A DNA stretch of 64,000 nucleotides, taken from assembly GCA_910589415.1 (NCBI GenBank), contig OU342631.1, positions 15,128,001 through 15,192,000 of the forward strand, in the 5' to 3' direction. Made by a program: the position numbers and the translations under genes. Position 1 is the stretch's first letter, and every line of letters begins with the position of its first letter. The DNA comes from Malachius bipustulatus. Lineage: Eukaryota; Arthropoda; Insecta; Coleoptera; Melyridae. Of this stretch, positions 1 to 64,000 are shown piece by piece. The notes under the pieces are model-generated. The model searched no databases. It saw only the letters and a list, made by a program, of their open reading frames with translations, and was not told where the DNA came from.

Positions 1-452
1 TATCTATAAAATATATTTTTGTTGAATTTTTGAATTGTTTATAAAAATATAAAAGCTAATATTTTAGTGCTCTGGACTGTTAGTGAATAACTAAATAAAG
101 AAGTGTGCTATTCGTGTTGTGTTTTTTTCATTTATTAAAGTCACTGTCACAACTTTTCTGAATTTTTTCTGAATTCTGAATATTTCCGTAGCACTTTTTC
201 AACACCTCGTAGGTAGATACATTGGAATTTTTTAAAGTTTTTTTGATAATTTTTTAGTCATTATGAATTTACCCCCTAAAAATGATTTTATCAATAATTT
301 ACAAGCTACAGGGCTTGCTTTAATACTGTTTCTTAACCTTGTATACATTTTTATTAAAGGGTGAATATAAAGTACACACATCAAATGTATTCTATAAATT
401 TCAATAATCTACCTACAGGCTATTGATTATGTAAGATTATAGAAAATGACTA
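1..452. other. AT-rich non-coding DNA
   Basis: I see no ORF, splice-bounded exon or repeat family here. The stretch ends at the CTA that seems to be the target duplication of the following foldback element. Confidence 0.5.
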
Positions 453-2124
453 TAACCCAGCAGGACCGGTATTTCGTAAACAAACCGGGGAAATCTATTT
501 TTTTTTTCAGTCGATGGAGTCCGACCTTCCCTGTCTTTTGACATGTGTCTTAGGTTGGGTCGGGGTGGGGGGGAGGTGGGGCACGCTTTTAAAATATTTA
601 CCTGAAAATGAACTTTATCGGAAAAACGGGTATATCTGAGCCGGATTTGATCTGACAAACAAATTATGGTATCGAAAATTGAAGAGCTTGACTAAACACG
701 GAAGTTCGTTCCGACCTGCCCTTTAGCTCAACTGGTTCGCGAAATATTGCGATATTAAGGGTGCAAAAATGAATAAAAATTTAACTGACTTTTGCTCGGC
801 AGGTGGTGGAGCTAGGGCGTCAATTTTTTGCGAGAGGAAGGATGCCACCGAGTACTTTGACGGGCCGGAGGGAGGGGGTGGTGGGTCAATTAGGAGGGGA
901 GATATGGGGGTGAGAAGAAAAATACGGAAACGCTCGTAAAAAGTTTATTTATTGACCTACAGAGACCAGGCACCGCTCATTTTCTTCGTTTTTTTATTTA
1001 CTACCCGGTAGTCATGGCAAAAAAAAATTTATTTATTTAAAAAATTTAAATTTTCGCTAATGCGCGCTTGGCGCGCAATTAAAAAAAAAGTCCTTTTTTT
1101 CTCGCGTTTTTGGGGGTGAAGGAAGGGGGTGGGGAAAATTTTGTTTTCACTACTGAACGGCATTTTTTTTATCTTTAATTTGAGCCCCACTTGAACCCGA
1201 TCCGACCATAAATAAGGGCACAACGAACCGGCAAATTCTAGGCTTTATTGCCGGCGAACGGAGAGGGGTGGGGGGTTCTTGTTAGGCTCATTGGAAAGAG
1301 AAAACATTTATTTATCTATTTATTTATTTGTTTTTTCATTCTCGATCGTTCAGCGATCAAAAGCAAGCAAGAATTTTCAAAATCGATCCATAATTGAGCG
1401 AGGTACGAGCGAACAAGCATTCGAAAATTAATTCCGAGCGCGCGTTCCCGGCCGTGACTCTGCGGATCGTGACTGTGCGTGTCCGGAGTATAGACAAGCG
1501 GAGAGCGTAAGCTCCGCTCACGGCTACTCGGGTATCTTTCTCGCCCGGTTTAAAGAGAGATCTTCATGTATAACTCGCGAAATGTTTTCTCTTTCCTCTG
1601 TAGGTCAATAAATAAACTTTTTACGAGCGTTTCCGTATTTTTCTTCTCACCCCCATATCTCCCCTCCTAATTGGCCCACCACCCCCTCCTTGCGGCCCGT
1701 CAAAGTACTCGGTGGCACCCTTCCTCTCGCAAAAAATTGACGCCCTAACTCCACCACCTGCCGAGCAAAAGTCAGTAAAATTTTTATTCATTTTGGCACC
1801 CTTAATATCGCAATATTTCGCGAACCAGTTGAGCTAAAGGGTTCAGGTCGGAATGAACTTCCGTGTTTAGTCAAGCTCTTCAATTTTCGATACCATAATT
1901 TTTTTGTCAGATCAAATCCGGCTCAGATATACCTACCCGTTTTTCCGATAAAATTCATTTTCAGGTAAATTTTAAAAGCGTGCCCTATCTCCCCCCCACC
2001 CCTACCCAACCTAAGACACATGTCAAAAGACAGGGAAGGTCCGACTCCATCGGCTGAAAAAAAAAATTAATAGATTTCCCCGGTCTGTTTACGAGCTGTT
2101 TATTTTACCGGTCCTGCTGGGTTA
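453..2124. mobile_element. Large foldback element with about 0.5-kb inverted arms
   Basis: The sequence begins TAACCCAGCAGGACCGG and ends with its reverse complement. The left arm (about 453-964) and right arm (about 1596-2124) match over roughly 510-530 bp with scattered mismatches and small indels. CTA flanks both ends (450-452 and 2125-2127), consistent with a 3-bp target duplication. The 630-bp spacer has no transposase ORF but holds a CpG-richer patch (about 1380-1560). The short ORFs on the minus strand lie in the arms and look incidental. This is a non-autonomous foldback or long-TIR DNA transposon. The 3-bp duplication could fit the PIF/Harbinger group, but the termini do not let me assign a superfamily. 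Confidence 0.85.
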
Positions 2125-2127
2125 CTA

Positions 2128-4957
2128 CCAAAACAGTGAGTTTTATTTCATGAATCCTTCAAATTTAATGGTCATTAAGGATTAAAAAATCGCAGAGTGC
2201 CATTAAATTAGAGGGTATAAAAATATGGGTGAAATCGTACCTTTTTCAGCTTTTTAGTGATTTTTAAAAAACGAAGGAAAGTTCAGGTATATATTTAAAT
2301 GGAAATTTTTTGTCGATAAAGCGATTTTACATCGAAATAATTGATTTCAAAAATTTCTTGTGTCAAAATTATTCAAAAAGGTAACTTGAAAAAAGGCACA
2401 AAATCAATTATTATTATTATTATGTTTTCTTTTTCATTCTCTTTACGTATAACTTTTTTCTAAGGTACAGCTTTATAGAAAAACATATAAATAAATATAT
2501 TTGATATTAAAGTGGTGCATTTTCACCCTTATCTTCAATTTCCACCTTCTAATTCACTAGCACTTTTGATAGTGTCTCATTGCCCTACTTACTTATTAAG
2601 ACATAATCTAAGCCTTCTAATAAGTCGGTATCTATTTTTTTTTCATATTTTGAAAAATTGAGCTGTTTACTTTATTCCATTTTCATATCTTCAAACATCT
2701 CTTGTATTATGGAAAGAGATATGATTTTAGTTTGACAAACATATATATTTGTTAGAAATTTAAAACGACCAAGTCCATCGGAACAATAATTATCTTTTGA
2801 TAGGGGAGGTTGAACAAGAAATAAAGCTGATTTTGGTTATATTTGTGCATTTTATACAATGTCAACATATAACTGATTGTCATATTAACAATAATTAAAT
2901 ATAATAATAATTCTATAATTTAAATAAAAATTTGATTTTATTAAATATGTTATTTGTATTTTTTAAATAGAAAACTTACAGGTAGTATTTTTAAAATACA
3001 ATCAAATAAGTAGGTAATACTTTTGGTTGGTAGTACATTACTTACTAGTATGATTATAGTAATTATATTAGTACAGGCGTTTCTTTAAAAACAAATATGC
3101 TACTAGGATTTTTAAGATAAATTATATTTAGATCAGTCATACCATAACTCATAAGGGTTTTTGGCCTGCAGCATTGGCTGATTGGGCTGGAATGTGGAGA
3201 TTTACAAAATACTTATAAATTTTTTTTGCAAAAATATTCCAATGACCGCTTTGTTTCAAGATGCATGTGAACAGTAGTTTTGAGACAAATAGGTATGTCA
3301 TGCTTGGGACCATTTTATTAGCAGAAGAAATCAGGACGGAACAAAAGTAGTATATGGGTCTGCACCATTTACATAAAAAAGGCCAATATTGGAGAGTTCC
3401 CCCATTTATTTACCTAAGGAAAGTTTGCACTCCCAAGTGCGAATTTTTATAAAATTCAAACGGTATTCGTTTGTCCACGATTTGTCAAACCAAAATTCCT
3501 ATTTTTATATTACAAAATTGCTCTTTTTGGGAATATTTCATGATGTAAACGTTAAAGTGTTTTTCTGTTTTCACCGCTGTAATAAACGACAAAAATTGTT
3601 CATGTTTGCTAATTAAACCGACTTCATAGCTCCAATAATAATGAATTTATCAAGGCTGATCAGAAAAATTTGAAAACAGCCGATCACCCGCATGCAAAAA
3701 TACATACAAAATGCAAACAGTCTATGAAGCAGTTAACAAAGGAAAACTAAAGTTTTCAAACGAACAGAAGTCTTTAAATCATCGAAAAAAATAAGGAATC
3801 AATAATATTGCATCAACTGACCATCTAGTAAGACTTGGGGACATATATCTGTGAAATCCCAACAGAGAGCAGAAATTTATGTCTTTAGGAGGGAAAAAAG
3901 CTATTAATTCATTGATTGTTCATCAGGATAAGCTAAGAAGCTTCTTGATTTAACTAAGCTTCAGTTTGTATTATTATCGTAAGTATCACCTTGAACACTG
4001 TGAATATATTATCAAACAGACGAAGCTCACTCCATCCAGTTCAGTTTGAGGTATCTTCTACAGACATCGGGGTATTAAAGTAAAAAAAGTTCATGTTTTT
4101 AGCTGGAAAGTTGAGAAAAGCTGAGAAAAACTTTTGATTTAAGAGCTTTTCATAGAGGTTAAGAAACCACTAAAACCCCAAAAGACCGCGACTAAAAATT
4201 ATTTCCACTGGATCAAGCAGACATCACCTACAACATATTTTTTAAGCTCCATGAAAAACTATAAGTATGATAATGTTATTATCGTCTCAATTATCACCCT
4301 AGCACAATAAGCCCATGTGAATGAGGTGCTCATGGTGATTGTGAATCAGACGGTCCTTAAATGGAAAAAAATCGCCTCGATTTCAAAAGTGGTTTCTGAA
4401 GGATTGTCAAGAGAATTTATGCAAGATACAGTTTAAATTGTAATAAAGCCATGCTGCATTGCATATATTTTAAGCTTTCGTTACCAAATTAAGTGTTCTA
4501 ATGGGGGGGGGGGGGGGGCACATAGATAACTAAGTGTTAAAAAATCGCTTCTCCTAGTAGCATATTTCAAACAGTGATCAGTAATCATTAATCAGTTCAT
4601 CAAGTAACATATAAAAATCTGTTAGCATTTTCTTTTTAAAAAATAAATTTATGGTAATGGTCAACATTATTAAGTAAGTACATATTATCCTTATGAGTTT
4701 TCAAATCCTTTAACAGTACATTATTAAAAATAGACTAAAATATGTAGTTTTATAAAACTATTAGATAGGTAGTACTTTTTTAAAATTTACATGGAACATT
4801 ATAGGACAGTTTCTTTAAAAAATTCAGAGAGTTTTTTAGTTACTAAAATATAACAATCTCGCTCCCAGATTTTGTTTGCTTGGAATGAAACAGCGGTCAC
4901 GACATAGCTTATACAGTGTTCGCCTTGAATAAAATTAAAGCGCCAGTAATAGTTATT
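2128..4957. other. Non-coding DNA, no recognised gene
   Basis: Mostly AT-rich DNA with an (ATT)n tract near 2403-2422 and a run of 16 G at 4503-4518. The stretch 3300-4450 is slightly less AT-rich and reads like a decayed coding segment, but every frame has stops and I match no motif. Confidence 0.4.
4503..4518. repeat. Homopolymer G16 run
   Basis: Sixteen consecutive G in AT-rich DNA. It is probably length-variable and could be a sequencing or assembly uncertainty. Confidence 0.9.
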
Positions 4958-5078
4958 TATGCAACAAGTGCATAAAGTGGTACTTTTTTTCACGACTGGG
5001 AAGTTTGACCGCATGAGCCGCAGGCGAATGCAGCAATCCCAGAAGTGAAAAAAAGGCACTTTATGCATATGTTGTATA
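4958..5078. repeat. Short foldback around the TGCATAAAGT motif
   Basis: The left arm (4958-4993) and right arm (5045-5078) are imperfect inverted copies containing ATGCATAAAGTG-type sequence followed by a T-run. A related loop (GGGAAGTTTGA-CGCA) recurs near 18885. The motif TGCATTTTATGAATCACTCGTA near 5745-5768 is the inverse of text near 5090, so a larger decayed element (about 4958-5780) is possible. Confidence 0.55.
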
Positions 5079-5447
5079 CAAAATTTTATCTACGAGTGAC
5101 TTAAATTAAAACGAAAAGTTATTATTATAAAAAAAAAACTTTCCAATGCATTCATATCTTATGTAAGTGTTTATTTGAAGCTATTAACGCTTTTTTCATC
5201 ACGTCAGTTCATAAAGGTGACATATTGCTTAATATACGCTTCTTTAGATTTTTGAGGTAATTACCTAACAGATTTTGTGCAGCCATATTTGATTGAAAAA
5301 TAATTTCTTAATTCTGGGGTAGAAGATATTTCATTCATTGAATCATTTACAATGGTATCCATTTTAGGTATAATTAAACGACACAAAACACAAAATATTA
5401 ATTGTACATATAGATCTGGCACTCTGCTAATAAACTACGTTTCTCTA

Positions 5448-5640
5448 GTATAGGTGCATGGTGTCAACAAGCCGAGCACGGAGCACCAAGCATTAGGAGC
5501 GGTTGGCGTCGGGATGCAATAATGTAATCCAGCGATCAGCGTCTCGTGTATCAGCGATCGCCGAATCGAGCCGCTCCGCTGACTAGAACTTGTACTGTAC
5601 TTGGTTCGTCACTTCGTCGTGCAGTAACTTGTCAGATTTA
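5448..5640. other. GC-richer low-repeat patch
   Basis: About 190 bp, clearly richer in G, C and CpG than its surroundings, with no long ORF and no clear splice pair. It could be a promoter or non-coding first exon, or the core of the decayed element whose ends may lie near 5090 and 5760. I cannot decide between these. Confidence 0.25.
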
Positions 5641-5780
5641 GCGTTAAATAATGAACCGCTACGGCACTTTATTTCACCCGAAATACTTTATTTCACTCTT
5701 CAAGATAATCATACATTTTATGAACTAAGAAACGTCTAAAAAAGTGCATTTTATGAATCACTCGTAAATAAAATGATTAT

Positions 5781-7975
5781 TAGAACTTGTTAAGCACAAG
5801 TACAGTTTGATAAATAAATCATATTTCTATATCAGGTGGCCATTATTGAATGACACCATTGTAGGTAGATAACTACAAATAAAAGTAATGTTCTCTTGAT
5901 ATCACGATACAAACCACGCCTTTTTCTTAATGGCTTCCTTGCCAAAAAATATATAAAAACCTTACTACAAATTACAAGTCACTTATTTCCATTTACCTCT
6001 GCTAAGCTTAATACAGAACTTAAATTTTACCAATTTCGACGAAGCCACAAGATCTTAGCTCTCATACCTAAGACAACTTTAGTTTAGAAATAACCACCCA
6101 AAGATAATGCCACCGCTTTGCTAAGCAGGGCACTTTCAGAGTTATAAATTACGTTACTCCTTTCAAAGTTTATTATAATGTTACTTTCTTGATATATAGT
6201 CTATCATATATAGTTTCTTTATTGGTAACACCTCAAAGGCGAAACAATAAAACTAGGTAACACGAGGACCATGAGTAGACTACATATAGGTACCCGAATT
6301 TCGGCTGTCTCTAATGGTCTTAATACGGCTTCCACTTTTTATTATCCTGTTGCATTATCAATTTTTTTATGCTCTTTTGCTAGGTAAGAAGGTAAAAAAA
6401 AGGTTAAGAAGGTAAAAAATCATCTTTCCTATTCTGGCTTGTTAATGTAACTGCATGAGATACTGGACACAATGCCGGCTGGAAAAAAATTGGTTATCTG
6501 AGCTATTTTCTATATTAGGACGAGTTCAAATTAAGTGGCCTTCAAATAGACATCGAGTCGAAAATATTTTGTGTGAAGAACCACATCACTTTGGTTGGAA
6601 TATTCAATCCTCCCAAGTGTTGTGTTTCCTGATGCATACATAACCTACAGCGATTCAAAATCAATTTGAATCGAATCTCCGCTCATGTAGGTACCGCTTC
6701 CGGAGCTTAACACGGAAATGAGTTTACACAATCGCAAAATACAGGGTGATTCAAACCTATGAGACCAATTTTAGGGGTTATTCGGTGCCATGAGAAAAGA
6801 AGACATTTAAAGAAAATATACCTGGAGATGTTTGCCTTGAGGCGCCATTTAGGACTGATTGAGTCTGATTGGTAAATGCTTGTGTCCGTGATTCAAAGGT
6901 CTTGGGAACGATTCCAGAAGAAATCGAAAAAAAAATATTGGAGGGTGAGAATAAAAATTATCACATATATGAAATATTATAATGTTGAGTAAACGCAAGG
7001 GTTGAAAAAGACGTCATTTCCAACAGCAGTTTCTGAAAGGAGAAAGGAATTTCATCAACCAAAGGGTTTTATTTAAAATAGGTCAGAAGAAATTAATAAC
7101 CTTACCCCTTACCCCTTTCAATTTTTTCTCTAAAGGGTAGCTATTTATATTCAAACAATAATTAAAGCATGTAATTCAAAATTCAGCACTTCCGCATTTT
7201 ATTTAATTAGAGCTAGGTTTATTTATTAATTGAAACCGTTCAAATATAGAGGCAATCTTCTCATATAACTAAGCAATTCCACAGAAATAAAATTCTTCAT
7301 TGGAACGGGATCTATAAGTGTGAAAGGAAAGCGGAAATAAAATTAGTTCCCTGAAGAAAAATTTAATATGAAATGTGAGAGCCATATGCCCTTTATACAT
7401 CATCAGGAAATCAGCTTAATATAATTTCTTGCAAGAGATATTCCAGCTTCCACTTAATTCAGGGACTCGCAAAATGTCACCCTGAAAAATGAGTTATTGA
7501 GTGCCCTTGGCTAACAAGAATAAGCGATATATAGGAGGCTATTAGTTTCCGTCACTGATAGCTAATATTAAAACCATTAACCCTTAACTTTGGGTTAAGG
7601 GATGATTCAAAGCTCCAGGCGAGATGATATTTCAAAACAAAATTATGATTTAAATTATGAAATAAATTCTTGCTATAGAAAATTTTCCCCAACATTTTTG
7701 TTAATTTTATCGCACCAAACTTTCCGATGCACTTATCAGCTGCAGTCTTCCAATTAATTTTATGAAATATCGCTTTTTCAAAATACACTCTGCATGTGAC
7801 GTGTTATAAATTAACTCATCCTCGGGAAGTTCAACCAATTTTCCTATGGGTAAAGTAAAATTACAAAGTAAAGATTTCACAAACTTGCGACTTGCTGAGG
7901 ATTAAATAAAGCTTTCAGTTAGTTCTGAAGCTTAATTTTTTTCCATCAATAGCGCTTAACATCACCCCGCATAGT
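5781..7975. other. Non-coding DNA downstream of the host gene
   Basis: No supported gene. A solo TACAGGGTGATTC terminus lies at 6740, probably a decayed TA-flanked foldback element. The short ORFs here lack splice sites and any family resemblance. Confidence 0.4.
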
Positions 7976-7981
7976 TTTAAT
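7976..7981 (-). promoter_or_regulatory. Candidate poly(A) signal of the tail-anchored gene
   Basis: ATTAAA on the minus strand, about 310 nt downstream of the stop codon at 8292. A canonical AATAAA is absent between here and the stop, so this is the nearest candidate. It is a weak six-base match only. Confidence 0.2.
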
Positions 7982-8291
7982 CTCCTGCATTACGTTCATG
8001 TCACTTGAACTCTGATTCATTTCAATTCAAAATCTGAAAGCATACAATCTATCCCTTAAATCCCCATATCAATGAAGGATTACACCGACAAGGCATAATA
8101 TATTCTGCAGCCAAAGCTGCAGTACGACACTGGCATCCATAAATTCCATCACAGGTCGAAATTGACAACATTTCGATCGATTACCCTGCAATTTCACCCC
8201 TTCATGTAACATCCTCTGTCCTGTACTCGCTTCCGTTCTCCGGCAGGATAAATCTCGGTTTTCTAGCCCCGCCAGGGGCTAGAAGCAACCC

Positions 8292-8915
8292 TCACGTCCT
8301 TACGTACTTATAAACGACCGCAAACACTAATACACTAATCAACATCAACACCAACGCAGTCACCACTTTAGCAAACGAATTTAACCCGCTCTCAGTCGAT
8401 CCCACTGGTCTGCTGCTCTCACTATGATCATATCTTCTCCTCTTCCCTGCTAAACCTCGAGCTAGCGCTGGAAACGCAAGGCTCTGAGTGAAGGTCAGCT
8501 TATGTATGCTTTCGCTAAGTGAGTAAGGTCCCACGCTACCCCTGGCTGCGGCTCTCAAAAGGGCGTACTCCAGGTCCAAAGCGTCGAAGAGGGAGTATCT
8601 CGCTGTCATCGTTGAAGAACGTCGTCTGCTACTCTCGGTGGAATCGCTCCCTATTCGGGCCGAACGAGGGGAGGTATGGAGAGTTGTGGGAGATATAGGA
8701 GGCGCTATTGAGGTTAGAGAAGAGGTCGAGGAGGAGAGGGAGTTTTGGGTATGGTTAGCGATATCTTCCATGGAAGACAGAGGAGTTGGTAAGGGGTAGA
8801 GGTGCAGGATGCGGGCATGGTCGGGATGAAGGAGGGATGTGCTAGGTCGACGGATGCTGGGAGTTGGCGATGGAAGAGGGGAAGTTGAGGCACATTGAAC
8901 TGGAAGAGGTGAGAC
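8292..8915 (-). CDS. Last coding exon: Ser/Pro-rich, probably tail-anchored membrane protein
   Basis: The terminal exon encodes 207 residues and a stop. It opens after a strong acceptor (polypyrimidine tract then CCACAG) with GTC in phase 0. The internal Met at 8771 is not the start, because the frame stays open for 48 codons upstream to the splice site. The first half is low-complexity Ser/Thr/Pro, likely disordered. A denser, conserved-looking block follows (motifs SLFDALDLEYALLRAAARG and SLSESIHKLTFTQSLAFPAL), then a basic GKRRR patch. A single hydrophobic helix (about 21 residues, starting near FAKVVTALVLML) ends six residues from the C-terminus (YKYVRT). That layout fits a tail-anchored protein with the bulk in the cytosol. 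I do not recognise the family. Coding status is firm; the membrane topology is inferred. Confidence 0.88.
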   Translation of the reverse strand, partial: VSPLPVQCASTSPLPSPTPSIRRPSTSLLHPDHARILHLYPLPTPLSSMEDIANHTQNSLSSSTSSLTSIAPPISPTTLHTSPRSARIGSDSTESSRRRSSTMTARYSLFDALDLEYALLRAAARGSVGPYSLSESIHKLTFTQSLAFPALARGLAGKRRRYDHSESSRPVGSTESGLNSFAKVVTALVLMLISVLVFAVVYKYVRT

Positions 8916-9234
8916 CTGTGGAATAAAAATTAAATTAGTTCATGTTTGAGTCAGGAATAATTACCTTAATTTTTTTTCATTGTATAAAAAAATAAGATTA
9001 TCCTCTGGCCTTATACATTTTTTCAACACTGTTGTAAATATACATAAAACTGATGACAGTTCCGACATTTCCGACATTAGTTTTTCCATGCAGTGTTGAG
9101 ATTTACCGCGTTTAGATGTTCATAAAACCGAGTGTGAGATGTATTATCTCCGTACAAGAGAAATGTGAAAAAATGAAAGAAAAAATATAAATTTTGCCCG
9201 GGATATGGAAAGAATAATAACTCCAGATTCTAAC

Positions 9235-9375
9235 CTGGGTCGATTCTATTCCCGAGTCGTGATGGTTTGTCTCGAGGCAGGTGGAGTTCTGTGACGTGGC
9301 ATCTTCAGCGCACGCTGGGAATACAAAGCTCTGTCCATCGGCTTCGCCCCGCGGGGAATCACTACTGGGCCAGAC
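9235..9375 (-). CDS. Internal exon of the same tail-anchored protein gene
   Basis: A 141-nt exon of 47 codons, phase 0 at both ends. Its acceptor is ATTTGACAG before GTCTGG and its donor is CCCAG followed by GTTAGA. It joins in frame to the 8292-8915 exon across a 319-nt intron. The encoded peptide is polar and acidic and ends with HHDSGIESTQ; DSGIES-type tracts are common in disordered, phosphorylatable linkers. The exon is much richer in GC than the flanking intron, as are the other two exons. No domain is recognisable. Confidence 0.85.
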
Positions 9376-11299
9376 CTGTCAAATGATAAATTCTCTGAGT
9401 TTCCACATACAGATTCGATATACTTTTTATACTTGTTACATTCATCCGAAAGAGATTTTTACCGTGCGATTCTGTCTGGAAAGTAACCAGATAAACTTAT
9501 CTTATGATGGATGTTCTATATCAGTGCATTCAGTTACCCTACTGAACTGGATACATTAGAGTCCCAACACATTTATTCTTATTACCTATCGAGGAATAAT
9601 AGAAGGTCAGTATTATTATAGGAAGTGAAGGACAGATTTTTTAGTTATGGCAATTAACTTAATTAAATATTAATTATTATTCCAGAAATCAGGCTTGAGT
9701 GTGTAAGAGAAAAAAAAAATTTTACTTAAAGAAAAATAGAAATCGTCCCTACAAACTCATCCCATACCCAGACAGCTTCCGAAAGAAGCTGATATTAATG
9801 AATTTTTTATTAATGTGCGGGTCGATATCAAGAAAATAGTGCGGACAAAGAGTTTTATGGGAGCTTGAAGCTGTAATAAACAATTCTGAAATATCAATCA
9901 CAATGCTAGTGACAAAACGTGGTTCCTTATGATACATCTTTAATCTTGATGGTCGCCCACAACGATAAAATCTGTCGGAAATATTGTGTAATGGAATTTC
10001 CTTTATAAACCATGCTTTCGACGAGCATTAAATGGATATAGATTTCGCATTGCTCGTTCTTCGAGTGAATATCCATCCATTTACGGTTCAAGAAAGGAAG
10101 AATTTCGCAATAAATTTCAGGGAATAATAAAATTAATTATTAGAAATTATGAAGGAGATATTCGATTAGAGTTCCCGTTAATGGATAGTTTAAGTTCCTC
10201 TAGTCTATATAGTCTGCACATTGTTTCTAAAAGTAATAAAGGAAGGTGAAACTAGAAGATAACAACTGTTATATGGAACAATAACTTTAATAGTATACAA
10301 ATATAATTTATAGCTTTTACGTTTGTGTTATATTTCTAAAAGCACTTTCAATGTTTTATGATTCACGCTAAATCAAAGTTCTCTAAAATTTATGGGTAGA
10401 TTTGGGTTATTTTTAGTTTACTCAAACGCATTTTCCCGCTTTTGTTATTCACGGTTGGGAATTTGCGAACGGAAATCAATTATACCCTGTTTATATTCGA
10501 TTTAACTTTGTTTTTAGAGAAAATTTCAGTGATTTTCTAAATCGGTTACAGATCCGCTTTAGTTGTTTCATTTTGTTTTCAATGGTTAATTAACCAAATT
10601 GCAATTAATTCCAGATTTCAACAATGTCCAAAATTGTATCAATACCACTATAGAAAGTTAAATTAAAAGGTCATATATTTTTATTAAACGAATGACTGTC
10701 CAGAGACAGAAGGAAAATCATTGAGGATTGATGATTTACAAGGTCATTGAAACTCATTGCACATTCTCGTTCTTTGAGGCATTGTTTTATCCTCTAGGAT
10801 TTTCCCTTGTCCTAGTGTTCGTCCATGTACAAATGCGAGAACTGCTTGAACTGTGACCAAACAAAGGAATATTGGAGCTTCGAGCTATTCGGCATGTTTA
10901 CCAACTTGAAATAGCCTGAAAATTTTATACTTCATGAGGTTATAAAAATCTTTACAAGAAAATTTTTTTTTCAACGTTTATATTTTACTTCTTTGTAATT
11001 ATTTATACCTACATCAATTTATGATTTATCAACTTGCTACTCTCTGTTAATTTATTGAGAGATCTTTGAATCCATCTCCTTTATGCTGATTTCTTATAGG
11101 ATAAACCTCTCACAGGAGCTCCTTGATCCTAAGTACACTAATTGCTTAGATAGATATGAACATTATTAAGGTTTTTGGTACATAATACGAAGATGGCAAT
11201 CATCTAATGGTGAACATTTAATATTTACTCGCTTATATGTATACTTTATTGAAAAACTATAATATTAGAGTTTCGAGGGAGATTAAATCTATAAACTTT
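9376..11299. other. Intron sequence of the minus-strand gene
   Basis: AT-rich DNA between the exons at 9235-9375 and 19224-19367. I see no further spliceable exon and no strong repeat here. Confidence 0.5.
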
Positions 11300-11345
11300 T
11301 GATTGATGATAAATAAAACATAAATGTTTTAAAATTCTACTGTTT
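11300..11345 (+). repeat. End fragment of the 54.7-kb foldback family
   Basis: Starts TGATTGATGATAAATAAAAC and continues through TGTTTTAAAATTCTAC. It closely matches the left terminus of the element at 54674-55638. Only the end is preserved; the hAT element inserted just downstream of it. Confidence 0.7.
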
Positions 11346-11538
11346 TAATCATCAATGCATTCTTATAAGTAGAGAACGGATTATAGGCAAAGAAAAAATG
11401 CAAAATAGGCGCCTTTATAGGCACATTTTTTGGGATAAAAAGGCTAAAACTTGAACCAAATAGGCAATAAAATAGGCAAATTTTACTACCAAATTTTCAC
11501 TACAGAGAAAAAATGAGTAACAGAAATTTACGTTTATA

Positions 11539-12438
11539 CAGGGTGTCCCATTTTAATGTCCCACCCCGGATAACTTTTGTGAGTGACCTTGAATCAAAAA
11601 TTGTTTGGTACAAAAGTTGTACAACTTGGAGGGGGACATTCGATGGCACTAATACTTTTGACTTTGGGTACAAGGTTCAAGGTCATTCAAGGTCAACTTT
11701 GTTTTTTAAAATGGAACTTCCTATTTTTGACATCGGCAATCGATTGCGCGTGAAAAAATATGAGACTTTTGTCTGAAACTTTTTTTTTGAAAACGCAAAT
11801 TTTCTCAATTAATTTAGCCTTCAAAATGGAAAATTTTAAAATTTTTGAATTTTCAAGTCGAGAATGGTGAGGTTTAGAAGAGAACCACAAGTTAGATTCT
11901 TCATCAAGAAAAGTTTAACTATTCCTTTGGTACAAGCAGCTCAAAATTAACAATTTTCCATCAAGAAAAGTTTAATTTTTCATTCGGTACAAATAGCTCA
12001 AAATTAACGAAAACTCTGTTCTCAGCGTCTGTGTTCAAGAAAATTCGTGACGGTTTCTTGCGCAAATCCAAGCACTTTTTGTCTCTTGCGGATTTTCTTA
12101 GAAAGCTACCATTCTCGAGTTAAAAATTCACAAAGCTTAAAAATTTTTAATTTTTGCAGCTGCATAAGTCGATTAAATTTGTGTTTTCAGAAAAAAAGTT
12201 TCAGACAAAAGTCTCATATTTTTTCACGCGTAATCTATTGCCGATGTCAAAAATAGAAAGTTCTATTGAAAAAAACAAAGTTGACCTTGAATGACCTTGA
12301 ATCTTGTACCCAAGGTCAAAAGTATTAGTGCCATCGAATGTCCCCCTCCAAGTTGTACAACTTTTGTACCAAACAATTTTTGATTCAAGGTCACTAACAA
12401 AAGTTATCCGGGGTGGGACATTAAAATGGGACAGCCTG
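11539..12438. mobile_element. TA-flanked CAGGGTGTCCC foldback nested in the hAT
   Basis: Runs from TA-CAGGGTGTCCCATTTTAATG to the complementary end at 12438-TA. The inverted arms are about 270-300 bp and include palindromic CAAGGTCATTCAAGGTC tracts. The TA on both sides is the expected Tc1/mariner-type duplication. No transposase is present. The short ORFs on both strands are a by-product of the arm symmetry. Confidence 0.9.
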
Positions 12439-13073
12439 TATATGTGCCTTAAAAATTCCTGCCGATTTCCAAAAATTTACAGCAATTTTCCTAAGATTTT
12501 GTATTACATCAAGCACGTTGTTTGATAAATAAAACAATTACAAATATTGAAATGGATCGCACCTAGGTAGGATGATAAGGAAATTATTTCCATCTCCCTC
12601 GTTAAATCAACCCAAACCGAAAAAGCAAACAGTGCAAGAATAGGTGCGTAATTACCTAAAGGTAAAATTGTTAGAAAATCAAAACGCAGCCACGCGCTAT
12701 CGAGGCAAAGAAAATTATTGAATAGGTAATCAGACAGACACTTCCGCCATATCCCGGGTAGTCTGTAATCAACATGGTTGTATTCTTTAATTAATTCAAG
12801 CTGTTGCTTGAAATGAAATCAAAGAAATGAAACAAAAGCAAAACGAAGTAATAAGAAAGCACAGGTGTGCAAAAGAGTGGAATCCGAAATGGATTGGAGT
12901 TTGAAAAATGCATGAAAAGGATCCATCATTCGCTTTCCATTGTTACGCTTCTGCAAACGAATTCTCTCGCTCATAATTCGCTTTTAGACATCTGATAGGA
13001 AGTCCACCGTTAACAACAAGTCTCAGTAAATTTCCCCGTTTTTCCGAAAGAAATCCCAATCAACCGAGATACA

Positions 13074-13160
13074 ATGAGTCACAATAGATTCTTTTGCGCA
13101 TCCGTTTCGGCCATAGTAATCCTGGCATACCTCAATCAACGAGCAGGGGTAACTACGTGA
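13074..13160 (+). other. Exon-like ORF with signal-peptide look inside the hAT
   Basis: ATG in a good context (ACAATGAG) opens 28 codons: MSHNRFFCASVSAIVILAYL and then NQRAG, followed by GTAACT, a plausible donor. The hydrophobic core after a short polar start resembles a secretory signal peptide. A TCAGT initiator-like motif lies about 50 nt upstream. No partner exon is visible. It could be a host first exon captured by the hAT, or chance. Confidence 0.3.
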
Positions 13161-13601
13161 ACACAACGGTAAACACAACGAAAGAAATCACAGCGGTCCT
13201 ATTAGGGAGAAATTCGAGAAACTAGACGATCACAGTGGCTTTTGCGAAAGAGCAACGGGCCCTGGGTGGTTCCGTTACAATATTACACTTAGCATTTTGC
13301 TACAAAGCTCGGACCACATTTGTCCGGGTCAGTTATTATTTCTATAAGGGATTATAGCAAGCTATTGACTTAGGACCTATAATAAATTATCTCAAGTGGG
13401 GTAGTAAAAGTTTCAAATATTCTTTCAAAGCTCAATAAAATTATTAGCATGAAATGTATTTTGAAGTGGATAAATTTAAATTTATTTGAATAGGCAAGAA
13501 TAGGCATTTTTTGTGAAAATAAGCACCAGATACTCAAATAGGCAAAAAAGATAGGTAAGACAGATAGGCACTTTGCCTATAATCCGTTCTCTACTTATAA
13601 G

Positions 13602-14984
13602 GGTTGAAAATATTAATTTCATGAACTTTGATGGTGTTTTCAGTTTAAATAACATATTTGATTTTTTTATTGATTTTCACATGAACTACTATACCTACCC
13701 ACCTAAGCCATTTCAGATGTTTTTTAATGAAAGTTTGCTATGGAGAATTTATCTATAAAAATTATGTTGGTACCTTCTGTATTGATGATTTTTGATTGAG
13801 GAGTAAACCGCTGACAAAAATTTGTACACCTGAATTCCTTTAAGGAGAAAATCCCCAAGTCTTACCTCGAATTTGTAACATTTCCTAATTGAGATCACCT
13901 CGATTTCTCCCAGATTACCTCGAATTTCCTCCAGATCATTCGGATTTCATCCAGATTACCTCAGATATACTAAAGATTATTCGATTTTGTTCAGATTATC
14001 TAAAAATATCTATCCGATCACGCAACATTTCTTCCTATTTTAGGAATATACATGTCCAGTAAGTACCTACCTCCGAATTTCACGTGAAAAAAAATTTCAT
14101 CGAATTATAAGCAATCCCTTTTTTCAGAGTACCTCGTAAACGCTACTCTTAGTTACCCTTAATTTAACCGACCATGTATCTCTATACATGGTCGGTTAAA
14201 TTAGAGGAAAGATGGTGCTTTTGAGGGGTTCGGAACCACCCGCACTTGATTTTGAACCTCGGATTCGTAATCAGCGTCCCCGAAGATCTTGCCCCCCTTT
14301 TCTACCTCTGGCAGTGTCTAATTGCTATAAAACATTAAAAATTATTACACTAACGGACAGTTTGGAAATTCTTCTAATCATACTGTTAATATACTTTTAA
14401 TGTTTTTTTTTTCATCTTGCATATAATACAAGGATTTTAAATACCCTTTTTACCAAAATTCAAATGGTAGGCCAAGCCATTTTCAAATAACTCCTGGGAA
14501 ATTGCGTGATCTTAAACATTGAAAAAATGTTGGCCTGTTGAAAAAAATTAATTTATCACATTCAGAATCGGTAGTATGTTTCGGTGATTTACTCCGACGA
14601 TTTAGGTCCCATAACATAAAAATTGCGTATTCCGCGCATGTGTCTAGATCGCACTCAGTGAGATATTACCTCGAGATTACCACTTCAAAGGTAATTCAAT
14701 TAATTTCAATTATTTCAATTTGTACACCTGAATTCCCAACGGTTTACTCCTCGTCTTTGAACTAAACCTTTGACAAGGTTTTAAAATATTTCCCAATATT
14801 TCTTACATTGTCCAGGGGCATGCATTGAAATCTATTTTTTATTTCAAAAACAAAGCAAGATACGTTAAAAAAGTTTATTATCAAAAAGTTGTAATTGTAT
14901 AATTGCTTAATCCTGACAAAAAATAAAAATATAAAAAAGCCATTGCCGTACTTTTATGAAAAGTATTTTTCAAAAAAAATATTC
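13602..14984. other. Intronic AT-rich DNA with a small perfect palindrome
   Basis: No exon is supported. It contains the palindrome at 14160-14203 and a pair of similar strings (TTGTACACCTGAATTCC near 13825 and 14718) that could flank a decayed insertion. Confidence 0.4.
14160..14203. repeat. Perfect 20-bp palindrome with CTCT loop
   Basis: The arms 14160-14179 and 14184-14203 are exact reverse complements with a 4-nt spacer. The arm text (TTTAACCGACC, then GTATCTCT) matches the subterminal module of the foldbacks at 25839 and 60981, so this is probably a collapsed remnant of that family. Confidence 0.85.
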
Positions 14985-15262
14985 GTTGAGGTGCTCCCCG
15001 GGACGCCACCGGACTTGATAATTTGAATCTAGTTACGGTTAATTAGCCCCTGATACTACAGCCAATAAAACTGCCAAAATTCAAAATATTAGGTAAAGTA
15101 TATTTCAGATATTTTAGAAAGAGGCGGTTTTTTAATAGAAATGTAACATTCTGTATTATGGAAAATTTGCATTCCCGTACCTCTGTTTATGTAAACTTTT
15201 TGTCTTATAATCACTAAAAGAATCGCACCCTGAAGTTTGACCCCATACTTACTTAACACCCT
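14985..15262. repeat. Decayed end of a CACCCTG foldback
   Basis: The text around 14990-15080 (GGACGCCACCGGACTTGATAA and following) matches 25580-25680 inside the element at 25421-27040. The stretch ends ACACCCTGTA at about 15262. It is a partial, diverged family member. Confidence 0.6.
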
Positions 15263-15533
15263 GTATTATAAAAATATAATTATTATGAATGTTTTCGGTT
15301 GAAAAAACTTGGAAACGATTAGAGGTTTTTAAAAGGATTAAAAAATGCCAGCGGCATGGGCAATTAAAAATTGTTTTGAAATTTCCCTGAAAAAAAAATT
15401 AGAAAATTCGTTTGTAACAGAGGCCTAAATGGCTTATTTTTAATTCAGTGGGAACATATTTTATTTGTAATCGACAATTGTTTCATTTCCCTTCATTCTC
15501 TGTGTCGTTTTATTTTCCAAATATGTATATAGG

Positions 15534-15939
15534 GAATTCCCATGCAAATATCGATTGCTGTAAATATTGACTCCCGTAATTATTTTGCAGTAAAATGTTG
15601 AAAATGAAACGCTTTTTGAGAGACTGAAAAGCTGTTTCGGTTGGTGTGTTTACATTTTACGTCTGCTGAGTCACTTTCGAGGAAATCGAGAGGAAAAGTT
15701 TTCAAATGTGACGTGATTTTCGATATTTCACGTCAATTTTAATTTTTAAAGCCAAGGCAATAACAAAAATGACGTCACAAATCCTGATTTTTCACTGAAA
15801 GTAGCTTAACAGACTCAAAATCAAAAAACATCAACAGAAGCAGATTTTCTGTCTCAACAAGGGTTACGTTCAACATTTTATTGTAAAATAATTAGGGGAG
15901 TCGATTTATTTACAGCAATTGATATTTACATGAGAATTC
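15534..15939. repeat. 405-bp foldback element
   Basis: The left arm (about 15534-15602) beginning GAATTC-CATG and the right arm (about 15867-15939) are imperfect inverted copies sharing ATTGCTGTAAATA and GACTCCC motifs. The spacer of about 265 bp is non-coding. No clear target duplication is visible. Confidence 0.65.
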
Positions 15940-16049
15940 GCTATGTTCGGGAAATAATATGACACAGTGTGTATGCAAAATATAGAAAAATTAGCTACTT
16001 CCTAGTATGCTTCTTGGTGATTTTTGAGCTTTATTAATTTTTTTTAATA

Positions 16050-16605
16050 TTTAACGCCACTGACTTTATTGCAATGCAAAACCATTTTTCAATTGCCCAT
16101 ACATTTTAGAACAAAAAAAGTATTCCTCAATTTTTTCAGACGGTGATCCTTTTCGTAGACATTTAAAGTTTCCTCCAGGCAATGTCGCTAAACCTAATAT
16201 TCAGGGTTCGCGCCGCTTTTCACTCGATATCTTTTACGCCACTGATTTTATTGGCAAACGCCGAAATGTTATTGAATAGTCCATGCATTTTAGAACAACA
16301 AAGTATTCCCTACTTTTTTTCTCACAGCGCATCGTTGTTGAGATATTTGAAGTTTCCTCAGAAAGTGGCACCAATCATTAAGAATTAACATGCCTAAAAA
16401 TAATTCTAGTCGGATAACTTTTAAATTAAACCGTTAATTTTGCAATGTAAATGGCCCAAAATTACGAGAGAAAACCTCAAAAACCTCAGAAACGGTGCAG
16501 AATATGAAAAAAAAAACTATAGAACACTTTTTTATTCAAAAATGCATGGGCTATTATTGAGAAACGGTTTTCTATTTGCAATAAAGTCGGTGGCGTAAAA
16601 TAAAG
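16050..16605. repeat. Repeat cluster: two direct and one inverted copy of a CGCCACTGACTTTATTG module
   Basis: Copies start near 16053 and 16229 in the same direction, and one inverted copy lies at about 16505-16600. Each has the module, a CCATGCATTTTAGAACA-like segment and AAGTATTCC. The same phrase recurs near 48822 and 49170. Non-coding. Confidence 0.65.
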
Positions 16606-19223
16606 GGAGGGAAAAAGAACGCCAAGCCTGAATGTTTACGCCGCTGGAAGAAATCTACAAAAAATGAAAGAGCTAAATTAAAGAGTTTTATTCGCTTATA
16701 GTTCATGCCAAGTTCCATCAAAATTTGTTTAAATTTACACGAGTTATAACCAAAAACGTCATTTTTTCTGAAATTTATTTACTCAACTTGTATTGTATTG
16801 TATTTATGAGAGGAACTACCCCTTTCTCCTTTAAATTTGGGCCTATATCTCTGAAACATCCTGATATATAAAGGTGTATTATTTCCACATAATTTTAATT
16901 AAGGCAATATATTTTCTCTAATTGATTTTAATTATAAAAACCGAAAGTGCATTTCTCAATTTGAAGGCAAAAAATGTCATAAAATATAATTATTATGTGG
17001 TAACCTGATTCGATTATAAGCCCCGATATATTTACATTTTGTTCGGACCACAATACATTGTTATTATGTATTCTAAATGCCACAACGGCTCTAAATCACC
17101 ATACCGTCAATTATTACGTTATAATGTATAGTACAAAATTGTTCATGCCAAAAATGTCTGGAATTAGTCGGGTTACACATAATGGAGGTAAATTTATGAA
17201 AGGAATGTTTTTGTTTATAACTATCCGATTTCATTCAAAACTATCGCAGCAAAGATACTGCCAGCAAGAAATCCATTTCAAACCCCGTAGCATAAGTAAA
17301 AAATTTAAATCAACACGAAGCGAGCTGGAATTGGAAATAAATATTGCATAGCATTATCCCCTGAACCCGGAAAACTGCATGGGCAAAATAGGAGGACACA
17401 TAATTATTCGATGACCGCGGTCTAAAAATTTACATTTGCAGCCTCCTGAAATATAGATTGTTAATATTGCGGACGTAAAATTGTACTTTACCTCCTAAGC
17501 GAATCTGAAAGCTTTGACTTGATATCTATGAATAAAGAATTGGTATAACGGATATTCAAGCCACCATAATAAAAGTGCAAGAGGAATTGGTATACTTTTT
17601 CAAATATATTGTTTGAAAATTAAACATTGCTATAATTTTCAACTTGTCTGCCAAATCCACAATAAGTTGTGGTCCTTAACACTATAGTTTTTTTTTTTTT
17701 AAGTTAATATGTGCATGTAAATGGATAGTATACCGAGTGGCTGACAATGATAACAAAACGCTAAGATCTCTTTTCGATTCAGTTTGAAAAGTATAAATCA
17801 ATTAAGTGACGTCAAAAAGATCAAGTTGAGCCCACTCGTTTTATACAACAGGTACAGTTTGATTTTTTTTATTATTACCTTGTGGCGTCGAATCTGTGGT
17901 TTAATAAAACAGAAACCAGGTCAATTCCCGTATTTTTAGATGAACCCATTCAGAGATCTATTTGTGGTTTGATTTATTGTTTCTGTTTATTTTTCGTTAA
18001 TGGATAAAAAGTCTTTTAGATTATTTACCTCGATTGTTTTATTTTATTTGCTTATATTACGTTACAAAAGTCCTTGTTTCAATTCATTATCTAGAACAGT
18101 CGCAATCACGTTTTATTATTCGTCATTTTTTTTATTGATTTGTAATATTTCAATTTTTTAAATCGCAGAATAATCAGAATATTGACTAGACTTTACATAC
18201 ATCTTGACGATCAGGCGATTCCCTGTCTTTTCTCAATACCTAACTCTTCCGATGTAAGTTTCTTGGTTTAGAAATTTTTCAGTGAATAAGATTTCCCACA
18301 GGAATATTTTTTATATTCCAGATAACTTTCAGAGCTCCATAATTTGATGGAGATCGTCGGAAAGCTCCAAATTAGAATGTCAGACCATAAAAATTTTATG
18401 GAATCATCCAACGCGGTATATTATTGTTATTTTCAATGTAAAATTAATTAAAATTTATATTACAAACCCTAAATTTGGAACAAACTTTCCATTTATAATA
18501 ATATGTGAACATGTTGTTTTGAATACAAAGACGAAAATGAAGCTCATTCCCCAACTTCTAATATAATAATGAGAAGTTATACCGGAATACCGTGAGAGAT
18601 TTAATATTTCTTGAGAGGTAGCGAAATGAGCGTACCTTTACCGCAACAAAGCATTTTATGATATATTGTAATAAATACTTATACCTACCTGAAATTTTCT
18701 TTACAACTTTCAAGCAGAGATTCTAAACATTTAAATGACTACGGGACTAGGGGGGCTTATTCCTTTCCTAACTCCATCAGGTTAATTGGACGAGTTCCCA
18801 AATCAAACACGCTCTAAAATTGGTTAATTTTTTGGCTGCCATTTCCAGAATAACTGGGTACCTACCTAGTACTTTTTTCCGGAATGGGAAGTTTGAACGC
18901 ACGAGCTTCAGGCGAATTTATCAATTATGAATATTAATGTTGCTGAAATTTAGATGATATTTAAAACAGTTGAAAACAGTGGTTATACTCTAATTAGCCC
19001 TTTTTCAAACTAATTATTTTGCCTATTTTTTGTTTCTCATTCTACAATAATAGCCAAAACTTTCACCTTGACAATGCGAGTAATTTGTATGGAAGTTAAT
19101 TAACAAAGTCATTAAAGGCGATACATAGGCCATTAGAAAACTGAAAGTTTGAGTCGCACTGATTGCTATAATGAATAGATCCCTTCCTTTCTCTTATGAC
19201 GCTTATAGAAGGTGATTAAGTAC
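16606..19223. other. Intron sequence without recognised features
   Basis: AT-rich. No exon with paired splice sites is seen. A fragment resembling the 4958 foldback loop lies near 18870-18920. Confidence 0.4.
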
Positions 19224-19367
19224 CTGCAGGAGCGGTAGGGAACAGTGGGGTCCCGGTTTGCTGTCTTCCACCGGCGAATCTCCCTGCTCGCACTGTGAAC
19301 CGGAGCTGCTGTTGGAAGACCTCACTGCCGACCAGAACCGTTTTAAGCCGAGCTCTCGTAATGGTTT
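19224..19367 (-). CDS. Internal exon of the tail-anchored protein gene
   Basis: A 144-nt exon of 48 codons with a strong acceptor (TTCTGTTTCAG before AAACC) and donor (CTGCAG followed by GTACTT). Phase 0 at both ends makes it continuous with 9235-9375 across a 9.8-kb intron. The peptide starts KPLRELGLKRFWSAVR and becomes Ser/Gly/Pro-rich. One other frame is also open through the exon, but it hits TAG soon after the next junction, so phase 0 is the supported reading. The start of the protein lies in exons further upstream on the minus strand. Confidence 0.82.
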
Positions 19368-20053
19368 CTGAAACAGAACAACAATGAGGCGTTATTATTC
19401 TACCCCTGTATCGATTAAACTAATTCTAATTCGCGGAGTTTATAATACCAACAAAGATAATTATTACAGTTCCCTGTCTATATTTATGTCACTGGGACTA
19501 GATAATGACGATTCTAACTGAGCAATTAGTGTAATACTAATACTAGTGATTATAACCATAAAAGTAAATATAGTTCTTTGAGGTATAAGAGCAAGATAGA
19601 GTTCCTCCATACTATATGTAAACCTTGAAACTAATTTTCAATTACCGTTTACCTCATCTACGGCTTGAAAAAACGAACAGGTCGGTATAGGTATACGTCC
19701 CCAAAGCTACTTTTTTTTGTCTTAAAATATTCTTTCAAGTATTGCTACTTTAACTTCTTACATAAGTTCAGACAAAATCATGCATGTAACTTATGAACTG
19801 TTGGAGCTCTACTAAGGCAACTTTACTCAAATCTCTGCAACTCCATCAACTGGGCTCCTGTCTTCCACTCTAAGAGTTTTTTCTTCAACTTATTTGGCAG
19901 AGAATTGTCTAGAATTTCAGAGAAATTTCTAAAATTTGAATACGTCGAAAAAATTTTACCGTTGAAACATTTCAACAAAGTTTCTGCGAGAATTTCTAGT
20001 TATGATCTAGATATCTTAAAATCTAATCGAACTAAAATATACCCACGAACATA

Positions 20054-20830
20054 CAGGGTGATCCATTAAATTTTTTTTTTAATAACCGGGAGGGAGCTTC
20101 ATTTTCGGGAAAAAAATTTAAACACATAAGTTATCCAGTTTGGAGGGGGAGATCGTTTGCAGCCAAAAACCACCCTACCACTTAACCCTCTGCATATGGG
20201 TGGGGGTGACTTCGACGTCTTAATTAGGAACCCCAATTTTTTTATTGAGGATTATGGAGTCTTTATTAAAAAAACGAGAAACTTTTGTCTGAAGAATTTT
20301 TTCATGCAATGTAACCATCATCCCCTAAAATGCAATCCAAAAACCGATTTTTCGATATCCATATACTTTATTCTTGTGATTAAACAACAGCCTCCACGGG
20401 AAATTGCAAGAGGCCTTGGCTTAGAAGTTTTAGGGCAGACTTTGAAATTTGTATTGGATGTGGGGGGTAGATTTTATGTCCAACCCATGGCCATTTCCAA
20501 AGCAAAAAACTTTCGCCTCTTGCAATTTTCCTCTGGAGGACATTTTTTAGTCATAAAAAAGTAAATTGATATCAAAAAATTGGTTTTAGGATTGCATTTT
20601 AGATGGATAAGGTTTGTAAAGCAAAAGAAAAGTTTCATACAAAATCACAATAAAAAGTGAGGGTTCCTGCTATTTAAGACGTAGGAGTCACTTCCCCCCC
20701 CCCCCCCTTAGGCAAGGGTTGAGGGTGAGGGATGGTTTTTGGCTCCAAAATTGAGTCTGAAACTTATTTTTCGGAATTGATGCCCCTTACCAATAATTAA
20801 GAAAAAAAAAGATTAAAATGGATCACACTG
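20054..20830. mobile_element. TA-flanked CAGGGTGATCC element
   Basis: Bounded by TA-CAGGGTGATCCATT and AATGGATCACACTG-TA. An internal inverted pair (CCTCCACGGGAAATTGCAAG near 20391 and its complement near 20545) and a C14 run (20694-20707) lie inside. A 135-codon ORF here starts in the repeat and shows no protein signature. Confidence 0.8.
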
Positions 20831-21179
20831 TATATTGGAAGCTTGTTTATAATATAATTATTATTTTATAGTTGTGTAGGCAACGCAAGTCATAATAATT
20901 GCTAGTTTTTGCAGCTAAAAATTCCAATTTCCAATTCACAAATGCTGCTTCCAAATATTTTCTGAGCTAATTTTGCTTATATTTGATGCAGATCAAATCA
21001 GGGAGAACCTTGACCACACTACACTGGTAATTATTCTGTCAAATTTTTTTCATGACAAGACAGGAGTTTAGTCATTAAATACTTTCTGCAACTCCTTCGT
21101 GAACTCCATTTTTTTCTTCCCTGTAGCCTGACTTTTCAGATATATGATTTTATTTGAAGACATTCAAATATATCAAAAA

Positions 21180-21826
21180 TTATGCATGGGCCAAAAAAAG
21201 TGGATGATAGAAGTTATTTTTTCAAAAAAAGGGACCTCTAATGAAATCAAACTAAACTCGATCAACCTACCCCCACTCCCTATGGGTGGGAGGTATCGAC
21301 TTTGCAAACTTAAATGAGAGCTATGATTTTTATTGAAGATTCGGATTTTACGGGTGAGAAACTCCCAGGATTTTTCTCATTCTTTCCCCTCCATGCAAGT
21401 AGTACGGGGGATAAATTAGAAATTTTGGTAAGCAACCCTTATTTTTATTGAAAATTTTGGTTTTACGACCAAAAATACGGGTTATACGACAAAAAATACG
21501 AAGGATTTTGTCTGCAATATTTTTCTCGATTCATGACAGATAGCGCTGTAATCGACGAAATTACCAATTTTTTACCAGGAATCGAGAAAAAAACTAAACA
21601 AATTCTACGTATTTCAAGCCATAAAATGGGTATCGGCAATAAAAAACGTGGGTTCTCATTCAAGATTTAAAGGGTGCTACCCATGCCCTCTATAGGGGAT
21701 AGGGGTAAGTTGATGGAGTTTTGTCCCCCTTCCAGGCGAGCGAATTTCATTACCTACTTTTTTTGATCTGATGCGTAGTTTTGGATATATTTCCATGTCT
21801 CCAGATAAACTGAGCACCCTGTATAA
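21180..21826. repeat. Decayed CACCCTG foldback member
   Basis: Ends GAGCACCCTGTA at about 21827. It has an internal inverted pair around TTTTTCTCGATTC and GAATCGAGAAAAA, and shares TTTTTATTGA and CCTATGGGTGGG-type phrases with the elements at 20054 and 34100. The left boundary is unclear. Confidence 0.5.
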
Positions 21827-21834
21827 ATGAGCCT

Positions 21835-24570
21835 GAGCACACTGAGCACCCCAAAATATTGGGGGTATATCAAGACCCTTTGAGCGTCAAAAATTATAAC
21901 AAGTTCAAAAAATTATTTTTTTTTTTATATTTTTTTTTACCGCAATTCTGTAGTCGGAATTTTTGACCCAAATCATACTCTTTAGAATCAGCCTGAAATA
22001 AAATTTAAGGTTAGATCTTGAAGTGTTGATTTATATTCCGTATAGGTAGTTGCGAGCGTGTCAAAACATTTGCTATAGTTTTTTTCTGTTTCTTACGTAA
22101 AATCTGAAAAATTCAAAATTCAATATCGCGTCAAACTAACTTCTGAACCAATTTTGCATAAATTAGAATAAAATTGCAGTTGTCTATATCCCTACCCTGT
22201 TCTTGTATATCATCATATCATATAAGTACAAATCATACAAAAAACAAATATCATAATTTGTTACTCCATAACCATAGACACACCAGCTTGATACATTAAC
22301 CACAATTAAAAAAAAACGTGTTTAATCCATTAAATATTTAGCTCAATTTATCCAACAGTAGCAAGGAGGATTTTTAAGATTAAGGCCGTTGTTTGTAAAT
22401 TACACAACCTTATAGGCGTTAGTAGAGTAAATAGGGTAATTATTAATTCTGGAGAATGTAGGTAAATACAAGAGAGGATATTATCTCTGTTTAGGGACTT
22501 CCCTTCGGAAATCTCTTCGTGTATTTCCGCCTGGTGAGCCATATGCGATCGTTCGATAAAATATTAAATAAGTCTTTAATAGTTTGTAATTTTTATTGTT
22601 TACCTTCTCTTAATTATTTGAGTAGGAGACACTTTGGCTTTACTTTTTACAATTATTATATTGCATCCAATATTCCGTATTACAATTTATATTTACATAC
22701 CTAGAAGATGACAGATATTTCGAAATGTATAACAATAAATCTTCAATCTAGATGGCTGCTTTCTTTAAGAACAAACGAAAGATGTAGGTAGGTACTGTGA
22801 ATATTTTGAAAATAATTAAGAAATATATTAAGAATAGTCTCCTATAATAGCTTATCTTGAAATGTTTATTACGTTGCTTTAATATGACCATTTCATCGCG
22901 TATTTTAGATGGGGAAATGAGATTAGGGATCACGCAATCTGGAAGAAGGCCCACTGGAATTTAATTTGAAAGCAACAATAAAAAGTCTTATTCATTTTTA
23001 TTTCGGTTTTTTCCGAGGCAAGCGAGCTACACTAAACCGCAGGAGAACACAAAATATGTTAATAATTGTGCTAATATTGACTTTTTTTCAAGGTTTTATT
23101 GCTTGTTTGAAGTCACAACAAAGTTTGTCTAGTTGTCACGAAACGGGGCTCGTGGTAGTAGAAATCACTTATTTTGCCCTATTCTCTGAAACTCAATCCC
23201 TTTTCCGATAAGATTGTGTCAGACATTAATTACTTAGAATTTTATTGATCAAAGTTTTGTGTTTTTCCTTAAATTGAGATCTCACGACGCAATTTCTTTG
23301 ACAAAGGCACAACGTATTACATCATAAGAAACTAAATTATGTAAGCACAGTATATTATTCATTGTATATTATAGGTAGGTATATGTATATGTATATTGTT
23401 TGAGCAAAAGAAAACGTAATTAAGGCAGCCCCTTAAAAAAATCTCTTAAAAAAGAGATTTAATCTCGGACATGAATTTTTTTTCCAAAGCCTGCTCTATA
23501 TAATTACCCTTTCATCTCTACACACGGTTGCATTATTTATTTGTCTTTTTGATAACATTTTCAGTCCATGCTCAAACCGGACAATTTTCTTTTCTTATAC
23601 TGAATAATTAGATATGAAAAAAAGTTCAGGTTCTAAGCACAAAAAATGTGCTTATATCTTAACAGCGAGGACACGATTTCGTGGGTTGCTTGAGAGGTAA
23701 GATAAATAAAATATTTCCATTTTAAAGCTTCTTATTAAAAAAGATGGCTCTGTTCTTCCCACACGCACCTTACGGGGTAAATGAAAGAAATGCGGGGAAT
23801 TAAAGCTTACGTTCTATTTCTTGAGGGCAGAATTGAAAAGCAAGGATGAAGTGCTGCAATATTACAACTGTTTTTAATAGCTCCCAAGTCTCAATAACTA
23901 GGTCCTATAGATTCTGGCGTTTCTTCTTGGTTTCGGGAGTATTATTCGCATTGAAAAATAAAAATTCAGAGAACATTAAACTGTACGCTTTAGTGGTTTT
24001 ATAATTTATTACTTCAACGCTGGTTTTTAAGTTTGGCACGGAATCTGCCCGGCTTACCACAGAATTAACTTCTTTCTTTCTTATTAATTTTTCTATAGTT
24101 AATAAAATACTTACTTAGGTACCTATATCCTACGAATAAATTTACTTAGGTATATATTATGAACTCATGAAAATATTTGTAATTTACATCCGCACGAGAA
24201 AATAAACGGGAATAAAAGAATTTGTCAAATTTTAAAATTCAGTTCACGATCTAGACCCTCATCTGTTTTCGTGAAATGGGTAATCGAATTTTTTATAAAC
24301 GTCATTAAATCGGCATATTGGATTTCAATTTGTTGATTTTTCTGTGATTACCGTGAATGCTTATTGCATAGGATAGAGAGAACTCTCAGAGAATAATGTA
24401 GTTTGTTTCCCGTAGTAATTTTACAAAATTATTTCGCTCAGTGTGAAATTCAAAAAAATATCCCACCTCTATCGTACCTATTAATAAATTACTGCCAAGT
24501 GATCATGTTAGCTGATCCTACACAAGGCAACATGAGAATAACATTACTTGACTACAAAAAAATAATTATG
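21835..24570. other. Non-coding DNA
   Basis: No supported gene or repeat boundary. A minus-strand ORF beginning MAHQAEIHEEISEGK (22498-22542) has exon-like composition but no convincing splice sites, so it is not called. Confidence 0.4.
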
Positions 24571-24574
24571 TATA

Positions 24575-24741
24575 CAGGGTGAGTCACCTTAACCGCAGTG
24601 GCCAATATCTCTGTATCTATAGAAAAAAATCAAACAAAAGTTTTCTTAAATCATCGCCGCCAACTTTTAAAAATATTTTAATTTATCCGGTCAATATCGC
24701 TGTTTGCCAAACAAGTTTGTTTATTTAAATAAGACACCCTG
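24575..24741. mobile_element. Short 167-bp TA-flanked CAGGGTGAGTCACC element
   Basis: TA-CAGGGTG at the left and CACCCTG-TA at the right, with about 12-bp terminal complementarity only. It has the typical size of a small MITE of the same Tc1/mariner-like family. Confidence 0.75.
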
Positions 24742-24960
24742 TACACTATTACATTTTCAGATTGTCTGAGAAAATTCAATAAGAGTGGCTTTAACAGTTA
24801 GTATAAACCGAGTATCTTATGAGTTATGAACAAGTGAAAATCTCAATTTTCACAGTGTACAGCAAAAACGGCTCAAGATATCGGAAAACGAATTACATGT
24901 CCCTAATTTTAACTTTTCGTGTAGTATCCTATTGTGCGTAACATTATATACAGGGTGATG
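24742..24960. repeat. Half copy of the AGATTGTCTGAG foldback family
   Basis: The module order (ACATTTTCAGATTGTCTGAG, then GAGTTATGAACAAGTGAAAA, then TTACATGTCCC, then a TACAGGGTGATGAAAA end) is the same as at 50110-50350 and 51510-52080. Only one arm is kept here. Confidence 0.75.
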
Positions 24961-25420
24961 AAAAATCTAATAAAATTTATGAAAAATCTGATAATTTTCA
25001 CCAAGTAATAATATTGCAATAATCTAGAGAATGTCGTATTTGTATCAACAAAGTCATATAGAGTACAACGATTTTGGGCCACATTGTAATAATAAAAAAA
25101 AAAAAACAGAAGATGACAGAAGAACGCGATTTGAAGTAGGTAACCAAACACCCAGTGTGTTTGAATCGTTTATTGCGATTTATTGCGAAACACATTTAAA
25201 AGATTTCATTTTTACGAGCTGTATATCTTGTTTTTAAGTGCCATTTTAATTGGCAATAACTATTCGAAGATCTCCTACACTTTCCACGATGAAACTTCAA
25301 ATTTAGAGGTCAACGCGCAAAAGAGATGTGTCGTAAATAAGATGAAACCATGTAAATTTTACTTGAAAATAAAAAATTGTCCAGTCCCCAATTTGAAGTC
25401 TATCCGCACTACAGAATATA

Positions 25421-27040
25421 CAGGTGTCCCAGTTTTTTCCCCGCCAAAAAGTTTTCTATATTCTTGGTATTTTTTTTTAACTCCTTAACATTTTACTATC
25501 ATTTAATCTGGAAAAAATATCAAAATTAAAAAAAAATTCATTGGCGTACATTTTTCTTTGCAATGAAATTGGTGAGGGTGTCCCTCTGGACGCCACTAGA
25601 CTTAATAATTTTAATCTACTTAGGGCTACAGGAGCTACAAAGGACACTATTACTACAAATAACACTGTCAAATTTCAATAGCATCGGCAAAAGAATGTTT
25701 GAGATATTGATAAAAAACCTACATAAAAAAAACTTCAACACCCAGTATCGTGAAAATCAGACATTTGGAACACATATTTATTTGAACTTTTCTACTTAAA
25801 ATTGCTCTAGGAATACTGCTTTAAATTTAGTATGTATACAGGGTGCACCATGTATCCTTCTCTATATTGCTATCTCCTAACGCTAACAGATACAGGGTCG
25901 GTTAAACAAATCCAAAGGAGCGCAATTTTGTGGCCTTCTCGATTCCGACGAGGCAAACAAGATATCTGTGACCGTTCCTGAAATATCCTGAAAAAACTGA
26001 AAAATCGAGATTTCTTATTTTTGCCATATCCTTTTTATTATTGGAGATTAATGCATAATTTTTTGTGGGCTTACATAAGTCGGCAAGAGCTACCCATCTG
26101 ACATTTCAAAAATTTTCAAAGCCGACTAGATCCCAGAATTTTCATAGTCAACTTTCGTTTTTCTTATGGCCACCATAGTGTTTTTTTATGTTGTTCGATA
26201 TAAAAAAAATCATAAAAACTAAAAATTGTTAAACTTCAAAAAATAAATAAAAAAATTTTTTATTCTTCTTTTCTCTTTACAACAAATACACATTTTTAGA
26301 CCGAATTTCATAGATAAATTAAAAAACCATAAGGCAAGCACTATTTCGGCGTATTTTACAAATGTGGACGTTTTTCGACGATTTTTTTTAGGTTTTTCTT
26401 TGAAGAAAGAAGAATAAAAAAATTTTAAATTTATTTTTTGAAGTTTATTAATTTTTGGTTTCCATTATTTTTTTCATATCGAACGACATAAAAAAATAAT
26501 ATGGCGGCCATCAGAAAAACGAAAGTTGACTGTGAAATCTCTTGGATCTAGTAGGCCTTGAAAATTTTTGAAATATCAGATGGATAGCTCTTAACGGCTT
26601 ATGTAAGCCTACAAAAAATTATTTATTAATTTCCAATAATAAAAAAGATATGAGGAAAATAAGAAATCTCGATTTTTCAGTTTTTTCAGGATATTTCAGG
26701 AACGGTCACAGATATCTTGCATGTTTTGACGAATTCGAGATGGCCAAAAAACTGCGCATCTTTTCTCTAATTTAACCGACCCTGTATCTCTTAGCGTTCA
26801 GGAGATAGCAATATAGAGAAGGATACATGGTGCACCCTGTATATACCTTTATTAAGTTACACCTTTTATATCGTTGTAAAGTTTACTTAATATCTAAGAA
26901 GAGCTCTAACATGTTAAGGAGTTGAATAAAATACTAAGTTTATGGAAAATTATTCACAAGAAAATTTACTACCTAAATACAATAATTACAATAATTAATA
27001 ATAAATGTATAAGTTTAACGGGAAAAACTGGGACACCCTT
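25421..27040. mobile_element. CAGGTGTCCCAG foldback split by a nested element
   Basis: The ends TA-CAGGTGTCCCAGTTTTTTC and GGGAAAAACTGGGACACC pair as inverted repeats, and inner arms share AACTCCTTAACAT and its complement. The interior is interrupted by the complete element at 25839-26839. Without the insert the element is about 0.62 kb. It is related to the fragment at 14985. Confidence 0.75.
25839..26839. mobile_element. Nested 1.0-kb CAGGGTGCACCATG foldback, copy 1
   Basis: Runs from TA-CAGGGTGCACCATGTATCC to GGTGCACCCTG-TA, with arms of about 430-480 bp. A second copy in opposite orientation lies at 60981-61992: the left arm here matches the right arm there. Subterminal TACAGGGTCGGTTAAA is a second CAGGGT-type repeat inside the end. 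No ORF. Confidence 0.92.
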
Positions 27041-27044
27041 TAAA

Positions 27045-29870
27045 ATGCAAGGCATCGGTATAAATCAGCAATCCTCTCCGAAACAATATTTTCCGAGCAT
27101 AATGAATTTCCCGTATATTGTACACATGTCTTTACGAAAGAAGAGTACCAAATATTAGAAGTTATGTTACCCGGTAAAAAAAAAGAATTTGCCATGGTAA
27201 GTTTGGTCCTTCGAATTAGAATTAGAAATCGATCTAGGTGCGTATAAATAAAAATTGATCAAATGATCATGGTCCAAGACAACTATAATATAACATTCTA
27301 GAAGCAGTAACAACATGCATTATTAATAGCAATTAAAGATTATTATAGTAAAACCGGGTGTAGAAGGGATGAAAGATGTACATAGTTTAAAAATTGAAAC
27401 GGTTTAATCTTGGACGGTGGAACCTTGAAATTAGAACCGGACACAAATCCTCTTTAAGGGGATTAGTATAGAGAAGTAAATTGTTTCTCATAAATAGTTC
27501 TGTACAAGCTGTACAATGTCGAAATTTTAATAGAGATACCTGCAGCTCAACATAAATCCGACCTTTACCTTAGTTAAGGGAATAAAACTAGGTACCTACC
27601 TACCAATAACTCAGACTAAAGATGTTGTCTGCACGGCAAGGCGGGGATAATTATTATTGCTCCAATTCAGTAAAAACGTATCTATAAAACTGACTTTTTT
27701 ATTAAAAAGACAGGAAAAAAGTTAACTGGTTGACTAGAAATCTCATAAAGACATGTTTCCTAATAAAGGACTTATTCGGAATTAAAGTTTGTATGAAACT
27801 TCTTAAGAGTTTTTATTGGTTTGTGGTCATATTACTTACCTATAGGTATACCTTCGAAATAGAGGCAAGGCTTGATGAGTTTCGTTGAAACTTTTATTCC
27901 TTGCAGACTTCTCACGTGTTTCTATCATTAAACGTAACTTTCGAGAATATCGCCCAATAACCGTTCGGTATATATTTATCTTTTTTTTCCCCGATAACAA
28001 ATGGGAAGAGCGTAGTTTTAAGCTTAGCAAAAATAAAGTACTTGATCGCGCTTTGTGTGAATAATTGAGTTGTTCATGAAAGACTTATTGCAGAGAGCTT
28101 TCCCAAAAATTGCTCCATATTTATATTTCATACGGTTAATGGATTTCAGTGTAACACTTCCCATTCGTTAGAACGTTAGATTTAATTTCAAAAAATTTAA
28201 GTCGTCTAATATTATTTTTGATGGAGTGAACGGTTTCATATACCTACGCTGAGCTGTCTGCGCTATAAATGTAATATTTATTTAAGAAGACAGCTTCATT
28301 AACTTAACATCAGGTGTGACACGTGGGAAAAATATTGAAAAAAAATGGAAACAGTTCGGAATATGTTTTCTACCGCATATATCTTTATTCCTAGGGAGAT
28401 TACTATGTCAAATAATTCAAAGTTGTATAATAATAAACCTAATGACGTCACGCCAGTCGTTGAGATTTCAGAAATACCTGACTAATTTGCATCATATTTC
28501 AAACCGCTCTTTCTTTCGTGTAAATATTTCTACAACAGCTTGTTTAAAAAAATTAAGGCAAAACACGGTTATTAAATCCCGCATACCTAGCTACATTCAA
28601 AAAAATGTTTGAATATCTGAATATCTTGATTTAAGCAGCTTTTATCTTTCTTCCAACATTGCATTAAAATTGAAGTGCGAAAGGATGTTTTCTTTTCAAA
28701 TACACGGAATTTTTTCATATTTATATGCAAAACCTTGTATGCTTATGAATGAGAAGACACGAGGGCGAGTTCATGGCTGGTTTTAACCCCGAAAGTTTTT
28801 CATAGGCTTGCATGACAACATTAACTTTTAAAACATGCAATCATGTGAAAGCATGATAAAGGATATTTATAATATTTTCCGAACTAAATAATTTCGTGAA
28901 GTGAAATATTACCATGAGCCATACGTTACGTCGAAAAACAGACTCTGTGTTTTGTTTCGATATCCCGAACAATTTCCTGAGGGTTAGATTCTGTATCGAT
29001 ATTTGTCCGCATAAATTTCCCTTGGTTAAATTACATTAGTCTTATGTTACGGCGCCCCATTGCTGAACTGACTTAACAAACTTGACCTCAACTCGCTGTT
29101 GGATCCTTATCAGATTATGCTACACGACAGAGTTAATTCTAATATGATACCATCACGGTCGTTGCAAGAGAAGTTCGTTTATTTTAGTTGTGCTGAGTAA
29201 TCTACCGATTATAACTATTGTCAAGTAGACCTTGCAATAATAATACCTACCTACGAGTAATAATATGATCAATTATTTGTGGAAGAATTTTATTACCGTA
29301 AGTGCATTGAATTACTTATTTGATGCATCTTGAAGGATGTTTGGTCATAAATAAATTAAGTATTTGTATATCCCCAAGGATGTCTGCTATCTTGATAAAT
29401 ATACTTAAATAAAACTGAGAAAATGAATTCCGCCCGTGCTGAACGGCAGTGGGAAGTGACCATAAATCGATCATCCGGCATTTTTTGGTGCCAGAAAATT
29501 GATATTAATATACTTAACTTAAAAATATTTGTGTAATTTTTAATTCTATGAAATGGTAAAAATTACTATCTTTTATTTACATTTCATGCAGTTATTACAA
29601 ACTAAAAGGGAATGATAGATTAATTTACCAATACTTTGAAAGATCAGTCTGGTTCCAGAGCCAGACTAAACCAACTGATGCTGACTGTAAAATTTTGAAG
29701 AAATTAACTCTTTGGCTGGTTGACCTTGCCGTTATTTATCTAAAATTGGACTTATCATACATTTTTTAGTCAATATACGAGTTTTTGCAACGCTAAATGT
29801 TTTTTTTCACGCGTTGCTTGCAAAATGAGCGAATTGACAGCTCGATTGGATGAAGTACCAAGTTTCTTAA
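27045..29870. other. Non-coding DNA
   Basis: No supported gene. AT-rich with isolated less-AT stretches (around 29050-29170) that lack ORFs and splice pairs. Confidence 0.4.
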
Positions 29871-29879
29871 TTTTAAGGA

Positions 29880-30240
29880 TTCTGCAGATGTATTTGTTGA
29901 GTCACTTCATATACTTTTCAATTCAATCAATCATCAATTTTTCCGGATAAATGAAAGGAGGCGAATTGAAAATTAGTCCAGTGCTGCAAACGGGTGATCC
30001 ATCTTTCGTTGCGGACTACTAGCCAATTTCCATTCACAACAGTGTATGGATGCATTGGATGCTGTACTCGTTTGTAAAATGAACTTCCGAAAGACATTCG
30101 ATGAGATTGATATAATGCATTCTGCTTGAGAAACTAGGAGCTATTGACTTTGCGAATGGACTCCTTCGTCTTTTCACACAAGTCACACATAACTGACAAG
30201 GTCTAGCCGGTTCACTGCTACAGGTCTCATTCTATTAGGC
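29880..30240 (+). pseudogene. LINE reverse transcriptase fragment, decayed
   Basis: Three frames together give recognisable non-LTR reverse transcriptase text. KISPVLQTGDPS and PISI match the (P)V(L/F)K.GDP...NYRPIS motif. MNFRKTFDEID matches the DFRKAFD motif that carries the first catalytic Asp. LEKLGAIDFANGLLRL matches the segment after it. Frames change at least twice and stop codons intervene, so the copy is dead. Upstream, FPDK-KEAN resembles the FPD.WK.A lead-in of the same domain. The clade cannot be set from this piece. It might pair with the RNase H relic at 62 kb, but there is no overlap to test that. Confidence 0.72.
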
Positions 30241-30461
30241 AAAGTTCATAAAAAATCTTATCTAAGATTTTCCTTCAATAATTGTTAGTGAAGAGGTTAT
30301 AAAACATAAATACATAAAAATCAGTTCTGGGGGTGCAGCGCACAATTTTGTATTGGGATTTTGCTTATTAAGGCCGTGTATAAATTGTGGATTTAATTAG
30401 TAGGTACCTACTTTTATGTGCTATTTTGGTTTTGATCTTTTTGAGTATTTTTTTTCATTTG

Positions 30462-30620
30462 AGTGTATTTTTTTGTTAAAAAATACACTCAATACAATCC
30501 TATTGAGGACGACATGACTTTTCGAAAATCACCCAAACTCACCAAATGTCCACCGATCCTGACCCCCAGATCACGAAAAAGGTTCACGAATTATCACGAA
30601 TTTATTTTATCACATAGCAC
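30462..30620 (+). repeat. AGTGTATTTTTT hairpin module, copy 1
   Basis: A hairpin (GTGTATTTTTTT-GTT-AAAAAATACAC) is followed by about 120 bp ending near CCCAGATCACGAAAAAG. The module recurs inverted at 32760-32893 and 42760-42895, where the hairpin is its outer end, so this hairpin is probably an element terminus. Confidence 0.75.
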
Positions 30621-31032
30621 CTCGGAAAGACACAGATTTTTGTAGGAGACCGAAAATGGGCTAAAACGATGTATCTTTCAAACAAAAAAAAACATGAACA
30701 GCGTTCCTGCTACCCTATCAACAATTACGATCGATTTTAATGGAGGGTAGGGGTAGTTTAACCCCTTCCCGGGTTTCCGTCAAATTATCATGTACATCAG
30801 AAGTTAGTACTTTTAATAAGAAATTTACCTACCAAATTTCATCGAATTGGAATCAGCCAACTTTCAGCTATTTAAAAAAAAACCTTCTTGCGCATCAATC
30901 GCAGAAATAGTGTATTTTTATGCGATTCAATAATAAATATTTTCTTCCTATTTTTTTTTTATAATGAATTTAATGAAAAATAATCCGATTTTTTTTGGGA
31001 AAACTCCACCTACCTACAAAAAAAAAAGAATG

Positions 31033-31106
31033 ATCCTCTCGTGGATGCGAACCCGCTCCAACAGTTAGCGAGTCAAGGATGTAACAAACTGAGCCACACG
31101 GTGCGT
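31033..31106 (-). repeat. tRNA-like Pol III promoter segment, copy 1
   Basis: On the minus strand the text has an A-box-like TGGCTCAGTTTGTTA and a B-box-like GGTTCGCATCC at roughly tRNA spacing, then a T-rich tail. The acceptor and T stems do not pair, so this is not a functional tRNA; it looks like a SINE-type tRNA-derived head. Confidence 0.6.
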
Positions 31107-32054
31107 TTCGAATTTGTAGTGATGATGGGGTAGATATATGTAGTAAGTCAGGTACCTACATCTACTCATTTTATTTTTTAAACTGGTCATATCTTAGTTA
31201 TTAAAAAACCAATTTGAATACTTTTTTCACCTGCATGTAGGTGATTTAATTGTCGTTGCGATTGCTCTTCTAATTTTCAGAACCATTTATAATTGAATGT
31301 GAAAAAAAATAAAAAAGAAATTGCGAACCATTTCATCGATTTAATAATTTTATAAAAGTGTAAGCTAATTTTGCACAAGCGAAAAACTTTTTTATCTTTC
31401 GTTTAAAGTGCTACATTAATCGAGGCGAATTGAAGCTAAGACATCAAATTATATGTTAAAGCAAAAAAAATGGAAAATTTCGGTTCAACTTCTTTAAAAA
31501 TGGACTCATAAACGGTTATAGAATTGACACATTTTCACCCTTTTTCCTACCCACGACACTGGCTTATTAATGGAAAATATGCTAATTTTATTGCATTAAC
31601 TCAAATTTCCAATAATTTTCTTCAAATCCTGTTAATTTGATTTCAAAGTTTTTTTGCCATCTTGCTCATACAATGGTTCAAAAAATTGTCAATTTTCCGT
31701 TAATGTTCAAAAAATTCAAATGGCCGCCATTTTGAAACGGCTCGACCGATTTTGCTCAAGTGCAATACCAGACCACTCCTTGTGGACATCTTACTCTCAC
31801 AAAAATTTCAGCCCCCTAGATTGAAAACTGCGGCCAGAAACCGCGCCTCAAGGACCGGATTTGGGGAACTTTGAAAGGACACCCTGTAGAAGTAACGTGA
31901 CTTTTGGATTTTTTTTCAACGAAAATCTAAAGTCATTCCCAAGCTTTACAAGAATCCAAAATTTCGTTCACTAATCTTGAAAGATAAAGCTACAGGAGCG
32001 TTTTGAAAATCGAAAAATCGTGATTTTGGAGAAATAAATATATATATAAATATA

Positions 32055-32693
32055 CAGTGCTTCCCAAAAATAACGGATAAATTCAATAAAATCGTATGAA
32101 GACGTTTTCTTTTGTTTTGCTCGGACACGTCAATCGTTATTTTTGATTTGCCATCCACGCATGTCTTTTTCGACCCCCCACCCTTAATCTCCCAAGGGGT
32201 AGCTACCCCAATTTTAAAAATTCAAATGGCAAGGTACCCCTTGCGATACCTTGATTGATAGGTTTTTTCATCCTGAATATAACAAGAAAATTTTTTTCAA
32301 ATCGGTTCATAATTAATTTAATTTAGTTTAATTTAATTCAGAGAGAAAGATAGGAAAAAATTTTAATTAAATTTTAATTTAATTTTAATACGCTTATTTA
32401 TTGCCTTATTCGATGACATTTTGCTGAATATTTTCGTTAATTATGAACCGATTTGAAAAAAATTTTCTTGTTATATTCAGGATGAAAAAACCTATCAATC
32501 AAGGTATCGCAAGGGGTACCTTGCCTTTTGAATTTTTAAAATTGGGGTAGCTACCCCTTGGGAGATTAAGGGTGGGGGGTCGAAAAAGACATGCGTGGAT
32601 GGCAAATCAAAAATAACGATTGACGTGTCCGAGCAAAACAAAAGAAAACGTCTTCATACGATTTTATTGAATTTATCCGTTACTTTTGGGAAG

Positions 32694-32698
<5 letters not shown>
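32055..32698. mobile_element. Nested CAGTGCTTCCCAAAAATAACGG foldback
   Basis: The ends are inverted copies: CAGTGCTTCCCAAAA at 32055 and TTTTGGGAAGCACTA at 32698. The arms of about 300 bp are nearly identical, indicating a recent insertion. It sits within the AT-dinucleotide tract of the host repeat and is flanked by TA. The 70-codon ORFs are arm artefacts. Confidence 0.88.

Positions 32699-32755
<57 letters not shown>
32699..32755. repeat. (TA)n microsatellite
   Basis: About 57 bp of uninterrupted TA. The homologous site in the 40.4-42.9 kb copy is also (TA)n and took a different insertion, so this tract seems to be a preferred landing site. Confidence 0.95.
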
Positions 32756-32758
<3 letters not shown>

Positions 32759-32759
32759 G

Positions 32760-32893
32760 GGCAGGTGAATTTTGGAAAACCACTTTTTCGTGATCTGGGG
32801 GTCATGATCGGTGGACATTTGATGAGTTTGGGTGATTTTCGAAAAGTGATGTCGTCCTCAATAGTGTATTTTTTTGTTAAAAAATACACTAAA
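32760..32893 (-). repeat. AGTGTATTTTTT hairpin module, copy 2
   Basis: Inverted copy of the 30462-30620 module. It begins GGGCAGGTGAATTTTGGAAA and ends with the AGTGTATTTTTTT-GTT-AAAAAATACACT hairpin (about 32865-32893). Confidence 0.8.
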
Positions 32894-33778
32894 AAACTAA
32901 AATTTTCAAAAGACTTTGAAGCCCTCTAACGGACAAACGAAGCACTTTGGTATAGAGATAAGTTTCGTCCGAGCGACTTTTTTTTACCTCAGTAATCTGT
33001 GGTTGCTCCATGTCCATGGAATATTGGGACACCTGTAATATATGTATATTTCTCCAAAATCACGATTTTTCGATTTTAAAAACGCTCCTGTAGCTTTATC
33101 TTTCAAGATTAGTGAACGAAATTTTGGATTCTTGTAAAGCTTTGGAATGACTTTAGATTTTCGTTGAAAAAAATTCCAAAAGTCACGTTACTTCTACAGG
33201 GTGTCCTTTCAAAGTTCCAAAAATCCGGTCCTTTAGGCACGGTTTCTGGCCGCAGTTTTCAATCTAGGAGGCTGAAATTTTTGTGAGAGTAAGACGTCAA
33301 CAAGGAGTGGTCTGGTATTGCACTTGAGCAAAATCGGCCGAGCCGTTTCAAAATGGCGACCATTTGAATTTTCGGAAAATTTACTATTTTTTGAATCCCT
33401 GTATGAGCAAGATGGCAGAAAAACTTTGAAATCAAATTAACAGGATTTGAAGAAAATTATTGTAAATTTGAGTTAATGCAATAAAATTAGCATATTTTCC
33501 ATTAATCAGCCAGTGTCGTGGGTAGGAAAAGGGTAAAAATGTGTAAATGGTTCGCAATTTCTTTTTTATTTATTTTTTTTAACATTCAATTATGAATGGT
33601 TCTGGAAATTAGAAGAGCAATCGCAACGACAATTAAATCACCTACATGCAGGTGAAAAAAGTATTCAAATTGGTCTTTTAATAACAAATATATGACCAGT
33701 TTAAAAAATAAAATGTGTAGGTGTAGGTACCTGACGTACTACATAATACCTACCCCATCAGCACTATAAATTTGAAAT

Positions 33779-33850
33779 GCACCGTGGCTCAGTTCGTTAC
33801 ACCCTTGCCTAGCAAACTGTTGGTGCGGGTTCGAATCCACGAGAGGATCA
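33779..33850 (+). repeat. tRNA-like Pol III promoter segment, copy 2
   Basis: Best preserved of three copies: A box TGGCTCAGTTCGTTA (33784 onward), B box GGTTCGAATCC (about 33828-33838), then a T-run. The T stem is broken (GCGGG against CCACG) and the acceptor ends do not pair. It resembles a tRNA-derived SINE head and lies at the mirror position of copy 1. Confidence 0.65.
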
Positions 33851-34012
33851 TTCTTTTTTTTTGGTAGGTAGGTGGAGTTTTCCCCAAAAAAAATGGGATT
33901 ATTGTTTCATTATATTCATTATAAAAAAATAGGAAGAAAATATTTATTATTGAATCGCATAAAAATACACTATTTCTGCGATTGATGCGCAAGAAGGTTT
34001 TTTTTTTCGGAA

Positions 34013-34400
34013 AGTTAGTGAATTTATGGCTTTGATTTGTATCCAAAAGTCGCCCATGAAAGTTGTTCGTCTGAAAGCGGCATATCCAATGATACTAAAC
34101 TTGGCCCCCCCTACCACAACCACCACTGCCTAGTGGTGGAAGGCGGTAACTTTGGAATCTTAATTAGGAATCCTTATTTTTATTTCTTAAATTTTTCCCT
34201 CCATTCCTCCTATGTAGAAAGGAAGAGGGGTAAATTTTAATTTGAATTAGCAACCCTTTTTTTTGTAGCAGATTCGAGTTTTTTTTAAATTAATGAGCTG
34301 TAATCGAGGAAAACCAAATTTGGTAAAGGGTCGTTGAAAAATTGGTATGTCTCGAGAAATACACAAACACCAGAATAATAAAAGCAGGTGTCCGCGATAT
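34013..34400. repeat. Diverged foldback-family sequence
   Basis: Shares the phrases CTTAATTAGGAA-CC and GGTGG-AGG...TAACTTTG with the elements at 20054 and 21180. No clear ends. The 67-codon ORF here is not coding. Confidence 0.45.
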
Positions 34401-36880
34401 TTTTGAGAATGGTAGTGAATGTCGCCAAAAATGACCTTCCCCCTCTTCTGTTACAGACACCATTTATCTGTTTCCCCGTTCTTCATATACATATGGATAT
34501 AGCTGGATGAAACCATGCTAGGTCTCTATGGGGTGAAAAATTCACTATTAGATACGAATAAAAAAAGCGGTGAAAATGGCGGATTGAACTTGATGATTTA
34601 TCGACGATCTTCATTGACTCTTAACCCTCTGTCCTCTAGTATGTGGCTACATTAATAGTAATTATACTTTTATCGGATGCTTTAAAAAAAAATCATTTAC
34701 TATGTTTATAGATTTTTTGTGTAATTTTTTTATTACTTGTTTCAAACGAGTACGTCACCTTGATGATGGAATATTACCTTACTTTATACTTTCTAGGGCG
34801 TGAGAATATTCACCCTGTGATATGCGAGTATAAGCGGATTTGCTTTTCTATAGAGACGGCCAAAAACATGCTTTCTTTTTGTCATTTAAAGAAAAATAAA
34901 ATACTAAGAATAATATTACTAAGAATAATAATAATAATTTCTAAGAAGCTCTTGAGTTAGGCAGGGACCGTTTTTCTCTCAATATATTTAAATTCAAGAG
35001 AATTTGTAGTTCTTTAATGAATTTTACTTGAATGAAAAACAAAGTAATAATTAAGTCTAATATGCATTTATTATAACGGTACCCCGTTCTAATAAAAATT
35101 TGTATAAGTAAGGAATTAATTTTCATTACAACCACGCCAAGCCTCTTTATGATGTTAAGGGTTGAAGTAAATTTAATAGAGCCCGAAAAGCTTAAATAAG
35201 GTGGAATGGTTTGCAATAATAATTACTCTTGGGAACTGTCAAATTAGTCCCTTAAAACCTATGAATAATTTGATAACTCAAACCAAGTTCGAGGGAAGTT
35301 ACAATCCCGATTCAGGCATCTTTTTAACAATTAATAGAATTTTTAAAAAGAAAACATTTATAAAAACTTCAAATACACTTTATATCTTTCACAGTTTCAA
35401 AAACTATTATACACATTAGAAATTATTATTTTGAATCATATTAAAAGTAAAATACACTGCAAGATATGTTACATAGCAATTGAGCGAAGAGTATTTTCCT
35501 GAGAGCTTTGCATTATAAATACGAATAAAATGCTCATTTAAGAAGAGTCTGCATTGCGGCTTGTTTTCGTGTGGGCTTCAGAAAACAAAGCAGAGATTTC
35601 TAAAATATTCATCTCAACTTGGACACCGCCAACTCATAATACAAGTTGATAGAATTCGCGCCCTTTGTTCTTAAAATCGTCGTATCCATAGGTATATTAG
35701 AAGTAAAATTCAATTTATTTAGGTTATTAATTTATTCATAGCTTTTATTCATAGAAATTGAAAACGTTCAAGAACAATTCACCGTATATTCACAGATTTC
35801 ATCCAACAAAATCCTTTTTTCTTCATTTCTAGTTTTAGATACGTCTCTATACTCTCCATAACTTTCATATCATTGATGTGATGCTTTTACATACATCCAG
35901 GCATCAAGATGCCTAATGAAAGATAAAGTGTGCTACGGAAATGGCCGTCAAATTGGATATCGCAGGAGATCTTCTTTTGTAAATGAATTGAAAATCAGCA
36001 CCGTGAAAATATTAATTGTTCTTCGCAGAATAGAGGAGATTATCTAGATTTACTGGACAATTAATTATTTCCTAGTCCAGTTTTTCAAACGTCAGTTATT
36101 CATATTTTAGAAACAATGAGAAATCTATCCACCCTATATGAAATTGGATCGATATGAATTTCCGCACCAAGTAACCACGATTTTAATTTTCGTTTTCAGA
36201 CTTGTGGTGTGTTTTTCATCAATATCGGAGAAATAGTTAATTTTACTTGAACTTGGAATTAAAAACGGATGACTTAAAAAGTATTTGATCAAAAAACACT
36301 TGAAAGCTTTCGCGATCAGGGATTTTACTTTCAGGTTGTAGTTTTTTCCATTTTTTTTTGAAAGGAAACTGCGTAAATTAGGTAGAAAACCAGATTTACC
36401 AGGTAACTAAATGAAAATAAAAACGATAAACTCATAATTTTTTATACTGCAAAAATAATTTTATGTCATGGAATGGACAGAAGAACTTAAACGCAAAAAA
36501 ATAACCGTCAAAAAAGTCGCTTCGGCTCAGATTTTGTAGTATCAATCTCTTTTTTTATGACCCTACCCATACTTACAACATGAAAGAAAATTCTAAGGGC
36601 ATAATAGTGCACTAGAAAGCTCATCTATCATAATTAGAACCCTCTAGGTACTTAAACACGTTCCACGGAGACGAAGCAATAAGGCATATTCTTTCCTCGC
36701 CAGTAAATATGGAAGTATGAGTAATAATGGAAATAGCAAATCTTTCTTTGGAGCTTTGCAAAATTCACCTTTAAAATTAACATTATGGATTGAATAAAGC
36801 TTCCACGATATATCTATCTACCAACACAGCATGATAGTATTATGCTATACAAATAGAGTTGAAAGCAAAAAAAGTGAACA
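34401..36880. other. Non-coding AT-rich DNA
   Basis: No supported gene, exon or family-level repeat seen. Confidence 0.4.
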
Positions 36881-36884
36881 GAGT

Positions 36885-37160
36885 TTGGTCACATAACGAA
36901 GTTGCGGTCTCGTTTCGTGGTCTCCGCTTTATGTCGCCTCTCTGAATATGGATAGCCTGGAAAAGCTCTGCTTGCATTTGATCCTTGTTAACTTCGTATT
37001 CGCCAATGTGTCGTCATGTTAAGCCCAGTGGAGCAGTTCGTCATTCTCGCTCACTTCAGGACGTACTCGTACTTTGGTTAGAGTCGATAATACTCGTCTG
37101 CTCGCATAACTTCACTAAGTTCCTTATTGGGAATGGGAACTCACACTAGGTAGGATTGAC
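36885..37160. other. GC-richer, repeat-free patch; possible promoter or non-coding exon
   Basis: About 270 bp, richer in CpG than the surroundings and unlike the transposon families here. No ORF above 30 codons is convincing. On the plus strand a CACACTAG-GTAGGA donor-like site lies at about 37148. It may be an untranslated first exon or regulatory element in the large intron of the minus-strand gene. Weak evidence. Confidence 0.2.
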
Positions 37161-40100
37161 GAAAGTTTATGTTGTAGTTATATACGTCTTCTAGTTTCAT
37201 TATCAATTTAAACTCTATTTCAACTAATGATTGAAGTGGTAATTAAATAGTTCAGCGAACTGATTCAAATAACTAGAAGCAGGATCTGTAAGATAATACC
37301 TACATCAGACTTATTTTAACACTTCTTTATTGAGTCCAGAAATTTATCGGTAGTTCAATAATTTAATCCATTCCATTATTTCTTCAAAAGTTCAATAACA
37401 GTATCTAATTATCCAATGAATCAAGAGAGGGAAGAAGACCGAATTTCCAAGTTCTAAGTAAAAAGCTCTAATAAAAACTGTTAAAAACACTCTGGTCGTC
37501 CTAGTAATCAATCTTCTGATTGATCCGAAGAGTAAGAACGTGCTGGATGATACACTTAAAAGTTAAAAGCTTTACTCGCTTCAGAAGTAATGAAAAGTGG
37601 CCAGTTATCCATGAAATATAAATTTTTTGCCTCTATTATAAGAAGTTTAAAGTTATTTTATCTTAAAAATTTTGGAGCCGTGTCTTGTTTAATAATCTCT
37701 TTTATATTCTAAACCCCGTCAACTGCGATTTAGAAGAGAGAGGAGTAAAATGAAAGGTACATTGTCATGGGAGGAATGAAATTTGTCTGAATTGCGGGAC
37801 AAAATACTTTTCTAAAACTGATTAGATACTTCAGAGATATGTGAAAAAGAGAATGCTATACGAAGACCAAATGTTGTATTACATATATAGATTAAATCTT
37901 CAATAAGTTCCTCTAAATTAATTTCGAAAAACACACGATTTTGTTCCAAGAAATAGTAGGAACAAGAATTAAAATCAAAATAAACTAACAAAATCTATAA
38001 AACCTTCAGTATCACATAATCCACTCACGAGATTATGTGATCAAAACTGTGCTGTGTGTTGGTAAATAAATAGTACTGATGAGTCTCAAACAGGGCAAAA
38101 CACGTGTCTACAATTTCCACCTCCACTCACAGCACAACATCAATGAATTGTTGTTTTACAAGTTGTCATTCATTTCTTGTCTAACAATGACCAGTAGGTC
38201 TTTACCCACTTCTATAATCATTTTTGCTGTCTGGCGTGTATCCTATGGCGCAAGTCCTCTTTATTTTGAATTCACCTTCCAATATACCTAGAGAGTATAA
38301 AATTATATTCGTAATAATAATAATTTATCACATGTCTCGCTTAAAAAAATTCCTGCAAGAGTTCTTTATTTTGTAGCCAATCACCGGTCCATTACTTTCT
38401 GTTGAAATTTGGCTTAAACCTCCATTAAACTTTGTTGAAGGACGTTCGTTGACTATACGATTGACGGATTCTGCAGGATGTCAGGAAACGCAGGACACAT
38501 GCAGGAAGCGCTTGATATTAAATCCCATTTATGTGACATTAAATTACATCAACCGTGTCCTACCTGTTCGTAAACAATTCATTTATTGTACCCAGACTGA
38601 TCTTTTTATTTCGAAACAGTTGACCACTGATGCAGAATCTTTGATTATAGTGTTGTTGAATAAATAATTAATGTTGGTTTGTTAATCAAGTTTTCATTAA
38701 CCTTCAATATTACATGGTCGGTCTTTTGTTTCAAGTAAAAAGTAAAGCCACAACGGTTTTCGCGATTTTAATTTTTTATGTAAGGAAAATGGAGCAGCAT
38801 ATTGGGAGGCAACATTTAAAAAAAGAATGTGTTTGTTTTTTTTTTCATTTTGTGCTCGTAACTACCATTCGTATCAGTCTTCCAAGAGCTTCAAACATCT
38901 TTTATTATTAGGATGGTACCTAGAACCCTACTATTAGGGTAGGTAGAAAGGAAATTATGAAATGATAAAGTAATCTTCAATCCACTATTCCATACTAGTG
39001 GCGCTCCTCTTCTAATAAAAAACAGATTAAATTCTAGAAATCCCGTTCCCTAATTGGTGAAAATAATGTGGCAATGCGACATCAAGGTAGAAAGAAATCG
39101 CAAAAGGTAATCGAGTTGGTAGATAGGTTAACCATTTCTTTTTGAACCCTTGATCTGTCAACAGCCTGGGTCGTATCTTATCTTCAATATCTTTGCTTGG
39201 ACCAGTAATCAGATTGTATGAGTGATGCTTTTCTGATAAATAATTCTAAAATATAATTTGATTTTATAATTGCTGCAGTTTTTTGAGGACAACCTATTCC
39301 CTATGCCTAAAATCTTCTTGAGAAAGCTCCATTTGTGTTAGGATGCAAAACTTCACCTATCTTATACAATTTGGTTCCAAGAATATCACATAAATTTTTT
39401 GAAGTTCCCTGAATAACGATCTCCTTTATAAAAGTAACAAACAGAATCAAAGTCTCTTCTACGAGAAACCATCTTGGGTAAATATAAATAATTTTGGAAC
39501 ATATTATTAATATAAAAAGTACCTCCAGGTGTCCAGGTACAATAATTTGAGTCATATCTAGTTGCTACCTGTTTCACAGCTGCTATTATCCAGGGTCTCA
39601 TGTCAAATATTGTAGAAGACAAGTGAAATTTTACAAAAGCTTTTCTATAAAGTGAATCCTTAATTAATAATCACGTTATTAACTGTATTGTTCATAGTTC
39701 AACCTTTGTTCTATACACTATACTGAAGATGACGGCTCTGCTAGCGGGAAAATGTGCATGCATATATGAGCCAGGGGAACAAAAAGGAGGTATAATAAGC
39801 TCTGGTACCATGCTGTTTTTTTACGATGTTTTTGTTCACCGTCATCTTATTGTCTTGTCTCATAATGGGTTTCTAAGAGCATTTATGTTTTGATAGATTT
39901 TGCAATTAATAAATAATTACATCTTACGAAGAGTATTTTGTAAAAAATATCTACTAGAAAGTTGAAACTATCATATTTAATCAATCACACCTACCTATAC
40001 CTAATAATAGGCGAAAAAGAATACTCAAATAGTACCTGTTATAATTAGAAGTTAAGGAGTAGATTAATAATATTTAAGAATTTTCTTCAAAAAGCGACAT

Positions 40101-40410
40101 TTATCATTTATCATCAGCATGTATGCAAAAAAAAACCTTTCCAATTGCTAAGTGGGTGTAAAATGGAAACGATGATCCAGTTTACATTTTCTTTGATTAT
40201 TTATGTCCCTTCAGAGAGACTAAAAAGTAACATAATGTATTTGTTTCATGACATCTGCATGGAACAATTTCAGGAGGTTTTTAGGGCTTGTCATGTCGTT
40301 CGTGAAACCGTTGAGGTTTTTTTTTTCCAACATTAAGCTACGAAATTTAAATTGTTATCTTTACTCCGATAGGAAAAATTAGAAGAATAAAAATGTCTGG
40401 TTCTTTCGAT
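37161..40410. other. Non-coding DNA with one coding-like relic
   Basis: 39307-39622 (minus) has two overlapping open frames that would read through with one frameshift (SRRRDFDSVCYFYKGD, then LGTKLYKIGEVLHPNTNG). That suggests a decayed protein segment, but I cannot match it to any family. Elsewhere nothing is supported. Confidence 0.35.
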
Positions 40411-41048
40411 TGTAAAAAAACCTTCTTGCGCATCAAACGCAGAAATAGTGTATTTTTATGCGATTCAATTATGAAAATTTTTGCCGCCTTTTAAATTGGC
40501 TTTCTGAATTTTTCCATAGTCAGGTCGAATTTGCGTAGTGGTTTACTGTGAAAATTCATTTCATTTCGTTTGAAAGCGTGCAATAAAATAGATTTTTACA
40601 CATAATAAGCCAAAAAAAAATTGACAAAATTCAACAATTTCGTCCCTTTTCCTATACCCGCTACTGACTAACGATAAAAAGTTACAGGCGAGTTCTGAAA
40701 ATCGAACATTTGAAATTTTAGAGAAATAAACATCATGTAAAAAAATAATAATCGAATAATCGAATAACTCCGCCATTTCTCTTATTTGCTTCTTGAAATT
40801 TTTGAGAGTTAAAGTTTATTAGTGTAGTTGTCTACTCTGAAAATTTCAGGTAAATTCTCTCAAAAATGTGCTCATAATCAGTTAAATAAATTTAGCCATT
40901 TTTACCATTTTCTTACCCACGCCACTAGCTTATTATTAAATAGTGTATTTTTATGCGATTCAATAATAAATATTTTCTTCCTATTTTTTTTATAATGAAT
41001 ATAATGAAAAAATAATCCGATTTTTCTACCTATCAAAAAAAAAAGAAT

Positions 41049-41122
41049 GATACACTCTCGTGGTTTCGAACCCGCACCAACAGTTTACTAAGAAAGGATG
41101 TAATGAACTGATCCACGATGCG
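41049..41122 (-). repeat. tRNA-like Pol III promoter segment, copy 3
   Basis: Third copy, in the same orientation relative to its host repeat as copy 1. The B box is intact (GGTTCGAAACC-type) but the A box is more diverged (TGGATCAGTTCATTA). Confidence 0.55.
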
Positions 41123-42155
41123 TTTCATATTTGTAGTGATGATGGGGTAGATATATTATGTAGTAAGTCAGGTACCTACACCTACTCATTTTATTTTTTA
41201 AACTGGTCGTATCTTTGTTATTAAAAGACCAATTTGAATACTTTTTTCACCTGCATGTAGGTGATTTAATAGTCGTTGCGATTGTTTTTCTAATTTTCAG
41301 AACCATTCATAATTGAATGTGAAAAAAAATAAAAAAGAAATTGCGAACCATTTCATCAATTTAATAATTTTATATAAGTGTAAGCTAATTTTGCACAAGC
41401 GAAAAACTTTTTTATTTTTCGTTTAAAGTGCTACATTAATCGAGGCGAATTGAAGTTAAGACATCAAATTATATGTTAAAGCAAAAAAAAATGGAAAATT
41501 TCGGTTCAACTTCTTCAAAAATGGACTCATAAACGGTTATAGAATTGACACATTTTCGCCCTTTTTCCTACCCACGACACTGGCTTATTAATGGAAAATA
41601 TGCTAATTTTATTGCATTAACTCAAAGTTCCAATAATTTTCTTCAAATCCTGTTAATTTGATTTCAAAGTTTTTTTGACATCTTGCTCATACGGGGGCTC
41701 AAAAAATTGGACCTTTTCCGAAAATTCAAATGGCTGCCATTTTGAAACGGCTCGGCCGATTTTGCTCAAGTGCAATACCAGACCACTCCTTGTGGATATC
41801 TTACTCCCACAAAAATTTCAGCCCCCTAGATTGAAAACTGCGGCCAGAAACCGTGCCTCAAGGACCGTATGTTTGGAACTTTGAAAGGACACCCTGTAGA
41901 AGTAACGTGACTTTTGGAAATTTTTTCAACGAAAATCTAAAGTCATTCCAGAGCTATACAAGAATCCAAAATTTCATTCACTAATCTTGAAAGATAAAGC
42001 TACAGGAGCGTTTTGAAAATCGAAAAATCGTGATTTTGGAGAAATAAATATATATATAAATATATATAAATCATGAAAATATAATTTTCGGGCATTTAAA
42101 GCTCATTAATAAAGTGCTTTCAATGGCAGACAGCACACGCAACCATCTAGAGCCC

Positions 42156-42216
42156 CTCGAAGCTGCAGACGGACCGTTTCGGTCTTTTTATGACCTCATC
42201 AGTACAGCATATCGAG
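42156..42216 (-). ncRNA. Type I hammerhead ribozyme, complete core
   Basis: Read on the minus strand. Stem I 5' strand is CTCGA (42216-42212) and GCTGTA (42208-42203). The core CTGATGA follows (42202-42196). Stem II is GGTC/GACC with a 7-nt ATAAAAA loop (42195-42181). GAAA is at 42180-42177. A very short stem III of A-U plus CGG/CCG closes on one nucleotide. C17 is at 42168. Stem I 3' strand is TGCAGC, one bulged T, then TCGAG. Every invariant core residue is present and the cleavage triplet is GTC. The one-nucleotide stem III loop cannot close in a monomer. Such minimal stem III is typical of Penelope-like and retrozyme hammerheads, thought to act as dimers. Confidence 0.88.
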
Positions 42217-42480
42217 ATGGAATCCAGAGGCTACGATGCTGTCCGCCATCAAAAGCTAGGCCTTTGTATCCACTCAGTTCCACGGAACCAAGTGACTTAC
42301 AACGCCTTTCGCCATCTAACAATGGAGGCAAGAACTACCAGCAATGTGTGCCAGCTTGCGACCATCAGAGACGGCGGCCCGGTGCAGTTTTATATGCTTT
42401 TAGGCTTCACCTCTCCTCGGCCAGTGCTGACCACTGCCGGAAGATGCCATTCCATTCGCCCATAAGTAATTAATACAAAT

Positions 42481-42732
42481 ATGAAAGTTTTATTAGAGCC
42501 GTGATTATAAATCATGAAAATATAATTTTCGGGCATTTAAAGCTCATTAATAAAGTGCTTTCAATGGCAGACAGCACACGCAACCATCTAGAGCCCCTCG
42601 AATCTGCAGCTTCGAGGGGCTCTAGATGGTTGCGTGTGCTGTCTGCCATTGAAAGCACTTTATTAATGAGCTTTAAATGCCCGAAAATTATATTTTCATG
42701 ATTTATAATCACGGCTCTAATAAAACTTTCAT
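42481..42732. repeat. Perfect 122-bp palindrome with 8-nt spacer
   Basis: The arms 42481-42602 and 42611-42732 are exact reverse complements; the spacer is TCTGCAGC. The right arm plus spacer (from 42605, TGCAGCTTCGAGG) begins exactly where the hammerhead product would begin, and so does the left arm on the minus strand (from 42608), apart from one mismatch. An exact palindrome of this size is either very young or an assembly artefact. Confidence 0.92.
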
Positions 42733-42895
42733 AAATATATATATATATATATATATATCGTGGGCAGGTGAATTTTGGAAAACTACTTTTTCGTGATCTG
42801 GGGGTCAGGATCGGTGGACATTTGATGAGTTTGGGTGATTTTCGAAAAGTGATGTCGTCCTCAATAGTGTATTTTTTGTTAAAAAATACACTAAA

Positions 42896-45800
42896 AGGAT
42901 TATTAGTTTTAATAAATCCATGAGAGATACTCCTTTATCTTGACAAGGTGTTAGTATTCCTGCATCGTCCAATGCTACCCTTCAACAAAACAATCCTAAT
43001 CACGTATCCCTTGCAAGTATGCAAGTGATGTTTTAAAGTTTAATAAAATTCTTTCAGACAACAGGAAAAGTACTAAGAGAATATGAACAACGAGGTAAAC
43101 CATTTTATCGAATGCGTGAAATTGAACTTTTGCGCTTGAGAATGAGAGCTTTCTTGTCGAAGCGATAGCCCAGACAAAAACTCATTCCAAAGCATTATTA
43201 TTTCGCACGCGAGATGCATATAACATTTTCTTGACAGATATTATTATAATAAAAATTATAAAATGACGCAGTGCAAGCAATTTTCGGTCTAGTTCGCGAA
43301 ATACTTCGCGCATGCTTCCGAGTCGACATAAATAATAACATAAAATTTTTCATTCGCGTATTTATGAAGAAATGTCAACTCAACACTAATTGACTACTAT
43401 CAAAAACGAATTTTCGTTACAATAACTAAATTCGAACAGGATAAATGTATGGCAACATTTAATTTTTCTTGAAACAAAGTTTAAATGTCAGTTACATGTT
43501 TCAACTTTTTAGAGATCACCAATTTGTGAAGATTGTGGCTGTAATTTGATGGTACACCAACTCTTTATACAATAATAATAATTATGTACTTTCAAATGAA
43601 TAAAACATTTCCATAACAAACTTCCTATATTGCTGTAGAAATAATCCCAAAGTATGAATGTTACCCGTTCCATTCACATTTATTTTATGTATTTTATTTT
43701 CTAACGTTTCGGGAGAATCTCCAGAGACATCCTTAGTGACGCACCCTTATACATTATGTTTTATATTATTTAAAAAAAGGGATAGGTGTCTACGGTCCTG
43801 TAATAATGCGCACGTTAAAAACGCGAAGTTTAACACATTATTCAAAACATGCTAACCCTTATTAAGCGTGGAGTAACATTCTACCCAAAGTTGGATTAAA
43901 TAGATGATGATATTTAATGTGGCACGAATTAAGTAAATATTAATTTATGAGATGTTTATGTACAGTTTGGACCCTCAAATTAAGGATGTTTGATTTCTCG
44001 GGGAAGTTAATTTGAACTCCAAAACCTCCTCTATTTCCCCTACTTCGTGTTTCAAAATTTACTACTTATTAATGCCAGGTTATTTTATTTAGTAAGTATA
44101 TCTACTTAATTAAGAATCATGATAAATTTAATCCTGGATTATTTTAGAGCCCTATACGGGTTAGGTTATATTACCTTAATACCGGGCAATTTTTCATTGT
44201 TATGTCAATTATTTCAGACATTAAATTTGCGTGTGAATTCACCCTTACAAAATTACAATATATCGTGCATACTATACTTATTGAGGGATCTAATCAGTGG
44301 AGAAGACAAATGTTTAGAGTGCTTAGTACTTATTTTCCTAATCCAAGGTCTTCTATCCATTGTCCTGAATCAATAACGTTTTATAATAGAAGGACCTTGG
44401 CTTGTAAACTAGTTTTGAAATAAAAACAATGCAAAAATTATCAATAATGTGGATCACTCGATAATCTTTCCCATTTTCTAAATAAGAAAAATCTGTCCTA
44501 TTTTGAGATCAATATTTTGAGTAGTAGGTATAGTAGTGAATCTATTTTCAAAAAAACATTATTTAATTTGTTTGACTCTCCATAATATTTTCTTATAAAA
44601 AAAAATATGGGTTTAAAGAAAAATCATGAGTTGATTTGAAGGTTATTTGCAGTTCTAAGTATATCAGACAAATATTTTAACTATGAAGGATTAAAAATTT
44701 AGATAGAGTTTTCTTGTCATCTATTTTTCATCGATCCATTACCATGAAAGGAGGATTTGATTTCAGTTGCTTTGGATTTAAAACCAGTTCCTTGTTTTTG
44801 GATTCAAAATACATAATGATTAATGAACTTTTTTCCGGCGATACATTTGAAGGATTATATTCCCCAGACAGTTTTATTGAAAAGGGAATCAAACCATAAC
44901 CGGAGTTTGTCCGTCGACCATTTACTAGGTAATGGAAAGTTGTCGGGAGCGAGATATTTCATTACTTCGGAAGATTTTAACTTCTGCGTTCTATCTTATA
45001 TTAAATTTCTCATAATTGTCACGTTTAAGAACTTAATAGCTACACGTTGTAGACTTCATATTGTTCTGTCGTAATCTTATTAGATTTCTCAAACAATTTT
45101 AGATCCCCTTATACAGAGTATATTATTATTATGTCGTGTTTTCCGAGCTACAGTGCTCTTTTGACGCAATCTGGTGTGCTGAAATTTTCAAAGTTATAAA
45201 TGAGAAAATCCGGAACTACGATGGGGTGTAGCAATAAGCCATAAGAAATATTGATATAATTTTGGTTATTTATTTGACAACAGTGTAAAAAGGGAATTTA
45301 TTTATCAAAGTAGAAAGATAAGGATTTTTTTCTATAGCGCTTTATTCGCCCTAACAATGTACACAAATTGTTGCATTTAATTCCCAAAACTTTTCTTCAT
45401 ATTACCTACGTGAAATAAATTTAAAAGCATTTTTATATACGTATGAGTTCGACGGTAATTATTATTTTAAACAGCGTGAATATAATTATATTATTGCGCT
45501 TTTCTTCTACTTCTCTTCCGCTTTTCTAGGCCTTTTTTTAGGGAAAATTTAATTCACAAAATACTATTATTTATTTAATAAAACTTACTCTTAGTTAAAA
45601 CTCTTATAGAGAATTTTGTTTTACGAATTTTGTTAGAGAAATCTGCAACAAATTCAACTACTTATAATAATGGATGCTCAAAAAGGCGAACTTCGCAGGA
45701 AACACGGACGCTTTTAGGTAATTGAATTGCTAGTTCTCGTTATTTTACAATTTGGTTCAGGTTGTAGATACTGGGTTTTATTACTTCCATTTCCAAACAA

Positions 45801-47180
45801 CTAGCATGACATTATCTAGCATGTTTTATTTCCATTCGTTCTTTCCTATAGTGCCTGTAAGTTTATTTGCAATTCGCTATAAAATGTCCATATAAATTGG
45901 TAATACTACTGGTACGAAAAGCTCTTCAAGGTAAAATAATATTTGTTGTACAAGAAAGGTTAATGAGTACCTATAATAGAGCAAGGACGAAGAATTTAAA
46001 AGCTTTATTAGTAAAGCTTTAATTTTAAATAATTCAGATACAGTAGCGGTTCGTGGAATGCAGAAGTGGTGTAGATTCTACACAAGACTCTGGGAAGCTC
46101 AAAAATTAGATTTTTGCAAAGTCATTTTAGCTCGATTTTTGCGGTCTTCTTTTTATTAATTTATGTTTTTGTTGAGCCCGCCTATAGACAAAGTCTGATC
46201 AGCTCGAAAATTCAATTTTTACAAAATTCGATAGACTCTATTCTTATCGGTTTGCAAAGTCCACTCGGCCCGAAAATTTCAGCTTTTCATTTTCATAACC
46301 ACCAGAAGTTCACTGAGTCTTGAACAGGCTTGAATGAATGAAGAAACAGTTCCATCTGCGAAAACCTGCAAAAACGGCCACAAAATCTTCAAAGATGCCT
46401 GAACGACGTTTGTGGCAAATAGATTTTTCTCATCACAAAAGAGGTCACCCAAATGTGATTTGTTCAAACATTTCCAAAGTCTTTGCAACATCTTCATCTG
46501 GTAGGGAGTTTTTCTTACTACTTCTGTTTTCACCGGCAAATTTTATTTAAAAACATTTTTACTGGCACATTTGGGTTCATTGGAGTCTCTGGTAGGTACC
46601 CGTTGACTTCTTTCTCTGAGCTTTAGCCACCCTGTTAGGTCACCTGCAACCTATTTTTACCTCCTCCTGCAAGAAAGGATATAAAAGAAAGAGTTGTTGC
46701 ATGAAAACAGGTTGCCTTACGCTTGCGATGGTCTAAAATGATTAATTTACCCTGGTAAAGTCCTAAAAAACTGAAAATTACATTTTTGCAAATTTTGTAC
46801 AGTTCAGGCCATGTAACTTTCAGAAGTTTATTTTTTTTTTTTGGTATCGCAATTTTGAAGGTGGACAACTCTTTTAATTACCATAAAATTATCAAAATTC
46901 ACACAGAATGTCATCAACTTAGCGTTCAAATCTTTATTTGAAATCCATCCCTAGCTTCGCCATTACTTCTGACATCAGTGAACTATCCAACAAATCAACA
47001 AAATTAAAATCATTAAAACACCAACCAGTGCTATATGGTGAAACTATTTGGTGTTCAATGTGAACAAGCAATTAAAGTTGAGACATCTAACACATTTCAA
47101 TGCTCTTAGCACGATTTATGATCTAAAAATCTTAGAACGATAATTGGAATAACTTTATAGCTTCTATAAATAAGACAACT
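42896..47180. other. Non-coding DNA with one hammerhead-like remnant
   Basis: No host gene supported. Includes the GATG...CCCGAAACG remnant at 43701-43736. ORFs at 44119-44423, 44714-45074 and 46114-46550 overlap in several frames without splice sites or motifs. Confidence 0.4.
43701..43736 (-). repeat. Degenerate hammerhead-like motif
   Basis: The minus strand reads CTAAGGATGTCTCTGGAGAT followed by TCTCCCGAAACGTTAG. The GATG-stem-GAAAC layout resembles the degenerate motifs at 55535 and 57870, but the CTGANGA core is mutated. It is probably a remnant of a Penelope-like unit. Confidence 0.35.
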
Positions 47181-47184
47181 TCCT

Positions 47185-47335
47185 CCTTTGTTGCTTCAAG
47201 AAAATTGCTGAAAGAGCAGCATATGAGGCAAATGGATACCCGCAGAGTATAGAAATAACAAGAAATTATATACGAAGTCTCATCAAGGGAGGAATCATCT
47301 ACCAGAGGGAAAGCGAGTGGAAAACCAGTACTTTT
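47185..47335 (+). pseudogene. Possible Penelope-like reverse transcriptase tail relic
   Basis: The open frame includes ERAAYEANGYPQSIEITRN and continues about 30 codons. The NGYP core preceded by an L/A-rich helix resembles the conserved C-terminal NGYP motif of Penelope-like polymerases. Without neighbouring domains this is weak. It could be chance. Confidence 0.3.
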
Positions 47336-48610
47336 ACGGCGAATTTTGTACAAAACCATTCATGTTCATCTCTAAAAATCCATACTTCCTCTGGCATACC
47401 GCTTATGCTACAAGTTCTTCATAATTAAGTATAATAAGTGTTTGGTTCTCTACACATAGCCATAGGAAAATTTTATATGAACCTTGGGAGAAAAGTAGGT
47501 AAGTATATATGTAGCTTTTAGAGAAAAGTTGAATAATTTCCCAGTTAAATAATGCACTTGCTCGTTAGCATAAATTTTAGCTTCTAATGTCAAGCGGCGC
47601 TGCTTTCCTTGGTGCATTAACTTTTTGAAAGCATACATCTAAGTACCTTTTACATTTCTCATAATCCTACTTATATGTATATATGTCATACATGGTATGG
47701 GTATGTAAATTTGTAATTAATCTATACATTTAATAATGCAAAAGTAAAGGATCTAAATTTTGGTTTGTAATTTCAGATCATGCAGAGTTATGCAGAGATG
47801 GAATAATTACGATTTCGTGCATTGTTCCAGGAAATATATTAGGAAATACAAATTACTAGAATAATAGAACTAGGACCAACTTCACCGTGTCAATATAATA
47901 TTAGTTATCACTTATTGATTTCCCGTCACAAAATATCATGTGAGGAGTCCGGTAAGTTCAATGCCGCTCTATAATAAGCAAGGGTCATTTTATGTAGGTG
48001 TATTTACTAATGAAATATAACCCTATCAGCCTTATTTTCGAGTTTATTTCCCTTGAAATTTTCCCTGCAGAGATACAAAATCAAATTATTCACGCAATTT
48101 GGACTCATAATGGATATAAATTGTTTTTCTCATCTTGTAGTTCCTTAGCCTCTCAAGCTGAACTTATTTTAAGAGAAAATAAGTTAGAGCATAATGATAT
48201 TACAACATTCAGGACGAATAAAGCTCAATTTAGATTTAATTACGAAATCAAAAGAACTTGTTAAGATTTTTTCTTCCGCTTTTGTAGATTGTTGCATGGG
48301 AGATATTACTACACTCCAAAAACTCCTCCAACTTTTGTTTCTTATCGAGATTGTTTACGCTATAAATTCGGCAATTTGTCAATACTTGTGTTCGTTCGTT
48401 CGTTCGTTCTGTTACCAAGAAAAATATAATGAGTCATGTATCACAGTAATTTACCTTTCATAGAAATTGTTTACAAGGTATGCTTTGAAACGATTACTAA
48501 TACTTTTTTAATAAGACTCTTATTACTGGGTTGAGCTTTTAAGTATAAAGCTTGCCACGTTTTTTGAAATGCTCTGGTAACGATTTCTAGTATAATAATG
48601 TGAACAAAAA
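47336..48610. other. Non-coding DNA with a (GTTC)n microsatellite
   Basis: A short GTTC tract lies at about 48389-48407. Two overlapping plus-strand ORFs (47998-48264 and 48194-48463) have no motif or splice support. Confidence 0.4.
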
Positions 48611-48614
48611 TATA

Positions 48615-49484
48615 CAGGGTGATTCAGGTTTTATCTTGTTAACTCTAGGGAACGATAGAGAATCGAAAAATAATATGAGTTTGCTCTATGAACTATATTC
48701 GGGAAATGCTTCGTTAAGAAAATACAGAGTGTTAAAGTTTTAAGAAAAAAATGAAAAATTCTTCAATCCAGTGGTAGAGATCTGGGCTTGTTCTTACCTT
48801 TTTTAATAAATAATTTGCCGCCACTGACTTTAATGAAAATTTGTTATTTTTGTTAGATACCTCATGTTGTTTAGAGAAGAAAAGTCATCGTACATTTTTG
48901 TCCTAGGACGCACTGTATCCGAGATACTTCATAATGTAGGAACCCGTACGAGGTAAAATATCATAAAAATCAATGCTATTGAGCTTTTCCAGAAATTAAT
49001 CATTTTTGTGATCGTTATTGAACCGTATTACAATAACAAAAAGTTTGCATGGGTTCCTAAATTGTAAAATATCTTGAAAACAGTGCGTCCTACAACAAAA
49101 ACATATGATGACTTTTCTCCTCTAAACAGAACAAGGTATCTACCAAAAATAACAAATTTGCATTAAAGTCAGTGGTGTAGCCATCATTTTATAAAAAAGG
49201 TAACAACACACCCAGATCTCTACCACTGGATTAAAAAATTTTTCATTAGGAGTATATCACATCATATACTTCAATTAGCACAACTATTGTTCAAAATTTC
49301 AAGTTATTCCAATCAGCTATTTTTTTATATTTCAAAAATAGGTACGAATTTTTTCTTAAAACTTTAACACCCTGTATTTTCTTAACGAAGCATTTCCCGA
49401 ATATAGTTCATAGAGCAAACTCATATTATTTTGCGATAGCCTATCGTTTCCTAGAGTTAACAAGATAAAACCTGGATCGCCTGG
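48615..49484. mobile_element. CAGGGTGATTCAGG foldback with a second TIR layer
   Basis: Runs from TA-CAGGGTGATTCAGGTTTTA to CCTGGATCGCCTGG-TA, with arms of roughly 400 bp. Inside, a second pair of CAGGGTG-like ends (TACAGAGTGTTAAAG at about 48723 and CTTTAACACCCTGTA at about 49377) gives a nested layer. It shares the CGCCACTGACTTTA phrase with the 16-kb cluster. Confidence 0.85.
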
Positions 49485-49759
49485 TATATTGGTTTAGTTA
49501 TTATTTTCAAGGGCATACAAAAACAGATCTAGGAAAATATGTTCTGTAAAGATACCGAGAAATAATTTCCTCGATAATGCATCTTGGAAAAAATCACTTT
49601 GAGTAAGCATTACCTATAAATGACTTCCGAAATTAGGTCACATTAATATCATCCCATCGAAAAAAAACTCTCCTGGTGAATATTCGCAGTAAAAACTTCC
49701 GGGTATTTCCGGCCCATTGGAAAGTTATAAAAGATCCGAGATACATAAACCACTGTATT

Positions 49760-51378
49760 ACAACTAAGGCCCTCTATACTTCAAGATTTTGTTCTTCGAA
49801 ACAATTGCCAACGATTCAAACAGTGAGGTATGGCAATATCTTGCTGCAAAATTAATTTGGTTCAATAATCTGGTCAAGAGTTCTCGTCTGGTCGTTACTG
49901 CGTCCGTTCAAGTTCATGCCACCCCAGACCAAGATACAGGATGTCCCAGCTTATTCGAAGCGGTCTCTATAGGCCAAACGATGGATTTTTTTTCAGAAAC
50001 TTTTTGCAAATTCAAGTACAGGATCACAATGGCGATAATTTAAAATTATTTTGGACTATACAGAGTGTCCCAAATGAGAGTGGCATATCAAAGTTATGTT
50101 TTTTTAAATGGAATGCTCCTATGTTATTGCATTTTTAGATTGTCGGAAAAGAGAAAATTAGATTGGCTTTTACAGTTGGTGTTTAAATTCAAAAGTTTTT
50201 GAGTTATAAACAAGTGAAAATCGTAATTTTTCAAGTTCAAGGCCCTGTACAACGAAAACGGTTCAAGATAGAGAAAAACGGCTTACATGTCCCTATTTTA
50301 ACTTTTTATGTACTATCCTATGGTGTAGATAAAATGTTTATACAGGATGATAAAAAATTTGAAAATTCTGAGATTTCTCCACTCGTCGCCAAATAAAAAA
50401 ATCAAAGAAAGTACAAATCTTTCTATACCATAGGATAGGAAATTTAAAATAGGGACATGTTAGCCGTTTTTCTCTATCTTCAGCCGTTTTCGTTGTACAG
50501 GGCCTTGAACTTGAAAAATTACGATTTTCACTTGTTTATAACTCAAAAACTTCTGAATTTAAACACCAACTGTAAAAGCTAATCTTATTTTCTCTTCTCA
50601 GACAATCTAAAAATGCAATAAAGGAACATTCCATTTAAAAAAACATAACTTTGATATGCCAGTGTCATATGGTCACACTCTGTATAATCCAAAATAATTT
50701 TAAATTATGGCCATTGTGATTCTGTACTTGAATTTTTAAAAAGTTTTTTGAAAAAGTCCATCGTTTGGCCTACAGAGGCCGCTTCGAATAAGCTGAGACA
50801 CCCTGTATATCCACCACAATAAGGTATCACTTTTCTCACCGCTGCATGTTTATAAATTCGTCCACGAGCATCATTGTTGTGGAGCCAAAATCTGGATTCA
50901 TCGGTAAGGAGTAAGTACTCTACTTCATTCTTCCATGTTCCAGTTGTTTCTACTCAAATTTCTTGTTGTTCCAAAAATTGTTCCTAGCTCTTCTATGCGC
51001 TTGAGTCAAAAAATGTGGAACAACAGCATTCTTCGTGACCATAGCTGTCTTTCATGGAGCCTTTTCGGTACTGTCTGTGTCAAAATAATATGCCTGCCAG
51101 TATTGGCAAAATGATGATGTATCAGCAAGCTGTGAAGCCGTTTGAAGATCAAAAAACGATCTTCTCGGGGAGGGGGGGGGGATAGTTATACTCTGTCATT
51201 ACGGGTAAGGTCTTCTATGAATAATGCCGACTTCCAGAAATATTTTTTTGGATTTCATCCAGGAAATTACCGGTTGACTGGCTTGAAGCAACTGGGCTAC
51301 ATAGCTCTGAGAGCGGCCTTCGTGCAATAGCTTGACAGTCCTAGAGACTTGAATCACACCAAGCTGTCTTCTTGCCAT
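49760..51378 (-). pseudogene. Decayed Tc1-like transposase split by a foldback
   Basis: Read from 51378 leftward. An N-terminal helix-turn-helix-like segment starts MARRQLGVIQVSRTVKLLHE. TVPKRLHERQLWSRR matches the TV.RRLHE linker, and LTQAHRRARNNF the usual HRRAR segment. LLTDESRFWLHNNDARGR contains the first catalytic Asp. After the foldback inserted at 49937-50805 the text resumes with VWGGMNLNGR, then QQDIAIPH, matching the QQDNA.PH motif with the second Asp. There are several frameshifts and stops, and a G9 run. The third acidic residue (SPDLNP-E region) is not recognisable. This is clearly a dead member of the Tc1/mariner superfamily. Confidence 0.85.
49937..50805. mobile_element. CAGGATGTCCCAGC foldback inside the Tc1 relic
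   Basis: Flanked by TA on both sides, with arms of about 420 bp meeting near 50370. A second layer of ends (TACAGAGTGTCCC at about 50062 and the complement near 50690) lies within. It shares the AGATTGTCTGAG family core with 24742-24960 and 51510-52080. It interrupts the transposase between its CGGY and VWGG motifs. Confidence 0.9.
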
Positions 51379-51509
51379 TATAAGGGTCCTACATTAGTGT
51401 CTTGTTCTTTCCTAGCAGCCTTAACGTTCGAGATAGAAAAAAAGATGTGAGAGAAAAGTTGTATGGTTTGAAGAGTCCTATAATGTATGTATCTGAAAAT
51501 CGCCATTTT

Positions 51510-52080
51510 CCATTTTCAAAACAGTGCACAATGCAAATGGCTCTGAATATCGAAAAACAGCTTACATGTCCCTATATATTAACTATTCAAGTGGTATCCT
51601 ATGGTGGGGATGAAATTGTTATACAGGGTGATGAAAATTATCAGATTCTTCATTAATTCTTTCAGATTTTTCATCACCTTGTATAACAATTTCATCCACA
51701 CCATAGGATACCACGTGAAAAGTTAAGATGGGGATATGTAACCCGTTTTTTGATATTTACGCCCGTATTCACAAATGATAATTTCCTAAATAATTACGTA
51801 ATCAATTATAGCTATCTCACTCTAACGCATAAAAACTGAATATCTCCATCCCATTTATTTAATTATTTTCGAGATATTACAGGACAAAAACGCTTTGTGA
51901 ATACGGGCCTATGAGTCGCTTTCAATATGAACTGTTATGAAAATGGAAAATGGTGATTTTCACTTGTTTATAACTCACAAGCTACTCATTTTTAACTCCA
52001 ACTGTGAAAACCATTCTTACTGATTTTTCTCAGACAATCTAAAAAATGTAATAATATACAGATTGTCCTATTTAAAATAA
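51510..52080. mobile_element. AGATTGTCTGAG-family foldback with nested MITE
   Basis: The inverted arms meet near 51650, around the motif TACAGGGTGATGAAAA and its complement. The left arm is shorter, so the copy is truncated. The right arm is interrupted by the 150-bp element at 51760-51909. It lies just beyond the N-terminal end of the Tc1 relic. Confidence 0.75.
51760..51909. mobile_element. 150-bp MITE with CCCGTATTCACAAA ends
   Basis: Terminal repeats (C/G)GCCCGTATTCACAAA are inverted at 51760-51775 and 51894-51909, with a single end mismatch. TA flanks both sides (51758-51759 and 51910-51911). The interior is AT-rich and non-coding. These ends differ from the CAGGGTG family. Confidence 0.85.
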
Positions 52081-52301
52081 CAAAGTTGTATGACGTACAG
52101 CGATATTGGGCTGAAAGTAATTTTAGGGTAGGTATAGGTCTCTTCAAACCATACAACTTTTAGCTGACATTCACACATCATTTTGACATAAAGGCCTAAA
52201 ATGAATTTTTTTCATTATACAGTAGAGCCAAGCTAATCTGAATCATATCAGAGGTGTGCCTTTCTCCAAGTCTATATTATATTAGTTATTTTATCTACCG
52301 A

Positions 52302-53131
52302 GTGACAAGTTTCAAAGCAGAACATAGGCGAATAGCACGGGAAATCACATATTTGCAGTTTATTTCTCACCACTTTTTTCTACAAGAACGGTAATAGTGT
52401 CTATCGAAAGAGAATTATTTTCTGAACATGCTGATACCAAAATACCTACAAATTAACAGTTTTATATCATGACAGAATATTTTAAACATTTTCAAAATTA
52501 AAAGATGAGCAGCCATGACATGCTAAATTCGGACAACTTTTTCACTGTCAAAGCAAATATTTTCAATTATTTAATTTATTTTTTTTAAATTAATATTCCC
52601 ACCCTTTTATAAATTGCGCTTCGAACTTGTCCAAGCTGTTGGTTATTAACGAGTGCACATTCGGCCACCACGAGCTCTGTAAATTTTATTTTTAAGGTAA
52701 CCCAAGATCTCAAGAAAAGTCACAACATGGATAAGGTGCTAAATCGGGAGATCTAATAGTACCGGCCAATTAATAGTACCACGGCGATAAACACGCATTA
52801 GAATAGCTATTATTATTATTATTATTATTCATTGACAATCTTTGCAGGGAAACGTGTATCAGTAATCAAAAATATTTGTTTTGACAGTAACAAAATTATT
52901 CGAATTAGTCATGTCATAGCCGCTCACACTTTTAATTTTGAAAATGTTTAAGTTAATTCTCTCACCATAAAGAAACTGTTAATTGTTCAGTATTTGGTAT
53001 CAGCATGCTCAGAAAACAATTCTCTTTCGATAGACACCATTACCATTCTTGTAGATAAAAGTGGTGAGAAATAAACCACAAATATGTGATTTCCAATGCT
53101 ATTCGCCTATGTTCTGCTTTGAAACTTGTCA
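52302..53131. mobile_element. 830-bp foldback element with ACAAGTTTCAAAGCAGAAC arms
   Basis: The left arm (about 52302-52562) and right arm (about 52868-53131) are inverted copies with moderate divergence. The spacer of about 300 bp has an (ATT)n tract (about 52808-52829). No target duplication could be fixed and there is no ORF. Confidence 0.8.
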
Positions 53132-53743
53132 TACGGTATATTATCTATAATATATTATATCTATATTAGTTAAAAAAAAATTCAAAGCTTCCATCGCTTT
53201 GACAGTAGATCAGTATAAGTAGTACGCAGAGCCTTTATCATACTGACTGTTAGTATTATTACATCTGTTTTAACTAGGTTTGGTTAATTTTTTGATCATT
53301 ATTCTTGGAATCATTGATATTTTTTAACATCACTGTTCTTTGTGTTTAGATTCTGGTAGATTGTATGGTAATGTGGTAGATTCTGGCTTATTGGAATTTA
53401 GAATATGGTCGGATAGAACTTTAGAGCCGTCGTAGAGAGAGGTGAAAAATACTTTCGGAAGCTATTAGAGTTAAAGGCAGAAGTGGAGTATAGTGTTAAA
53501 TGTTACGGAAGTAGATCAGCAGGAAAGTAGGTAAGAATGTAACGTGTCAAGTGAGGCTTCAGTTAGAGAAGTGACAAAGTTGTAAAGGACAGATAGACTG
53601 TCAATTATTATTATTTTAAACTATTGTAAGTTAATTGGTAATAAATAAAGTGGGCTTGGTAACAATATTTTTATCCAGTGCTAGAACAATGCAAGACCCT
53701 TTCGAGCGATTTTTAATAATAAAATAAGTCCAATTCGACTTAC
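53132..53743. other. Non-coding DNA next to an exon donor
   Basis: Repeated TGGTAGATTCTGG phrases occur near 53350-53390. It ends at the GTAAGT donor of the exon at 53744-53891. Confidence 0.4.
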
Positions 53744-53891
53744 CTGCATGTTTCTGTGAAAGCATTCCTCAATGCTTCTGTTTTATTTCCTATGGAGTCG
53801 AGACGAGTTGAAATCTTCATCCATCAAACAATTTACTGGAGACAGGCTAGACGAGTGTGCAGGACTTTGTAACTTGTTATCCCGGGCACTT
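53744..53891 (-). CDS. Candidate early exon, probably 5' UTR plus first codons
   Basis: A 148-nt block with a good acceptor (TTTGTTAACAG) and a near-consensus donor (CATGCAG followed by GTAAGT). Two readings are possible. In one, ATG at 53820 starts 25 codons (MKISTRLDSIGNKTEALRNA and on) running open through the donor with phase 2. In the other, a frame entering from the upstream exon at 56517 reads 35 more codons (LQSPAHSSSLSPVNCLMDED and others) and stops at TAA. I favour the first as the main ORF and the second as an upstream ORF. Phase 2 does not fit the exon at 19224 directly, so an exon is missing or this is another gene. Confidence 0.45.
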
Positions 53892-54301
53892 CTGTTAACA
53901 AACACTTTATGTTAAATTCATTATTCGGGCGAGCAGGTACTCAAAAGTCACTTAACTTTAACAATTTACTTAAGTGAGCGTTTTCATAAAAATTTGTTTT
54001 ACCGGAAAAAATCGGCTTCTCATATTGCTTGTATCGTTTTATGAGAATTTTTCTCGGCATTTTCATTGTGAACTCGTATACACCGCATTAAACTTTGGAA
54101 CATTTTCGATCATGGTTTGTTATTCTTGTCGGTTCTGGTAAATGGCAGGTTATTAAAGATATGAAAATTTTGTTGCTTTTTTTAATAAAAAAATTATCCC
54201 TTTAGAAATGATATAATAGACTCAGGAAAATACGCGAGTTGAAATAAAACGTCAAAGTATTAATTGTGTACATGTAATTTTATTTGGGATGAGATATTAG
54301 A

Positions 54302-54673
54302 GTTCAGCACGAAGCGCAGTATCTTATATGCTTCTTTACGTCTTTACATTAATAATAAGCAGGTGAATTGGAAAAGGTAATTTGAAAGAGACTTAGGTAT
54401 ACATTAAATGTAATTTATAACGTACTCCCTTCTTCCACTAGTTACCTCTATCAAATGAATCTAATTAATTTCCCCATATAATATGTACCTACTTCTCCGA
54501 AAAATACTTCAGTTTATATACATCTATACATTGAGGTGATCTTGATCTTATTGAAATTTCTTGATGCTTAGAGAGAGATCGTTTAGCTTTAATGATTTTA
54601 TGAAAAAAGGTAAATATCCCAAAATATATTTTTACCAAAGATTTATGTTTTCAACCCTTATTTTATAGAATTC
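54302..54673. other. Non-coding DNA
   Basis: No gene or clear repeat. It abuts the foldback unit that starts at 54674. Confidence 0.35.
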
Positions 54674-54949
54674 TGATTGATGATAAATAAAACACTAATG
54701 TTTTAAAAAATTCTACTGATGTATAATTGATGGATATTAACGTTACACGTGTAACATGTAACATAGCAACAGTATGGTTGCTATGTTACTATATCAATAA
54801 TTTTATTTTTATAATTATTTTTATTGAACCACTAATTATTTGATTATATAATATTTGATGAATTTTATTGGGATTAAGGTTCTAATTTAAATTTGCCACT
54901 AAAGATTCTTTACAGAACAAATTAGAAAACTTTCGTACAGCATGCGAGG

Positions 54950-55020
54950 AGAAGACTGAAGACATAAACGGTACCGTTTCGTGCTTATTATGGACTCATC
55001 AGCATATCATATCAGTCAGA
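54950..55020 (-). ncRNA. Hammerhead ribozyme, near-complete core
   Basis: On the minus strand: CTGATGA (55002-54996), then stem II GTCC/GCAC with one C-C mismatch and an ATAATAA loop, GAAA (54980-54977), then a self-complementary stem III ACGGT/ACCGT with no loop, so it would need a dimer. The candidate cleavage site follows GTT (H17 = T, near 54967). Stem I can form from ATATG/TATGT and CTGA/TCAG. It is less perfect than the 42.2-kb copy. Confidence 0.6.
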
Positions 55021-55534
55021 TCCAAACCACACATGCTATACGAAATTTTGGAAGTTATATCTATTCTAACTGGTGTTTTCGTTTTGTAGTGACTTTTAAT
55101 TTTTAATGAGCAAGTAGGCAACCAGAGAAACGTAGTGTCTTTTATATAGTATTATCCTCGCTATAACAGTAGAGTTGTCATGGATTTATGAACTTTTACA
55201 CTACTAATGCAGAAGTTTTATTATTTCAAGAACTACACATTGATTCTCATAAGTATATACCTACCTACATTCATTTTCAAGCTAATTTTATTGAATTTTT
55301 TACTAGTGTATTTATTAAGTAGATGTTAATACACGAATTAAGCTGTTATGGCACATTCTTTCACCCTGGCCTTTTTAGATTTATAATTATTTTTATTGAA
55401 CCACTAATTATTTGATTATATAATATTTGATGAATTTTATTGGGATTTAGGTTCTAATTTAAATTTGCCACTAAAGATTCTTTACAGAACAAATTAGAAA
55501 ACGTTCGTACTCAAATAATTTTATTTGCATACGT

Positions 55535-55580
55535 CTGAAGATGCTACAAAGTAGTGAAACACGTGTAACGTTAATATCCA
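55535..55580 (+). ncRNA. Hammerhead-like motif, degenerate
   Basis: CTGAAGA, then a GCTAC/GTAGT stem with AAA loop, then GAAAC, then the self-complementary ACACGTGT. The core matches CTGANGA...GAAA, but the first stem II positions (T against T) do not pair, so activity is doubtful. It sits at the inner edge of the right arm of the 54674-55638 unit. Confidence 0.4.
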
Positions 55581-55638
55581 TCAATATACATCAGTAGAAT
55601 TTTTTAAAACATTAGTGGTTTATTTATCATCAATCACA

Positions 55639-56458
55639 AGGTAAAGATATTTAAATTTTATAGAATATGTTAGAAAATGTACAAAAATATTTCAAAATTT
55701 TCGTAGGAATCGTTAAAAAAATTGCAATGATTCTGAAATATTTATGATAAACTCTTAAGCCTAATATTCAACCTGTTTTGTGGGACTGTGCTTCTTCAAA
55801 ATAACCTTAATGAAAAAATAAATGTTTCTGGTACAAGAAAAAATGTTTCATTCTATTAAACGTAAATATAAAAATTTTCATTTGAGAACTTTAGCATACC
55901 TTCAGAAATATTACTTTATCAAAATTTAAGAATTTCGTCCAAAAACTAATTTCAAACCCCTACATAAATATGTCTACCAGAAACAAACAGCAAGTACCAA
56001 AGTACAAAATGTGTCTAATGATCTTATATCCGATCCAATAACCATTTGTTCGAATCCCAGTAAATCCTGGATAACTGGAACAGGCGATTGACCTATTTTT
56101 AAGTACCAACTTCAATTTATCTGACAAAAAGGCGCCTAAACCGTTTTTTCTTCTTCCAAATACTTCAATCGATCTATTAACTTGAGTTTTAATGGAAAAA
56201 TTACTGATTTTAATGTAAGATAACTGATTATATTAATTACTTTGAAATTACTGTGAGTATAAAAAATGTATACCTATAATTATATGCTCCAATTTAGAAT
56301 CTACCCCACCTATAATTATTATTCTGCTAGTCTTTCTATTTTTGAAACATCTTATCCCGCATATCACACAGGTGGTTTTCCACCTGTTCTCCTAAAACCC
56401 TCTCTCGAACCTCTTGCATCCCCTAAAATCTCACCAACCCGTCACAACTTTCACATAC
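55639..56458. other. Intron-like AT-rich DNA
   Basis: No supported feature apart from the donor side of the GC-rich exon that begins at 56459. Confidence 0.4.
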
Positions 56459-56800
56459 CTCTCACCACCGATCGCGGACATCTGAGAAATCATACATCGT
56501 TCTGCTGAAGCTCGCATTTAAACACAATTCCCGGCGTGTCCCACGGGCGAGCAACAGTTGCACTGGACGAGACCCGCGTCTCGACGCCACGAACGGGCGC
56601 CGCGGCGCACGTACACCACCAGACGCGCAGTCTTGCGGTGACCCTGCTCGCGGGTCAAGGTCCATGTGATGGTACTGTACTGGCAACCGCCTGATTGCAA
56701 TTGCATATTGCATGCTGATGGACTCAGGGGTGCAGGCGGATATCCAGGAGTTGATAAGGGGCGATGAAAAGGGTTGAAGAGATTATAAACGCTGCGATGC
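56459..56800 (-). promoter_or_regulatory. CpG-rich promoter and 5' exon candidate, minus strand
   Basis: A GC- and CpG-rich island, the strongest in the window. The minus strand ends in a GAGAG-GTATGTG donor at 56459, whose phase joins the 53744-53891 exon. A TATAAT box lies at 56787-56782 (minus), with a TCAACT initiator-like site about 35 nt downstream (near 56752), so an exon of about 294 nt is plausible. It has several ATGs, including one at 56517 that opens into the next exon and soon stops, so this exon looks like 5' UTR with upstream ORFs. The longer minus-strand ORFs (83 and 117 codons) are likely by-products of high GC. Confidence 0.5.
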
Positions 56801-57440
56801 GGATACAGTTCAAAGGATGTTCGTGTGTGTAACGAGTTTACCACATACATACAATGTTTATGAAGTTTCATTTTATATTAAACCTTCATGTTTATTGACA
56901 TAAGGTAATACACATACAATTACTCTTCATTTTCCAAATCATTTGAAATGTGTATATTATGATTTTTTTAATAGTACAGTTATGAAAAGACCATGCAATT
57001 TTTGATTAGTTGGCTCCAATTCCTATGCGGTAATGGTAGGTAGGTAATTGTCTCCTTACTCTGGATATGAAGATAGTCGTCAATGTTTTTTTTTTTTTTA
57101 GCGAAAATATTACTAAAACTTCAAAATCAAGTCCTCGACTACCTCGACCAACTGCCTCTCAATTTGATGAATTGTTCCCAGTTGACATTAACTGTAAACC
57201 ATAAACTTCAAGGATGACGATGGATTACCCAAAAAAATTAATTGTGCTCGAAACTGTGTAGGTACACGTCCTCAAGAATTTATATAATTTTTCTTTACTG
57301 AAAGGAAGAGAATACTTTTTTAGTGTTAGAAAGAAAATAATTGCCACTGGCAGTAAATTTTTGGTGTGATTGGTCATGGTATACTCTACAATACCTACAA
57401 TGTCAATAAAAAGGCAAAAATTTTGGTCATAATAGTATAA
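56801..57440. other. Upstream non-coding DNA
   Basis: AT-rich with a T-run near 57087. No exon or repeat boundary is supported. Confidence 0.35.
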
Positions 57441-57445
57441 TTTAC

Positions 57446-57915
57446 AAATTACTAGCTTGTCGACAGGTTTCGGGTCTTACCTCATAATCAAAACAGTTGT
57501 TATGTTCAGCTACCGTAAGTACTAAATATGGTACAAACATCAAATTATTTAAACGATGGAGATAGAAATAGAAGTTTCGAGGGGTTTGATAAAATTTAAA
57601 AACATCGTTCCGGTCACCACAGCCAAGTCTGAGGAATATTTAAAAATTAAACCCTTTTCAAAATTCAGATAACGCCTCCCAGGTCCTCTTTCATTTTGAA
57701 AAGGGTTTAATTTGTCAATATTCGTCAGACTTGGTTGTGGTAATCCAAAGGACGTTTTTAACTTTTATCAAACTTTACGAAGCTTCCATATTCCTCTCCA
57801 TTTCTTTAATTTAATGTTCTTATCATATTTTAGTAATACTTACGGTTGCTGAATAACATGATAACTGTCCTGATTATGGGGTAAGACCCGAAACTAGTCG
57901 ACAAGCTATCGATTT
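57446..57915. mobile_element. 470-bp foldback with hammerhead-like ends
   Basis: The arms (about 57446-57655 and 57665-57915) are imperfect inverted copies meeting around AAAAGGGTTTAA. Each arm carries GTAAGACCCGAAAC near its outer end. On the plus strand CTGATTATG, then GGGT-AAG-ACCC, then GAAAC (57870-57894) resembles the hammerhead layout of the 55.5-kb motif, with a mutated core (CTGATTA). Confidence 0.6.
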
Positions 57916-57960
57916 GCAAATATGGCCAAATTTTGGCCTTTTATGGCGACAATTTTTGCC

Positions 57961-60900
57961 TTTTTATTGACAAGTAATTCTTGAAAAGCTGAAAGCTCTT
58001 GGAAAAACTGTTACTGGAATGCTGTTATTGGAAAATCTTGGTTAGAGTGTAGGTACATAAAAACTAACCTTATTGAAAACGCTATCAGAATTCTGTTTGG
58101 GAGATGAGCTTGTTAACAAAAGTCCAGCGTTAAAAAAGAGGTTTATCCTAAATGTCAAGAGTTTCCCGCTTCTTTGGGATCGGCCAAACTTCGACTGATA
58201 TGTTCCGGATAATAATTGTCTGATTAAAAGGACAGCTGGTGTTTTGTTGGATTCATATGGGTAATTTTTGATGTCAATCGTACCTATCACTCAGTGATTT
58301 TGTCTCTTGTAAATACGATTCCCGGGCATTCTATCTAAGATGTTCGCTACAAGAGCAGCCTAAACAAAAAAAAATTGAATGACCAACAAAATACTACAAA
58401 GCAAAATACCGCTAAAAAATTAACGGCTATCTCTATCATCAGTAAATAAAGGGGACGAGCCAAAAATTTCAAAAAAAATCCATGAATCGTGTCCAACTTT
58501 TGGATAAGTATCTTTTCAAAATTTGGATCCTACAAACTTTTTTGGATTTGGTAGTTACTTAATTTGACAGGAGATCAGAAGAACCTGTTCAAATTGCTGT
58601 TAGGAAGCTTTCAAAAAAAAAAAAAAAAAGAAGATAGTACTTTTCTTGAGTAGGAATGCCACACTGGTAATTTCATTAAAATTCTTGGAGGAATTAATTC
58701 AAGTCTTAATCAGTTGTGTTTGCTGCAAAACCATCTTTGAGCACAAACTTAAGATTTTCCAGATTTTGCATTTTCTACTTCTGGATTTCTTGATTTTGCC
58801 TCAAACCTGCTCTCATCTATTATAATTGTACATGAAAAAATTCCATCTAGCTCAAACTTGTCGAAGAGGTCATTTTTAACGATACAACTCTGTATAAGAA
58901 TATTTCGGACAATGTTAAATTATGAAGTTCATTATGACGACATTTATTAAAATGACCTAATATAGCAATAAATAGTTTAGGGATCGATAGTTACAGTAAT
59001 AGTTTATCCATACCCAGCCCTAATACACATCATCAAATTTAAACATCGTGTGTGACAGGAAAGTGATACTTCGTATTACGTTTTCCTGTGTATTCGAGGA
59101 GAGATATGATAAGTCAATAGATTTGATATGCTGGGGAAGACGATTTTGTCCAGAACAAATAAATATTCTCATCGAAACAACTACTTTGATTAGTTGTGTT
59201 TGTGGTTTCTGGTTTTGACCTAATTCGGAAACCGACAAATGAAAAATTGAAACGTTTAGTTGATGTCGGTCTGGGTTTGGGAAAAATCGATAGTCGAGCC
59301 TCCCTAATTAGCATTGAAACCGGGATGTGCTTTTCTTCAATTATTATTTAACAGGACTGTTAATTAACTAACATGGAACTCAAAAGCTTAATATCAATTG
59401 ACAAGTCTTATTATTCTTGAACCCCTTTTACCAAGTTTAAGTTTATAAAAACATTGGCATTCTTTTTAAGAAACTAACTACATGATATAGGCGGTTGTTG
59501 TATTGTATAAATTAAATGATGGCCATTAAGTTCAAGTATTCTAGACAAAGCTATATCACAGAATAGAATAATAAGAAAATAAATAATCATTACCTATAAA
59601 TAGTGTTGGAAAACAACTTAATGTTATTGTTGAATTCGAGATTAAAAATTGGCTTGAGTACTTATATCGTCATCACATTTTTTATGATTCCATGCAATTA
59701 GAGATACAAAAGTCATTATATTTACAACTTATCTGATGTGTATTTCTCTCATACCTATATAAAACTCATGAAATACATTTTTGCTTCACTATTTCCCACT
59801 TCTCTGAAAATATCATAATTATTATGAAAGCTTGAATACACCGCTAATGAGCTTTTCATTATTTTTATTCTAGTTTAAGGATCATGAATATACTGTAATG
59901 ATAGAAGCAGTACAAAAATAAAGCTGCATAGCAGCTGCTGAAAACCTACCTTTGCTGACAAAGAACCTTACCTTTATTATTGTAACCTGCATGTCTATTA
60001 ATTAATTACTAATCGTGCAGATGCAAAGATCTACAATTTCTAATGATTTTTTGAAGTATCACATTCTGTGTTGTCATCAAGCTCTAAGCTAAATTGATTT
60101 AAAATTGCACTTATACGGCTGCCATCTTATCGGAAATGAATTTGAAAGCTTTTCATTTGTTGAAAGCTGGAGTAAGTATGTACTTACATGACTTCTGAAT
60201 TTTTGATAAGTTTTGATAAAAAGGAGATTTTCGTGCTTGTCAATAAGTCGTGACATAACTCATACTCATGAGGGTTTACGTTGCCATTCCACAAAATACG
60301 CCGCCATGTCTCGAGGGGATTTTGAAGCTTAGGAAATTGAATAAAAATGCATATTTCAATATCAGACCTGTAATTGCATTGAAGAGAGATTTGTTTTGAA
60401 TTCATGGAAACAATCATATAATAAAAGTCATGATAGATCTAGAAAATATAAAATGTAACAATATAAGGAGGTTATAATACATATAATTCCATAATAATAC
60501 AATTCCATATTAATAATGGAACTAAGATTCTAAATATTTACTACTGGCGAGGGTTTAAGGGTTTAAGGGTTTAGTGAAGTAAAGGAAGATTACATACAAG
60601 AAATCTGGCTACGTTAATTTAAACATTTATATTCATCATTAACATTTAAAGTAGGTAAGCAGATGTATTTATATGTACAACAACTTATGTATTTCAAAGC
60701 TACCTCGAATCTGTTAAACAAGACATATTGATAAACATTAAGTTACCATCGTAGAAGCTCGATGAGAAGTAGTCATCTTGTTTAGATGTAAGCAATAAAT
60801 ATCCCTTACTCGACACTCGACACCCAATTATATAAAGATTTTTAGATAAGATAAAATTATTACTAATAATTAAGTATTTGTAAAGCCCAAAAATAATTTC

Positions 60901-60978
60901 CCCTATTCCAGGAGTGATACCCTTTTTCTGTGGCTAAAGAATCTGTGGCAAACATGTGGAATTGGACCCAAACAAATA
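57961..60978. other. Non-coding DNA
   Basis: Contains an A-run near 58613-58629 and a GGGTTTAAGG triplication near 60551-60572. Short minus-strand ORFs at 58042, 59020-59314 and 60184 lack splice support or motifs. Confidence 0.4.
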
Positions 60979-60980
60979 TA

Positions 60981-61992
60981 CAGGGTGCACCATGTATCCT
61001 TCCCATGTATATAGAGATATTGCTATCTCCTGAACGCTAAGAGATACAGGGTCGGTTAAATTAGAGAAAAGATGTGCAGTTTTGTGGCCATCTCGAATTC
61101 ATCAAAACATGCAAGATATCTGTGACCATTCCTGAAATATCCTGAAAAAACTGAAAAATCGAGATTTCTTACTTTTGCCATATCTTTCTTATTATTGGAA
61201 ATTAATAAATAATTTTTTGTAGGCTTACATAAGCCGTTAAGAGCTATCCATCTGATATTTCAAAAAATTTTCAAGGCCTACTATAGATCCAAGAGTTTTC
61301 AGTCAACTTTCGTTTTACTTATGGCCGCCATATTATTTTTTTATGTCGTTCGATATTAAAAAAATAATGGAAACCAAAAATTAATAAACTTCAAAAAAAA
61401 AATTCTAAAATTTTTATTCTTAATTTTTCAAAAAAAAATCTAATAAAAAATCGTCGAAAAACGTCAACATTTGTAAAATACGCCGAAATAGTGCTTGCCT
61501 TATGGTTTTTTAATTTATCTATGAAATTCGGTCTAAAAATGTGTCTTTTTTGTAAAGAAAAAAGAAGAATAAAAATTTTTTTAATTTATTTTTTGAAGTT
61601 TAACAATTTTTTGTTTTTATGATTTTTTTATACCGAACAACATAAAAAAACACTATGGTGGCCATAAGAAAAACGAAAGTTGACTATGAAAATTCTGGGA
61701 TCTAGTCGGCTTTGAAAATTTTTGAAATGTCAGATGGGTAGCTGTTGACGACTTATGTGAGCCCACAAAAAATTATTCATTAATCTCCAATAATAAAAAA
61801 GATATGGAAAAAATAAGAAATCTCGATTTTTCAGTTTTTTCAGGATATTTCAGGAACGGTCACAGATATCTTGTATGTCTCGACGGAATCGAGATAGCCA
61901 CAAAATTACGCTCCTTTGGACTTGTTTAACCGACCCTGTATCCGTTAGCGTTAGGAGATAGCAATATAGAAAAGGATACATGGTGCACCCTG
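60981..61992. mobile_element. 1.0-kb CAGGGTGCACCATG foldback, copy 2
   Basis: Same family as 25839-26839, in opposite orientation. Flanked by TA on both sides, with arms of about 450 bp. Differences from copy 1 include an extra CCCATGTATATAGAGA segment near the left end. The insertion abuts the LINE relic that starts about 8 bp after its right end. Confidence 0.92.
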
Positions 61993-61999
61993 TATCTAC

Positions 62000-63010
62000 T
62001 AAGCTTTATGCGAGGCTTTATGTAATGGTCGCCAGGGCAGTATCGCTTGATGGTCAAAGGGCTAGCAGATCAGGGCCAAAACAACGCTCTCTAGCCTAGA
62101 AAGACTAGCTTGTCTGACGATTTGTGGTGCTATTAACATAACACCGTGGTTGGCTATGGACAGCCTACTGGACTTTCCACCTCTCCATATTTATTTGGAG
62201 AGAGCAAGAGAGGTCAAGAAGTAGACTACATATAGAATGTTGCAGATGGCAAGAAGTTCCAAAGGCTTGGAGCGAATCAAGTTACTGGACCATATAGAAA
62301 GTCACCATCTACTGGGTATTATGATTTTGGTCATAATACCTAAGACCATCATAAACAGCTCTGCTTATAAGATCCTTCTCTCGAGACGAGACGTGTAAGA
62401 GGACAACAAAAATGGGTTGCAGATCCCCCCCCCCCCCCCCTAACAGCAGATTTCAGATGGTTCACCGATGGATCCAAGAAATCCACAGGAACTGGAGCTG
62501 GGGTGTGTAGCGCTGGTTCGAAGAAGAGAGTCTTTTCAAACTTGGGCCTTCACGCAACCGCTTTCTAGGAGCTCTGTGCGCAGATCTAACTCATATCAAT
62601 AAAGATATTTTCAGACAGCCAAGCGGTTCTACAAGTCCTTAGCTCCAGCCACTGCAAGTTAAAGTAGGTTTGGGACTCTCAATTAACCCTGAATGTCCTA
62701 GCAAGGAGCAACGAAAGAATCCTGATCCGGATTTTGGGCCATGATGGATATGGAGAGAACGAACTTGCCGATTCTATAGATGCCGGATCGGAATTTATCG
62801 CATCAGAACTAGCAGTTGGTATATCACCGAATTATGCTAAAACTAGCACTGGCAAAACTTACCAAAATTGGGACATTCGAAGGTCTTTAAACCAACTGGG
62901 CACTTCAAGCTGAACCATCATCTGCACAAGATGGATTCATCTGCACTAGATGTGAGCCACAGTGGAGATGGCACATTGTTCTACATTGACCTAAATGTCT
63001 AAATATAATA
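62000..63010 (+). pseudogene. LINE ORF2 C-terminal relic: RNase H and zinc knuckle
   Basis: The segments follow the order of non-LTR retrotransposons that carry RNase H. LLDFPPLHIYLERAREV (from 62165, another frame) is the linker after the polymerase. WFTDGSKKSTGTGAG (from 62458) holds the first RNase H Asp. ELCAQI holds the Glu, FSDSQAVLQVL the second Asp, and GHDGYGENELAD the last motif. At the end CTRCEPQWRWH and PKC form a CCHC-type knuckle. In-frame stops, frameshifts and a C16 run (62425-62440) show it is dead. The clade is R1/I/LOA-like by architecture. Confidence 0.85.
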
Positions 63011-64000
63011 CCCTCTTTCAAGCCCTCAAAACTCTATATTACAGCAGATATGCAGACGAACCTTTTCTGCTAAATTTTATTGGTATAGCATATTGTTGTG
63101 CAAAAATTAGCTATGTGGTTAAAAAAAAAAAATTATCGCACAACGATCTTTAGTCCATGCTGCGTACTGTAATTACTAATTATAATAACTAATTCACATG
63201 ATTTAGGGATGATGCTAAAGTTCAAAAGCTTGTTAAAATAATTACTCCTAATTCCCCAAATCTGAATAATAGTTACCGTTCTATTTCATCCTAGCTCAAA
63301 CCAAGTGAATAAGTATTCTAATTAATGCTAGAAAGCCTCACAACAAATTCATCCTCGTCGCATTCCATTACCTCTGACTCACATTACTCCAAATAACAGG
63401 TGATCCCTGTTAGACTTCTGTCTATAATTCTACTCTCTCTTTGCTCTCATTAGGAATAGATTCCTTTCCACATTGCACTACTTTGTGAATATCTCATTAG
63501 AGCTCCCTGGTCAGATTATGCGGATAGGCGGTCTGCTTTTATCCCGCGTGGAGAGTGGGCTATAAATTAATAGAATTAATGGCGTATTCTGAGTGAAGAT
63601 TAAATTTGTGCCTCAATATTCTCTCAAGCAATTATTACCTATCAAAAGATCTTTGAAGGCACAATTCTGATTCATGTTTCAGGGGCCTTTGTGAGACTAA
63701 GTTCAGAATACTGAAGTTTTTTAGTCTGAAGCATGTTTATATAAAAAAAATTTGAAACAAAGCGTCAAAGAGAAAGTTTCCACAGAAAAAACTTGATCCC
63801 AGACGCATCTCGATACAAAGTTATCAAATCAACCAATTCGAACACACTGAATGCTTTTCTAATTAACCTTTACATGAACGATCATATAGTTGACTGCACA
63901 TTAGCCCTATTTTTATAGAAATACTTATAATAGTCTATTATAAATTCAATTTTTTTTTTAACCTTTGCAAATATAACGGTACTCAAGACCAATAATGTGA
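63011..64000. other. Non-coding DNA to the window end
   Basis: No supported gene or repeat. Confidence 0.4.

Follow-up and report, generated by a model that had tools for sequence, protein, structure and literature searches.

The window, the whole stretch of 64,000 nt of Malachius bipustulatus DNA analysed here, carries on its minus strand a hammerhead ribozyme that probably processes a non-coding 441-nt retrozyme, itself probably copied from circles by Penelope-type machinery. Two retrozyme families in this one genome bear a conserved insertion signature resembling that described for Penelope-like elements (PLEs), and the wider value of the finding lies in this signature.

A complete type I hammerhead on the minus strand

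By sequence and structure, the minus strand of 42156-42216 carries a complete type I hammerhead (Table 1). The core residues CTGATGA and GAAA, the cut site, the four pairs of stem II and both segments of stem I are all present, as the original prediction had claimed, and the cut position that it gave agrees with the minus-strand sequence. The segments of stem I are separated by TAT on one side and T on the other, stem II is closed by the loop ATAAAAA, and stem III by the loop GTC. A descriptor comprising the core, a 4-bp stem II, a stem III of at least 3 bp and a stem I of at least 5 bp finds a single match in the window, which is this hammerhead, and finds a match in 0 of 300 dinucleotide shuffles. 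The Rfam scan proposed as a check speaks in part against it: at the gathering threshold no family, RF00163 included, matches 42156-42216, and the best match from the hammerhead clan at E ≤ 10 is RF02275 (HH9), with 25.3 bits (E 0.0023) against a cut-off of 52 bits. One weaker overlapping match from the same clan was omitted from the tabulated results.

Folding calculations predict that the monomer misfolds and that the dimer forms a double hammerhead. Specifically, the minimum free energy (MFE) structure of the 61-nt monomer, at −19.1 kcal/mol, is a non-hammerhead fold, the hammerhead fold having −15.2 kcal/mol, and MFE folding of 75 nt also yields another fold than the hammerhead (z −1.61). 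The MFE structure of the dimer, at −44.3 kcal/mol, is a double hammerhead with a stem III of 4+4 bp around a U.U. A dimer, as proposed before, is therefore favoured, by energy only; the stricter claim that the ribozyme works only as a dimer is not demonstrated, since the monomer too can be drawn with a stem III, of 3 bp and closed by a 3-nt loop. Small PLE-associated hammerheads reportedly cleave as dimers, as Lunse et al. are said to have found in 2017. The window copy is like them in its minimal stem III and predicted double hammerhead, and unlike them in its long stem I with an internal loop and its 7-nt loop II; cleavage is here only predicted.

Ribozyme pairing is kept in diverged copies

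We aligned the window copy with 16 of the 17 diverged copies from the genome, omitting one (L113) that ends inside the motif. Across the 17 aligned copies, 98.0% of 302 helix cells are paired, a percentage reached by 6 of 500 shuffles, and the covariation score is reached by 3 of 500. One stem I pair varies, being U-A in eight copies, C-G in six and U-G in three. Neither the count of pairs changed on both sides (one; 213 of 500 shuffles) nor that of pair types (459 of 500) is unusual. The core and the cut site are intact in 11 of the 17 copies and damaged in six, and many diverged copies are therefore probably dead. The damage affects C17 in L098, is a deletion spanning the cut in L099 and a 2-nt insertion within the core in L100, and falls on the first G of GAAA in L101 and L102 and on CTGA in L106. 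The proposal of recent function is borne out in that many copies are 98–100% identical and pairing is kept in the diverged ones, with the caveat that near-identity follows from recent copying.

The hammerhead delimits a non-coding 441-nt unit

The window insertion consists of an arm of 1.24 units and an inverted arm of 0.30 units set in a (TA)n tract (Table 1). Parsed by hand without substitution, the junction has the arms starting at unit positions 7 and −1; with one substitution allowed, the starts fall at 1–5. The segment 42731-42896 is 97% identical to 32728-32894, in a second copy of the host repeat, and that copy, at 31479-32894, holds an unrelated inverted-repeat insert in its own TA tract. 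The host repeats, at 31479-33548 and 41026-42064, have a TA tract and long inverted arms that are about 93% identical, and the palindromic insert in the TA tract of the host repeat at about 32055-32697 is MITE-like by eye. Elsewhere in the window, 8295-8771 on the minus strand corresponds to part of a conserved insect protein of unassigned function, and its four best named matches from beetles are 82–86% identical where they align. The proteins encoded in the window accord with a beetle, the best named matches coming from Asbolus, Rhamnusium and Tribolium.

Table 1. Features of the hammerhead, of the insertion that holds it and of a second retrozyme copy in the window.
Feature	Position	Strand	Remark
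Type I hammerhead ribozyme, predicted	42156..42216	-	sequence and structure; kept in genomic copies
Stem I outer segment, CTCGA/TCGAG	42216-42212/42160-42156	-	minus-strand reading
Stem I inner segment, GCTGTA/TGCAGC	42208-42203/42167-42162	-	minus-strand reading
Hammerhead core CTGATGA	42202-42196	-	minus-strand reading
Stem II, GGTC/GACC	42195-42192/42184-42181	-	minus-strand reading
Hammerhead core GAA	42180-42178	-	minus-strand reading
Stem III, ACG/CGT, 3 bp	42177-42175/42171-42169	-	minus-strand reading
C17 of hammerhead	42168	-	predicted cut between 42168/42167
Full 441-nt retrozyme unit	42168..42608	-	from position after cut (42608) to C17 (42168)
Start of second unit, unit positions 1-103	42065..42167	-	same direction; outer 3′ end at position 103
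Head-to-head inverted arm, unit positions 1-129	42605..42733	+
Arm junction	42603..42609	.	around palindrome CTGCAG at hammerhead cut
TA-rich target tract, left flank	42041..42064	.
TA tract, right flank	42734..42758	.
Old partial copy of the 320-nt family	38024..38254	+	82% identical over 38024-38212

We find no recognisable protein in the 441-nt unit. The two longest frames have no reverse transcriptase (RT) or GIY-YIG Pfam domain, no frame in the unit is of PLE size, and neither a search for homologues of the plus-strand frame nor NCBIfam and solved structures gave a lead. Judged by its sequence, the unit is a non-coding retrozyme and not an autonomous PLE. The original prediction had pointed to both kinds of element; the retrozyme part stands, in that the 441-nt tandem unit is non-coding and of retrozyme type, and an autonomous PLE is discounted, because there is no RT or endonuclease ORF. 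As in metazoan non-LTR retrozymes, a single type I hammerhead marks off each of the non-coding units, which are both dispersed and in tandem. A weak Pfam match (E 0.0023; 18.5 bits, cut-off 22) had suggested that an exon of BRAP2 was captured antisense to the hammerhead; this was dropped, as blastn at E ≤ 1 finds nothing similar between the element and the host BRAP2 gene (C16:29092831-29093154). Rfam miRNA, snoRNA and UTR matches at about 42497-42771 were dismissed, most of them being due to the palindrome.

Head-to-head insertions and two fixed 3′ ends in the 441-nt family

In the 544-Mb assembly, 39 of 245 candidate places were scored for the 441-nt unit, and they hold 176 matches; counts of places and ends are taken from the 150 matches listed of the 176. 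Both strands occur in 16 of the 39 places, and among the matches listed every one of these reads minus then plus, that is, head to head. The longest arm has 20.2 units, and other arm pairs have 4.90 laps versus at least 5.12 (read to the stretch edge) and 3.41 versus 6.54. The outer 3′ ends are fixed: among the matches listed, and excluding ends that meet a stretch edge, 36 of the 38 resolved ends (29 loci) lie at unit positions 98–108 (12 ends) or 127–140 (24 ends), the other two lying at 59 and 89. Six of the nine resolved twins have one 3′ end of each kind. By eye, a TA-rich run starts 20 of 22 flank ends at 13 loci; the exceptions are the right flank of C17b, which opens with seven other bases, and the left flank of L095, where the TA run is only about six.

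The inner 5′ ends are scattered. The window junction had suggested a rule that 5′ insertion ends are set by the ribozyme cut, and the other loci disagree with it. Among the matches listed, one of 47 resolved 5′ ends away from the window is 7 nt or less from the cut, where 1.6 would be expected; not counted in the 47 are the two arms of the window, two arms whose start at position 3 adjoins a mismatch, and two fragments, C1:44746231 and C3:35597040. RNA ends at 42167/42168, as had been predicted, are thus generally at odds with the insertions, and the template would usually run through the cut.

Six of the ten junctions read (the window, C1b, C6a, C3, C6b and L095) overlap by 2–7 nt, and four (C4, L093, L094 and L096) contain 1–24 extra nt. 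At C3, eight variants from the reference are common to both arms, in the laps covering them, and five of the eight are absent from the eight other loci compared. At C6b, five variants are common to both arms, and two of these are absent from the other loci of that set. The arrays are not always uniform, as the C17a units differ among themselves, with G293T/T295A shared patchily by three of about 20 units.

A second, 320-nt retrozyme family shows target duplications

The window also contains an old copy of a second, 320-nt family (Table 1), and the hammerhead in it, at 38070-38114 on the plus strand, is the only match in the window at the Rfam gathering threshold. The G of its GAAA is an A, so that the motif reads AAAA; the mutated residue is G12, which we take to be the general base. 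Most scored genome-wide hammerhead matches belong to this family. Its loci were chosen by a scored hammerhead match (74 of 73468 candidates) and lie for the most part on contig C1; L003, L004, L005 and L008 overlap other loci and were set aside. The 441-nt and 320-nt units are similar over one 38-nt stretch that overlaps the hammerhead (E 0.055), and the search for kinship was otherwise empty.

The insertions have the same polarity as those of the 441-nt family. Over 56 distinct loci, 63 of the 77 outer 3′ ends fall at two places, 39 at 79±4 and 24 at 227±4, and a plus-then-minus arrangement is found at none of these loci. Among the 23 head-to-head loci that lie off stretch edges, 15 have one 3′ end of each kind and none has two alike. 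Target duplications of at least 9 bp flank 17 of the 23 head-to-head loci versus 4 of 506 mismatched pairs, and 7 of 31 single-arm loci versus 4 of 930 in the control; as 5 nt of the element were tolerated on either side, the lengths may be slightly overestimated, in data and control alike. These duplications suggest that a head-to-head pair is mostly one insertion at one staggered break. The counts refer to the 320-nt family, the targets of the 441-nt family being TA repeats. The flanks here are AT-rich as well (mean 0.72 AT in 64 flanks of 25 nt).

Variants are common to both arms in 33 of 147 cases within a 320-nt locus and in 295 of 3975 between loci, and several twins share few variants between arms (0 of 21 and 2 of 26). 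From these sequences, the arms would often derive from one template sequence and sometimes clearly from two. The inner 5′ ends are scattered in this family too, and 3 of 86 5′ ends are near the cut, a count biased by the selection of loci for holding a hammerhead. Arrays reach the limits of the fetched stretch at both edges in L047 and at one edge in L060, and longer arrays therefore exist.

The genome contains many GIY-YIG frames of PLE size

A search for GIY-YIG gave 150 scored matches of 775 candidates, 48 of them in frames of at least 820 aa, and many frames are in tandem at about 3.3 kb. In size and endonuclease, the frames appear to match PLEs. Neighbours were counted as a pair when at most 8 kb apart and when their scores differed by no more than 1.3 bits, like score standing for like family; of 69 such pairs, 32 are plus-plus, 14 minus-minus, 23 head to head and none tail to tail. 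Two plus-then-minus neighbours of unlike score less than 8 kb apart, C2:31900408/31902935 and C13:45300456/45306424, were noticed by eye and fall outside this count. At C11:3382-82839, frames mostly of 833 aa and spaced by about 3327 nt are arranged as six minus then 18 plus, head to head.

A hammerhead-like core can be seen by eye in three sampled stretches preceding GIY-YIG ORFs; these three stretches gave no Rfam family match at E ≤ 1, and Pfam gave nothing on two PLE N-termini. Comparison of the sampled PLEs with the 441-nt and 320-nt units yields only short, weak matches (best E 0.042), and in view of this lack of convincing kinship we name no donor enzyme.

Proposed mechanism and alternatives

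In the reading that we prefer, the hammerhead would serve to process the transcripts of a 441-nt retrozyme, non-autonomous and non-coding, whose tandem copies would be transcribed. Hammerheads on adjacent units would pair via the short stem III and cut as dimers, giving 441-nt monomers that would be ligated to circles. A Penelope-type RT with a GIY-YIG endonuclease, presumably supplied in trans, would make a staggered cut in TA-rich DNA, and both 3′ ends would prime at the fixed unit positions 103 and about 136. The cDNA would then run round the template, which we infer to be circular, for the observed 0.3 to 20 laps, and two cDNAs would join head to head, with the 2–7 base overlap at 6 of 10 junctions, to give one inverted insertion. 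Circles are suggested by the multi-lap arms, the shared variants and the 5′ ends that ignore the cut; multi-lap arms could also come from uncut linear multimers or from later unequal exchange. The best reading appears to be an enzyme of Penelope type with circular or multimeric RNA as its template, because the insertions bear PLE-like marks: head-to-head arms, two fixed 3′ starts and AT-rich targets in both families, and duplications in the 320-nt family only.

Unlikely, though not far-fetched, is a template consisting of linear, uncut multimers read through from genomic arrays, for which the hammerhead would be unneeded in mobility. The indifference of the 5′ ends to the cut site fits such a template, as does the insertion in vitro of hammerhead mutants of the Anolis PLE (PMC11167929); against it, the laps of both arms at C3 and C6b share locus-specific variants, as a single circle would give, and ribozyme pairing is kept in diverged copies. 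That the window arms meet at the hammerhead cut because they come from a linear RNA whose 5′ end the ribozyme had made is, in our judgement, rather improbable. Both arms do begin no more than 7 nt from the cut, with an overlap at the palindrome TGCA, but this is one locus, the substitution-free parse by hand needs one arm 2 nt past the cut, and 5′ ends elsewhere show no preference for it.

LINEs are known for twin priming (L1 inversions) and for target duplications, and the AT-rich targets also fit LINE-type machinery with L1-like twin priming. We nevertheless regard it as an improbable mover of the units: the printed flanks, by eye, have no consistent poly-A tail, the starts lie at two fixed internal positions, and the GIY-YIG elements of the genome show the same polarity. 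Very improbable is that the arrays are satellite DNA, dispersed through unequal exchange and through inversion, in which the hammerhead is a passenger. Long tandem arrays of near-identical units would be expected of a satellite, and the C17a units share or lack G293T/T295A in patches; yet dispersed short copies have two fixed 3′ ends, inversions are of a single polarity in the loci examined, and the target duplications of the 320-nt family already weaken this explanation.

Returning to Penelope-type copying of circles, we see an even balance for and against its extension to animal retrozymes in general, in which both ends of one staggered break would prime on RNA circles at two element-specific sites and the multi-lap cDNAs would fuse head to head, that is, a twin-primed rolling-circle reverse transcription by Penelope-type enzymes. 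Given the signature and the many GIY-YIG frames of PLE size, a single protein and two short RNAs would suffice to test what moves these units.

Comparison with known systems

For retrozymes, circular RNAs have been reported, and the accessible parts of the literature present PLEs as candidate movers only (PMC7229834, PMC7761336). As far as the accessible part of their report goes, the metazoan non-LTR retrozymes of Cervera and de la Pena (2020, PMC7229834) are like those described here in their short, dispersed tandem units, which are non-coding and have a single type I hammerhead each, in a GC content below 50% (here 46% in the 441-nt unit and 45% in the 320-nt unit) and in a weak helix III that favours dimers, as in amphibians. 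The length of 441 nt is within their 150–450 bp repeats and above their 170–400 nt RNAs. The window copy differs in its 3-bp stem III and the insertions in lying in TA tracts, and head-to-head twins with two fixed 3′ ends, as found here, are not described in that part of the report. A search of the literature, chiefly open-access, found no head-to-head retrozymes, twin-primed PLEs or beetle hammerhead retrozymes; an earlier description may exist.

PLEs themselves, in the accessible part of Arkhipova et al. (2013, PMC3846280), have head-to-head inverted pLTRs with an optional 31-bp tail on one arm, target duplications of 8–10 bp and palindromes at the junction. The retrozymes here share the head-to-head copies, the short duplications (in the 320-nt family) and the junction palindromes, and to the 31-bp tail corresponds a spacing of 33 nt between 103 and 136 in the 441-nt family (103 and 129 in the window). 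They differ in that the 441-nt unit lacks an RT or endonuclease frame and the templates are of multiple laps, and in carrying a hammerhead, which that part of the paper does not mention for PLEs with inverted pLTRs. The two starts of the 320-nt unit are 148 nt apart, whereas PLE starts are spaced by 30–40 nt.

For PAc, a PLE protein of Anolis (Frangieh et al. 2024, PMC11167929), targets are AT-rich, reverse transcription starts inside the element from two nearby sites, and both strands are cut and extended. Insertion in vitro did not require the hammerhead of its element, at whose cut no reads were seen to end. Although PAc belongs to an autonomous element with an ORF, unlike the non-coding 441-nt unit, the two systems are alike in their two internal starts, the extension of both strands (here proposed), AT-rich targets and a hammerhead.
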